A stretch of DNA of 64,000 nucleotides from Lunularia cruciata. Taxonomy: Eukaryota > Streptophyta > Marchantiopsida > Lunulariales > Lunulariaceae. The notes beneath the pieces were generated by a model that saw only the letters and a program-made list of their open reading frames with translations, was not told where the DNA came from and made no database searches. Within the stretch, counting starts at the first letter, position 1. The number at the start of each line of letters is the position of its first letter. Position numbers and translations under genes: made by a program. Positions 1 through 64,000 of this stretch are shown one piece after another. The stretch spans positions 51,165,473 through 51,229,472 of the forward strand of contig OX419758.1 of NCBI GenBank assembly GCA_948567375.1, written 5' to 3'.

Positions 1-1930
1 ATGTTTATGGCATCCATAACCCGCCATCATAAAAGGTGAGTCTTGGGTGTTGGTGATGCCTTTGGGTGATTGAGCTCTTGCAATTTGTGGATCAATTTTT
101 GTAGCAACAAGTGCCTTGGCCAAAATTCAAGGTTCATCTTGACCTCTACCTCTAGATTGTTTTCCACTGGCTTTGGTTGAATGCATTTACAAGTTGCTTC
201 TTGCCTTCTACATATGTGATTGTCATGTTGAACCATTGTCTCCACTTTACCCACCAAATCTATCGATGAGATGGATCTTTTTGTGCCTTGAGGTAGACTA
301 GAGGTTTGTGGTTTTTTTCCACTACAAATGCATTCTCACCAAGATAGTGCTTCCAATGCTTGGTTGCAAAGACAATGGCCAACTCTTCTCATTCAATGAT
401 GTGATAATTTTATTTTGCCGGTAACAACTTTTGAGAGCAATATGCAATTGGGTCAATATGCATCTATCATGCCACTCTTGTTGTAGGACTGCTCCTATTG
501 CTATGCTTGATGCATCTATAGCCAACTTGATTGGATGTTTTAGATCATATCATTTCAAGATTGGTGCATGTAGTAATGCATCTTTCAATTCCTAAAAGGC
601 CAATTCTTGTGCAGTTCCCTACACCCACTTCTTCTCCTTGCCTAGTAGTGTTGTTAAAGGTTGTATAACCTTGGAGAAGTCCTTGAAAAATTGATGATAC
701 AACCCCATCAATCCCAAGAAGTTCTTGAGTTGGATCTAATCTTTTGGAGCATTCCATTTTTGAATGACCTCTATTTTATTTTTTAATACTTGGATACCTT
801 TTGAACTTACTCTATGCCCCAAGTAATAAACTTCCAACTTGCCAAATTCACACTTTGAGATTTTGGCATACAACTGATTCTGCCCTTGAATCTAGAGGAC
901 TTCTCGTAAATGTTGCTTGTGTTCCATCATCGTCCTATTCTAGACTAAGATGTTGTCTAGGAAGGTGATAACAAATTTATCCAAGTATGGAAAGAATATG
1001 TCATTCTTTAAAATCATGAAGTGGTTGTTGTGTTGGTGAGGCCAAATGACATCACCAAGTATTTAAAGTGGACATACCTTGTTCAAAAAGTAGGTGTATA
1101 TCTTCCTCTGCAATCTTGAGTTGTAACCGCTCCATATATCATGTTAGGTGGAGAGTTTTGTCCCATTGAATTGATCAAACAAGCCATCTATGCGGGGTAA
1201 GGGGTATTTTTTCTTCATTGTTTGTTGATTTAGGCTCCAATAGTCAATGCACATGAGAATTGTACCATCCTTCTTCACAAACAAGACAAGAGCACCATAT
1301 GGTGATACATTGGGTTGGATAAACCCTGTAGCAGCATATCCTTGATTTGAGCCTTATACTCCTCCAATTTATGAGGTGATAGACAATATGAGGCCTTACA
1401 AGGAGATGTCTTCCTCAAAATATTATACTTTTATGATCTACTCTTCTTTTTGGTGGTAATCCTATGAGTAGATCAACCGAGAAGACATGTGGAAACTCAT
1501 TGACCACATCTTTCAATTTCTCAAGAATTTATCCATTGAGTTGTGCACTCTAGACTTCTCTTATTAGACCCATGAAACATCTATTTGTCTTACAAATAGT
1601 TATTGTCCCTTTGATATAAAGAAACAATTCTTGCTTGTGTGATCTTTCTTTAACCCCAGTGATCTTCCATTGGCAAGTTTTGACTACTTTCTTCTTCCAA
1701 TCAACCATAAGGTTGTAATGATCTATCCATAGCATGCCTAAGATTACATCATAATGCGTTAACCAAATCACTTGCCACTCAAGTGCTTCTTAATACTATC
1801 CTATAAAGAGTGCTACCTTTCTAGGTAATGACTCAATCCTCTTTGTTTACCCATTAGGTAGCTCTATTTTTGTATTCTCATCCTTCTCTAGATCCATCTC
1901 CAATCTTATTGCAATAGAGCAAGACAAAAT
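1..1930 (-). pseudogene. Family A chromovirus fragment A1 (RNase H to protease)
   Basis: Degenerate Ty3/gypsy pol read right to left: protease/linker near 1930-1550, reverse transcriptase about 1500-600, RNase H about 600-1. It matches element A2 (17.5-19.5 kb) along its whole length. Recognisable pieces are the linker phrase DVILGMLWIDHYN (1550-1771) and the RNase H end QLVNAF near 180. Many stops and frameshifts make it non-coding. The RNase H final acidic position is Asn, as in every other A copy here. The fragment stops abruptly near 1930, just after the protease active site (read in the minus direction it begins at the Asn following the A-x-E of that motif); the missing upstream half corresponds to what A5 carries at 51.9-53.15 kb. 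The left edge runs out of the window. Confidence 0.85.
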
Positions 1931-2215
1931 ATTAGTGTGTATGTTAGTGTGTAATAGTTGTTTGAGAGGATGGAATATGGCATGTATGACTCCTCCACTC
2001 ACAATGGTTCCTTAAGGACAGTGGTTATGTCCTAGATGTACTTGACCTATAGCTAGTTCATCCTTTATATGGTATAGATTGCAAACAGGCGACTAACGAT
2101 GGGGCTCGATAGCACCCGACCTCCTGATCTTTGCACATCATAGGGTATACCATATACTTGGAGTAGATGGCTATCTGAAATAAGAGGGATCCAACCGCCA
2201 ACTAGGGAGGCAATT
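1931..2215. other. Unassigned spacer between A1 and C-type LTR
   Basis: About 285 bp with no open frame and no clear match to the A, B, C or L families elsewhere in the window. Its position suggests it belongs to the insertion that split A1, possibly a diverged part of a family C element, but I cannot show this. Confidence 0.4.
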
Positions 2216-2871
2216 ATGGCACTTTAGAGTCTATGTATGACTTAAGTGTGAGTTATGTGTCTATAGTGTATGATATTGACAGCAATGTATGTTGTGTAAT
2301 GATGTATATATGCACAACATTTATCATTTGTAGTGCGCATCTAGATTGCCCAAACATTGGAGTTGTAGTGATAGTGGTTAGAGGTATTTTAGCCATTCCT
2401 TGTAGACTACATCCTGATGGTCAAATTTTGTGTCTGGGGTACTGACTTCATGGTGGGGCCCACTATCACTTTGCACCATTTACACCATTGGATGTACCAT
2501 CAGTGGGAACATTAGGGTTTCAGACCTAGCTCAAGTCTAGGGGTATACTTTTGAAGTGCAGCTCTAAAGAGCTCACTTCTATGATGTTGAGCCTTTGAGT
2601 TCCTGGCGATGGTGGACAAAGGCCGGCGAGCATCACTTAGATTCTCTTAGCTAAAGTGAGTATGGCTTGACTATAATCAGTGCCCAATTGTTTGTAGTTT
2701 ATAGAGTGATAAATCAAGTACTAATCTAAGTTGAGTTAATTTGAGTGGTGTAAATGAGTTGATTATTGTGGCACTTTAGAGTCTATGTATGACTTAAGTT
2801 TGAGTTATGTGTCTATAATGTATGATGTTGACAATGATGTATGTTGTGTAGCAATGTATATATGCACGACA
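2216..2871 (+). repeat. Family C-type LTR with duplicated terminal segment
   Basis: The segment 2329-2871 matches, in the opposite orientation, the solo LTR at 4375-4882, and its first 430 bp match the LTR at 60741-62017. It ends in GCACGACA. The last 100 bp (2770-2871, starting tggcactttagagtctatg) also occur as a direct repeat at 2216-2319, immediately upstream. The body contains the phrase agggtttcagacctagctc, seen inverted near 61800. Directly after 2871 family B integrase sequence begins. I read this as a 3' LTR, with the 2216-2319 piece being the end of a second, truncated copy. Confidence 0.65.
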
Positions 2872-3532
2872 TCTTCCTTATCTTTGGCCAAGATCCACTT
2901 ATTCCCAATTCCTTTCTTCTCCTCCATCTAATGTCTCTCATACTTCCACCTTCTTGACCACAATATCCCAATCCCTACAACAAGTCAAATCTCATCTCCT
3001 TGTTGCTCAAAATCATCAAAAACAATAGGCAGACCAACATCATCATGATCTCACCTTTCAACTCAATGATAAATTCATATTTTCTTCTAGTAACCTACCC
3101 CTCCCATTTGATACCCAAGTTCATAAACTTGCTCCTAATTGGATAGGTTTATTTGATGTCACCCAAATCATTTCTTTTGTTGCTTATCAAGTTGCCTTCC
3201 CTTATCATAAGCAAATCCATCTTGTCTTTCATGTTTCCAAGTTGAAACCCTTTTGTTCTAATACATCTTTCTTTTCCTCTTGTATCCAACCCCCTCTTCC
3301 TCCTATCCCTATCAACAATCATGAGGAGTATGAAGTTGATCATATCCTTGCACGTCACCATATTTAACACGGCCACCAACAATATATTAAGTACAAAGTC
3401 CTTTGGAAAGGATATCCCCTTCATGATGCCACTTAGGAGCCTCTTTCTCATCTCCAAAATGCACAAATGGCCATATAGGAGTTTGAAGCTTCCATGGTGA
3501 TGAGGACGTCATCAACTAGTGGTGGGAGAATA
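2872..3532 (+). pseudogene. Family B 3' fragment: integrase C-terminus and chromodomain
   Basis: Translates on the plus strand, with stops, as the end of a Ty3/gypsy integrase followed by a chromodomain: LAPNWIGLFDV (GPF-like module), HLVFHVSKLKPF, then EEYEVDHILARHH and YKVLWKGYPLHDAT. It aligns with the minus-strand B element at 34.9-35.6 kb. The final stretch GTGGTGGGAGAATA just before the LTR is the polypurine tract. The fragment begins at 2872, at the same integrase position where the B piece at 62018 onward stops. An in-frame stop replaces the second chromodomain Trp (T*EP instead of TWEP). Confidence 0.85.
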
Positions 3533-4006
3533 TGTAAAAATATAGATTTTACAATCAAGTTAGTCAAGACTAATGAAGTAGCAAATAGGCCAAATTAGCC
3601 AAAAATTATAAGAATAATTTAGAAGCATCTAGAAGCTACTTGGTACCTTCCAAGTATTTGGTAATATGCATGTCAAGTGTTGACTTCTAGGAGGAAGCTT
3701 CCCGGCTAGCTTAGTTTGCATGCCAAGTAGGTGTATTCTAGAAGGAAGCTTCTTGAAAAGTTTAGTTTGCACATCAAGTAGACGGCTTCTAACCGGGAAG
3801 CTTCTTGAGATGCTTCCTGATTAGCTTGGCTTGCACTCTAAGAAGGTAGCTTGTAGTAAGCTTCTTTAGAATCTTCTAAGAGCCTTGTATGTTCCCTATA
3901 AATACCAAACTCATGCTAGGTATTTGGAATTTCCCTCATTCAAAAGTCTCAATGTGATCTTCACTTTGATCTTCCATTCTTCTATTTCTCTCCTTGGTGT
4001 TTTACA
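3533..4006 (+). repeat. Family B 3' LTR
   Basis: Begins TGTAAAAAT and ends GTTTTACA, and matches the LTR at 34507-34905 in reverse orientation. It holds a promoter-like CTATAAATACC near 3896 at the same relative place as in the other B LTRs. It is rich in aagcttc-type blocks (gaagcttcttgag and variants) that form short imperfect inverted repeats. The DNA right of 4006 is LINE family L sequence, so this B element was inserted into an L copy. Confidence 0.85.
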
Positions 4007-5000
4007 ATTCTACTTTAGATGTAACAATGGTCCATAAGACATGGTGTCCTTTTGGAGGATACAAGATAGCTACCCATGCTGTTATCAATGATATATTGTT
4101 TTCCATGGCACAAGAGAGTGGAAACCTTGCATGGGAGGAGCATTGGTATGCTTTGCAAATGACATGAGTCCAGGTAGACACCTCTGTCAAGGAGTGCACA
4201 AGGGCATATAGAAATTAAGGGATATCACTATTACTTTCGTATTTCATCAAATCTTTTAGACAACCCACCCATTACTTTATAGAGAGCATTGGCTAGTGCA
4301 ATACAATTCAAAGGAGAGCAATAAGATGATGCTTCTTTGGATACTTCGATTGTTTTAGACCATGTGACTTGCATTGTCGTGCATATATACATTGTGACAT
4401 ACCATACATTACTATCAACATCATACATTGTAGAAACACAACTAATATAAAAGTCATACATAAACTCTAAAGTACCACAATAATAAATTCACTCTTCCAC
4501 TCAACAATCTATTAATAAATAGAAATTAATTATAGTCAAACCACACCCACACTAGTTAAGAGACTCCAATCGATGTTTGCTAGCCTCTATCCACTTTAGC
4601 CAAGAACTCAAATGTTCAATATCAAAAAAGTGAACTCTTTGGAATTACACTTTGAAAGTAGACCCATCTATTCAACCTAGGTCTCCAACCCTAACAGCAT
4701 CATCGATGGTCCATCTAATGGTGCAATTGGTGCAAGTGACCATGTCAGAAGTTACTCTATTATAAAATTTGGCCGTCATTAAATAGTTCATGAACAACTA
4801 CCAGAATAATTATAATCACAAACACTATCACTCTAGTGTGCCCGACCAAACTAGCTTCATCGCTATAGAGCTCATGACAACATAACTATGATATCTTAAG
4901 GTGCTATAGGGCAGATTCCTCCTACCACTATAGGGACTTAGCCCCGTTTTACCGTTTTGTCTTTTCCTTGTATGGGTTTGGTGGAGTTTCTCACGCGGTC
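4007..5000 (+). pseudogene. Family L LINE 3' fragment (endonuclease region and tail)
   Basis: 4007-4374 aligns with 23355-23960 of the longer L copy (the region after the zinc-binding C-x-C cluster, including the MAQESG and MAGAIHRRA-like stretches), with an internal deletion of a little over 200 bp near 4175. After an inserted LTR, 4883-5000 continues with the L 3' tail (gatatctta, gggacttagcccc). Stops and frameshifts throughout. No intact protein is possible. Confidence 0.8.
4375..4882 (-). repeat. Solo LTR of family C type inserted in LINE fragment
   Basis: 508 bp with TG...CA ends (TGTCGTGCAT at the left, GACAACA at the right), nearly the reverse complement of 2329-2871 over most of its length. 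LINE sequence that is continuous in the 24 kb copy (cttgcat then agctcggatatc) is split exactly here. A clear target duplication is not visible. It includes the inverted copy of the 100-bp terminal segment at 4375-4484. Confidence 0.75.
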
Positions 5001-6150
5001 GCGTTCTTATTTCCAAGTTGATTTAATAGCGGTGTCAGGTGCCTTGCAACAGATTCTAGTGTTGTAGGCTTCAGATATATCCGATGAATTGATGTAACAA
5101 ATCGTTAGGATTATTATAGGTTCATGCTTATTCTCGTTTGTTAACGACCATGAGGAAAGACGCTGTTGGAATCACCAACTATGATAGAATTAAAGAAACA
5201 CTGTAGATTAAAATTTTGCTCGCACCACTTGCTTAAAACTAGGGCACTGTCATGTGGTATTCGATTACACTGGAATTAACTGTGAAATACTAGCAGGATT
5301 GAAGAGATGAGCAGTAAGAATTATGCCACAAGGACATGGAGGTGGCGATACGGATTGAGTCAAACTAGAAAACATGGACTTTAACAGGACTTAGTCCTGT
5401 TCCTCGCTACGGCGACACCTGCGACCGACAGAAATGTGAATGCCTGCCTGACATTGACGTCGCTGCATAGCTAAACAGGTTTGTCGAAAGCACATGTAGA
5501 CGACACGGCGTTCATGAAGTGGTCGAGGACAATGCTTAGAAGTGCTGTTCGTAAAGGAAATGGAAATGAATAAGCAGTCGCTAAGGTTACATGCACTTCT
5601 AAATAGAGTCTATTGTCCTCTCTTATCTAGTTGCTTGAACTTCTTAACTTACTAGTTTAGATCCTAAAGGAGCGTACAGGAAGGTCCGCCGCAGTTGATT
5701 TCAGGTGATTTGACTCGACTAAACACTCATTGACTGGACTAGAGTGATCTCACACAAAGGACAACGTATAAGAAAGATTTGGAACAGCAAGTATCGGAGC
5801 ACAGAATTATCATCTTCCCATCTTTCTAGTTAACGTATCTCATAGCCGGCGCTCGGATGCTCTACTAGCCGGGAACTTAATCATGCAAGATGGACAGGAA
5901 GAGTCCTTGAAGCTTAGACAAAAACTAGAAATGACCCTATCAAGTCTAAACATTGAATTTATCCATGGAGAAAACTTTTAAGTCGTATTAGACAAAAACT
6001 AGAAATGACCCTATCAAGTCTAACATTGATTTTATCCATGGAGAAAACTTTTAAGTCGTAATCTCCCAATTGATAGCAAGGTTCAATTTATTGAATTGAT
6101 GATCTGTACAGAGATACAACTAACCTACCCCTCTAAGAAACGTGGTTAAT
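5001..6150. other. Unassigned DNA downstream of invertase
   Basis: About 1.15 kb without a credible coding frame or TE similarity that I can recognise. It will include the 3' UTR and polyadenylation region of the minus-strand invertase gene. The strongest structure is a 74-bp tandem duplication at 5915-6061. Confidence 0.5.
5915..6061. repeat. 74-bp tandem duplication
   Basis: Two adjacent copies, 5915-5988 and 5989-6061, each beginning tagacaaaaactagaaatg and ending cttttaagtcgta, with only a few differences. They lie 90-240 bp past the invertase stop codon, so they may be in its 3' UTR. Confidence 0.9.
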
Positions 6151-8142
6151 CTAGGGGGATTGGGGGAATGATAGAATGCGAGCCGAGTCCATCCTCCAGG
6201 CGTTGAAACTATGAACTTGAATATTCTGTGTACCATTGTTGAAAAGGAAAAAGTGGGCAGCATCGTCGACCGCTATCGTAGGATACACACGGGATGTTAC
6301 CACTGTCCTGCCACCTTGAGCGAACGTCTCAACCACGGAGTGGTCGACGATGGTACGCAACGTGAGATACTTGTCGCTTTCTAGAACTCTGACGTATGTT
6401 CCATAAATTGACTTGTCGACATCATCTTGCATCGATGATTTCCCCTGGTCGCTGCAGACTATTCCTTTCCAAGTTCCACCCCTTTCGACCTGCAAGTAGA
6501 AGAATACAGCAGTCTGCTCCTTGAGATCCTTCTCAGCGAGCACGAGCAAACCGAACGGGCCTAGAAAACCTTCATATGATGCTCCAGTGTCGTTGCAGAC
6601 TTTCCTGGCTTGCTGTGAGACTGAATCCGAACCGTTGAACAATAGGTTCGCCTTTGGCATTTTTGGTTTGTAAAATTTGATCTGGATATCCAGCTGAGGT
6701 CCATGAACTCCCTTTACAGGCATGACAGTCTTTCCAGGTAGAGCAAAGTTGTTCACTGACACCTTGTCTCGGTGTAGTCCATCTATCTCCTCTATCGGTG
6801 TTTGAATCAAGTCCACTTTGGTGACTGGGTCAAGCCAGAGTTGCCTAGGAATGCTCTGGAGACCGGACCATCCCTTTCTCTCGATGGCATCCAGATCACT
6901 ATCGGACTCGCTGACCCAACCGAAAAGAATTCGGCGGTTTTTCTTCGTATCCAAGAAAGTCTTGGAAGCATAGAACTTTCCATAGTCGTAACGCAACCCG
7001 ATACCAACATCTATCTCCGGGTAGTCTCCAACGAAAGTATCTGTATATTCATCATACTCACCAACAGAATAGTAATCGTTGCGAGTGTTGTCCAGACTCA
7101 CCTTCAACAAATGCTTGACAGTGGGATTGTTCACGGAAACAGGCACACCGAGCTTTCCCTTCACTGCAACAGGGAAATAATCCGGGCACTCCCACATCCC
7201 GGTGCCCGCCACCGAGTGAATATCCTTTGCATAGGTCCAATTCACGAAGTCTTCACTGGTGTAGAGATGCGTGGTACCTGTGGTGCCGTCAGGCATCCTA
7301 CCACCGATCAGGGTTCTCCACTTCCCGTCCGGTCCCTTCCACGCTTCCGTGGGATCCCTGTACTTGGTTGGATCCATGAATGATTCGGCAGTCATTACGG
7401 GATTGGCGTCTGACTTGTACCACTCTATAAGCAGAGGGTCCGATTTGTTCACGGGAAGTGCCAAATTTTGGGTTTGAACCTGGATGGTTTCTGAAGCATT
7501 AGACCATCCCGTGTAAAGAATAGCTGGTGTGCCATCGTCGAGAAATGTTGTAGATCCAGACCAAGCTCCATATAGGTCGTACCATCCTGGTCCTGGTGTG
7601 ATAGCAAAAGGATCGACGTAAAACCAGTGAACCATGTCCTTCGAAACTGCATGACCCCAGACGATATTTCCCCAAAGTGCACCGAAGGGATTGTACTGGT
7701 AGAAAAGATGATACCATCCCATGTAGTACATCATTCCATTGGGATCATTCATCCAATTCTGCACCGGCTGGAAATGAAAAGCCGTTCGGTACGGCAGCGA
7801 CTCAGTCCTGTTCACCCCAGTGGCCGCCTTGGTGCTTCCCCAAGGTTTCTGATCCCGCGAATGGACAGAAGGCTCAGCCTCCTGAAATCGAACACCGTGA
7901 CCATGGTAATGATGGCCACCATTCTCCACAGCTCTCCTGGTTTCTCCAAAAGTTTGAGGCCTCGCTACCACACACACCGAACAAAATAGAAACAACACAG
8001 CAACAAAACACCAGGCTCTAGAGATTGTAAACGCCCTGCTTGTCCTTCCACGACTTTGCTCACAGAGCACCTCCAATCCGGCAGGCTGCATTGCAAACGC
8101 TTGTGCTGCTTTCTTAGCTCTCCACTCCGCAATGGCATCCAC
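6151..8142 (-). CDS. Acid invertase (beta-fructofuranosidase, GH32)
   Basis: 663-residue protein that hydrolyses the terminal beta-fructosyl bond of sucrose to glucose and fructose in vacuole or cell wall. The GH32 catalytic triad is present: nucleophile Asp133 in WMNDPNG (130-136), transition-state Asp263 in YRDP (261-264), acid/base Glu318 in MWECPD (316-321). The five-bladed propeller domain spans about 118-440 and the C-terminal beta-sandwich about 480-655. Residues 43-60 form one hydrophobic segment after a 40-residue hydrophilic leader, an arrangement typical of the signal-anchor propeptide of plant vacuolar invertases. The WECPD form (Pro rather than Val) is usual in cell-wall enzymes, so the subclass is mixed. 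Several N-x-S/T sites fit a secreted glycoprotein. The whole gene is one open frame; angiosperm invertases usually have introns, including a tiny exon for DPN. Start chosen as the first Met; Met18 is an alternative that keeps the anchor. Confidence 0.96.
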   Translation of the reverse strand: MDAIAEWRAKKAAQAFAMQPAGLEVLCEQSRGRTSRAFTISRAWCFVAVLFLFCSVCVVARPQTFGETRRAVENGGHHYHGHGVRFQEAEPSVHSRDQKPWGSTKAATGVNRTESLPYRTAFHFQPVQNWMNDPNGMMYYMGWYHLFYQYNPFGALWGNIVWGHAVSKDMVHWFYVDPFAITPGPGWYDLYGAWSGSTTFLDDGTPAILYTGWSNASETIQVQTQNLALPVNKSDPLLIEWYKSDANPVMTAESFMDPTKYRDPTEAWKGPDGKWRTLIGGRMPDGTTGTTHLYTSEDFVNWTYAKDIHSVAGTGMWECPDYFPVAVKGKLGVPVSVNNPTVKHLLKVSLDNTRNDYYSVGEYDEYTDTFVGDYPEIDVGIGLRYDYGKFYASKTFLDTKKNRRILFGWVSESDSDLDAIERKGWSGLQSIPRQLWLDPVTKVDLIQTPIEEIDGLHRDKVSVNNFALPGKTVMPVKGVHGPQLDIQIKFYKPKMPKANLLFNGSDSVSQQARKVCNDTGASYEGFLGPFGLLVLAEKDLKEQTAVFFYLQVERGGTWKGIVCSDQGKSSMQDDVDKSIYGTYVRVLESDKYLTLRTIVDHSVVETFAQGGRTVVTSRVYPTIAVDDAAHFFLFNNGTQNIQVHSFNAWRMDSARILSFPQSP

Positions 8143-8301
8143 TGCTTGTACTATATCCCCTACAGCTACAAGCGAGATGCCGGATAATAATTTCTAAATA
8201 ATTTCTAACTGTCCAGGGGATCCCTGCGGAAGATTTCACTATTAGTGCACGCCAGAGTCTCTGGTAACCCCCTGATGCATCTCTGAAGTTCGCGCTTCTG
8301 C

Positions 8302-8309
8302 TTATATAC
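8302..8309 (-). promoter_or_regulatory. Candidate TATA box of invertase
   Basis: The minus strand reads AGTATATAAGCAG here, about 160 bp upstream of the chosen start codon. That would give a 5' leader of roughly 130 nt. No other TATA-like motif is as well placed. Confidence 0.55.
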
Positions 8310-8740
8310 TGCTCCTCGACGACGCCGAGCCTCTTCCTGGTTGGACTCATGAACGAAAAGATTTTGTTTCATGTCCAGCTCAGTTGCCTGCCAGTAGCCT
8401 AGGCTTTTTGGTTTTGAATTTCGTGACTCCATAGCTCGGTGCATCCACTTTTGGCACTACTCCTCGTCAGGTTCGAGACAAGTGTGCTGAACATCTAAGC
8501 TCTGCATCCCTCCTCGGCAGCTGACTGCTGACCCTCCCTCGCCTCGCCTGCCAATCCCTTAGCCCATGGACCTGGCCGGACCAGCCTCAACAACTGCTCG
8601 TGCCCCATTCCCCCTGCTCGGGATCGGGACAATTCCCATTAATTCAGCAGCTCTTTCCTTGTTAACATTCTGTATTTACAGACATCCGTGACTAAGTTCT
8701 GTAGCTGCTTTACCACATGTCGGGCTCAGCTCCCTCCGGA

Positions 8741-8770
8741 GGTCAGGTCAGGTCAGGTCAAGTCAAGTCA
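8741..8770 (-). promoter_or_regulatory. Six-unit GGTCA/AGTCA tandem array (W-box-like) upstream of invertase
   Basis: Four GGTCA units are followed by two AGTCA units. On the gene's own strand this reads TTGACTTGACTTGACC then TGACC repeats, giving three TTGAC W-box cores in a row and six TGAC cores. It lies about 600 bp upstream of the start codon. WRKY binding is an inference from the motif only. Confidence 0.6.
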
Positions 8771-10042
8771 AGGCCTCGTTTATCATTAAGAATAGCACAA
8801 CCCCAAAGAAAGCTGCAGTGCAATCTTGTCTTCCAATAAGTATTGTCCCCAGCATTTCTTCACCGCTACAAAATGATGGTATATGTGATTAATTATATGT
8901 GCATGGTAGAATCCACCGAGTGGGACTAATTTGGTGGAAGTTTCAACACCGCACCATCTCATGAATAGCAATTTCAATTCGTTCTTGACTTTATTTTATT
9001 ATAAAATAATAAGTTTTAAATTACAATTCATGAATTCTGTCTCACTATTCCGGATTAACGTGAACGAGCTTCGATGATAATTAATTAGTCCAGATCCATG
9101 CGGGATGTACGGACTCTTAGTCTTTACCACGAGAGGAATGTTCCCTTGGCAAACTTTTATATTCTACACTTAGATGGTGATTGATTTGGACAACCATTAT
9201 AGTATTGTATGATTTTGCCATCAAATTTCTATCAGGACTAATATAAATGTATTTCAGCGGTATATTAAAACCCAATCGCAATTACCAATAATGAATTAAA
9301 TATTGTGCTGTTTATGGAACGCTCCCAAAATTCATTGTTTTTGTCTTTCTTCTATAATAAGTTCCCAGATTCTCTTTGTGATCGAAATCAATAACTAGAC
9401 ATACAGTTGCAGAACGGGCACAACTAATATTTATACGGAATGTGAAAATAAATATTTTTATAATTTCGTGATTTTACACCTTAAACTTTGTCATCAGAAG
9501 ATTTGCTTCGCTTTAATTGATTAAAATCATATGAATGTGTTGGATATCGAATATATTTGCTATGTAGATAATATCATGGAAAGAAATCATCTTATGTTTT
9601 TGATCTTTTCAGGATTATGAGAATTTTGGGACCTGCTATCCTAGTCACGATGATCTCTCCTTGATAAATAATATAATTATCCACTTTGGCCTCCAAAAAT
9701 ATATATAACTGGATTATCCTGTATATTCCTATATCTATAGACTTGACATTTGCAACACGATTAAATAGAAAAGATATTTGAATGAATTTTTTTATCAACT
9801 CGAATATATGAAATAAATCATTTAGTGCAAATATTATATAGAGAATGTACTTGCGACAAAATACTCATCTTCTCCAACTCCAGCTCCGAATACTTTATGA
9901 GGTCACGATGGGATATAATTCTCTACCGTACGTAAATTTGAGCTCCCCAGCTAGCGTTTCCACCTTAGCGTGCTGTGCATTCACGTTGCACGCGCACATT
10001 CTTCGAATTTTAAATTCTAGGATACAGCACCCTAAACGCTGT

Positions 10043-10120
10043 AAGTTTGGGGCTTAGCCCCATTTCGTGTTTTATTTTTGTGCGGGCTAGATGGGTCTTC
10101 CCATCCTTCTTGTTATCTGT
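10043..10120 (+). repeat. Isolated 3' tail of LINE family L
   Basis: Contains ttggggcttagccccattt followed about 25 bp later by gatgggtcttcccatcctt, the same order and spacing as at 24005-24080 and 4926-5000. No endonuclease coding sequence precedes it, so it is either a severely 5'-truncated LINE insertion or a short element sharing the tail. The GGGGCTTAGCCCC core is nearly a perfect palindrome. Confidence 0.75.
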
Positions 10121-11955
10121 GGCTGTAGTTCTTTTTCCTTTCTGTAATTCTGTGGAGAATGGAAGGAGTAGAAAGGAACTCTCAAGGAGGAAACGACAGA
10201 GTTGGCTCATGTTCTTATCATATGAATGTCCTGGTTTACGCTGGGAACAGGAGGATTGGACAGATGTTTTGAAGAGTTGGATAGAAGCTTAGGACAGATG
10301 AAGTATTGTATCTGAATTCATTGGACGGATTGCGATTCCATGCCTTCTATGACTTTTTAGTAAGAAAACGGAAAATTTGTAACACTGTTTGCATGGTATT
10401 GGAGGTCCAAGCGTTAGGTGCAAAATGATGCGAGCAAATGCTGTGTAATGATCAGATTTGTTGAACCGGAGAAGCTCAATGAGGCAAAACCCCTGAGTGC
10501 CGGAGGAACAGGGAAACTAGCAAGTAGAAAGAAGTTAAGATCGAATTATGGAGAATTAACAGCTATGCTATTGCAGCTCGAATTTCTATTGGTTCAAGCT
10601 TTTGATGCGAAGTATTGTTTATTAAACTTTTGGAAAATGATCTGCATCATGATTGTCCCCTGTGTTCATCAAGTTTGCTGCAGACGGGACGGTATCGTAC
10701 CGTAAAATAAGACAGGAACCAGAGCTACATAGTCTCTAAGTTGTTCTTATCCTATATGTTCGGTAAACTTGATACACCTGTCTCGCTCAATTGCAACATC
10801 ACCTTCAGTTATTGAGAAAATGCCCTTCAGAAAAGCAGAGTTTAGACTCGAACTGCTCTACTTACTCTTCTGTTCCGAAAGTCATACAAGCTTCGGATGA
10901 TAACAATCTGTCTATGCCAAGTACTGGAATGACAAAAATATGATAGTCGTCAATCACATGGTACATACCATTTGCCTTTCACGTGCTCTAGAAATAAGAA
11001 ACTTCTCACCTGGTGTCTGCACAGATTTTATTGACTGCGAGAAGATTACAAAACCGTAGCCATCACGACTCTTGGGCTAATGATAGGGAATACGAAAAGT
11101 TGAGTGCATTGACCTCAGTGTAGTACGCTGTGCTGGTTGTATCCAACATATTCATCTCTTTTCATGGGCATAAAATGATTCCTGGCGTGTGGTTTGCGAA
11201 TACTGCTCTTTAAGCTTTTCTCCTACTCCCGCTGTACTCTATTCATACTAAAATTTTGTTCTTCCTATGCGATCCTTTGCTTTATTAATACCATCTTTTT
11301 CTTCATTGAACCGTGGCCTGTACCAGATAGAATTGGGTATGCATAATACCAAGGACATGGTTGAATGTCTTGCATGAAACTTAAAGTAATATCAAGTAAT
11401 GAGAATACAGGTTCTGTTTGATTGAATTTAAGAGAGTACATGGATAGATGTTTATTATTATCGGCGATGGAAAAGAGACGAAGTCTTTAAACATCCTACT
11501 TATTATGTTGAATAAAGTTATTAACCATAACTTTGTGGTACGAGGATTTAGTTGACATGATATTGAGAAGGCTATTAGTAATAGTTACAGACTCACAGTC
11601 TTATTGATTGAGTCTGTAAATTATGTTATTTGATTATGCACTCGAAATGTCATCAAAATGGTTTGAGGTATATTATAACGAACCAAACTCCAGTTTACGG
11701 AGTTTTACCTTCATTTTCAATTAGAGTTTCCCTGGCGACTATAAAAATAATGTACTATGATTACTTTCACTACAAAATAACAATAATCAAACACATCAAT
11801 AAAGTTCTTATAAAAAGATACTTGTAAAGAAATAGTTTCTCAATTTTACTGAGAGATATACATAAAAATTTGTTTCTTTAAATATACCAATAGATTGTCA
11901 ATTAAGTTAATTGAGAAATTGTTTCAAGTCGAGAAACAAATATCAGTTAAATCAT

Positions 11956-12079
11956 CGAGCAAACCAGATGCTTCAAACACTATTTCAGCTAAATTTTCTG
12001 GTATTTCCTGAATTGTTCGAGCAAACCAGATGCTTCAAATACTATTTCAGCTAACTTTTCTGGTATTTCCTGAATTGTT
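11956..12079. repeat. 62-bp tandem duplication
   Basis: Two adjacent copies starting cgagcaaaccagatgcttc (11956-12017 and 12018-12079), ending cctgaattgtt, with only a few mismatches. No coding frame crosses it. Confidence 0.9.
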
Positions 12080-12994
12080 CATTAAGACAGCCTGAGAACT
12101 TAGCTAGAGTACTCATGAAACCTCTGTCCTAACCTGATCAATAACTTAATTTACATGCTACTGATATATCAGCAAAATCTTCAAGTTCAACGTTGTATTA
12201 CTTATACTCAACTTAGTTCGATTTTTATTTCCTCTAAATATTACCTTTCGAGTTACTGAAAGTCGATGTTATTAGCATTTGCAAGCGATCATTTGTAACA
12301 TGGTTTTAGCATTTTTAAGCGGTATGCTGACCATGATCTAGCGTGTGTAAAGGTTGTGCACACAGTGTGATTTATGAAATGGTACTCGACAACCTTTACT
12401 GAGCGAAGTACTTTGACTTTCTCTTCTTGAATTTGGCCATCTCCTTCGTGTCGCACTTCCATTCAGAGGAGCTCTCTGTTACCTTTACGCAACAACCTGA
12501 CGAACCAACCCGGACACTCGTTCTTAACAGTTCTGCTGGCCACTCCGTCACTGTGCCGTCCCTTCGTTCCTCCGGCGGGCTACCGCTCATACACTACGCT
12601 ACTTTGGGCCTATTTGCCAGAATGGAATTAGCTCGTGATTCTATTACAGTCTTTTCAACAGGCTTGAGTTCATCAGGTGATTACTCAAATCAGTTTGTTA
12701 TGGATGTGGCTGAGATGAGATCACAAATACTGCGTAGTCATGTTACTTGGATGCTGAACTGTGTCCTGCCATTGAGAATTTCTTTGCGAAGACCAGACTA
12801 TTTCGATGTCTTTGAGGAAGTTTGTCGGTCTGTTTCGGATTTTATCTTGTCTCTGTGTCTACACGGAGGCCAACTAAAAACTTGAGTCACACGAGTGCAT
12901 TCTAGAAGTATCTCCACCATGTATTCACACCTTTTTGACCTGTTCACCTCCTTGAGGTGATCAATATTCAATATTGAAAGCTTTCTTCAAAGTC

Positions 12995-13075
12995 ATACGT
13001 GTATCCAAGCCAATTATACGTGTATCCAAGCTAATTATACGTGTATCCAAGCCAATTATATCGGTCCACGTGTTT
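12995..13075. repeat. 21-bp triplication carrying ACGTG cores, plus a G-box
   Basis: Three exact-length units (12995-13015, 13016-13036, 13037-13057) of the type atacgtgtatccaagccaatt, followed by ccacgtgt near 13067. This gives four ACGTG cores within 80 bp, spaced 21, 21 and about 31 bp. Such cores are the heart of plant ABRE and G-box sites. No gene start is identifiable nearby, so a regulatory role is only a possibility. Confidence 0.8.
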
Positions 13076-14173
13076 GAACAGTAGTTGCTATTTATTTGTG
13101 CCTTGAGTTCTTTTATTCATCACAACGACGGCCACGACTTTTGCGCTCCTAGCAGGGGCTTGAGATCTAAAGAGCGCAGGTGCTCTCTCGTCCAGTACAG
13201 TACCAATACAACCTTGACCACCCACAACTAAGCCACGTGATTAGACAGCACGGTCGATAGTAAGATAGCTTTTACACGCTGAAACTAGTAATCCAGGATG
13301 AAGTCTTGGATACGGAAATCTTTTTGGAGATCTTTCTAGGGAATACAGTGGGGTTTCGATCCTAAGTTTCGTGGAACTCCACGGAGTTTTGCGGAACTCC
13401 ATAAATCTTTCTTGGGGATTCAGTTCTTGAATATAAATTTCAAATTAAAATAAATATATCAGTAAATTTCTAAATTCGGTAAAGGGTTTGAAACCCATGG
13501 AGGGTTTCAATTTCTAAATAAATTATGTCAAGTAAGATTTTTAATATATTATAATAAAATAAAAAATGATTATATATATATTTACTACACAATTTATTTT
13601 AAAGATTATTTCTAAAAATTAAAGTATCCAAAAACCCTTTATAAAATTCCATCCAATATTTATAAATTTCTTGTCTGACCGTGTACATGTAATCATAAAC
13701 ATAGCATTGAAACCCAAGTATATCCAATCTAGTGATGCTTACATGGCTTCCAACAATGTCACTTTGGTTTTTCCTTTGGGGATTTGGAGGCTGCGGGAGA
13801 GTGTGGAGACGGGAGAGGAGGGGGAGAGACGTGAGAAGACATATCTATAATTTCTGAATGCTCTTTAGCACATAGCATACGAGTGAAGAGTCTATTCTTT
13901 TAGTTTTTCAATTTTGCTTCCGTTGGTACCTAGATTGACCTAGATTGAAGACTATGGAGAATTGAGTAAAATGTTATGAATATTTTTTAGCTTTTTTAGG
14001 GTTTAGAGCGATCATTATACATTGAGAGTGATGGGTCTGAGAATTTTCAATTTCAATTTCTTGGTTTTCATGATTAAGTTCCATGAGAATTAGTTTGAAA
14101 ATTTTGGAGATAGAAATTGAAAGTTATGAGAGTTTAGTTTTTAGAATTTGGAGAGATTGTCTTCTTATGTGAG

Positions 14174-15535
14174 TTGGGATGTGAGGAATTGTGGTTTTGC
14201 AGATATGGGGAGATATGGAGAGGAGCATCATGTATTACTATCATTATTCGTGTGCTAGCCATAGCTACATCTTCCCATGTGGGGTCGCCTAGTGTAGCTC
14301 GGGATACACCATGCCCGATGTGTCACCGATGCTTTACCTCGCAAGGGGTAAAGACCCATGTGGGAAGGATGCACAAGGACTATGATTGGACCACTTGGGA
14401 TGACCATGTGCAACAAGCAACCACATTGACAGCAATGACACTCGAGATCACGCATGCTTCTTTTATCCCTTTGTTGATCCAAGGATACCGATCAAGTTGT
14501 GGGAGTGGTTAGCTTCTCAAGCGGGTTGCATTTTGGGGTTATTTGAGACTAGTTTTCCATGTCCATGTCTATTCCATAGGCTACCCCGCACACTCCATGA
14601 TGAGGCTAGACATGCTTTTTGCCTACCACTTGATCGTTTGGCACGTGATCCCTTGGACAAGTTAGCATGGTTCCTATTCCTCTTACTCCCTCAATGGTGT
14701 CTTCATTATGCTAGAGGAGGACATGTGGGATATAAAGAGGTGGCTGCTAGATTTTGTTGATTTTGAGCTAGTGATTGGGCGGCCCTTCAAGAGGAGTCTA
14801 TTGGAGCTAAACGATTTAGGAGACAAGCATCGCCACAAGATACCACAGAGTCCACTCAATTACGACGGTGTAGGACATTGGGTCAGGCGGGAGAGTTTAG
14901 TAGAGCAGCACGAGCACTACACCCTTTGTCTATGGTGAGTCCTATTGATGAGACTATCTCTTCCCTACACTCACTACATCTTATAGTAGTAGAGGGACTA
15001 CCATAAGAGGTCTTAGATTATCAACCTGAGAAGCCTTTATGTCTTGATAGGTCGCTATTTGCACAAGCATTGTGCACTGCCCCTCACCTTTCCTCAAGAA
15101 GCTTGTCAGAGATGGTTTATGAGCACCTTAGAGATTGCTTCTAGGCAGATAATCCTTCTAGTGGTTTTATCAAGTTGTTTCAGGTGGCTGTAGTAGTAGC
15201 AAGAGGAGACATTCTTATGTCTATTGGTCGGGTGTTAGGTGGTAGTCAACTTCTCACAATGGAGAAGGACACAAGAGGCACTAGACTGATTGCTATTGGA
15301 GAGATCTTTTTGCGTTTAGTTAGTTCTACCATTGTCCTTCAACATTGTTCTCACTTTCAACAACAACTCAATCCACAACAGTTTGGAGTAGCTACACTTG
15401 GAGGATGTGAGGCTATATCTCTAGGCATTAGGTCACTCTTAGATATCCATCCAGAGTGGGTTGTCCTATAGGTAGATGTTGAGAACACTTTTAATAGCAT
15501 CTCGCATGCGTCCATCTTTAGAGAGCTTAGGGAGG
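14174..15535 (+). pseudogene. LINE L 5' coding part: zinc finger and RT N-terminal half
   Basis: The frame from 14174 encodes a C2H2 finger, CPMCHRCFTSQGVKTHVGRMH, split here as CPMC then VKTHVGRMH. Around 14490 the reading shifts to another frame, which runs with stops to 15535: LPRTLHDEARHAF, RCRTLGQAGEFSRAARALHP, CLDRSLFAQAL, then MVYEHLRDC and FQVAVVVARGD, a conserved RT entry region. The end, VDVENTFNSISHASIF, is the RT motif that normally reads D-x-x-x-A-F-D; the second position is Asn here. One frameshift and at least four stops make it a pseudogene. Confidence 0.75.
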
Positions 15536-16278
15536 TGTAATACTCCGAGGACAAGAGAAGAGAGAAAACACAGATTGCACACTCAAACATTCGATGCCCC
15601 AAGGGAGCACCTTCTCTTTATTATATAGACAAAGAGGATCTCCTCCAAGGAAGCTCCACCATAGGATTAGGGACACAGATAGGTGACATTTCAACAAGCT
15701 CCACCCTTGGATTACTTACTTGGATGGGTGACCTGTCTGGTCTAGGCCCTATCTGGTTGGTCAAACAAGCTTTGACCGGAGGGAATCTTTTAGGGAATCT
15801 TCCTGTAGGAATCTCAGAATCACGTGAGTAAGGTACCATTGGAAATCTCTCGACGAGACAAAGCAAGGGGGAGGGAAGGCTAGCCTTTGAGCCATTGGGG
15901 GGGGGGGGAATCTGCACATTTTTGAGGCCTAATTCATCCTTTTAGGCCTCCGAAATTGCCTTCAAAGATTTTAGGCATATTTCGATTCCTACTCTATTAG
16001 TAGAAGTCCTCTTTTGGTGATACCTCTTTCTGATCTGTTTAGTCCATCATGTGTAACATCCTTCCAGATGTTACCAAACCAATTCTCACCTTTAAATCAT
16101 ATGTTTAGCTATTGGTTCTAAGGTTCTCAAGTCTATTTTGGTTTCTGCCCTATTAGTAGAAGTACTCTTTTGGTGATACTTCTATCTGATCTATTTTGAC
16201 CATCATGTATAACATCATTCTAGATGTTACCAAACCGAATTTCACATCTAGATCATATGGCTAACCCTTGGTATTATA
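15536..16278 (-). repeat. A2 3' LTR
   Basis: Starts TGTAATACTCC and ends GGTATTATA (the canonical end is TTACA as in the partner LTR, so the terminal CA has mutated to TA). Contains an 11-base G run at 15898-15908 and an internal tandem duplication of period 156 bp (ctattagtagaagt at 15994 and 16150). Next to it at 16279-16295 lies the polypurine tract, AAAAGGAGGGAGGTC on the minus strand. Confidence 0.93.
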
Positions 16279-16295
16279 GACCTCCCTCCTTTTAA

Positions 16296-16490
16296 GACGC
16301 AACGTCCTCGTTGTGCAATTGTTGCTCAAATGCTTGCACCAACACCAGTGCATGTGCCAAATTGGCAGCGGGTTCCTAGGTTGCTTCATAGAGGGGGTAA
16401 CCTTCCATTGTACTAGATATTCCACCCGTGGATGGCGAGTACCCGCTCCACTTCATATTCCTCTATGCCATCAATGACTGTCGAACAAGG
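16296..16490 (-). pseudogene. A2 chromodomain
   Basis: Out of frame with the integrase ORF by a frameshift, the minus strand reads VIDGIEEYEVERVLAIHGWN, followed by a stop and Y-N-G-R-L. The EYEVE start is the typical chromodomain first strand. The intact domain in other A copies (32124-32318) continues YLVHWKGFPLYKTTWEP. Chromodomains steer integration toward marked heterochromatin. Here the domain is disrupted by the frameshift and at least one stop. Confidence 0.75.
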
Positions 16491-17522
16491 TCAAATGTCC
16501 TGTGTGGAAGTACCTTGGCCTGATCGGGGAGCATATCTGCATAATAGGGAGACATGGAACACTGGATGGATCTTCATGTGTGGTGGTAGCTCAAGGTGAT
16601 AGGCCACAGCGCCGATGCGACAAAGAATCGAGAAAGGCCCAATAAAACGAGGTCTGAGCTTACGAGATCCAACTAATGTGAGGTTGGTTGTCGATAGCCA
16701 CACTTGATCCCCAACATTGAACTCCATGTGCCGACGGTGTGCATCAGCATATTGCTTTTGTCGATTTTGTGCAATCTGTAACCTGTGCTTGGCGCTCTCC
16801 ACACCTTGTTGGATTCTAGAAACAAATGTGTTGACTGCATCAGCCTTGGTAGTCACTGGACGGATCTTCATCAAGCTAGAAGGTGTGAAGGGATGCTCAC
16901 CATACATGAGGAAGAACGGAGTGACCTGGGTAGAGACATTCACTGAATTGTTGTAAGCAAATTCCACCAACGGTAGTAGGGTGTCACACCTCTCTTGCTC
17001 TTCTAAGGTGAAGCCGCGTAACATGTCTTCAATCGTGCGATTAGCCCGCTCTGTTTGGCCATCTGTTTGTGGGTGGTAAGCTGTAGACATGGCCAACTTG
17101 GTTTTGAAGAAACCAAAGAGTGTTTGCCAAAACAAACTGGTGAATTGGGTACCTCTATCGGTGATGAGTACTCTAGACAAGCCATGGTGAGCAAAGACTG
17201 CATCTAAGTATAGTTGAGCTAGTTGTGGAGCGGTCACCTCCTTGGTGGTAGGGCGTACATGAATCATTTTGCTGAGCCGGTCCACAAAGACCACAATGGA
17301 GTCAAACCCTGAGGTGGTCTTGGGTAATTCACAGACGAGATCCATACTCACTTGTTCACAACGTTGGGTAGGAGTGGGAAGAGGTTGAAGGAGCCCTACA
17401 GGAGCTTGATTAGAAGCTTTGTTCTGTTGACAAAGTAGGCAGCTACGCACATAGTCCATCACGTCGTTGCTCATCTTGGGCAAATAGTAATGGCGCTTGA
17501 CTGCCTCCAAGGTCTTGTCCAC
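16491..17522 (-). CDS. A2 integrase
   Basis: 343-residue open frame with all integrase landmarks. It starts inside the HHCC zinc finger (HYYLP at 11-15, CLLC at 28-31), then has catalytic Asp61 (MDLVCELP), Asp122 (TDRGTQF) and Glu158 (DGQTERAN), an exact D,D-35-E spacing. The GPF-type module follows near 290-320 (IGPFSIL, AYHLELPP). All catalytic residues are intact. In the living element this would be part of the Pol polyprotein; the frame is cut off from RNase H by a one-base shift near 17530 and from the chromodomain by a frameshift at its end. Confidence 0.92.
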   Translation of the reverse strand: MDKTLEAVKRHYYLPKMSNDVMDYVRSCLLCQQNKASNQAPVGLLQPLPTPTQRCEQVSMDLVCELPKTTSGFDSIVVFVDRLSKMIHVRPTTKEVTAPQLAQLYLDAVFAHHGLSRVLITDRGTQFTSLFWQTLFGFFKTKLAMSTAYHPQTDGQTERANRTIEDMLRGFTLEEQERCDTLLPLVEFAYNNSVNVSTQVTPFFLMYGEHPFTPSSLMKIRPVTTKADAVNTFVSRIQQGVESAKHRLQIAQNRQKQYADAHRRHMEFNVGDQVWLSTTNLTLVGSRKLRPRFIGPFSILCRIGAVAYHLELPPHMKIHPVFHVSLLCRYAPRSGQGTSTQDI

Positions 17523-18184
17523 TCCGACATGAGCTGCAATGCCAAATCATGACATTCTGCTAGAATGGTGGTGCGTAATTCTGGGACATTTGGGATCCAC
17601 AATCGGCCCTCCCAAAAGGTGAGTCCTTGGGTGTTGGTGACACCTTTGGACAATTGTGCTTCTACAATCTGTGGGTTAGTTTTTGTAGCAGTTAGAATCT
17701 CTTGCCAGAATTCAAGGTTAATCTTAACCTCTGCCACCAAGTTGTTGGCCATTGGCATGCGGGTGAATGCATTTGCAAGTTGCTTCTTACCTTCCACGTA
17801 GGTGATTGTCATGTTGAAGCGTTGTCGCCACTCTGCCCACCGAATTTGGCGACGAGATAGATCCTTCTGCGTCTCGAGGTAGACTAGAGGTTTGTGGTCT
17901 GTCTCTACTACAAATGCCTTCTCGCCCAAGTAGTGCTTCCAATGCTTGGTTGCTAGAACGATGGCCAACTCTTCTCGTTCTTTGGTGTGGTAGTTGCGCT
18001 CTGCCGGTAGCAACTTTCGAGAGAAATATGCAATTGGATGCCATCCGTCATGCCACTCTTGTTGTAGGACTGCTCCTATTGCTATGCCTGATGCATCCGT
18101 AGCCAACTTGATTGGACATTTTGGGTCATACCACTTCAAGATTGGTGCATGTAGCAAGGCGGCCTTCAATTCTTGAAAGGCCAA
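17471..18184 (-). CDS. A2 RNase H domain
   Basis: 237-residue frame. RNase H landmarks: Asp30 (ATDASG), Glu at 71/72 (KEREELA), Asp96 (ETDHKPL). The fourth acidic residue, normally the first D of A-D-A-L-S-R, is Asn138 here (LANAFTR). The same Asn is seen in A1, A3 and A4. The end of this frame runs out of phase after ECHDLAL because of a one-base shift; the integrase frame takes over at 17522. A single nonsense codon (TGA where other copies have TGG) near 18192 separates it from RT. Confidence 0.9.
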   Translation of the reverse strand: MAFQELKAALLHAPILKWYDPKCPIKLATDASGIAIGAVLQQEWHDGWHPIAYFSRKLLPAERNYHTKEREELAIVLATKHWKHYLGEKAFVVETDHKPLVYLETQKDLSRRQIRWAEWRQRFNMTITYVEGKKQLANAFTRMPMANNLVAEVKINLEFWQEILTATKTNPQIVEAQLSKGVTNTQGLTFWEGRLWIPNVPELRTTILAECHDLALQLMSEWTRPWRQSSAITICPR

Positions 18185-18199
18185 CTCTTGTGCGGTTCC

Positions 18200-19627
18200 T
18201 CATGTCCACTTCTTCCCCTTGCCAAGTAGTGCCGTTAAAGGCTGTGCAACCTTGGAGAAGTCCTTGACAAATCTACGATAGAATCCCGTCAACCCCAAGA
18301 AGCTCTTAAGTTGAGTCTGATCTTCTGGGGCACTCCATTTTTGAATGACCTCTATTTTATCTATCAATACTTGAATGCCTTCTGCACTTACTCTATGCCC
18401 TAAGTAGTCTACTTCAGACTTGCCAAACTCACACTTTGAGATTTTGGCGTACAACTGATTTTGTCTTAGAATATGGAGGACCTCTTGTAGATGTTGTTTG
18501 TGTTCTGTCATTGTGCTACTATATACTAAGATATCATCCAAGAAGACAATAACAGACTTATCCAAGTATGGACAAAATATGTCATTCATTAGGCTCATGA
18601 AAGTGGCAGGCGCATTGGTGAGGCCAAAAGGCATCACAAGATACTCAAAGTGGTCATACCTAGTTCGAAAGGCAGTTTTGTATACAGCCTCCTCTGCAAT
18701 TCGGATTTGATTATAACCGCTCCGCAAGTCTAGTTTGGTGAAGTATCTTGCTCCATGGAGTTGATCAAACAGGTCATCCATGCGAGGTAAGGGGTATTTG
18801 TTCTTCACTGTTTGCTGATTGAGACCCCGATAGTCAATGCACATGCGCATTGTACCATCCTTCTTCTTCACAAACAAAACAGGGGCCCCATATGGTGATA
18901 CGCTAGGTTGGATGAACCCTTTCTGTAGCATCTCCTCAATTTGAGTCTTACACTCCTCCAACTCATGAGGTGATAGGCGATATGGGGCCTTACAAGGAGA
19001 TGTCTTCCCCAGGAGTGTCTCTATTTTGTGATCTACTCGCCTTTTAGGTGGTAATCCTGAGGGTAGATCATCAGGAAAGACATCTTGAAACTCATCCACC
19101 ACATCCTTCAATTTCTCAAGAATTTGTCCAGCGAGTTGTGCACCCTGGACTTCTCTTATTAGACCCATAAAACATCTATCGGTCTTACAAACAGTTGTCG
19201 TCCCTACGACATATAGAGGCAGTTTCTGCCTGTGTGATTTTTCTTTAACCCCAATGATTGACCATTGGTGGGTTCTCACTACTTTCTTCCTCCAATCCAC
19301 CATTGGGTTGTATTGCTCCATCCATGGCATGCCTAAAATTGCATCATAACGGGCTAACTGTATCACTTGCCACTCAATTGCTTCCTGATATTCTCCTACA
19401 GAGAGAGTTACCCGTCTAGGTAATGATTCAATCCTCTCTGTTTGCCCATTTGGTAACTCTACTTCTTCACTTCTATCTCTCTCTAGATCCATTCCCAAGC
19501 TTATTGCAATAGAGAGAGACAAGAAATTCTCTGTTGCTCCCGGATCTATTAATACTCTCACTTGATTACCTTCTAGGATTCCATTCACGACAATCAATTG
19601 TGAGGTTGCCTTTCGGGATCTTTGCAC
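18200..19627 (-). CDS. A2 protease and reverse transcriptase
   Basis: 475-residue frame. Retropepsin-like active site at residues 28-30 is Asp-Pro-Gly ([10 protein letters not shown]) instead of Asp-Ser/Thr-Gly. A linker with [16 protein letters not shown] follows, then [52 protein letters not shown], and the catalytic [10 protein letters not shown] at about 357-366. RT finger, palm and thumb motifs all look intact. The frame ends at KKWT with the nonsense codon that splits it from RNase H. Confidence 0.92.
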
Positions 19628-19692
19628 CTTATTCTTCTTCCTTCCCTTGCTTCTCTGCTTCCTTATTGAGCCAGTAAGGCCGCGAGGTACAT

Positions 19693-20798
19693 TTACTGGT
19701 GATCTTCATTTTCCGAAGTGGTTTCCACCTCTTCCTCTTCAATGTGCCTCTCCATGTTGTTCAAAGATTGCCTGTACAAAGGCTGAGGGCCCCTAGGGAA
19801 ACGAGTGCAACAATTGGTAGATATGTGCCCAATACGGCTACAATTGTAACAACGGTGTTGTTCTCCTCGAGTCCCTTCTCCTCGTGGGACTCCATCTCTT
19901 TGTTCTTCTACCCGTCCCCGCTTCCCTTGAAGCGGCCGTGCTCCTCGATCCCAGAATCGAAGGTTGCCCAATTCCATTGGTACTGGCCCACCCATGTGTG
20001 GCATTTCTGCTCGATAATGTTGAGGTGGAACTAGTCCTTCACCTCCACCTAATGCTCCGGCTATTCTTTGCGCACAAGCAATAGCTTCAAATACCGTGCG
20101 AGGGTTTTGCGCCATGATTCTTGGCGAATCCACTCTTTCAAACCTCATTTGAAATTGTCGAGAGCCTCGGCTGGACTCATGTCGGTAATTGCGACTTGTA
20201 GATCCAGAAATGCCTCCACATACTCTTGTACGCTATTCTTCTGTCTCAATCCCCATAGTCGGGTTTGAGCCATCTGCACAAAATCCACCGATTGGAAATT
20301 CTTCAGCAATCCTTCTTGCATTGCTGTCCATGTGACCTCCCTTCTCTCTGCCCGCATGGATTGTTCCCAAGCATCATACCATGTGAGGGCTTTATCGGTC
20401 AAGTACCCACATGCAAACACGCCTGCAGCATGCTTTGTGATCTCTGTTGAGAACAATCGAAAATATCTATTCATTCTTGAGATCCAATTCTCCACTACTC
20501 CCATCGTACGCTGCCCCTTGTAAGGCTCGATGTTGCAGGTCTTCTTCATCTGGAGTAGCAATGTGGCTTCATCGTTGATAGGGTTCGTAGGCACGGGTGC
20601 CTCTCCAAGTACTTCAGTCACAGGTATTGGGTTTTGAGACGGCTCTTCTTCTTGCATGGCTTGATTGTTCCTGAGAATCTGCACTTGACTTTGTAATGTC
20701 TCCATGGTCATCTTAATCTCTCGAAATTCATTCAACATCCCTTGCATTCCTTGCACCAGCTCTTGCAACTGCGGATCCATGGTTCCTGCAACACTCAA
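19693..20798 (-). pseudogene. A2 gag in two frames
   Basis: 20145-20798 (217 aa) is the N-terminal capsid part, beginning near MDPQLQELVQGMQ with a predicted coiled coil (LNEFREIKMTMETLQSQVQ) and the capsid phrase TWYDAWEQSM. After DNFK the reading shifts to 19693-20148 (151 aa), which carries FEAIACAQRIAGALGGGE and a zinc knuckle C100-x2-C103-x4-H108-x4-C113 (CYNCSRIGHISTNC). The shift at about 20146 is one small indel; other A copies continue with RGLKERIFQEV here. Gag ends EDHQ just before the pol frame. Confidence 0.88.
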
Positions 20799-20813
20799 TT
20801 GCTAACGTCTACT

Positions 20814-21243
20814 TCAATACAGAGTCAATATAATCACTCTGGAAGGTGCACGAACTATCGGAACTACCATTGGGACCTCAGAAGCTATCACTTGTTGATA
20901 ATACTCCTCACCAAAATTCCTAACCACAAAATCTCTAAACATCACTTTTGGCCTTACTACATAACGGATTTCTACTTGAGTGTTGAAAGGGAGAGGATTT
21001 GAGACATTCATATCCATATTATCATAATAGAATGTAGATCATCAAATCCCACTCTCTGTCATATATCACCACAGGTAGAATCACCGGGTTTGGTGAGTTC
21101 ATCACTCTGTCCATGAATTCCGTACCAAAGTGATAAACTAGTGATACTCTCATCTGCTCATGCTGGATGTACATAACCTTGATGTGGAATGGGTTTGAGA
21201 ATGGAAAGCTAGGTGCGGGAAATTGTCCCCCTGGCACATCCAT
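20814..21243 (-). pseudogene. ORF0: extra ORF between 5' LTR and gag of family A
   Basis: Two frames, 21022-21243 and 20814-21017, encode about 140 residues before gag. The two halves resemble each other: VSLVYHFGTEFMDRVMNSPNPVILPVV and MFRDFVVRNFGEEYYQQVIASEVPMVVPIV share the pattern F/H-x2-F/FG-x-E/E-F/Y-x3-V-x2-S-x-x-P-V-x-x-P-V. The same protein sequence is recognisable in A3 (43.4-43.65 kb), A4 (46.4-46.75 kb) and A5 (51.43-51.87 kb), in A5 with the same end (LTLY then stop) just before gag. No known domain comes to mind. Conservation over diverged copies argues for a real protein. Confidence 0.65.
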
Positions 21244-21367
21244 CCCATCCGCTCTAAAGTCTTTCCTAAGTCTAACGATTACTCTATGTTCTCTACCTCA
21301 AATTACTTAGTTTCAGTGGTTCGTGTTATTCCAAGAGGGGTGATCCACTCTCTTGGACTAGAACACT

Positions 21368-21380
21368 CGCTTTGATACCA
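21368..21380 (-). promoter_or_regulatory. A2 primer binding site
   Basis: The minus strand reads TGGTATCAAAGCG one base after the 5' LTR end. It matches the plant initiator-methionine tRNA 3' end complement (TGGTATCAGAGC) with one mismatch. Confidence 0.88.
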
Positions 21381-21381
21381 T

Positions 21382-22122
21382 TGTAATACTCCAAGGACAA
21401 GAGAAGAGAGAAAACACAGTTTGCACACTCAAACATTCGATGCCCCAAGGGAGCACCTTCTCTTTATTATATAGACAAAGAGGATCTCCTCCAAGGAAGC
21501 TCCACCGTAGGATTAGGGACACAGATAGGTGACATGCCAGCAAGCTCCACCCTTGGATTACTTACTTGGATGGGTGACCTGTCTGGTCTAGGTCCTATCT
21601 GGTTGGTCAAACAAGCTTTGACCGGAGGGAATCTTTTAGGGAATCTTCCTATAGGAATCTCAGAATCACATAAGGTACCGTTTGAAAGCTCTCGACGAGA
21701 CAAAGCAGGGGGGAGGGAAGGCCAACCTTTGCTGCATTGGGGGGGGGGGGGGTATCTACACATTTTTGAGGCCTAATTCATCCGTTTAGGCCTCCAAAAT
21801 TGCCTTCAAAGATTTCAGGGATATTCTGGTTCCTACTCTATTAGTAGAAGTCCTCTTTTGGTGATACCTCTTTCTGATCTGTTTAGTCCATCATGTGTAA
21901 CATCCTTCCAAATGTTACCAAACCAATTCTCACCTTTAAATCATATGTCTAGCTATTGGTTCTAAGGTTCTCAAGTCTATTTCGGTTTCTACCCTATTAG
22001 TAGAAGTACTCTTTTGGTGATACTTCTATCTGATCTATTTTGACCATCATGTGTAACATCATTCTAGATGTTACCAAACTGAATTTCACATCTAGATCAT
22101 ATGGCTAACCCTTGGTATTACA
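21382..22122 (-). repeat. A2 5' LTR
   Basis: 741 bp, TGTAATACT...GTATTACA. Carries a TATA box on the minus strand (CTATATAA at 21467-21474), a 14-base G run at 21739-21752, and the same 156-bp internal tandem duplication as its partner. Right of 22122 the LINE coding sequence resumes. Confidence 0.93.
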
Positions 22123-24117
22123 AGAGGCTGGTGGATCCTTGGTGAGTCTCATACCTTTTGTGCGGTCTTTTTATGGCTCTCTTGCTTCCCTTTATTACCA
22201 ACATGATGGTTCACAGGAAGGAGTTACCATCTTGGAGTCAACTTTTGGTACACGTCAAGGAGATGCTTTAGGGGGACCATTATTTGCCATGGTTCACTTC
22301 AGAGCTCTCCTATCTACTACTTTGGCCATTCCAGGTTGTGTATTTCCTTCCTTGGCAAATGATACATACATCATAGGCCCTATAGATCAGATTAGGCATG
22401 CTTTTGACTACTTGACTACCAAGCTACATCTAGTAGGCTTGAAAGTCAAGGTGTCAAAGTGCAGTGCATGGTCCCCTTTAGGTATCCGTCCCCACCTTGA
22501 GCTTCCAGAGGGGTGTATCACATCCACAAATGGACTTTATGTTCTTGGAGTACCTCTAGGATCGGAGGATTTTGTCACACCTTCTTAGATGCTGCCCTTG
22601 CAGAGGATGTTCTCCATGACCTTCTATTACTAGGAGATCTGCAAGTGGCATTTGGTATACTCTCTTCCAATATTGCTCATCTACCATCCTACCTCATCCA
22701 TGTAGTTCCTCCTTCACCATCCTTCTTATCAAGTCTACGAGCATTTGATTGGAGGATTATGGGAGTCTTTGGTGATATTATTGGACCAAGGACATTTGAG
22801 TGTGTGACAGGGGATTTGGCATGTAGACAAATGGCTCTGTCGATCTCATGTGGTGGGTTTTGCTTGCTATCTATGGAGGAGACAACACTTATAGCATTTT
22901 TGGGTAGTTGGGCTCTCTCAACACCCCTACTTTCCTCTTGTTTTGTGGTTGTTGATAGGCCGGTTTTTGAGACTTATGTGATAGAGATGCAGGGAGGATC
23001 CTTTTCTCTTCATATGTTATTGCGGCAGGCGAGAGATATTCTATCCTCACATGCACAAGAGGATTTTCCACCTTTTGCTTCACTATCATTAGATTGGACT
23101 AGAGGTTTATAGTCTTCCTTGATGGAGTGATAGTGTGAGCATATGCTACATTCTCTCTTAGTCAACTCGTCCATTCCTCAAGCTACTAGAGCACGTCTTT
23201 GCTCTTGCTCTGGCAAGGGTGCAAGCTCTTGGATCCTAGCTCAACCATGCATTAGGGCATTCCAACTTGCACTAACTACTTTCACTACAGCGATGAGATT
23301 TTGCCTAGGTTTGGTACAACCATCTGCATCTTCATTACTCGCTTGTGAGTGTGGTTCTACACTAGATGCAACAACGGTCCACATGACACGGTGTGCTTTT
23401 GGAGGATAGAGGATAGCTACTCCTGATGTCAGTAGGGACATAGTGTTTGCTATGGCACAAGAGAGTGGATACTTGGCTTGGATGGAGCGTTTGTATGCTT
23501 TGCAAATGACATGTGTCAGGGTAGACTTATGCTTGGTCCAAGATGATCAAGTGACAGTAGCGGATGTCGTGGTTACGGACCCTACGCGGGATACAATTTT
23601 GGAGGGAGTGATTACCCATCCCCCTGGATGGGTGGCAAGTGCAGCAGCAGGTCGCAAGGTCTCCAATTATAGGGGCATGCAGCAAGGTCACCTCTTTGTT
23701 CCTCTAGCCTTGGAGTTATATGGAGCAATAGACACAGACACGGCGTTTGACACATTTGTCAAGGAGTGAGCAAGAGCTTATTATGTTAGGCGCCAAGGGG
23801 TACCACTCTCACTCTCATACTTTGTAGCATATTTTAGGTAGCGTGTGTCCATTGCTCTAGAGAGGGCAATGGCTGGTGCAATTCATAGGAGAGCAATCAC
23901 ATTAGGTGATGTTTCTTTGGATGTTCCCATTGTGTGTAGACCATACAACTTGCATAGCTCGGATATCTTAGGTGCAGTAGGGCAGATTTCTCATATAGAC
24001 TCTATTGGGGCTAAGCCCCATTTTACCTTTTTTGTCTCTCCCTTGTACAGCTTGATGGGGTCTTCCCATCCTTCATTTTTTATATGCTGTCGCCTTTCAA
24101 TTCAGTTTGAGTCATAG
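22123..24117 (+). pseudogene. LINE L 3' coding part: RT and restriction-like endonuclease
   Basis: The RT palm continues after A2: FGTRQGDALGGPLFAM, then PSLANDTYIIGP, the catalytic box that should read A-D-D but has Asn for the first Asp. A frameshift near 22560 moves to the frame of 22513-23112. After 23140 come a zinc-type cluster ACECGSTLDATTVHMTRC and the PD-(D/E)XK-like region VADVVVTDPTRD and VITHPPGWVASAAAGRK, then LFVPLALELYGAI and RVSIALERAMAGAIHRRA. Stops at several points. The order fits REL LINEs such as R2 and NeSL, which cut target DNA with this nuclease. Confidence 0.75.
24004..24082 (+). repeat. LINE L 3' tail with palindromic hairpin
   Basis: attggggctaagccccatttt at its core can fold as GGGGCT/AAGCCCC, followed by gatggggtcttcccatcctt, a second smaller inverted match (GATGGG/CCCATC). 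The same pair appears at 10043-10120 and, eroded, at 4926-5000. LINE reverse transcriptases often recognise a 3' RNA structure; that role is inferred here. Confidence 0.7.
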
Positions 24118-25542
24118 TGCCATTATGCTTTCCAATGTGCTTGATATCCTGAACGAATTTTCGGCCTCCCAAGATGAGCGCTGCAAATTGTAAAGTTCAT
24201 ATATGAAGATAGTTACTTCCATTTGCGAAGGAAACTCTTGTACACGTATTCACTACTATCAACTGTTGATTCCCCAAGTACGGTATCCAAGAAGTTTCCC
24301 CCGTTTCTACGCGGCCGCCTTCTTGATTGTTCTTTTATACTTCTGCAGGCGATATCGAGTCACGATCGTGCAACCTGTGCCAGTGCCTTTTACAATCAAC
24401 TGGATAAACTTTTATCTTGACGTGACGGGCTGGTCTGTGTCACAAGTGCGAAACATGACTTGCCGGCACTTTATGTGATCATGTGGTATGCTCTGACAGC
24501 CTCCTTTTGTCACCACGTCATGCTTCTGTCCCAAAGTTATACTTGCTAGTACATGCAGGTTTCACAATGTACTGCAGGTGCCTATGCATCACAAACATAG
24601 TACTAACCCCTCATGCATACCTCCCTGATAGTAATGATGATCTTTATTGGATTACCATCCCACGTGAGAGTCAGAGTCCGTCCTATCATGGGAGATTTCG
24701 GTAAGGCATATTTTCATATTAATTATTATAAAAAGTTGACTAAATGGACACAATGTATTATCATGGGGATTTAGGTTAGATATATTTTCATATGGATTAT
24801 TACAAAATGTTGACTAAATGGACTCGCGGTATGAGCATAGTATATGGGATTTAGGTTGGGTATATTTTCATATAGATTATTACAAAAATTTGATTAAATC
24901 TATATGGGACATGCGCCGGAACAAGAAAAACTATGGAGTTTTGTTCCAAGTTCTTTATTATTTATAAATTCCATAAAAAGTGGATTCTCCAAAAATTTTA
25001 TTATTAAAAAATTCTATAAGAGATGGTTAGTAAGAAATAAATGATATAGATTTTTTTGTTAGCACACTATAAAGGATTAATTATAAATTAGTATTAATAA
25101 AGTGTTTAGGGTGAATGTGGTGGCCATTGAAAGAGGGATGATGTACGAAAACAACACTAAATGTACGAGGATGAAGACAAGAAAATTGATGGCAGAGTGT
25201 GAAGAATATGTGTGGATGGGAAGGAGATTGTGTGAAGGTTTGAAAGGAGGAGTGAATTCAGTTGAAGCACTATCCAAATTCCACAATTTCCTTGTTTAAA
25301 AATTCCTTATTCAACTAGTACAAGTTCTTTTGATGAATTTCTTATTATGCTCTCTTGCTCATTGTGCTTATAATGTGAAGAGAGTAGAGCATGCCGAGAG
25401 GTAGCACTCATAGGTGTTATTTTTGTAGATTCAAGAATAGAGGAGAACAGAGTAGAACATGCTGAAAGGCAGCACTCGTGTAGAACTAACTAGAAAAATT
25501 AGGAAATATATATAAGAGATCACACAATTAGGATTAGAAATA
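24118..25542. other. Unassigned DNA between LINE L and the Harbinger relic
   Basis: No recognisable gene. The stretch 24200-24480 is less AT-rich than its surroundings and holds overlapping small frames without known motifs. A three-unit imperfect tandem repeat lies at 24691-24898. Terminal inverted repeats for the transposase relic downstream were looked for here and not found. Confidence 0.45.
24691..24898. repeat. Imperfect 75-80 bp tandem triplication
   Basis: Units begin at 24691, 24765 and 24846 with gg-gatttaggtt-type sequence, followed by tatattttcatat-gattattacaaaa and ttgactaaatgga. Unit 3 is truncated. Confidence 0.8.
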
Positions 25543-26696
25543 TTGCAGCATGAGCTAGAAGATGAAGATGAAGAGGGAGATTTAGATATGCTAGAATTAT
25601 TGATTAGTGGATGGGAGTATGCACATATGCATATGTACTTAGAACCCAAAGTTACATACCCTCGTAAATGGGAATTTGTGATAAAATATTTTAGAAGTTT
25701 AGATATGAAGATCTTTTACAAAATTACTAAGATGGATGGCAATTCCTTTTCAACATTAGTAGATTTGATAAAAACTCACTGTGCTTTTGAAAAGAACTAT
25801 CAATGGGAGCAAACATTGGTGTGGATCCAAGTATCTCTAGCTCTTGATAGATTAGGGCATCATGGTAATGGAGCTTGTGTTGCAAGGGGGTTAAACATTT
25901 GTGGAATTAGTGCAGGTTCAACAATTGCTTTATTGACAAAGTTATGACTGCCATATTAGATTTGATGATGAGTAGTATGGCCTGAGCACGAGGAGAGGCG
26001 GAGAATATCCATAGTTTTTGCACACAAAGGTTTCTTTGGTTGTATTAGTTTGGTACATGGAACATTGTTTCCTCTCGCAACTAGACCCACAATGTATAAA
26101 GAAATCTATTTCAGTAGAAAGGGCTCATATTCCATAAATGGCCAAGTGATATATGGATGATAAAAGGAGAAATATACATTTTATAAGAGTAAGTGTTAAC
26201 TATAGTTATTTTTTTTGTTCTTTTGTTCAGTTCAATAGCATTGGTGCACCTTCTTGTACATTTTCAATGATTTATTTAAAGGTTAGATTTGATTAGTTTA
26301 TTTTTAGGAATGTCTAGATCATGTTATGACGTGACTTGTTTGAAAAAATCATCATTGTGAAATGATTTCAACTTAAGAGGCGGATGTCTTAGTTTTGAGG
26401 CCAAAGAGTACCTTTTAGATGGTTCCAATTATGTACCTATGCATCATTTAGTCCCAACTTTCAAGTAGGCCCAAATAGAGGACAAGCAAGAGTTCAACAA
26501 ATATTTGGCAAAGGAAAGGTTGATAAATCAGCATTGTATACGAGTATTAAAAGCTAGATGTCATTCTCTTTGGGAGATGAGAGTGCAACTTAAAGACAAT
26601 AGTAGAAATGCATATTTTTTTAAGTGTTTTTTAGTTTGTATTATTTTACATAACTTTTGCATCAAAGGTTCAAATTTTTGGTTAGAAGCCGTTTAG
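25543..26696 (+). pseudogene. PIF/Harbinger-type transposase relic
   Basis: 25543-25947 encodes the helix-turn-helix-like N-terminal part with the hallmark ALDRLGHHGNGACVARGLNICGISAGST. After stops, 26025-26165 reads LVHGTLFPLATRP and SYSINGQVIY, the first catalytic box of HARBI1-like transposases, where the D-G-T motif has become H-G-T. 26505-26696 gives the C-terminal part, RLINQHCIRVLKARCHSLWEMRVQ and CIILHNFCI. The middle is deleted or scrambled. Such enzymes cut and paste DNA transposons; with the lost Asp and stops this copy is dead. Confidence 0.75.
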
Positions 26697-28358
26697 ATTA
26701 GAAGCTCAAATAGATTCATAAATGTCTCTTAATAGGATAAAGCTTGGTAGAGAACAAAGTAGGTCAAGGGTGATGCAACAATGTCTTGTGCATCCTCTCC
26801 AGTATATAGACTCAGATCATATTTCTCTATAATAAAAGAATATCATTATGCAATTCTTTGTCAATTGTTCTAGAATGAAAATCCAGTATTGTTTCCATCT
26901 ATGCTCATAAACACCAAGTTTACAATTTAGTATACATAGATTGATGCACATTAACTCCCATTGAGGACTTTATTTTATTTACAATTTAGTATTCTAAGAT
27001 TAGTATGCAGATGCTGTTGAAAACTAGTTGAGGATCTCATGTAAGAAGACAAAAAGGCATTGGATGACGTCCGATGTGCACTTGAAGGTGATGGATGACG
27101 CCCAGTGTACACTTGTAAGCATTGGATGATGCTCAATATGCAATGGATGGTGTTGGGTGATGCACTATGTATATTAAATGTGCTGGTTGGTAAAGATGGT
27201 GCTTGCTAATGCCCAACATAAGAGAGAAAAGTTTCATATAGACACTAGTTGGGGCTGGTTGTTGCCTAGTGGTATATTTAAATTGATATTATAAAGGCTT
27301 TTGCTCATTGGTGCTTGATAGCACCTATCTTGTTGTTGCACAATACCGCTTGTAGGCACCTTTTCAAAGTAATGGTTGGGGGGTGTAGGTTGGCAATGTG
27401 GCGTGTCACCTATCATAGTCAGTGCACACTCAAGATTCCCCTAAATTTGGGTTCTTTTGAGTGAAATATGAATTTCTTGATGCAAGATATAGATTTATTT
27501 TCTCATGTAAGTGGCTACATAAACTTTCCTCTAGCAAAGAAGTTTCCCAATTTATCAATTTATTTGTAATTGAGCCATTTCATGGAAATTTTTTGAGTAA
27601 AGAAGTTATTCGCACTTTAGCTTTGTCATTTTCAAAGGTGAAAAGTTTTTTTCAAAGGAGTGGAGCAATTTGGAGTTTTCAAAGGATGTACCTATTCAAC
27701 TCCGAGTGCTGTTTGAGTTTTAAGAAGAATAAGGAGTTTGAATGGTGGGGTTTGGGAGAGATTGGCATGTTGAGACACAATTTTCTTTTTGGGACTAAGA
27801 TTCAAAACTTTGCAAAAAGAGAGGAAAAGATTTGGGAAAGTTTCATAAGAGCAAAAGGAGAGTTTTGAAATTTCAAGTGAGAGGTGACAGGAGAGCAAGG
27901 AGCCCATGAATTCCAAAATCAAGTTTCTTTCAAGTTCCTAAATTTTCCTAAAGTCTCCATGGTAGAAATTTGAGGTTATGAGACGATTGTTGACTGTGAG
28001 CATGTGAGGAATACTCTAGAAGGAGAATGTTTAATCAGTTTGTACACCATTCAACACCCAGCAAATTTATTAAATGGTGTTGGATGGATAAACATCAAGT
28101 TCAAACTACTATTGTTGGAGTTAGAGAGGTTGTTCTTGATGTGATCAAAATAATTCTTGGCATATATTTACCATTTCCAAAGGTATTCTTCTTTCTTTGA
28201 TTCTTTATTTTTCTCTAATTTTCAAAATTTTAGTTGTCCATTTCAGTTTTTCTTGAGAGTTTTGGGTCTCAATTATTTATGCCTAGAGGTGTCACCCAAT
28301 GCCAATTGGGTCTGTCCCACAATGACTCCTTATGCCTCACCACATCTCCCTACATCAT
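26697..28358. other. Unassigned DNA left of the A4 nest
   Basis: No recognisable gene. A 135-codon frame at 27461-27868 has no known motif and reads like low-complexity Phe/Lys-rich AT DNA. A degenerate 31-bp repeat (ggatgacgtccgatgtgcac and variants) occurs at 27063-27146. The A4 target site ATCAT ends this stretch at 28354-28358. Confidence 0.45.
27063..27146. repeat. Degenerate 31-bp tandem repeat
   Basis: Units at 27063, 27094 and 27125 start ggatga(c/t)g(t/c)(c/t)c and contain gt(g/a)cacttg; the third is partial. Confidence 0.65.
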
Positions 28359-28953
28359 TGTAATTTTCTGAGGAAAAGAGAACCCCCAAGAGAAAACCAA
28401 AAAGAAGAAACATAAAGCTTCACACTCAAAACCGATGCCCCAAAGTAGTACTTTGTCTTTATTATATAGCAAAGAGGATTCCCTCTAAGGAAGCTCCACC
28501 CTTGGATCTAATACATGCATTGGTGATATATCAATGAGCTTTACCCTAAGATTAGTTGCATGCATAGTTGACATATTGGTTTTGGTCCTATCTGGTTGGT
28601 CAAACAACCTTTGATTAGAGGGAATCTTTAGAGAATCTTCTTGTAGGAATCTCAAAATTGCATGTGTGAAGTACAGTTGGAAAGCTCTTGCCAAGTAAAA
28701 CAAGAGGGGAGGGAAGGCCAGCCAATAATACCTTCAAGGCATAGCACATTTTTGAGGCCTAATTCATTCTTTTAGGCCTCCAAAATTGACTCTTTAAGTT
28801 TTCAAGCTATTTTTGGCTTCTACCCTATTAGGAGAAGTACTCTTTTGGTGATACCTCTATCTAATCTACTTAGTCCATCATATCTAACATCCTTCTAGAT
28901 GTTACCAAGCCAATTTTCATCTCTAGATAATATGTCTAGCTATTGGTATTACA
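28359..28953 (-). repeat. A4 3' LTR
   Basis: TGTAATTTTCT...GGTATTACA, 595 bp, about 150 bp shorter than A2 LTRs because it lacks their internal tandem duplication. Polypurine tract AAAAGAGGGGAGGTTT follows on the minus strand. Confidence 0.9.
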
Positions 28954-31509
28954 AACCTCCCCTCTTTTAAGATGCAACGTCCTCGTTACAAAGTTCTTGC
29001 TTAAAAGATTTCACTAACACCAGTGCATAGGTCAAGTTGGTTGCTAGCTCCCATGATGCCTCATATAGTGAGTGCACTTTCCATTATACAAGATATTCCA
29101 CATGTGGATGATGAGTACCACGGGTGCATTTTGGAGAATGCGTTTGACTTCATATTCCTCCATGCCATCAATGAGTGTTGGACAAGGTTGAATGTCTTGG
29201 ATAGAAGGAAAGTGAGGCGGTCAAGAGGCAAATCTGCATAGTAAGGAAACATCAAATAATGGATGGATCTTCATGTGAGGTGGTAGCTTGAGGTGATAGG
29301 CCATTGTGCCAATTTGAGGAAGAATGGAAAAAGGTCCAATATAATAAGGTCTAAGCTTACAAGGGCCAACTAAGGTTGGTTTTTGACAACCAAAATTAAT
29401 CCTCAACATTGAACTCCATGTGCTAATGGTATGCATTTGCATATTGCTTTTATCAATTTTGGGCAATTTGCAACCTATGCTTGGCGTTCTCCACACCCTA
29501 TTGGATTTTAGAAACAAAAGTGTTGATAACATTAACCTTGGTAGCCATTGGATGAATCTTCATCAAACTCAAAGGTGTGAAAGGATGCACTTCATACATG
29601 AGGAAGAATGGTGTGACCTTTGTGGATGCATGCATGCATTGAATTGTTGTAAACAAATTTGACCAATGGAAGTAAGGTGTCACCTTTCTTGTTCATCTAA
29701 GATGAAGCCCTGGAGCATGTCTTCAATAATGAAATTAGCTTTCTTTGTTTGTCCATTGGTTATGGATGGTAAGTTGTGGAAAGGGCCAATTTGGTTTTAA
29801 AGAAACTAAAGAGTGTTCTCCAAAAAAAACTAGTGAATTGAATGCCTCTACCAATGATAAGCACTCAAGACAAGCCATTGTGAGAAAAGATTACATCTAA
29901 ATACAATTAAGCTAGTTGTGGAGCAGTCACGTCCTTGGTGTTATGACGTACATGAATCATTTTGCTGAGTTAATTGATAGAGACTACTATGGAGTCAAAA
30001 TTTGAGGTGGTCTTGGGCAATTCACAAACCAAATCAATATACACTTGTTCTCAACATTATGTAGGAGTGGGGAGGAGTTGAAGGAGTCATATGGGAGCTT
30101 GATTAGAAGCTTTATTTTGTTGACAAAGTAGACAACTTTGAATGTATTCCATGACATTGTTGCTTATCGTGGACCAAATAGTAATGACATTTGATTGCAT
30201 CCAAGGTCTTGTATACTCCAACCTGACTTGTATGGCAAAATCATGACATTTTGCTAGGATGGTGGTTTTTATGACCATGGCATCCATGATCCATAACGTG
30301 TAATCACAAAGGTGAGTCCTTGAGTGTTGGTGATGCCTTTGCATGATTGAGCTCCTAAAATATGTGGATCAATTTTTGTACCAGCAAGCATCCTTGGCCA
30401 AAATTCAAGGTTCATCTTGACTTCTACCACCCGGTTTTTTGCCAGTGACATTTGGGTGAATGCATTTGCAAGTTGCTTCTTGCCTTCCACACATGTGATT
30501 GTCATGTTGAACCATTGTTTTTGCTATGCCCACCGAATCTATCAACAAGATAGATATTAGTGTGTCTTAAGGTAGACTAGAGGTTTGTAGTCTATCTCCA
30601 CTAAAAATGCCTTCTCACCAAGATAATGCTTCCAATGCTTGGTTACAAGGACAATAGCAAGCTCTTTTTGTTTGGTGGTATGATAGTTGCATTCTGTCGG
30701 TAACAACTTTCAAGAGAAATATGCAACTAGGTGCCATCCGTCATGCCACTCTTTTTGTAGGATTGCTCCTATTGTTATGCTTGATGCATCTATAGCCAAC
30801 TCAATTGGATGTTTTGGGTCATACCTTTTTAAGATTTGTGTATGTAGTAATGCATCTTTCAATTCCTAAAAGTTCAATTCTTCTGTAGTTCTCCACATCC
30901 ACTTCTTTCCCTTGTCTAGTAGTGTTATTAGAGGTTGTGCAACCTTGGAGAAGTCCTTCACAAATCAACAATAGAACCTTGTCAATCCCAAGAAGCTCTT
31001 GAGTTGAGTTTGATCTTTCAGAGCACTCCTTTTTGAATGATCTCCATTTTATTTGTAATACTTGGATACCTTTTGTACTTACTCTATGATCCAAGTAGTC
31101 TACTTCCAACTTGCAAAACTCACACTTTGAGATTTTGGCATACAATTGATTCTATCATATAATCTAGAGTACTTCTTGTAGATGTTGCTTGTGTTCCATC
31201 ATCCTATTGTAGACTAAGATGTCATCTAGGAAGATGATAAGAGCTTTATCCAAGTATGGACAAAATATATCATTCATCAAACTTTGCAAGTGGTTGGTGT
31301 ATTGGTGAGACCAAATGGCATCACTAGGTACTCAAACTGGCCATATTTTTTTGAAAAGCAATTTTGTACATGTCTTCTTCCGCAACTCAGATTTTGTTGT
31401 AATCACTCCGTAAATCAAGTTTAGTGAAATATTTTGACTCATTGAGTTGATCAAAAAGGTCATCAATGTGGAGTAAGGAGTATTTATTCTTCATTTTTTG
31501 TTGATTTAG
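28954..31509 (-). pseudogene. A4 3' half: chromodomain, integrase, RNase H, part of RT
   Basis: Read leftwards from 31509: RT thumb and [22 protein letters not shown] (30819-31145), RNase H with KKQLANAFTQM (30269-30505), integrase finger YIQSCLLCQQNKASNQAP (30087-30344), integrase core fragments, and the GPF module PYYIGPFSILPQIGTMAYHL (29221-29532). Chromodomain traces lie at 28980-29220. Many stops and indels in every domain. Confidence 0.85.
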
Positions 31510-32110
31510 TGTAATACTCCAAGGACAAGAGAACTCTCCAAGAGAGATACAAGGGAGAAAACTCAAGTTTTACACTCAATACTCTGATGCCCCAAAGAAG
31601 CACCTTCTCTTTATTATATAGCAAAGAGTATCCCCTCAAAGGAAGCTCCACCCTTGGATCAAATACATGGATTGGTGACCTATCAGCGAGCTCCATCCTT
31701 GAATTAGTTGTTTGGATGGGTGACATGTCAATCCTTGTCCTATCTAGTTGGTCAAATAGGTTTGACCAAAGAGAATCTTTAGTGAATCTTCTTGTAAAGA
31801 GCTTAAAATCACATGGATGAGGTACCATTGGAAAGCTCTTAACAAGAAAAATCATGAGGGAAGAAGGAAAGGTTTTTTCCCTCCCTTGGGGATTGGCATC
31901 TGTCCACTTTCAAGGACTAATTCATTCATTTAGGCCTCCAAAATTTGCTCTAAAGTTTTCAAGCTATTTTTGGATTTTGCCCTATTAGTAGAAGTACTCT
32001 TTTGGTGACACCTTTGTCTGATCTTCCTAGCCCATTGTACACAACATCCTTCTAGATATTACCAAGCCAATTTTCACCTCCAAATAATATGTCTAGCTAC
32101 TTGTATTATA
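31510..32110 (-). repeat. A3 3' LTR
   Basis: TGTAATACTCC...TGTATTATA, with the terminal CA changed to TA as in the A2 3' LTR. Polypurine tract AAAAGGGGGGAGGTC on the minus strand follows it. Confidence 0.9.
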
Positions 32111-34506
32111 GACCTCCCCCCTTTTAAGATGCAACGTCCTTGTTGCAAAGTTGTTGCTCAAAAGATTGAACTAACACTACATTGGTCAAGTTGGCTGTTG
32201 GTTCCCATGTGGTCTTATATAGTGGGAACCCTTTCCAATGGACCAGATATTCTACACACAGATAGCGAGTACTACAGATACGTTTTTGGAGAATACAGTC
32301 AATCTCATACTCCTCCACCTCATCAACAAGTGTTGGACAAGGTCAACTTTCTTGGATGGAAGAGAAGTAGGATGGCTGGGGAGCATATTAGTGTAATAAG
32401 GAAACATCAAAAATTGGGTGGATCTTCATATGTGGCAGTAGCTTGAGGTGTTAAGCCACTGCACTGATGCAACGAAGGATGGAGAAAGGTCCAATGAAAC
32501 AAGGTCTGAGCTTATGAGGACCAACTAACTTGAGGTTGGGCATTGACAGCCAAACTTGATCTCTCACATTGAATTCCATGTGTTGGTGGTGTGCATCTAC
32601 ATATTGCTTCTGCCAATTTTGAGCAATGTGCAACATGTGCTTGGCATTCTCCACACCTTGTAGGATTCTAGAAAAAAAGTGTTGACATCATCAACCTTGG
32701 TAGCCACCGGACAAATCTCCATCAAGATTGAAGGTGTGAAAGGATGCTCTCCATACATGAAGAAGAACAATGTGACTTGTGTAGAGGCATTCATTGAATT
32801 GTTGTAAGAAAATTCCACCAATGGGAGTAAGGTGGCCCAACTCTCTTGCTCATCCAAAGTAAAGCCCCAAAGCATGTCCTCAATATTGCAATTTTCCCTC
32901 TTTGTTTGTCCATTAGTCTATGGATGATAAGTTGTAGACATGGCCAATTCAGTTTTGAAGAACCCAAGGAGTGTTCTCCAAAACAAACTAGTGAATTGAG
33001 TGCCTCTATATATGATGAGCACTCAAGACAAGCCAAGATAGAAAAAATTGCATCTAAGTATAATTGTGCTAGTTGCGGGGCTGTCACATCCTTGGTAGTA
33101 GGATGCACATGAATCATTTTGATGAGTAGGTCAACAAAGACTATGATGGAGTCAAACCCAAAGGTGGTCTTGGGCAATTCACAAACCAAATCCATGCTTA
33201 CTTGTTCCCAATGTTGTGTAGGAGTGGGGAAAGGTTGGAGGAGTCTTGTGTGAGCTTGATTAGAAGCCTTATTTTGTTGACAGTAGTAGGCAGTAGGCAG
33301 CTCCAAACATATTCCATCACATTGTTGCTCATCTTGGGCCAATAGTAATGGCTTTTGACCGCATCCAAGATCTTGTCCACTCCAATGTAACCTACAATGG
33401 CAGAATCATGACATTTTGGGAAGATAGTGGTTCTTAGATCCGTGTCATCCAGGATCCATAACTTACCATCATGAAAGGTGAGTCCTTAGGTGTTTGTGAT
33501 GCATTTGGATGATTAAGCCCCTACTGTCTATTGATTAGTTTTTGTAGCAACAAGAATCTTGGGTCAGAATTCAAGGTTTATCTTGACTTCTACCACCAAA
33601 TTGTTTGCCATCGGCATTTGGGTGAATGCATTTGCAAGTTGCTTCTTGCCTTCCACATATTTGATTGTCATGTTGAATTATTGTCTCCACTCTGCCCACC
33701 AAATCTATCAATGAGAAAGATCTTTTTGTGTCTTGAGGTAGACTAAAGGTTTGTGATTGGTCTCTACCATAAATACCTTCTCACCTAGATAGTACTTACA
33801 ATGCTTGGTTGCAAGGACAATGGCCAACTTTTCTCGTTTGGTGGTGTGATTGTTGCATTCTACCAAAATCAACTTATAAGAGAAATATGCACTTGGGTGC
33901 CATCTATCTTGCCATTCTTGTTGTAAGACTACTCCCATTGCTACACTTGATACATCTATAGTCATCTTGATTGGACATTTTGGGCCACACTATTTAAAGA
34001 TTGGTGCATGTAGTAATGCATCTTTCATCTTTTGAAAGGCCAATTCTTGTGAGATTCCATATATCTGCTTCTTTCCCTTGCCCAATAGTGATGTTAGAGG
34101 TTGTGCAATCTTGGAGAAGTCCTTGATAAATTGACGATAAAACCTCGTCAATCCCAAGAAACTCTTGAGTTGAGTCTAATCTTTTGGAGCACTCCATTTC
34201 TGAATGAATTCTATTATATGTTAACACTTGAATTCCTTTTGCACTTACTATATGCCCTAAGAAGTCTATTTCAGACTTGCCAAACTTGCACTTCAAGATT
34301 TTGGCATATAATTGATTTTGTCATAGAATTTGGAGGACTTCTTGCGGATGTTGCTTGTGCTCTATCAATGTCATACTTTAGACTAAGATGTCATCAAGGA
34401 AAATGATAACAAAATTTATCCAAGTTAAAACAAAATACATCCATCATTAAACTCATGAAAGTGGTAGGAGCATCGGTGAGGCCAAACGGTATCACTTCAA
34501 AGTGAT
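32111..34506 (-). pseudogene. A3 3' half: chromodomain, integrase, RNase H, RT part
   Basis: The chromodomain is open at 32124-32318: MEEYEIDCILQKR, then YLVHWKGFPLYKTTWEP, with Tyr, Trp and Trp of the usual aromatic cage. The integrase is spread over 32451-33380 in several frames; MDLVCELPKTT is intact. RNase H (33400-34000) has TIDVSSVAMG and QLANAF-type ends. RT sequence (33994-34506) stops where element B enters. Frameshifted throughout. Confidence 0.87.
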
Positions 34507-34905
34507 TGTAAAAGACCAAATCTGAGGAGAGAAATAGGAGAATGGAAACTTACATTGGGACACTTGAATGAGGGAAAACTCCAAATGCCTAGCATGAGCT
34601 TTGGCTTTGGTATTTATAGGTAGCATACAAGGCCTTTGAGAAGCTTCCTCAAGCCGCTTTCTTAGAGTGCAAGCCAAGTTAACTAGGAAGCTTTTCAAGA
34701 AGCTTCCTTCTAGAAGCCGCCTACTTGGCGTGCAAGCTAAGCTAGTTAGAAGCTTCTAGAAGCTACTACTTGAGGTGCAAGCTAAGCTAGCCGAGTAGCT
34801 TCCCAAGAAGCTTCCTAGGTACCTTTGGAATATTCTAGGCTAATTTGTCTTATGTGCTACTTTGTAAGCCCAACTAACTTCATCGCTAAACTCCATATTG
34901 TTACA
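34507..34905 (-). repeat. B 3' LTR (complete, 399 bp)
   Basis: TGTAAAAGACC at 34507 and ATTGTTACA at 34905 in plus orientation. Minus strand has CTATAAATACC near 34613-34623, a TATA box. The polypurine tract GCGGCGGGGGAATA lies just right of it at 34906-34919. Blocks of aagcttcc/gaagctt make repeated small palindromes. Confidence 0.92.
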
Positions 34906-34919
34906 TATTCCCCCGCCGC

Positions 34920-35145
34920 TAGTTGGTGACGTCCTTGTCACCAGTGAAGCTTTGAAGTCTTGGATGGCCGTCTGTGCATTTTGGAGGTGAGAAAGAGGTT
35001 CCCATGTGGCATCATGAAGGGAATACCCTTTCCAAAGGACCTTGTACTCTATATGTTTATGATGGCCTTGTTGAATATGGTGACACGCAAGGATATGATC
35101 GACTTTGTACTCCTCATGATCATTGATAGGGATAGGAAGAGGGGG
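34920..35145 (-). CDS. B chromodomain (open)
   Basis: Minus strand reads without stops: INDHEEYKVDHILACHH, then HIEYKVLWKGYSLHDATWEP and LSHLQNAQTAI, ending TSPTS and stop near the polypurine tract. Chromodomain features are present: first strand EEYKV, Trp in LWKGY, Trp in TWEP. In chromoviruses this C-terminal part of integrase binds modified histone tails and biases insertion to heterochromatin, which agrees with its home inside an older retrotransposon. Confidence 0.85.
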
Positions 35146-36162
35146 AGGTTGGACTCAAGAGGAAAAGGAAGAGGGGTTAGAAAAAAAGGGGTTTCAACTT
35201 GGAAAAATGAAAGACAAGGTGGATACACATGTGACAAGGTAAGGCAAGTCGATAAGCAACAGGAGAGACAATTTGGGTGATATCAAAGGGTCCTATCCAA
35301 TTAGGGGCAAGTTTACAAACTTAGGTATCAAGGGAGAGAAGGAGGTTACTAAAAGATAACATGACTTTATCACCAACTTCAAAGGTGAGATCACGACAAT
35401 GGTAGTCCGCATATTGTTTTTGGTGATTCTGAGCAACAAGGAGGTGAGACTTGGCTTGTTGGAGAGATTAGGATATAGTGGTCAAGAACGTGGAAGTATG
35501 AGGAACTTGAGATGGAGGGGGAGCAAGAAGAGAATCAGGAACAAGCGGATCTTGGCCAAAATTGAGAAAAAAGGAGAAAATCCGGTGCTTGCCTGTTTGG
35601 AATTCTTGTGGGCAAATTTTGCAGCTATAAGACATTCATCCCAATTGGTATGGTGGACATTGACAAAGGCATGCAACATATCCTCCAATGTACAATTTGC
35701 ATATTTGGTTTGTCCATCAATGTGAGGATGATAGGCCGTGGACAAAGCAAGCTTGGTGCCGAGTATCTAGAAGAGTGCTTGCCAAAACTTCCCTGTAAAT
35801 CAAGGATCACGGTCGGAGATGAGTACACATGGCATCTCATGATGCTTGAAGTCATTGTTGAAGTAGATTTGCGCTAAGGTTGGAGCATCCACGGTATCAC
35901 AGGTTAGTGCCAAGTGGATTTTCATACTAAGCTTATCCACAAACACCACGATTGCGGTGTGTCCTTGTTTTGTCTTTGGCAAGGATGTGATAAGATCCAA
36001 GCTCACATGCTCCCAACAAGCGGATGGAACAACGAGTGGTTAAAGAAGTCCACTCAGCTTTTGGTTTCTGGCCTTGTTATGTTGGTAGCTCTCATACAAT
36101 CGGACAAATTCTCAAACATCTTGTATCATGTTGGGCCACCACCATTGATGTTGGTGGGTACC
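35146..36162 (-). pseudogene. B integrase core and C-terminal module
   Basis: 35800-36006 reads MSLDLITSLPKTKQGHTAIVVF (first catalytic Asp in SLDL) and VLISDRDP (second Asp in SDRD). 35482-35745 reads STAYHPHIDGQTKYAN, where the third catalytic residue, normally Glu of G-Q-T-E, is Lys. NSKQASTGFSPFF follows. The solo LTR at 36163 splits the zinc-finger part from the core. The Glu to Lys change predicts loss of strand transfer. Confidence 0.82.
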
Positions 36163-36919
36163 TATAATACCAAGAGCTAGCCATATGATCTAGATGTGAA
36201 ATTTGGTTTGGTAACATCTAGAATGATGTTATACATGATGGTAAAAATAGATAAAATAGAAGTATCACCAAAAGAGTACTTCTACTAATAGGGCAGAAAC
36301 CAAAATAGACTTGAGAACCTTAGAACCAATAGCTAGACATATGATTTAAAGGTGAGAATTGGTTTGGTAACATCTGGAAGGATGTTACACATGATAGAAT
36401 AGACAGATCAGAAAGAGGTATCACCAAAAGGGGACTTCTACTAATAGAGTAGGAACCGAAATAGGCCTGAAATCTTTGAAGGCAATTTTAGAGGCCTAAA
36501 CGGATGAATTAGGCCTCAAAAATGTGCAAATGCCCCCCCCAACAAAGGAAAGGCTGGCCTTCCCTCCCCCCTGCTTTGTCTCATCCCCCTGCTTTGTCTC
36601 ATTGAGAGCTTTCCAATGGTACCTTACTCACATGATTCTGAGATTCCTACAAGAAGATTCCCTAAAAGATTCCCTCCGGTCAAAGCTTGTTTGACCAACC
36701 AAATAGGACCTAGACCAGATATGTCACCCATCCAAGTAAGTAATCCAAGGTTGGAGCTTGCTGACATGTCACCTATCTATGTCCCTAATCCTATGGTGGA
36801 GCTTCCTTGGAGGAGATCCTCTTTGTCTATGTAATAAAGAGAAGGTGCTCCCTTGGGGCATCGAATGTTTGAGTGTGCAATCTGTGTTTTCTCTCTTCTC
36901 TTGTCCTCAGAGTATTACA
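36163..36919 (+). repeat. Solo LTR of family A (A2 subtype) inside B
   Basis: 757 bp, in the opposite orientation to its host B element, from TATAATACCAAG to GAGTATTACA, very close to the A2 LTRs including the 156-bp internal duplication and a C8 run at 36533-36540 (the G run of A2 on the other strand). Extra internal duplication of tttgtctcat is seen near 36575-36602. Flanking 5-mers GTACC and ATACT agree at three of five. It is the innermost layer of the nest. Confidence 0.88.
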
Positions 36920-37740
36920 ATACTCAAGGTCTTGTCCACACCCATGTGACCAGCGATGGGTAAATCATGGGTTTCTTGAAGGCGCACAAGTCGAAGATCA
37001 CCTTTTGTTGGAACATAGATCCGGTCCTCATGGAATAAAAGGCCCTCCTTGATGGAGAAGGTGTTGTACTACTTATCGCATGCCATAAGGCAACCATGTA
37101 CCATTTGGAAGAAGGGATCTTGGAGTAGAGCTAACTGAAACTTGTTTTGGACCTTGGAGGCAACTGACACTGTTGAAATTGCCGTTGTGATGAGAGGAAG
37201 AGACTTCAAATCAGATCATCGTGATAAAGCATCAAGGATGACATGGAACTGACCTGGTTTGTACTCAAGTTTGATATCATACAGTTGGAGTTGTTCCTCC
37301 CATCGATGATATCGACTCTTCATGTGTTCTAAGTGTAAGGTCTGCAACAATGGTTTGTGATCAGTTCGCATGATCACTTGTTTCCCCAAGAGGTAATGCC
37401 TCCATACCTTGGTGGCGTATACCATTGCAAGTTGTTCTTGTTCTCAAGTAGAGTAGTTTTATTTAGAAATCTTGAGTTGGCAAGACACAAAAGCAATGGG
37501 ATGGAGTCCATTTGGGAATTCTTGTTGTAGCACGGCTCAAATTGCAAAGTTAGAAGCATCAAAATCAACCACACAAGGTAGTTGAGGATCATATGGTTCA
37601 AGAATGGTCTTGAAGACACCATATGCTTTAACTTCTAGAATGCTTCTTCATGCTTGGTGGTCCACTGGAAGCTCAAGTTCTTCCACAAGAGGTCAGTCAA
37701 TGGTGTAGCCACATGAGCATAATAATGGATGAACAATTGG
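36920..37740 (-). pseudogene. B RNase H and integrase zinc-finger region
   Basis: 37216-37425 encodes the RNase H C-terminal half: VYATKVWRHYLLGKQVIMRTDHKPLLQ and YKPGQFHVILDALSR, with the TDH and final D-A-L-S-R acidic residues kept. 37430-37620 holds the N-terminal part with stops. 36920-37010 gives the integrase finger, ending where the solo LTR entered. Confidence 0.82.
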
Positions 37741-38663
37741 TAAAAACTTTACCAATCCATTAAATGCTCATACTTTTGTAGCATCCTTTGGGGTAGGCCA
37801 ATCAGTAATGGCCTTGATTTTCTCTTTTTCCATCTTGATCCCCTCTGATGAGATCTTATGACCCAAGAAGGTAACCTCCTTCTGCCAAAAGGCACATTTG
37901 ACTTCTTGCAGTAAAATTTCTATTGTCGTAGTTGTCTTAGGACTTCTTGCACATGATTCACATGTTCTGCCTCTATCTTGCTATAGATTAAGATATCATC
38001 CAAGAACAACACCACAAACTGATCCAATAGTCCATCGAACACCCAATGCATCTGATCCATGAAGACTGTTGGAGCATTCGTGAGTCCAAAAGATAGAACT
38101 CTCCACTTAAAATGCCCATACTTGGTGCAAACGACAATCTTTTGCACATCCTCTCTATCAATAAGAATTTGCCAATAGCCGCTACGAAGATCCAACTTGG
38201 AAAAGTAGCGTGCTCTACTTAGTTGATCAAGCAAGTCATTGATTCGAGGCAGGGGATATGCATTCTTCACGGTTTGCTTATTGAACTCATGCTAATCAAT
38301 ACCAAAATAAAATCCTCCATCCTTCTTTGGAACAAATAGTACCGGTGCTCCCCAAGGAGAGGTACTATGTCGTATGAAGTCCTTCTCCAACAACTCTATA
38401 AGTGTTGTTTGCAACTCCTCCAACTCCTTTGGTGAGAGCCGATAGGTTGGTCTACTCATTGGAGTACTCCCTAGCAATAGCTTGATCTTGAAGGGCATAC
38501 CTCGATCGGAGGGTAATCCTTTTGGTAGATCATCTGGAAACACGTTTGCAAACTCCTTAACTATCCAATCAATCATTGCTTGATGAGGCTCTCGGCCCTT
38601 CAAAGATTGTTCTTGTGCAATTGGCTTGATCCACACCGTGAATACAGACTTATCTTCCTCCAA
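37741..38663 (-). pseudogene. B reverse transcriptase
   Basis: 38292-38663 carries the N-terminal part: FPDDLPKGLPSDRGMPFKIKL, YRLSPKELEELQ, SPWGAPVLFVPKKDGG. 37920-38270 carries the palm: AYPLPRINDLLDQLSRARYF, LDLRSGYWQI, SFGLTNAPTVF and the catalytic VLFLDDILIYSK. The two frames are separated by a stop; the thumb at 37741-37915 is frameshifted. The catalytic aspartates are intact. Confidence 0.88.
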
Positions 38664-39250
38664 AGCTTGCTCTATGGCTGCTTTACTAACAAACTTCCCT
38701 TTTAGGGACTCATCTCTCTTCCAAGCTTGCTCCTTGGTTGCCTTCTTGGCAAACTTACCATCTTGGGACTCATCTCCCTACCAGGTTTGCTCTATGGCTA
38801 CCTTCTCAACAAACTTCCCATCTTGGGACTGATGATTCTTAAGTGTCTTACTTAGAGGTGCTAGACAACCTAATCGGAAATTCTTACCTTGGTGTTGTAC
38901 TTGAATTTGGCATTGGGTCCAATCAAATTGAACCTTATGATATTCAAGCCAAGGTAGACCCAAAATGATATCATAGTGTAGAGGTGCCACTACAAACCTC
39001 ATACACACCAAATGCTCCTTTCCAATCTTGAAGGTAATAAGATGCAAGGTGCGGAATGCATAACCCTTTCTACCATCTGCCATCATCAAACTCCAATCAC
39101 TAGCTTGATAGGAATACCCAATTCCTTTGCTACTTGCATAGATATACAATTCTCTAAATTTCTAGAATCAACCAAAATCCTACATCCCCAATTAGATATC
39201 ATACCTTACAAGTGAAACAAACTTGCATAAGTCGAGCCTTCAATCCCATT
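38664..39250 (-). pseudogene. B protease and linker
   Basis: 38778-39149 includes MADGRKGYAFRTLHLITF, CMRFVVAPLHYDIILGLPWLEYHKVQFDW, the retropepsin C-terminal half and connection. The active-site region at about 39150-39200 reads in another frame (gattttggttgattctag on the minus strand, i.e. ILVDSR), so Asp-Ser is recognisable but the Gly is Arg. A 66-bp imperfect repeat, including (c/t)aagcttgctc(c/t)(a/t)tgg(c/t)tgc, occurs at about 38660-38825 (three units). Confidence 0.75.
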
Positions 39251-40450
39251 GGAACTAATCAAGCTCCCAATAGGTGCCTCAAAATCTCCTTCTGGGATTC
39301 TTTGTTTCCCTGATCATTCTACTCCACAACCTCCACCTGGGTAACTTGTCGAGGTTATCCATTCTTGAGTGGATATTCAGCAATGCGATGCCCTAATTGG
39401 CAACAATAAAAACACCCACCATTTTGTCGCAATTTCTCTCTATCTGCCGTGCCAAGTGGTCTTCATTGAATGGCATCAATCCCCATTGGTGTTGGCTCCT
39501 CTACTTGTGTGTAGTGTATTGGTAGGCTCTGTGGAGGTTGAGGTTGAGGCCAAGTGGTTGCCACCAAGGAATCAAAACATTCGGCCAACCGCATGGCTTC
39601 TTCCAAGTGTTGTGGCTCTGCATGGTTACCTCTAATTTGGTTCTCACCTTCAAGCCCCTCACAAATTGATCCAGAGCTTCACCTTCCAATATATCTAGAA
39701 TTTGCATGATGGTGTTTTGGAACTACGTGATGTACCTTCTTACAGAACCAATCTATTTCAACTCTGCCAACTTATCTCGTGCAGCTTGTGTAGCATTTAT
39801 AGCTTGGAACCGACTAATTATTGCGCTCTTGAATTCTACCCATGTCAAGATTGGTGCAACCATTTGTTATTCAGCTCGCTCCACTCGGAATCTCCACCAT
39901 AGCTTTGCTGCTCCATCCAATTGGCTAGAAGCCAAGAGAATTTGTTTTTATTCGTCTTGTAGATTGGTAGCTTCAAAATAACGTTCACAATCAAACACAA
40001 AATTCTCCACTCCACCCGGAAGATTCTTGCTTTCAAATACCTTGGGTTTAGGGAATCTGATCCGATCTTCTCCTTCTCGAATTGGTACTCTCTCCACCTG
40101 CTCTTGTTGTCAAAGATCTCATTCATCCAACAATCAAGTAAGGTGCTTGATTTGTTGTTGCATAGCAAGGATAACATTGGATATTGCCACAATGGTTGCT
40201 ACTCTATCACACCACCCCTAATCTATCTAATTTACTAACACATAGAAACAACAAGTCCACCATTCTCCATAAGTTACAACCAGAAGCACCAAGGGTTCCT
40301 CAGATATGGTGATCATATGCATAAAATCTTGTCCAAAGTGCAAGGTGATGAATTGTGTGAAGCAATGTTTGGGTAGTATTTGGATGCAAAAATCCCAATG
40401 GTTTGTTGGAAGTGGATTTGGTGGTCCATAAATTCCATCCATCCCATTCC
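39251..40450 (-). pseudogene. B gag
   Basis: Fragments in several frames: 39501-39707 QILDILEGEALDQFVRGLK, a typical gag segment; 39845-40192 with the capsid part; a zinc-knuckle remnant CFYCCQLGHRIAEY near 39375-39420, where the last Cys is Tyr. No continuous frame. Confidence 0.75.
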
Positions 40451-40464
40451 TGCTCTGATACCAA
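40450..40464 (-). promoter_or_regulatory. B primer binding site
   Basis: Minus strand TTGGTATCAGAGCAG directly after the LTR end, an exact match to the plant initiator-methionine tRNA type (TGGTATCAGAGC). Confidence 0.93.
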
Positions 40465-40662
40465 TGTAAAAGACCAAATCCGAGGAGAGAAATAGGAGAA
40501 TGGAAACTCACATTGGGACACTTGAATGAGGGAAAACTCCAAATGCCTAGCATGAGCTTTGGCTTTGGTATTTATAGGTAGCATACAAGGCCTTTGAGAA
40601 GCTTCCTCAAGCCTCTTTCTTAGAGTGCAAGCCAAGTTAACTAGGAAGCTTTTCAAGAAGCT
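40465..40662 (-). repeat. B 5' LTR remnant
   Basis: Matches 34507-34704 almost perfectly and then stops within aagcttttcaagaagctt. The following base onward (ggtgaagtttggtgaagtatc) is A3 RT sequence. About 200 bp of the LTR has been deleted together with A3 flank. Confidence 0.9.
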
Positions 40663-42717
40663 TGGTGAAGTTTGGTGAAGTATCTTGCCTCATTTAGTTG
40701 ATCAAACAAGTCATCCATGCAAGGTAATGGATATTTCTTTTGTTTGTTGATTCATGCGCATTGTTCCATCCTCCTTCACCAACAATATCAGAGCCCATAT
40801 GATGATAAATTGGGTTGGATAAACCTCTTCTACAACATATCCTCAATTTGAGCCTTACACTCCTCCAACTCATGAAGTGATAGTCAAAATGGAGCCTTAT
40901 AAGAAGGTGTCTTCCCAAGAAGTATCTCAATTTTATGATCCACTCTCCCTTTTGGTAGTAAACCTACAACTAATTCATCCAAAAAGACATATTGGAACTC
41001 ATTGACCACATTTTTCAATTCCTCATGAACTTTTCCATTGTGTTGGGCACTTTGGATCTCTCTTATTAAACCCATAAAACATCTATCTGTCTTACCAATA
41101 GATGTGGTCCTTATGACATGCAGAGGCAGAGGCAGCTATCGCCTTTGTGACCTTCCTTTAACCCCAAAGATCTTCCATTGACTAATTTTCACTACATTTT
41201 TTCTCCAATCTACCATCGGGTTGTAGTGCTCTATCCATGTTATACCTAAGATTGCATCATAACGAGCTAGTGGTATCATTCACTACTCAATTGCGTCTTG
41301 ATACCCTCCTCTAGAGAGTATTACCTTTCTAGATAATAACTCAATCCTCTTTGTTTGACCATTAGGTAACTCTACTTCATCCTTTGTATCCTTCTCTAGT
41401 TCCATTCCTAACCTTATTGCAATAGAGCAAGACAATAACTTCTTCTATTGCCCCAAGGTCTATCAACGCTCTCACCAGATTGCCTTCTAGCATTCCATTT
41501 ATAACAATTAATTGTGTGTTTATCTTCCTCCATCTATGCACACTTGTCCTCTTCCTTCCCCTACTTTTACTCTTCTTTACCAAGACAATAAGGCCACAAG
41601 GTGCATTCGCTAGCAATCTTCATTTTTTGATGTGGTTTCCATATCTTCCTCTTCAATTTGTCTCTCCATGTGGTTCAAAATCCCTTGTATGGAAGTTAAG
41701 GACCTCTAAGATGACGAGCACGACAATTGATGGCTATATGCCCAATTCAACCACAATTATAACATCATCATTGTTCTACTTGAGCCCCTTCTCCTCATGG
41801 GACTCCTTCTCTCTTTTCTTTGACTTGTCCTCATTCTCCTTGGAAAGAGCGTGCTCCTTGATCTGGGAACCAAATGCTGCCAAATTCCACAGGAATTGGT
41901 CTACTAAAATGGTGCATCTTACCCAATAGTTTTGCATCGGTGTTATCACTTCACTTCCTCCAAGCGCCCTAGCTATTCTTTGAGCGTAAGCAATGGCTTC
42001 AAAAATTTTACAAGGATTTTGCACCATTACCTCTTGGAAAATCCGCTCTTTTAATCCTCTCTTGAAATTATCAAGAGCTTTGGCTGTACTCATATTGGTT
42101 ATCACAACATGTAGATCCAAAAATGCCTTCACATACTCTTCTATGCTATTCTTTTGCTTCAACTCCTACAGTCTGGTTCAAGCCATTTTGCACGGAATCC
42201 ATAGATTAGAAATTCTTGAGCAACCCTTCTTGCATGGCTGTCCAAGTGACCTCTCTTCCTTCTATCAATAATGATCATTCTCAAGCATCATACCATGTGA
42301 GGGCTTCATCAATCAAGTACCCACATGCAAACACACCTATGGAATGATTAGGGATCTTTGCTGTGAACAATCAAAGGCATTGATTCATTCTTTCCACTAC
42401 TCCCATGGAATGCTAACCTTTGTAAGGCTTGACATTGCATATCATTTCCATTTGTAGTAACAATGTGGCTTGGTTGTTGATTGGAATCGATGTCATCGGC
42501 ATGAATAACTCTTTAGGTACTTTGATCAATGGTGTTGGTTGTTGAGACAACTTCCCTTCTTGCATTACTTGATTGTTCTTGATAGTACATTTTTGATTTT
42601 GCAATTCCTCCATTGTCATCTTGATTTCCCAAAACTAGTTCAACATTCCTTGCAACTACTCTTGCAACTATGGATCCATGATTCTTACATGCGGCCAATG
42701 TTCAATTGATTCAGATT
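40663..42717 (-). pseudogene. A3 5' half: RT, protease, gag
   Basis: 40663-41075 RT N-terminal part with YKAPF and the QSAQ linker; 41377-41616 protease with VNGMLEGNLVRALIDLGAIE, active site Asp-Leu-Gly; 41776-42162 gag capsid EEYVKAFLDLHVVITNM and KALDNFKRGLKERIFQEV; 42413-42700 gag N-terminus around LLQMEMICNVKPYKG. All frames broken. Confidence 0.85.
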
Positions 42718-43415
42718 TGTAACACCCATTTGTGCATGTGTATGGTATTGTGATATTTAGTTTGGTATTACAAGTACTTGAGAGATATTATTTATATAGA
42801 GATAAAGGATGGTTCTACCTTAGTAATGATTAGCTAAAGTTAGTCATAACTAAGATAGACGGGAAATTACTTTAGAAGAAGTGGAAAAGATGAACATCAC
42901 TATTTTAGATTCTAGTGTGTTGACTTGGTAATATTCCTAGGTGTTTGGCTTTGAGGAAAGAGTTGAGAACTCTTGGACCCACAAGCCTTTTCATTTTAGA
43001 TTCTTCCATAGGCCAAGGATAGCCCATGCAAAGAAATCCTTGACTTCATGGTTGGGTCAAGATAAGTCCACATGCTTAGGAGAATATTCCCATGAGTATG
43101 GATATTCCTTAAGCTTTTTGACTTTATTTAACTTTATTTAACTTTTAGCCTAGTAACTTGAGTTACTCCAATAATTAACAACTTTGGTGCATAATTATTT
43201 CTCCAGTATATAAACTAGGGGTGGGGAGGTACTCATCATCCTTTCATTTGCAATTACCTCTCTCATTGAGTTCTCTAATGAGCAACAATTTGAGTCTTGG
43301 AGTGTTAGTCTTGGAAGAGTATGATGGAGTTGGGGTTCTTTGCCTTCTTAGTCCATGGTGCGCTACCATGATAGTTATCAAAGGTTCATCCTGATTGAGA
43401 AACAGGCCAGCTCAC
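42718..43415 (+). repeat. LTR-like insert (solo LTR of another family?)
   Basis: Replaces about 200 bp of A3 leader. Starts TGTAACACCC and can end at CAGCTCACA; a promoter-like TATATAAAC lies at 43208-43216. No similarity to the A, B or C LTRs in this window. No target duplication is evident (AGATT left, AATCC right). The TG...CA frame and the TATA box favour a solo LTR, but this is tentative. Strand is given by the TATA box. Confidence 0.5.
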
Positions 43416-43791
43416 AAATCCATAACATCATAATAGAATGTAGAGTATCAAATTCCACTCTTTGTTGTATACCATCACAGGTAGAATATACCGGGTTTGG
43501 TGAATTCATCACTTTGTCCATGAATTTTACTCCAAAGTGATAAACAAGAGATACTCTCATTTGCTCACACCAAATGTACATAATCTTGATGTGGAATGGA
43601 TTCAAGAATGGGAAGCTAGGTGTAGGAACTTTCCCTCCTAGTGCCTCCATCCCATCCTCTCTCTAAAACACTTCCCAAGTTTAGCAATTGCACTATGTTT
43701 TCTCTCCTCAAATTACTCAATTTCACTAGCTCATGTTCTTCCAAGAGGGATGATCCACTCTCTTGGATTAAAACACTTGCTTTGATACCAT
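43416..43791 (-). pseudogene. A3 leader with ORF0 remnant and primer site
   Basis: 43378-43650 includes NPFHIKIMYIWCEQMRVSL and MNSPNPV, the first ORF0 module as in A2; the second module was lost to the insert at 42718-43415. The primer site TGGTATCAAAGC lies at 43779-43790 next to the LTR. Confidence 0.78.
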
Positions 43792-44392
43792 TGTAATACT
43801 CCAAAGATAAGAGAACTCTCCAAGAGAGACACAAGGGAGAAAATACAAGTTTCACACTCAATGCTCTAATGCCCCCAAGAAGCACCTTCTCTTTATTATA
43901 TAGCAAAAGGAATCCACTCAAACTAAGCTCCACCCTTGGATCAGATACATGGATTGGTGACCTGTCAGTAAGCTCCATCATTGGATTAGTTTTTTGGATG
44001 GGTGACATGTCAATCCTTGTCCTATTTAGTTGGTCAAATGGGTTTGACCAAAGAGAATCTTTAGGGAATCTTCTTGTACGTTGTTCAAAATCACGTGGAT
44101 GAGGTACCATTAGAAAGCTCTTAATGAGATGAATCATGGAGAGAGAAGGTTAGAACTTTTATCTCCCTTAGGAGAAGGATTCTTTCCATTTTCAAGGCCT
44201 TGTTCATCAGTTTATGCCTCCAAAAGTGGCTCTAAAGTCTTAAGGCTATTTTTGGCTTCTGTCCTATTAGTAGAAGTACTCTTTTGGTGACACCTTTGTC
44301 TGATCTTCCTAACCCATTGTACATAACATCCTTCTAGATGTTACCAAGCCAAATTTCACCTCTAGATAATATATCTAGCTACTTGTATTACA
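43792..44392 (-). repeat. A3 5' LTR
   Basis: TGTAATACTCC...TGTATTACA, 601 bp, the same length as its partner at 31510-32110 but clearly diverged from it. Confidence 0.92.
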
Positions 44393-46902
44393 TTTAAGCC
44401 CCGATAGTCAATGCACATGTATATTATACCATCCTTTTTCTCCACAAATAAGAAGATAAACCCTTTTTGCAGCATATCCTCAATTCTAGCCTTACACTCC
44501 TCCAACTCATGAGGTGATAGATGATATGGAGCCTTACAAGGACGTATCTTCCTAAAAAATATCTCAATTTTATGCTCTACTTTCCTTTTTGGTGGTAATC
44601 TTGAAGGTAGATCTTTAAGGAGACATCTTTGAAAACTCATTGACCACATCTTTGAATTTCTCAGGAATTTCTCTATGGAGTTGTGCACTTTAGACTTCTC
44701 TTATTAGACCCATGAAACATCTGTCTTATAGATATTTGTTGTCCCTATGACATAGAGAGGCAATTCTTGCATGTTTGATCTTTCTTTAAACCCAATATCC
44801 TTGCATTGGCAAGTTCTCACTACTTTCTCCCTCCAATTGACCATATGGTTGTAATGCTCCATCCAAAACATATCTAAGATTGCATCATAACAAGCTAACC
44901 ATATTACTCACCACTCAATTGTTTCTTGATATACTTTTATAGAGAGTGTAACCTTTTTTAGTAATGACTCAATTCTCTCTATCTGCCCATAACGTAGCTC
45001 TACTTCTACATTCTCATCCTTCTCTAGATCATCTTTGATCTTATTGTAATAAAGCAAGATAAGAAATTCTTTCTTGCTCCAAGGTCTATCAATACTCTCA
45101 TATGATTGCCTTCTAAGACTCCATTCACAACAATAATCAATTGTGAGTTTATCTTCCTTCATCTTTGTACACTTGTCCTCTTCCTCTTCTTGCATTTTTT
45201 GCTTCTACATTGAACCAGCAAAGCCTTGAGGTACATTTATTGGTGATCTTTGTTTTTTGATGTGATTTTTGAATCCTCCTCTTCAATTTGTCTCTCTATG
45301 CTATTCAAAGATAGTTTGTATGAAGGCAAATGGCCTCTAGGGAGATGAGCATAGCAATTGATGGCCATGTGCTCAACTTAGCAGTAATTGTAACAGTGAA
45401 ATTGTTCTACTTGAGTCCCTTCTCCTTGTGGGACTCCATCTCTCCTTTCTTCCTCCGTCCCCATTCTCCTTGGAATGGTCGTGCTCCTTGGTCTTGAAAC
45501 CAAATTCATAGGAATTGGTCCACCAAAATGATGTGTTTTAGCCCAATAATATTGAATCAAGACTACTGCTTCACCTTCTCCAAGCACCCTTGCTATTCTC
45601 TTAGTGCAAGAAATGTCTTCAAAAATAGTGTGAGGATTTTGTACCATGAACTGGGCAAATTTGCTCTTTTAACACTCATTTAAAATTGTCCATAGCTTTT
45701 GTTGGACTCATGTCAATTATATTGCAACTTGTAGATCAAGAAATGCCTCCACATACTCTTGTATGTTTTTTTTGTACTTGAACTCCCATAGTCAAGTTTG
45801 GGCCATCTGCACAATATTCATAGATTGGAAGTTCTTTTGCAGCTCTTCTTGCATTGCCATCCAAGTGACCTCTCTTCCTTTGCCAACATTGTTTGTTCCC
45901 AAGAATCATATCATGTGAGGGCTTTATTAGTCAAGTACCTATATGCAAACATGCATACGGAATGATTAGATCTCCGTTGTGAATAATCAAAAGTATCAAT
46001 TCATTCTTGAAATATAATTCTCTACTATTCCCATGGAACATTGCACCTTGTAAGGCTTGATATTGTATATCTTCTTCATTTGTAGCAACAATGTGGCTTC
46101 ATTGTTGATTGAGGTCAATATCATTGGCATGACTGACTCTCTAGGTACCTCAACTATAGATACTAGGTTTTGAGATAGTTCTACTTCTTGCATTTCCATA
46201 TCATTTGTAAAGGTATGTACTTAACTTTGCAATGCCTCCATGGTCATCGTGATCTTTTGAAACTAGTTCAACATCCTGTGCATTCCTTGCATCAAATCTT
46301 CTAATTGTGGTTCCATGATTACTACAAACGGCAATGCTCAAATGCTACTTCTTACTTCAATAAGGAGTTAATATGATCACTTGAGAGGAAGCTCGGACTA
46401 TTGGGACTTCAAAGGCTATTATTGTTGATAATGTTCCTCACAAAATTACAAGCTACAAAATCCCTAAACATCCCTTTTGTCTAACCACATAACAAATTTC
46501 TACTTGAGTGTTGAAAGGGAGAGGATTTAGTATATTTGGATCCATCACAACCAAATGTAGATTATCAAATCCCACTCTCTATCATAGATCACTACAAGTA
46601 GAATATCATGTTTGATATATTCATCATTATATCAATGAACTCTATTTTGGAAGGGTAAACAAGATATGCTCTCACTTGCTCTTGTTAGATATACATAATC
46701 TTGATGTGGAACAAATTCAAGAATAGAAAGTGAGGTGCAAGAAATTGTCCTCTAGGAGGGTCCATCCTATCCTCTCTTTCAACACTCATAATCTCTCAAT
46801 TTCACTACAGTTTCTCTTCTCAAAATTACTCAATCTCAATAGCCCATGTTCCTCCAAGAGGTGTGATCCACTCTCTTGGATTGAAACACTTGCTTTGATA
46901 CC
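44393..46902 (-). pseudogene. A4 5' half: RT, protease, gag, ORF0
   Basis: Continuation of A4 right of the A3 insertion. 44393-44688 RT ([31 protein letters not shown]); 44908-45195 protease/linker, with the active-site codons near 45085 reading Asp-Leu-Gly; 45378-45647 and 45996-46199 gag (QNPHTIFEDISCTKRIARVL, EATLLLQMKKIYNIKPYK); 46370-46760 ORF0 traces; primer site TGGTATCAAAGC at 46890-46901. Confidence 0.85.
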
Positions 46903-47511
46903 ATTGTAATGTTCCAAGGACACAAGGACCCCCAAGAGAAAACCCTGAAGAAGAAACAAAAAGCTTCATACTCAAAACTCTGATGCTCCAAAGGAGCACC
47001 TTGTCTTTATTATATAGCAAAGAAAATTAACTCAAAGGAAGCTCCACCCTTGGATAAGATGCATGGATTGGTCATATGTTAAGGATCTCTACATTCAGAT
47101 GAGTTGCATGCATTGCTGACATACATGTTGGTTCTGGTTCCATTTGGCCGGTCAAACAACCTTTGATTGGAGGAAATCTTTAGGAAATCTTCTTATAAGA
47201 ATCTCAAAATTGCATGAATGAGGTACCGTTGGAAATCTCTTGCCAAGAAAAACAAGGGGGAAGTAAGGCCAACGTTTTTCTATCTCCAAGGGGATGTTTG
47301 TGTACATTTTTGAGGCCTAATTCATCCATTTAGGCCTCCAAAATTGGCTCTAAATTTTTCAAGCTATTTTTTACTTCTGCAATTATAGTAGAAGTATTCT
47401 TTTGGTTGTACCTCTATTTGATCTACTTAGTTCATAGTATAAAACATCCATTCAGATTTCACCAAGCCTATTTTCAACTTTAAAATAATATAGCTAGCTA
47501 TTGGTATTACA
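46903..47511 (-). repeat. A4 5' LTR
   Basis: TGTAATGTTCC...GGTATTACA, 609 bp, followed by the ATCAT target duplication at 47512-47516. Confidence 0.93.
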
Positions 47512-49002
47512 ATCATCCACACTTAAACCCTATTCCTATTGTGTAGTGTCGATGAGCATCATTTGGCATCACTTTTTGTGTTTTGTTATTGTTCCCTATC
47601 CAATAACAATGCCCATCACCATTGTACCTGACCGATAGCACTAGTGAGCATTCCCATGTGTCACCAAGCATCTTCTCGTGTCACACGAGCATCATCCAAT
47701 GTTGTTATGGCATTGGCCCCCTCTTGTAGCAGTGGCAACACCACCGCACCTGTCCAGTTGTGTTGGTGGATATTGCTCTATGTCAACCTTACAATAATTT
47801 CCCTATCTCCATGGCCACAAGCAGATTATCTTCACTTTTATGTTGTCCTGAGTCATCATCGGGTGGCATCCAACGTCATCCTGTATGAGTAATGTAATGA
47901 AGCTTACACTTTTTTGGTTGGTGATTTTTACAAGTTCTTGCATGTATAGAGCTTATGAGTTCTTGGGACAAGAATTCTTGCACATGTTTGGTTAAAGCAA
48001 GGCAGTTTCAATTGATTGTGGATATAGTTAGAGATGCACTTGCAATGCCAAGAGAGAGGACACCAAGAACAAGGATTGGTCCTTACACAACTGTTTCAAA
48101 TTGGTTTTCTCAAAGAGATAAGGTTGCAAAGAGGTATTTGGCAAGGCAATGTTGTATCTTCCATTTAGGGTTTTCTTCCAATTGATAGGTGGACTTGTGG
48201 TACCAACTATTCATCCCAAGATTGTACATGGGCATTTAGTTCTCAACACCAAGACAAAGTTGGTGTGGAGGATTCTGATTGGGAGAGTTAGCATTTCAAG
48301 CTATCACTACAAAGGTGGGGAGTTTGCAAAGCCAATTGAGGAGATCTAAGGAGCACAGGTTTAGAGTCACCTTCCTTGGGCAAATACTTGCTCACCTTTT
48401 TGTAGATAGAGGTTATATTCTTGAGGAAGAAATATCCTACTTGAGTGATGGAAACGAGGAGATTATATGCGATGAAGAGGATGATGATGATCATGAGGAT
48501 AAAGAGTGAGGACGAGGACAAGAGTATTGATGATGGGGAGGATAAGGACACTGAGTGATTGATTAGATTAGAATTTTGGCACATTTTTATATGTTTTCAT
48601 TGTTTGAAAACATACAAAGTTCTATGGTATACACTATTGTTGGATTTAATAAACGAGTTAATTTATCATACCTTTATTAATGAATTTCTATATTTACTTG
48701 ATTGAAAATGTACTTATCTAATTAAAAGTGAGTTTTATTTGATGGATGACTATATGTACCACTTGTAAGCAAGTGTTTAACAGATTTTTGTTGAGACACA
48801 TGCCTTACCAATAGTGAGGTTATTGAGTGATACTTTTAGGGAGAGAGAGTTCTTTCTCCATCTTCATCCTTTGAGATAGCTCCTTCTCCTTCTTCTTCCT
48901 CTTCTTTGTCTGTGGAGAGATCACCTCACTTCTCTCACTTCAAAGTACCTTCACCGTCTTGTTCTATTGACATAATGTGTGTTTTAGATGATTGTGTCCA
49001 AT

Positions 49003-49230
49003 TGGCTAAGGAGGGAGAGAGACTTTTGGTTGAGCAAGAGAGTAGATTGAAGAGCACAAAGGAATGAGAGACATTAGTGCTTGAGCATACGAGTAGATTG
49101 GAGAGTGTAGAGGAGCAAGAGAGATTAGTGCTTGAGCACAAGAGTACATTGGAGAGTGTAGGAGAGTGAGAGAGATTGGTGCTTGAATGTGAGAGTAGAT
49201 TGGAGAGCTTGGCTGGTAGATTGTTAGTAG
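49003..49230 (+). repeat. 51-bp coding-type repeat, coiled-coil character
   Basis: About four units of 51 bp in one plus-strand frame translate as variants of ERLVLEHKSRLESVEEQ (17 residues), interrupted by two TGA codons. Heptad-like spacing of Leu and charged residues suggests a coiled coil. The repeat may be the remains of a host or transposon protein. Confidence 0.6.
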
Positions 49231-50010
49231 AGAGAGAAACTCCTTTGTGAGGAAGAGGATACTCTTGCTGCAAAGGAGGAGATGCATCTGAACTTTACTA
49301 CTTATAAGGTGGAGAAAGAGCAAAGATTATTTGACTTGGACTTGGATATCCTAGGTGTTGCTGCCATGGCTGAGGATTATAAGGTCCAATTATAGAATAA
49401 TGCACAAAAGTTAGCATCTTCTATGGAGAAGTGCAAGAGTGCACATGCTTAGGTAGAGGAGAGTGAGAGTATTCTAGCTTAGGTGAGGGCTCATGTGGCT
49501 TATCTTGGACCAAGACTATGTACTATTGCTTGCCAAACCAGTAGTGAGATGCAAATCCAGACCAATGCAATCCATGTGTTACCCCACAATCTTGGGACTC
49601 AAGAGACCTAGACTTTTGCCTCTCACTCCTTACCTCATAATTTGGCAACTTAGGAGGACTCAAACTAAGCTTAAGAAGAGGTTTTGTCTATCAAGAGAGT
49701 ATATTCCATGTATTCTCTTCCCAAGATTCCTACAAAAGAAGATTATTGTTGTGGATGTTACTTGTTTAACATCATTATGGGTTCATGGTAGTACCAATTT
49801 TTGTGCATGGGAGAGTTGGATGACTAGGCATGGCTAGTGCCCTCACACATAATCAAGGCCTATACGGTGAGTAGCATGTCCAAGTGTTAGCCATCTCATC
49901 TAGTTATATTTCTTATGCTTTGAGGTTATCTTGTGGATAGATCTTACTCCATATGGAGTGGATTGGTTGCTACGGAGCATGTGGCAATGGTCAAGACTCA
50001 TGGAGGGAGT

Positions 50011-50046
50011 TCATAAGGGGTCTCATAAGGGGTCTCATAAGGGGTC
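50011..50046. repeat. 12-bp perfect triplication
   Basis: tcataaggggtc three times without a mismatch, just left of the A5 LTR at 50055. Confidence 0.9.
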
Positions 50047-50054
50047 TAGCTTCA

Positions 50055-51305
50055 TGTGATACCAATTGCTACAAATATTATGTAGAGATGAAAATTGGCT
50101 TGGTAGCATTTTGAAGGATATTATATATGATGGATAAAGTAGATCAAATACAAGTATCACCAAAAGAATTCTTTTACTAATAGGGTAGTGTAATACCAAT
50201 AGCTAGACATATGATCTAGAGATAAAATTTGGTTTGGTAATATCTGGGAGAATATTATACATGATGAACTAAGTAGATTAGATACAAGTATCACTAAAAG
50301 AGTACTTCTATTAATAGGCCAAAAACCAAAACATGCATGAAGACTTTAGAATCAATAGCTAAACATATGATCTAAAGATAGAATATGGGTTGGTGACATC
50401 TGGAAGGATGATGCACATATGGATGAAGTAGATGAGGTAGAGGTATCACCAAAAGAGCACTTCTACTAATAGGGTAGAAACCAAAATAGGCCTAAGGCAA
50501 TTTTGGAGGCTAAATGGCTGAATTAGGCCTAAAAAATGTGCAGATTTCCCACTCCAATGGAGGAAAGGCTAGCCTTCACTCCCCATTGGTTTGTCTTACC
50601 AAGAGCTTTCCAACAATACCTCACCGTTGTGATTTTGAGATTCCTATAGGAAGATTCCCTAAAAGATTCCCTCTAGTCAAAGCCTGTTTGACTAACCAGA
50701 TGGGGCCAAGATCAACATGTCACCCATCTAAGCAAGTAATCTCAGGGTGAAGCTTACAAACAACTCACCTATTGATGTACCTAATCCTATGGTGGAGCAT
50801 CCTTGGAGGAGATCCGATTTGACTATATAATAAAGAGAAGGTGTTCTCTTGGGCCATCAAAGTTTGGATGTAAAACCTATATTTTCTCTTTTGTGTTTCT
50901 ATGCTATCCTTAAAATATTAGGAGTAGAAGTCAAAAATAACTTGAAAACTTTAGAGCCAATTTTAGAGGTCTAAACAGAAAAAATTAGTCCTTAAAAATG
51001 TATACCGTTCCCCTATGAGGAGGTTAAAGGTTGGCTCTTCCCTCCCCTCTCTATTTGTCTTGGCAAGAGCTTCCCAAGAATACCTCATCCATGCAATCTT
51101 GAGATTCTTAAAGGAAGATTTTCTCAAGATTCCCTATTATCAAGGGTTATTTGACCAGCCAAATAGGACAAAAACTTTGAGTGAATCCACTTTGCTATAT
51201 AATAAAGACAAGGTGCTCCTTTATGGCATTGGAGTTTTGCGTGCAAAGTTTTGTTTTTCTTTTTTTGGGTTTCCTCTTGGTGGATCTTGTCCTTGGAACA
51301 TTACA
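50055..51305 (+). repeat. A5 5' LTR interrupted by a solo LTR
   Basis: Outer LTR: 50055-50188 (TGTGATACCAATTGC) continuing at 50923-51305 (ending GGAACATTACA). The inner LTR 50189-50922 starts TGTAATACCAATAGC. Flanking 5-mers GGTAG and AGTAG agree at four of five, supporting a separate insertion with loss of its internal part. A primer-site-like TGGTATTAGAGT follows at 51307-51318. Confidence 0.85.
50189..50922 (+). repeat. Solo family A LTR within the A5 LTR
   Basis: 734 bp, of the long (internally duplicated) A2 subtype, with a diverged 3' end (ATTAGG instead of ATTACA). See the A5 LTR entry for the target duplication. Confidence 0.82.
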
Positions 51306-53154
51306 ATGGTATTAGAGTAGGTAATTCAATCCAAGAGAGTGACACCTCTTGGAAGAACATGTGCTATTAAGGCTAAGTTATTTTGAGGAGAGGAACCGTA
51401 GTGAAATAGTTAAGAATATTTCAGAGAGAGGATGGGATGGAAGCTCTTGGAGGACAATTTCTTGCACCCTACCCCACTTTTTATTCTTGAATTTATTCCA
51501 CATCAAGATTATGTATATCCAGTGAGAGCAAGTGAGAGTATATTTCATTTACCATTTTGGAATAGAGTTCATGGATATAGTGATGAATTCACCAAACCTA
51601 TTGATTCTACTTATAGTGATCTATAATAAAGAGTGGGATTTGACAATCTACATTTTGTTATGATGAATCTAATAAAACAAATCCTCTCCTTTTCAACACT
51701 CAAGTAGAAATTTTTTATGTGGTTAGACCAAAAGTGATGTTTAGGGATTTTGTAGTCCACAATTTTGGTGAGGAATACTATCAACAAGTGATAGTCTCTA
51801 AAGTCCCAATGGTAATGCAAATAGCTTGTGCTTCCTCTCGAGTGATCATGTTAACTCTCTATTGAAATAGGAAGTACCATTTGAGCATTGCCATATGTAG
51901 GAATCATGGAACCATAGTTACAAGATTTGATGCAAAGAATACAAGGGATGTTGAACAAGTTTGCAAGATCAAGATGACCATGGAGGCATTGCAAAGTCAA
52001 GTATGTACCTTCAAAAATGATTAGGCAATGCAAGAAGAGAAATTGTCTCAAAACCTAGTAACAATGGTTGAAGTACCTAGAGAGTCACTCATACCAATGA
52101 CACCGACTCTGGTCAACAATGAAGCCACATTGTTGCTATGGATAAAGAAGATATGCCTTACAAGGTACAATGTTCTATGGGAGTAGTGGAGAATTGGATT
52201 TCAAGAATGAATCAATACTTTTGATTATTCATGATGCAGATCATCAATCATTCAACATGTGTGTTTTAATATGGTTACTTGATTGATGAAGCTCTCACAT
52301 GGTATGATGCTTGGGAACAAGCAATGTTGGCAAAAAGAAGAGAGGTCACTTGAACGACAATGCAAGAAGGGTTGCAAAAGAACTTCCAATCTGCAGATGC
52401 CATGCAAATAGCCCAAACCTTACTATGGGAGATGAAGTAGAAGAACAATGCACAAGAGTATGTGGAAGCATTTCTTGATTTACAAGTTGCAATAACCAAC
52501 ATGAGTTCAATAGAAGCTCTGGATTATTTCAAAAAAGGGTTAAAAGAGCAAATTTACCAAGAGGTAATGGTATAAATTCCTCACACTACTTTTGAAGCCA
52601 TTGCTTACACTCAAAGAATAGCAAGGCCACTTGGAGGAGGTGAAAGGGTAGTCCAGACTCAACAGTATTGGTCTAAAACACATCATTTTGGTGAACCAAT
52701 TCCCATGGAATTGGGCAACATTTGGTTTCAAGACCAAGGAGCACGACCATTCCAAGGAGAATGGGGATGAGAAGAAGAAAGGAAAGATAAAATCCCACCA
52801 CAAGAAGAGATTCAAGTAGAAAAATATTATTATTACAATTGTGGCTGAGTTGGGTACATAGCCATCAAACTGCTATACATGTCTCTGTAGAGGCCCTCAA
52901 CTTCCATACAAGCAATACTTGAACAACATGGGAGAGACAAATTGAAGAGTAGGATGCAAAAATCACATCAAAAAATAAAGATCACCAATAAATGTACTTG
53001 TGATCTTTATTGGCTCAATGGAGAAGCAAAAAAGCAAGGGGAAGAAGATGACAAGTGTGCAAAGATCAAGAAAACAAACTCACAATTGATTGTCATGAAT
53101 GGAGTCTTAGAAGGCAATCAAGTGAGAGTATTGGTAAACCCTAGAGCAATAGAG
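51306..53154 (+). pseudogene. A5 ORF0, gag and protease start
   Basis: ORF0 51430-51865: second module QVEIFYVVRPKVMFRDFVVH and FGEEYYQQV, ending LTLY and stop, just ahead of gag near 51907. Gag runs with many stops to about 52930 (EALQSQV, ATLLLWIKKI, and the knuckle region near 52830-52880). 52942-53154 is open: WLNGEAKKQG, then [21 protein letters not shown], where the protease motif Asp-Pro-Gly has become Asn-Pro-Arg. Confidence 0.82.
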
Positions 53155-54480
53155 CAACTCCACCATTAGAGCCACATAACATATAACTCAAGCATGCACA
53201 TACAAGTACCAAGCTTGGGTCCATAGTACCATCAATTTTTAGGAGGTGGCATGACATACAATTGCACACATGATCCCTCCAAACAACACCATCACGTCCT
53301 TCCAACACAAGGACTCTAGATGGCAAAACCTCACGCACTCTCAAGATAGTGAGGCCTGTCAAAACATCAAGTGTTGTTGGTGTTGTTTGATGTAGATTTA
53401 CATAATCACTTGGATGAAATCCATGGATCGAGTGTTTATAACCTCCTCCTTGAATAGTAACATAATGTAAGGTATCCCTATGTTGAGTTATTGTCAATTT
53501 CTCAAAGTCCATCAACATCACTTTCCAAAAGATCTCTACCTGTTGAGAACATGTGCTCACCCATACATCTAGATCATCCAAGTCCAAGACTATAGTAGCA
53601 TCTTGACAAATGGTTGTAGATAAATATGGATCTTGTCCATAGAGTAGGAAGTAAGGAGAGAAGGATGCTAAGAAGGCTTGCCGGCTGAACCAATAGCCCA
53701 TGGCCAACCAAGGTAACTGGAGATGCCAATCTCCCAAGTGGCTTCTCTGCAAACCATACTTTTGCAATCCTCTCTTCATTATCTGAACCACTCTCTTTGC
53801 TAAACCATCTACCTCAGGGTGATCTCGGGAGGTAGTACAATGATCAATCAAAGCCTTGTCACACAAGACCTAAAACTCTCTCAAGAACTCTGTACCCTGA
53901 TAAGTCAAAACCTCAACTGGTGCACCAAAATGACTAAGAACTCAATCTAGGAATGAATAAGCGGTCCCTTCACTAGACTTGTCAGCAAATGGCACCAACT
54001 CAATCCACTTGGAGAAGTGCTCCACCATCACCAAAGCATACCAATGATGTCTCACAATCAATGGTAAGGTCTAGCAAAGTCCAAACTCCAACAGTAACCC
54101 AATTCCATGATAAGTAATAGGTGTAATTGTGGCATATGAGCATTGAATGATGCTCTAACTCGTTCACAAACCACACATCTAGCAACAAATTGCTTTACAT
54201 TGATCTGCATACCGCACTACCAATAATGACTCTAGAGTAAGCTATAGGTATGATTTACTCCAAAATATCCTAGCTCCTCATGATCATGACAAACCAACTA
54301 TAGTCTCTGAGATGGAAGTGGTACTACTCTCACTCTACCATCCTCCATACACGCAAATGGTGTTTGCACTCCAATCTGAACCGTCTGGCTTGTTGAAGAA
54401 CACGGTCTCTCTCCTAAGCCCCAACTGTGCCACCCATAACACCTATGCAGAGATATTCCATCACTAAGATATCATCATGA
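53155..54480 (-). pseudogene. C integrase
   Basis: 53141-53866 is open: DHCTTSRDHPEVDGLAKRVVQ (third catalytic residue Lys instead of Glu in G-L-A-E-R), LPWLAMGYWFSRQAFLASFSPYFLLYGQDP, then the C-terminal module WRDHVCNCMSCHLLK. Upstream, 53867-54060 reads HWYALVMVEHFSKWIELVPFADK, and LTYQGTEF where the second catalytic Asp (T-D-Q-G) is Tyr. Two of three catalytic residues are therefore lost. Confidence 0.82.
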
Positions 54481-55080
54481 ATGTCCCGTTAAATTGTACC
54501 AATATCTTCACTCTTTGGATTTATGACCTCAGTAACTCCTCTTGTATGCATTGAGAGAGATACCACCAAAGTCTTAGAATATATACACAAAAAGGCAGAT
54601 GCATGCCAACCTGGCACCATCTCCTCATCTAAGTCACCATGTCAACATGCTCTGGTCGGATCTTGTTGGTGGGGACATGGGTTTCTACTCAACCACCCAT
54701 CTGCATCACTATTCACTGCTCCAGGTCTGTGAATAACCGTGAAATCATACTCCTATAAAATCAAAGCCCATCATGCAAGCTTCTTTGAAAGCTTGTCGGA
54801 CTCCATCAACCACTTCAATTGTTGATGATTAGTGATGAGTGTAAAGGGGTTACCAAATAGGTAACATCGGAAATGTGCTACTACCTAAATTGCTACCAAG
54901 CACTCTCTCATATGAACTATAGTTTACCTCCACTGAATTGTTGGAGCAACTAGCATGGGCTACCATAAACTCCTTCCTCTCATCATCATGTTGAGTGAGC
55001 ACTGCTCCAAGCTCCAACAAACTTCAATTAGTGTGATCTTGAAATGGCCATCCTCTGATAGATCTCCTCAAAATAAAAGT
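54481..55080 (-). pseudogene. C RNase H
   Basis: Minus strand near 54780-55010: GAVLTQHDDERKEFMVAHASCSNNS, VNYSSYER, and across a frameshift LITDHQQLKWLMESDK-like sequence (gttgatgattagtgatgag, with a stop). The phrases are those of plant Ty3/gypsy RNase H. Several frameshifts. Confidence 0.75.
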
Positions 55081-55935
55081 AGATGTCAACCTCTCCTTGA
55101 GCTCTACAAAAGCTCTCTCTTGCTCATCTCCCCAACTCTTATGTAAGTTTGGTCAACTTTATCAAGACCTTAGCAATGACACTAAATCCTCTAACATAAT
55201 GGCAATAGAAGTTTGCCAACCCAAGGAATGCTTGCACTCTACTCACATCTATAGGTTGAAGAATGAAATAGTCTCCACCTTGGTTTGCTGAACACCAAGT
55301 CCTCTAGGATAGATAGTGTGACCCAAATACTCAACCTGCTCATGGAAGAACCTACACTTCCCAGGATGTAATTTGAGTCCATGAGATCTCAACCTCTCAA
55401 ACACCTCCAAAAACTATCTCTCATGCTCCTCCACCATAGTGCTATAGACCAAGCAATGTCATCAATATAACACCAAGCAAAATCTAATCCAACTAGGATC
55501 ATATCCATGACCCTCTAGAACTCAACAAGAGAGTTCTTTAACCCAAATAGTAAGAATCTCCACTGATATAACACATCCTTACCATGAGGATCACTAGCCC
55601 AAAATTTTATCTTGGACTTATCCTCCTCCTTGATCGGCAATTGATGATATCTTACTCAAAGATCCAAAGTATTGAAGACCTTTGCATGCCCAATCACATC
55701 AAAGATCTCCTTCGGTGTAGGTATGGCATACCAATCAGCCCTAGTCTATTGGTTGATAGGACGGTAATCTCCACACATCCACCTTTCTATGTAGTTGCCA
55801 TGCATATCCTTCTTGGCTGGCATCATTATAGCTAATGCATATTCTCCATGTGAAATCTCTACCAAACCAACCTCAAAAAGGTCACTACTTCAACTCTGAA
55901 TCAATGTTTGCTCCATATCAATATATCGATAGAGA
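55081..55935 (-). pseudogene. C reverse transcriptase
   Basis: From 55935 leftwards: VEISHGEYALAIMMPAKKD, RWMCGDYRPINQ (stop) TRADWYAIP, VFNTLDL (stop) VRYHQLPI, WRFLLFGLKNSLVEF, then the intact catalytic box CYIDDIAWS near 55455-55475. After a frameshift: MVEEHER, LRSHGLKLHPGKCRFFHEQVEYLGHTIYP and RVQAFLGLANFYCHYVR (55150-55430). All core RT motifs are recognisable, with stops at Gln or Arg positions. Confidence 0.87.
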
Positions 55936-56444
55936 TGTTGGAAAATAGATGTATCGTTAGTCAGCTCAATTTGTATACCAGGTCCCTTCAGAGCCCCCAA
56001 ATCCTTCACATTGAAGGTAAAAAAACTTGTGTAGCTCCTCAAGAACCTCCAAACTCTTTGTCTTTCCTCTCCTATAAGCTTGGGTCCAAGATCTAGCTCC
56101 CAAGTATCCTCTATAATTGTTGTAGGAGTGGAAGATGTATTGATTGGCTGCTACACTGGACCCTTGGGAGCAATAGTCTCATGCTCCCAAGCACTAGAGG
56201 TCCCAACCTCAATGTGAAAAAATCCCTCTACTCTGGCTGCAAGCTCCACATGTCCTCTAGCAACATCCCAAGTAGACCATGGGTGTATCCAACGAGCCCA
56301 TACTCACCTAGATGGACTCCAAGTAGACCACTCTCTCTAGTAGCTACTGGCTGTATCCCAAGAATACCATGTCCACTCGGTCCATCGCTCTCTAGCATGT
56401 GCCTAAAGTGTCTCATAGGCACAAGGCTCACAATCTAGGTCAAA

Positions 56445-57380
56445 TAGTTTAGGTCCATAGCCTTGCCTAACACTTGATGCTTGGATGCCTCTAATACTAT
56501 TGGAATAATGGTAATAATAGTGCAAAAACCCATTGCTCACTCTCTCTCATTGGCGTTGGGCTCCACCAACTGCTATTAACTTTTAGTCCCAAACAAGTCC
56601 AAGACCTCCCTCTTGAAAAGCATGGGAGCTTAGGAAACTCATAAGTGTGGGAAAAGTAACTCTAGGCTATCCAACTAGGTTCACTATTGTCATAGGTGAC
56701 TTATCAGCCACTACCACCATCTGAGACTGATGCCCAACATCCAAGATTTCATCAACAATGATGTGGTCTAGTTGTTCAATCCCATCATAAGCGTGCTATA
56801 AAACCTCTCTAGATAAGAGGTTTGTCCACCAAAGACAAATATGATGAGCCCGTGATCCCACTATGGCTGCATCTAAAAATACAATAGGTTTCATCCAAGA
56901 ATGAACTTGATGTGTACTTACCACCACTTTGGTGCAAGAATCATCCATCAAAGGAATGTTCTCCAAAAGGTAAGCTGGAGAAATGATTTGATGGACTTGG
57001 AGATGTGGTAGTATCCATAACATCTCCCCAAATACACCCAAATAGGGATCCTAAAGACCTAGACCTTGGCCAACACATGTATGTCCCTAACATGGCTATC
57101 TAAAAATCACCAAATGAATAGGCCCATGTTGCTTGAGATCATGCGCATGTAGCAAAGAAATGTCTGCTAGTAGGGCCTTTTGGTAACCCTTAACTGCTAA
57201 CATTGGTAATAACTTGAGATACCAATAGGCCAAGTGTATCACATGATGGAAAGAGACTCACCTAGCAGTCTCATCTCTCTCCACATACAAGTACCTTTCT
57301 ACTCATATACCTGCCTATAGTACCCCAGCTAGTCTAGTGCTCATCCCACCAAACAACTCCAATAGACATACTCCTTCTAT
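56445..57380 (-). pseudogene. Cytosine-5 DNA methyltransferase domain inside element C
   Basis: About 310 residues, canonical (unpermuted) motif order. Motif I GVCLLELFGGMSTRLAGVL (57347-57380), the AdoMet-binding loop. Acidic motif region VERYLYVERDETAR. Motif IV around the catalytic Pro-Cys (57090-57095), then GHTCVGQGLGL. Motif VI AYLLENIP (56955 region). Motif VIII DAAIVGSRAHHICLWWTNL (56817-56875). Near the end TFPTLMSFLSSHAF, then in a shifted frame AMGFCTIITI and motif X VLGKAMDLNYL (56447-56475). Motif VIII with A-H-x-I/R and W-W/F-W-x-N-L resembles DNMT3-type enzymes more than DNMT1/CMT. Such enzymes add methyl groups to DNA cytosines using S-adenosylmethionine. At least eight stops and one frameshift make this copy inactive. 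The catalytic Cys codon itself is kept, flanked by two stops. Confidence 0.82.
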
Positions 57381-58600
57381 TGGATAGTGCCAAGCAATGA
57401 GTGTGATATCTAGGGATGTCAAGGTAACCAACTCTGGAGACTTATCCTCACACTGGTCTCTTGGTGGTACAAAGGCTCCACTCCAAGCCTGTTGTACAAC
57501 CTGATCTGCAAGTTGCTGCAATGCCTCCTCTAAACTCCACAAAGGAACATTCAAGGTAGATGGAACAATCTCACTTGTACTCCAAATCCAAGTGATCTCC
57601 TCTGGTATTGGAGTATCCTGTGCATGGGCATTCCCCTCCAATAAATCACCAGGCCAAGTAACAAAACCTCTGAAAGCTGAAACTGAAGCCGCCATAGTCT
57701 TGGATTGTAGTGAGCCAAGATTGCCACTATTGAAGCATATTGGTAGGCGACATACTCATTCCTCACTTGACTGCTAACATGGTCTATAGGAGGTTGTCTC
57801 CTCCCAATAGTCTATACTAAAACCCATGGGGTATAGCATTGCTCCACCGACTAACACATTACATGACTTAACTATTGTCCCAATAGCTTGAGCTCTCACC
57901 ACCAAGCTATCAATCTGATGACCAGGCTAAATCTGAACAACTAGCTCTCTACGTGTGATGTATTGTATCGAACCACCTCCTAGAGATATCTGGATATAAA
58001 ATGGACATTGCTCCACATTGGTCTTCTGTAACCCTAGACCAACAACTATAGCCTTCCCCAACATAAGCGGCTACATACCGAAGTCTAATAAGACTCTTTA
58101 TGGTGTTTAGATTTTCCCTAAAGGTCCCACCAAACAGAAAATCCCCCTCTTGTTATCCAATAGGACAACACCAAGTGTGAACCACACTCTCTCAAAGGCC
58201 GGTCTAACTGGCAACTCCTCCAATCTAGCCGATGTTGCTTGCCATAAACCACTAGTTGTTGAGCAAATCTCATACTCCTCAACCAAGTCAACTCCACTAT
58301 CAACCACCTCTTCTCTAGTAGTAGGAACCACATTATCCCTACTCTCACAAAGCATGGCAGCCAATTTGAACATTGGGGCTAGGTCAACTCCCAATATACA
58401 CATGTCACTAGCTGAAAATAAAAGATAGCGCATAATCAGCTGAGCCGCTCCCAACATCATGCTAGACTCAGTCTGTGTAGTAGCAAGTAGTTGATTAGTA
58501 GGTAGTCCATCATGCATCCTATCACCACCTACCACACTTGCATTAAGACGTCTAAGAGCCATAGATGACATCTGTAGAGCCTCAAAGAGCATGAAAGATT
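57381..58600 (-). pseudogene. C protease region and connection to methyltransferase
   Basis: Near 58060-58095 the minus strand reads VLLDFGM (stop) PLMLGKAIVVGLGL, a retropepsin active site with Asp-Phe-Gly where Asp-Ser-Gly is expected. Further on: VRAQAIGTIVKSCNVLVGGAMLYPMGFSIDYWEETTSYRP, then GFVTWPGDLLEGNAHAQDTPI (57315-57695 frame), which is continuous with methyltransferase motif I. 58107-58592 is a 161-codon open frame with no clear domain lying between gag and protease. Confidence 0.7.
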
Positions 58601-60280
58601 AGGGAAGTTTGACTTGTCTCCCAACCTCTCCTCTCTATGGGTCCAACTCTATTGATGCTCCATTGGGCTCTGGAGCATGTATTGCATTCCTAGTCACTGC
58701 TATAGATGCATCAACTTATGATGCTCTGCACATGAAGTCCAAAGCATCTCTATCACTAGCATATGAGGTGGAAGCCTTAGCACCCAAATCTGATCTCCTC
58801 TAAGCAATGGCCATACTAGCCAATCTCTACTCCAATTGCTCAACCCGAGTAGCCATAGTTGTATCAAAAGTAAGGGCAAGTATTGCACTCCTACTAGGTG
58901 TAGATCCTCTACCACCACATCAACCACCTTGTCCTCCATCAATTGTAGCTCCTCTATTACTTGCCACTGTAGCCCTACCACTCCATAACTCTAGGTGTAG
59001 GTCAAAGCACCGATCACTAGAGTGACCATATCTACAACAATGCTCACACGGTCTCTATGTTGGCTATGATGCACTAGGGGTATCAAGTCCACTACCCTAA
59101 GTACACTCTCTCCTATGGTGAGGTCCACCACAAGTCCAACAAGCAACACCACCACTCATTGGCTACTGTAGACCCAAAAATGAAGGTAAGGATCTAGCTC
59201 CACTAGGCCTTACATCGCTCCATAGGATCTAGGTTGTCCATCCTGTCCACAAAAACCAATTAGGCGTGATGCACTCTACTGTACTCTAGAAGAAGTCGTA
59301 GTTGTGGATGAGGTCTCCCTATCAAATCCACATGTCACCACTCTCTCCTCCACCATGTTGAGCTCAATACGCTCAGCCAAACCAAAGACCACCGCCAAAG
59401 TAGGCAAAGTAGGCTATAACAATGTAGCGTCATGAACTCTACGTCGCAACTCCTTGTCTAGTATCCCATACCAAAATTGGACTGCTTGGGCCTCAGTAAC
59501 TTCTTGAGTGAAACTAATCAGCCGTTTCATGCAAGTGTATGCCTTGCGTAGGCTCTCTCCCGCCTTTTTTTAGAACTCTTACAAGCTCTTCAGCTTGTCG
59601 GTCTGCACTCCCTGGTAGTTCTACCTCAAACACCAAAAGAACTCCACCATGGGGTTAAACCCCGGTACTACAACACTTCTTGTAGTTGTACCTCCACTCG
59701 TAGTAGCACTATCTCTAACTAGTGCACCTCCACTAGTTCCACCAACACTACTTGAGCAAAACTCGTGGGTACAGTCAATCTACCCTTGGCAACCAAGTCT
59801 AAAGTGATAGAGATATAGTTCGGAGACCAATACTGTCTCCAAAACTCAATCTCCTCCAAGTGAGCTCTCCTGAACTCATGGTAGTCATCCATTGGTGGAC
59901 CCTCAAAATTCTGAAACAAGCCCTTCCATGCCATGAAGGTTATGAACAAAGTTGGGTTCCGCATCTACTATAGATCACACTAACTATCAAACTCCTAGAT
60001 GAAGTCATCCAACTCAATGTTACCTATCATATTAGAGTAATGCCTAGGGCCTTTGGAGGCCTCATAAATCTCACCCATGTCCCAAAACAATGGTGCGGAC
60101 ACACCAAATGCATTGTCAACTGAATAAGCTTATTTGTCAAACTCCAACTCAGAGTCAATCTCCTCTCTCAATGGGACTTGAGATACAAGCTGATGTTGAG
60201 TGCCACTCCAAGTAGACCCACTGTATACTGTAGTGCTATCTCCTGTAGAATCCCCAAAGAACTTCATCTTGACAACATAA
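58601..60280 (-). pseudogene. C gag with two zinc knuckles
   Basis: Probable start MKFFGDSTGDS near 60270. 59719-59964 contains FEGPPMDDYHEFRRAHLEEIEFW. Two zinc knuckles follow: CEHCCRYGHSSDRC (C-x2-C-x4-H-x4-C) near 59010-59055 and CWTCGGPHHRREC (C-x2-C-x3-H-x4-C) near 59100-59140. Stops interrupt every part. Upstream at 60275-60370 is a GT-rich stretch on the minus strand (repeated GGTTGT). Confidence 0.75.
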
Positions 60281-60724
60281 CCACAACCCACTATCCACAA
60301 CCACAACCACAACCGCAAGTACCCCACCAAGAACAAACACCACCAAGTACCAACACCAACTAAGCACCACCAAGTGCCAATACCAATAGAACATTACCCA
60401 CTAATGTAACTCTAACTGAGACAACTACACGAAGGGAAATGGCAACTTGTAACCTACCATCACAACATGCACTCTCACGATCTGTAGATCATCACTTCCT
60501 ACCTCACTAGAGAGAAACAAAGGTAGTCTGACTGGTCATCACTCTGGCCTCACCACCAACGCTCTAAATTTAGAGCAACTCACACAAACATGGTGCACAA
60601 ATAGGAAGCAAAGAATGGATGGGGTCCAATCACAAGAAATCAAATTGCCTCTCCTAGCCAAAGCTACATGTGTATAGATAAAAATGGAACAATCATTAGG
60701 ACAACAAGTGAGGGTGGATTATTT

Positions 60725-60737
60725 GGCTAGGGCACCA
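60725..60737 (-). promoter_or_regulatory. Candidate C primer binding site
   Basis: Minus strand TGGTGCCCTAGCC, three bases after the proposed LTR end. It starts with TGG as required but is not of the initiator-methionine type used by A and B, so another tRNA would prime. Confidence 0.5.
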
Positions 60738-60740
60738 ATT

Positions 60741-62017
60741 TGGGAACCAGAGATCTAGGGATCAAACCCTATTGCACACAATCTAGCAGGGTGTGTAGAT
60801 TTTGCCAAACAATGACCAAGATCTACTCTAAACTAGTTAGCCTCATGCTAACAAGCTGGCTTGCTTGCCCTTCTAGGCCTTTGTAGCCTATCATAGCCCA
60901 CAACCCTATGCCTCAAAGCTTCTAAATGCCCAAATGAGGCATTTCTTCTTTCCACTCTGAACCCTCTCCAAATCTAGCAAGACTCCTCTAAAACTTGTGA
61001 AACTCCTCAAAAACCACCAAAACTCTGATGTAAAATCTGACATGAACCCTAAAGTTAGCTGACTTTTAAATCCTTTGCTAATTCTTCACTCAAGCCAAAT
61101 TGAAAAAATGGATTTCTTCAAATAAAAAATTCACTGGGGTGAGTTCCCAACTCCACCTTCAATTTCACTTTCTGATCCTAAATCGCAACAAATTGGTCTT
61201 GCTTTCACCTCTTGAACTCAAATTCACAACTATCACTTGAAAATTGCTTCTCTTTGCTCAAAATTTGGCCAACACTTCCATACACCATTTGCCTTATAGC
61301 CAAATTTGTATCAATCAATGAGCTTCTACACACCAAGGAAAACCTGAACTCCAATCGAGCTACCAACAATCCATTGAGCTTGGAGATACCACCAACGCTC
61401 GCAGTTCTTGCATTCAATTTCCCCCTAACCTCACTTCTCTTATGTAATCAATTTGTTGACACCACTTGAATCAACTCAACTTAGATTCTTGATCTGTCAC
61501 TCTATAAACTACCAACAATTGGGCACTGATTACAATCAAGTCACACCCATTCTAGCTAAGTCTTATGTAATCAATTTGTTTATACCACTCGAATCAACTC
61601 AACTTAGATTAGAACTTGATCTGTCACTCCATAAACTACCAAAAATTGGGCACTGATTACAATCAAGTCACACCCATTCTAGCTAAGAGAATCCAGATGA
61701 CGCTCGTCGGCCTCTGTCCACCATAGCTAAAAACTCAAAGGCTCAACATTAGAGAAGTGAACTCTCTGGAGTTGCACTTTGAAAGTATACCCTTGGACTC
61801 AAGCTAGGTCTGAAACCCTAATGGTCTCATTGATAGCACACCTAATAGTGCAAATGGTGCAAAGTGATGGTGGGCCCCACCATGAAGTTAGTACCCCAAA
61901 CACAAAATCTGACCATTGAAAAGTAGTCTGGAAGTAACTACTTAGATACCTCTTACCACTATCACTGCAACTCCAATGTCTGAGCAATCAAGATGCGACA
62001 CTACAAATAGTGTGACA
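60741..62017 (-). repeat. C 5' LTR
   Basis: Proposed limits TGTCACACTATTTG (62017, minus strand) to GGTTCCCA (60741), 1277 bp. The first part (about 61480-62000) matches the C-type LTRs at 2329-2871 and 4375-4882. A 123-bp tandem duplication sits at 61439-61686 (both units contain tatgtaatcaatttgtt and end ctagctaag). The second half has no match in the window, so its inner limit rests on the TG...CA rule and on the primer-site-like sequence. Confidence 0.65.
61439..61686. repeat. 123-bp tandem duplication in C LTR
   Basis: Unit 1 61439-61560, unit 2 61562-61686. They share gggcactgattacaatcaag and tcacacccattctagctaag; unit 2 has a few extra bases (gattagaacttg). Confidence 0.9.
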
Positions 62018-64000
62018 AAGAAGAGAGAGAATTTGGTGCTTACTTGTTTGGAATTATTATAGGCAAACTCAACAATTACAAGACATTTGTCCCAATTGGT
62101 ATAGTGAACATTGACAAAGGCACAAAACATATCCTCCAAGATGCAATTTGCACATTTGGTTTTTCTACCAGTTTGAGGATGATAGGCCTTGGACAAAGCA
62201 AGCTTGGTGCCGAGTAGCTAGAAGAGCACTTACCAATTTTTTTGATGAATCAAGGATCACGATCAGAGATGAGTACACGAGGCATCTCATGATGCTTGAA
62301 GATATTGTCAAAGTAATTTTGGGCTAATGTTGGTGCCAAATGGATTTGCTTACTAAGCTTATCAACAAACACCACTATTGTTGTGTGATCTTGCTTTGTC
62401 TTGGGCAACGATGTGATGAGATCTAAGCTCACATGTTCCCATCAAGCAGATGGGATGGGTAGTGATTGAAGGAGTCCACTCACTTTCTGGTTGTTATCCT
62501 TGTTGCATTGGCAACGCTCACAAGATTGGACAAACTCTCAAATATATACCATTGTTAGTAATGGACAAACTATCGTTAAAAACTTGTCAATCCATTAAAT
62601 GTCCATACTTCTATGGTATCCTTTGGAGTTGACCAATCAAGAATGGCCTTGATTTTCTCCTTGACCATCTTGATCCTCACTAATGAGATCTTATGACCCA
62701 AGAAGAGAACTTCCTTTTGCCAAATGGTACAATTTGACTTCTTACAATAAAACTTCTATTGACGTAGTTGTCTAAGGACTTCTTGCACATGATTTGTATG
62801 TTCTATATATGTCTTGCTATAGATTAAAAACATCTAAAAACATCACCACATATTATTCCAAAAGCCTATCCAACACTTGATGCATCTGATCCATGAAGAT
62901 TACTATAGCATTAATGAGCTCAAAAGGTAGAACTCTCTATTCAAAATATCCATACCTTGTGCAAAAGGTAATCTTTTGCACATCCTCTCTATCAATGGAA
63001 ATCTATCAATATCCATTTTAGAGATCCAAGTTGGAGAAGTAGCATGCTCCACTCAATTGATCTAGCAAGTCATCAATTTGAAGCAATGGATATGCATTCT
63101 TCACTATTTGTTTATTCAAGCCATTGTAATCAATATAGAGCAAAGTATTCCATCCTTCTTTGAAACAAATAGTACCAATGCTCCTCAAGGAGATGTAATG
63201 TCATATTAAATCCTTCTCCAACAACTCCGTTGGTGTTATTCAAAGCTTGTCCAACCCCTTTGGTGAGAGCCAATAGATTGGTCTACTCATTGGAGTATTT
63301 CTTGGCAATAACTCAATCTTGAAAGGCATACCACAATCAAAGGGTAATCTCTTTGGAAGATCATTCAAAAATACATCTATAAACTCTTGAACTATTTGAT
63401 CAACCATTGCTTGATGAGACTTCTAGCCCTTGTCAAATTACCAAGCACAATCTGCCTGATCCACACCACAAAAATAAAAAAATTTCTTCCTCCAAAGCTT
63501 GCTCTATGGTTGCTTTACTAACAAACTTCCATTCTTAAAGGTCTTACTCAAAGGTGCTAGACAACCTAATTGGTAATTCTTACCTTGGTGTTGTACTTGA
63601 ATTTGTTGTTGGGACCAATCAAATTGAACCTTATGATGTTCAAGCCATAAGTGTAGAGGTGCCACTACAAACCTCACATACTCTAAATACCCCTTCCCAA
63701 TCTTGAATATAATAGGATGTGAGGTACAAAGTATAGAACTCTTTCTACCATCCGCCATCATCAATCTACTTCTTATTATTGGCTTGATAGGAAAACTCAA
63801 TTATTTTGCTAATTTCATGGACATGCAATTCTCTAAACTTCCAAAATCTTCCAAAATCAACCAAAATCCTACAACCACAATTACATATCATACCTTGCAA
63901 GTGAAGTAAACTTGCATAGATTGAGCCTTCAATCTCATTAGAACTAATCAAGTTTCTATAGGTGGTTCAAATTCTCCTACTAGGATTCTTTGTTTCCTTG
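62018..64000 (-). pseudogene. Family B fragment: integrase core, RT, protease
   Basis: Minus strand. Protease half 63504-63800 (MADGRKSSILCTSHPIIF, WLEHHKVQFDW); RT 62600-63430 in short frames, heavily mutated; integrase 62250-62432 (SLDLITSLPKTKQDHTT, VLISDRDP) and 62018-62196 (KAYHPQTGRKTKCAN, with Lys at the catalytic Glu site). RNase H and the integrase finger are missing: sequence jumps near 62560 from integrase core to RT thumb. It stops at 62018 where the C LTR begins, at the integrase position where the fragment at 2872 starts. The 5' part continues beyond the window. Confidence 0.85.

What the first reader, a model, noticed from the sequence alone, without database searches (positions are those of the whole stretch)
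56445..57380. A Ty3/gypsy retrotransposon that carries its own DNA cytosine methyltransferase
Seen: C5-methyltransferase motifs I (LELFGG), IV (Pro-Cys and G-x-G), VI (LENI), VIII (GSRAHH...WWTNL) and X (LGKAMDLN), in canonical order and on one strand, between a retropepsin-like region (57.4-58.1 kb) and an RT with YIDD (55.1-55.9 kb). The sequence from protease to motif I is continuous in frame (WPGDLLEGN ... GVCLLELFGG). Established: C5-MTase motif order and residues; from memory, retrotransposons with captured cytosine methyltransferases have been reported in dinoflagellates and a charophyte alga. Inference: the element could methylate its own DNA or host sites to hide, or to tune its silencing, and this is a land-plant-type example with a DNMT3-like domain. 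Most exciting item in the window.
Basis: partly seen in the sequence, partly recalled or inferred. Interest (0 to 1): 0.92.

Follow-up and report, generated by a model that had tools for sequence, protein, structure and literature searches.

The report
Plant jumping gene carrying DNA methyltransferase
The window holds an old, broken copy of a plant retrotransposon family that carries its own DNA-methylating enzyme; the same genome has many younger copies in which the enzyme's key residues are kept, which suggests that the element itself needs it.

Summary
A DNMT3-like C5-methyltransferase lies at window 57398-56423 (minus strand) between protease and reverse transcriptase of a Ty3/gypsy-type element. 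This copy is dead (13 in-register stops, a frame change, split by an apparent 51-kb inversion), but its family is large: in the host genome 69 scored copies match the MTase, 51 of 69 stop-free in the matched part; 150 scored RT copies are 96-100% identical to the query; 20 of 20 copies picked by RT carry the MTase upstream. Related MTases occur in Marchantia, Sphagnum and Calypogeia.

Anatomy in 9 of 10 copies read: A1-gag-PR-MTase-UAG-RT-RH-IN-PHD-B1-A2-B2. Such split repeats are reported for KnitGypsy-Dnmt3 of the alga Klebsormidium and for DIRS/PAT elements; here the ends are TGT...ACA with 4-bp target duplications in 9 of 9, which points to the DDE integrase. MTase dN/dS is 0.27, like gag's 0.28. 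Best reading (inferred): the enzyme is made with Gag and methylates the element's cDNA before integration. The kind is known since 2018 from dinoflagellates and one charophyte; my ten searches found no printed report for land plants.

The parts
62018..62021 (.). target-site duplication TCTT, 5' side
   Evidence: the same four bases follow B2 at 2872-2875
61568..62017 (-). 5' repeat A1 (about 449 bp), starts TGT
   Evidence: 81% to A of another copy; start and flank read
60387..61443 (-). leader
   Evidence: 81-86% to the leader of another copy, three pieces
58815..60078 (-). gag, with one canonical CCHC knuckle (CEHCCRYGHSSDRC) and a near-match (CWTCGGPHHRREC) read by eye; broken by stops and frame changes
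   Evidence: tblastn of P0005 gag part, three pieces in three frames; knuckles
57780..58232 (-). retropepsin-like protease region (relatives LLDSGAQ; window LLDFGM)
   Evidence: tblastn 47%, E 2e-40; Pfam aspartyl-protease matches of relatives P0028, P0029 stay under cut-off
56423..57398 (-). DNMT3-like C5 cytosine methyltransferase, motifs I-X, 13 in-register stops and a frame change
56151..56153 (-). conserved in-frame UAG (followed by CAG in the other copies) between ORF1 and ORF2
   Evidence: window APKGPV*QP (next open frame begins at 56150); same place in 10 of 10 copies
55193..55904 (-). reverse transcriptase with YIDD
   Evidence: RVT_1 4e-7; tblastn 3.8e-64
54711..55128 (-). RNase H
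   Evidence: RT_RNaseH_2 3.2e-14
53149..53884 (-). DDE integrase core and C-terminal part, up to the middle of the PHD finger
   Evidence: rve 3.8e-7, just under the curated cut-off; tblastn 4e-100; end at 53149
1940..2042 (+). rest of the PHD finger of the same element, apparently moved by an inversion
   Evidence: probe continues here from 53149 with a 3-base overlap
2214..2319 (+). internal repeat B1, ends ACA
   Evidence: 88-89%
2322..2765 (+). repeat A2
   Evidence: 81% from 2325; junction read; A1-A2 K80 0.198
2766..2871 (+). terminal repeat B2, ends ACA
   Evidence: 90%
2872..2875 (.). target-site duplication TCTT, 3' side

Best explanation
A Ty3/gypsy-type retrotransposon family that has kept a DNMT3-like cytosine methyltransferase as a working part. 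Shown by sequence: order gag-PR-MTase | UAG | RT-RH-IN-PHD between split direct repeats, many copies stop-free in the MTase, kept catalytic motifs, constraint equal to gag's, insertion with 4-bp target duplications. Inferred: the MTase is made as the C-terminal part of an abundant Gag-PR-MTase protein, UAG readthrough makes the longer Pol form, both enter the particle, and the enzyme puts 5mC (probably CG) on the element's double-stranded cDNA before the DDE integrase inserts it, so that new copies arrive already marked like the host's silent DNA and are not handled as foreign; the PHD finger may steer insertion by reading histone H3. Identity and anatomy about 0.97; self-methylation of cDNA about 0.45.
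Against: No activity or methylation data here. In PMC5890265 the KnitGypsy-Dnmt3 enzyme gave no methylation in yeast (its authors call it inconclusive; human DNMT3B failed too). The dead copy's decay fits CG and CHG methylation, which host enzymes alone could explain. dN/dS comes from young copies and mixes selection with neutral decay; the 9- and 30-copy sets were picked for high score, and among the less selected 20 copies half have a stop in a 500-base piece. The model is weak in the likely target-recognition region (pLDDT under 50 at 259-300). Of the 10 copies read, 3 have ORF1 open from gag to MTase end and 1 has ORF2 open. UAG readthrough is not shown.
Confidence: 0.6

Rival explanations
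1. The MTase acts in trans on host chromatin (for example on host genes or rival elements) rather than on its own cDNA.
Against: MTase sits next to Gag and PR in ORF1, before the UAG, which suits a particle protein; the PHD is at the far end of Pol.
Confidence: 0.2
2. The MTase methylates RNA, or works without catalysis as a nucleic-acid binding part of the particle.
For: PMC5890265 offers RNA methylation as an idea for SymbioLINE-Dnmt (passage).
Against: Catalytic Pro-Cys kept in 30 of 30 and 19 of 20 copies; nearest solved relatives are DNA enzymes of the DNMT3 group.
Confidence: 0.2
3. Chance neighbour: an unrelated MTase fragment beside a retrotransposon.
For: Single decayed copy in the window, no Pfam hit for it.
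Against: 20 of 20 RT-chosen copies carry it at the expected distance; P0012 and P0015 of Marchantia hold PF00145 and RVT_1 in one annotated protein.
Confidence: 0.01
4. Recent capture of this host's own DNMT3 gene.
For: The host has a native DNMT3 exon.
Against: That exon matches the element's MTase at only 33% over 57 residues, while element MTases of Marchantia, Sphagnum and Calypogeia match it at 49-70% over 300 or more residues.
Confidence: 0.03

Closest known systems
KnitGypsy-Dnmt3 of Klebsormidium nitens (PMC5890265; section 9 with its figure legend and passages read)
   Same: Gypsy domains, DNMT3-type MTase in unrearranged motif order, A-coding-B-A-B repeats, constraint on the MTase
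   Different: The paper places the MTase in the Pol ORF; here it ends ORF1 (gag-PR-MTase) and a conserved UAG precedes RT. PHD finger, UAG and target duplications are not mentioned for it in what I read, so they may or may not differ. No K. nitens sequence was at hand.
SymbioDIRS-Dnmt3 and SymbioLINE-Dnmt of dinoflagellates (PMC5890265, passages)
   Same: Retrotransposon with cytosine MTase; the DIRS type has the same repeat plan
   Different: Tyrosine recombinase or LINE machinery, not a DDE integrase
PAT/DIRS and Ngaro elements (PMC4157794, passages)
   Same: Split direct repeats A1-B1-A2-B2; some carry an MT domain
   Different: They have a tyrosine recombinase, no integrase and no target duplication; here DDE integrase and a 4-bp duplication in 9 of 9
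Plant DNMT3 genes with DUF3444 (PMC6453930, passages)
   Same: DNMT3-type catalytic domain
   Different: Host gene, not element-borne; this host's DNMT3 exon only 33% over 57 residues

Membership tests
Gypsy-Dnmt3 elements (KnitGypsy-Dnmt3 type) | Ty3/gypsy RT, RNase H and DDE integrase | tested here: met
   (window rve just under curated cut-off; P0030 and P0023 above it, P0031 just under)
Gypsy-Dnmt3 elements (KnitGypsy-Dnmt3 type) | DNMT3-type MTase inside the coding region | tested here: met
Gypsy-Dnmt3 elements (KnitGypsy-Dnmt3 type) | A-coding-B-A-B repeats | tested here: met
   9 of 9 copies; also the window copy
Gypsy-Dnmt3 elements (KnitGypsy-Dnmt3 type) | MTase under purifying selection | tested here: met
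   0.27 (9 copies) and 0.34 (30 copies); not as low as the paper's <0.2
Gypsy-Dnmt3 elements (KnitGypsy-Dnmt3 type) | MTase in the same ORF as RT | tested here: not met
   UAG between them in 10 of 10 copies, though annotated Marchantia P0012/P0015 fuse them. Hence 'variant', not member; the likeness stands
Gypsy-Dnmt3 elements (KnitGypsy-Dnmt3 type) | MTase and RT cluster with the K. nitens sequences | not tested
   no protein labelled K. nitens was returned
DNMT3 methyltransferases | motifs I, IV, VI, VIII, X in canonical order (not rearranged as in DRM) | tested here: met
DNMT3 methyltransferases | nearest solved relatives are DNMT3 | tested here: met
   29 of 30 by sequence; first 39 of 50 entries shown by structure
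DNMT3 methyltransferases | methylates DNA | not testable with these tools
   needs an assay
DIRS/PAT tyrosine-recombinase elements | no target-site duplication | tested here: not met
   4-bp duplication in 9 of 9
DIRS/PAT tyrosine-recombinase elements | tyrosine recombinase instead of integrase | tested here: not met
   rve in P0023, P0030, P0031 and Integrase_H2C2 in P0030, P0031; no recombinase family at E 0.01 among the 14 relatives scanned, many of which are ORF1 only
Chromoviruses | chromodomain after integrase | tested here: not met
   PHD finger there in P0024, P0030 and (under cut-off) P0031, no chromodomain at E 0.01; PHD pattern in 9 of 9 own copies

The most novel reading that the evidence does not exclude
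A land-plant lineage (at least liverworts and peat mosses) of retrotransposons that joins three things I have not found tied together in the texts searched: split direct repeats with a retroviral-type DDE integrase and 4-bp duplications, a particle-borne DNMT3 enzyme expressed with Gag ahead of a readthrough UAG, and a PHD reader on Pol. The enzyme pre-marks cDNA, and the B1-GC-A2 junction is a built-in copy of a circle junction used in an unknown replication scheme.
Probability: 0.35. Interest if true: 0.85.

Novelty: new variant of a known kind. Interest (0 to 1): 0.74.

Why it matters
A mobile element that keeps a methyltransferase under selection turns the usual picture (methylation as the host's weapon) round. 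High copy number in this host, and relatives in Marchantia, where genetics is easy, make the open question of why elements carry such enzymes directly testable. The split-repeat plan with a DDE integrase also asks for a replication model that neither the LTR nor the DIRS scheme gives.

Tried and rejected
Pfam and NCBIfam on the decayed window copy: 0 families. Viral-contig scan with the 4-sequence alignment: 366 pattern matches, none a relative. Rfam and tRNA scans of the window: nothing. A first dN/dS for RT (0.92) was dropped because copy L013/L014 has foreign sequence after its RT start; one search repeats without it (9 of 10 copies). L013/L014 was also left out of the repeat counts (no 3' A repeat found). 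In one search the strings typed for motifs I and VIII did not match the copies' wording, so those two motifs were not counted there. No canonical TGG primer site was seen next to A1. Copies lacking the MTase: none in 20, but all RT hits listed were 96-100% identical to the query, so more distant relatives without it were not tested. A pattern search for the B1-A2 junction did not complete. A tree with host and outside DNMTs was not made for want of full sequences; the tree holds element MTases only (23 rows), with support of 45-55 in its middle. Host species not identified: a liverwort is a guess from eight contigs summing to 558 Mb (lengths) and from Lunularia cruciata's 580 Mb assembly with Ty3/Gypsy bursts (PMC9985172 passages). 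Model of the C-terminal piece of P0031 is too poor to use (pLDDT 54; generic methyltransferase matches).

Print search: (a library of open PMC papers only). KnitGypsy-Dnmt3 occurs in one paper. PMC12344493 (passages) speaks of DNMT3 in retrotransposons of 'streptophytes and dinoflagellates', citing the 2018 paper. PMC5890265 has no 'Marchantia'; PMC9516144, a Marchantia review, has no 'retrotransposon' (passages). Other papers were seen only as listings.

Full report
WHAT IS THERE. On the minus strand of 62.0-53.1 kb lies a decayed Ty3/gypsy-type element: A1, leader, gag, protease region, cytosine methyltransferase, reverse transcriptase, RNase H, integrase. The finding's segment (56445-57380) is the methyltransferase, which spans about 57398-56423. 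One relative matches it at 56% identity over 279 residues in one frame (E 3e-96). By itself the copy gives no Pfam family, and its nine weak PDB hits are all DNMT3A or 3C.

WHERE THE REST OF THE COPY IS. A probe from another copy covering the end of integrase and the PHD finger runs to 53149 (minus) and continues at 1940 (plus) with a 3-base overlap. From 1940 follow the rest of the PHD finger, B1, A2 and B2 to 2871. The four bases outside the two far ends agree (TCTT). So one insertion was later cut by an inversion of 1940-53148, or the assembly has an error there; I cannot tell which.

HOW OLD AND HOW DEAD. A1-A2 distance of the window copy is 0.198 (446 sites), against 0.0135-0.0367 in nine other copies. 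At sites where 30 other copies agree, the window differs by C-to-T (either strand) at 10 of 22 CG, 13 of 39 CHG and 24 of 252 CHH sites, against 25 of 498 A/T sites with the reverse change; 11 of 13 in-register stops are of the C-to-T kind. This is the mark of methylation at CG and CHG followed by deamination; host enzymes could have done it. CpG observed/expected is 0.10 here, 0.48 in the 30 copies, 0.32 in the whole window.

THE FAMILY. The host genome (565.8 Mb, 74 contigs) gave 69 scored copies (of 17,064 first-look candidates) with the MTase, 51 of 69 without a stop in the matched part. The Pfam search scored 123 places of 2,161 candidates: 108 have the profile range typical of this family and two more (L053, L054) were read as copies of it; 7 of these 110 are also, and of the other 103 only L053 and L054 were read. 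An RT query scored 150 of 41,289 candidates, all 96-100% identical. These are lower bounds. From that RT list I took 20 copies spread down it, passing over some already seen: 20 of 20 have the MTase at the expected place, PCQG in 19, no stop in 10.

RELATIVES. Protein searches found the MTase in Marchantia polymorpha (many proteins), Sphagnum (two species) and Calypogeia fissa, plus unnamed records. Two Marchantia proteins join PF00145 and RVT_1 in one annotation (P0012, P0015). One own copy matches these element MTases at 49% (Sphagnum fallax) to 70% (Calypogeia) over 300 or more residues. In a tree of element MTases the window and own copies form one clade (support 100). More distant proteins differ in plan: P0030 has the MTase between RNase H and integrase, P0031 has it before RT; both have a PHD finger after the integrase and a further domain.

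ANATOMY OF YOUNGER COPIES. Ten copies were read in two 10-kb stretches each. In nine, A repeats of about 449 bp flank the element, and B stands before and after A2; B2 is about 106 bp in seven, 89 and 179 bp in the other two. The ends are TGT and ACA, and a perfect 4-bp duplication abuts A1 and B2 in 9 of 9. Two bases, GC, stand between B1 and A2 in 9 of 9; the inner junction reads ACA-GC-TGT in 7 of 9, as a joined circle would; in the old window copy it reads ACA-TT-TAT. Thus the repeats follow the PAT/DIRS plan, while insertion is of the integrase kind. PMC4157794 (passages) says tyrosine-recombinase elements lack integrase and make no duplication. PMC5890265 (legend) says KnitGypsy-Dnmt3 has DIRS-like repeats with Gypsy domains. 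A canonical CCHC knuckle is found in 9 of 9, a protease LL(D/N)(S/T)GA motif in 8 of 9, a PHD pattern in 9 of 9, one of them with a stop.

READING FRAMES. gag, PR and MTase share a frame in intact stretches; a UAG followed by CAG stands at the same place before RT in 10 of 10 copies, and the window has a stop there too. RT follows in the same frame where no indel intervenes. ORF1 is open throughout in 3 of 10 copies and ORF2 in 1 of 10. Readthrough is the simplest reading but is not shown.

HOST. Native exons of DNMT3, two DRM-like genes and a CMT were read; PDB hits put three of them (L049, L050, L051) with DNMT3, DRM2 and plant CMT-type entries (the name CMT for those chains is recalled), L052 is DRM-like by its motif order. 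PMC6453930 (passage) detected no DNMT3 in available angiosperm data, and PMC12344493 (passage) limits DRM to streptophytes; so the host is most likely a non-flowering streptophyte. A liverwort is likely but not shown.

MECHANISM. Shown: the parts, their order, constraint, insertion signature. Inferred: Gag-linked MTase in the particle, readthrough for Pol, cDNA methylation, PHD steering. The cDNA idea is that of PMC5890265, whose authors found CG activity for SymbioDIRS enzymes but not for KnitGypsy's in yeast.

NOVELTY. The kind is known since 2018. New against the texts I could search: land-plant hosts, high copy number, the 4-bp duplications with split repeats, the UAG after the MTase, and the PHD finger. 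The supplements of PMC5890265 were not read, so some of this may be in them.

Noticed in passing
window 1940-53148: Apparent 51-kb inversion after insertion: it splits the element inside its PHD finger; target duplication TCTT on both far ends. Could be an assembly error.
   Followed up: partly
window 4375-4879 (-): Solo A-B repeat of the same family (A 66%, B 82%), as recombination of A1 with A2 would leave; the flanking fours (ATGT, ATGC) agree at 3 of 4.
   Followed up: partly
window 61438-61687: Tandem duplication inside and beside A1 (94-97% copies).
   Followed up: no
P0030 (about 1750-1967) and P0031 (about 1560-1771): Relatives with a second methyltransferase-like C-terminal domain (DPFAGTGT-like and SP(P/W) motifs; P0031 piece N6_N4_Mtase E 0.0039, under cut-off, P0030 piece no family): possibly elements with two different methyltransferases.
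   Followed up: partly
window 18934-17837, 38111-37252, 34431-34225, 31512-30569, 1254-475, 62827-62564 (all -): RT or RNase H matches of other Gypsy-like elements, 25-44% to the probes.
   Followed up: no
L049-L052: Host DNMT3, two DRM-like and one CMT exon: a native plant methylation set beside the element's own enzyme.
   Followed up: partly
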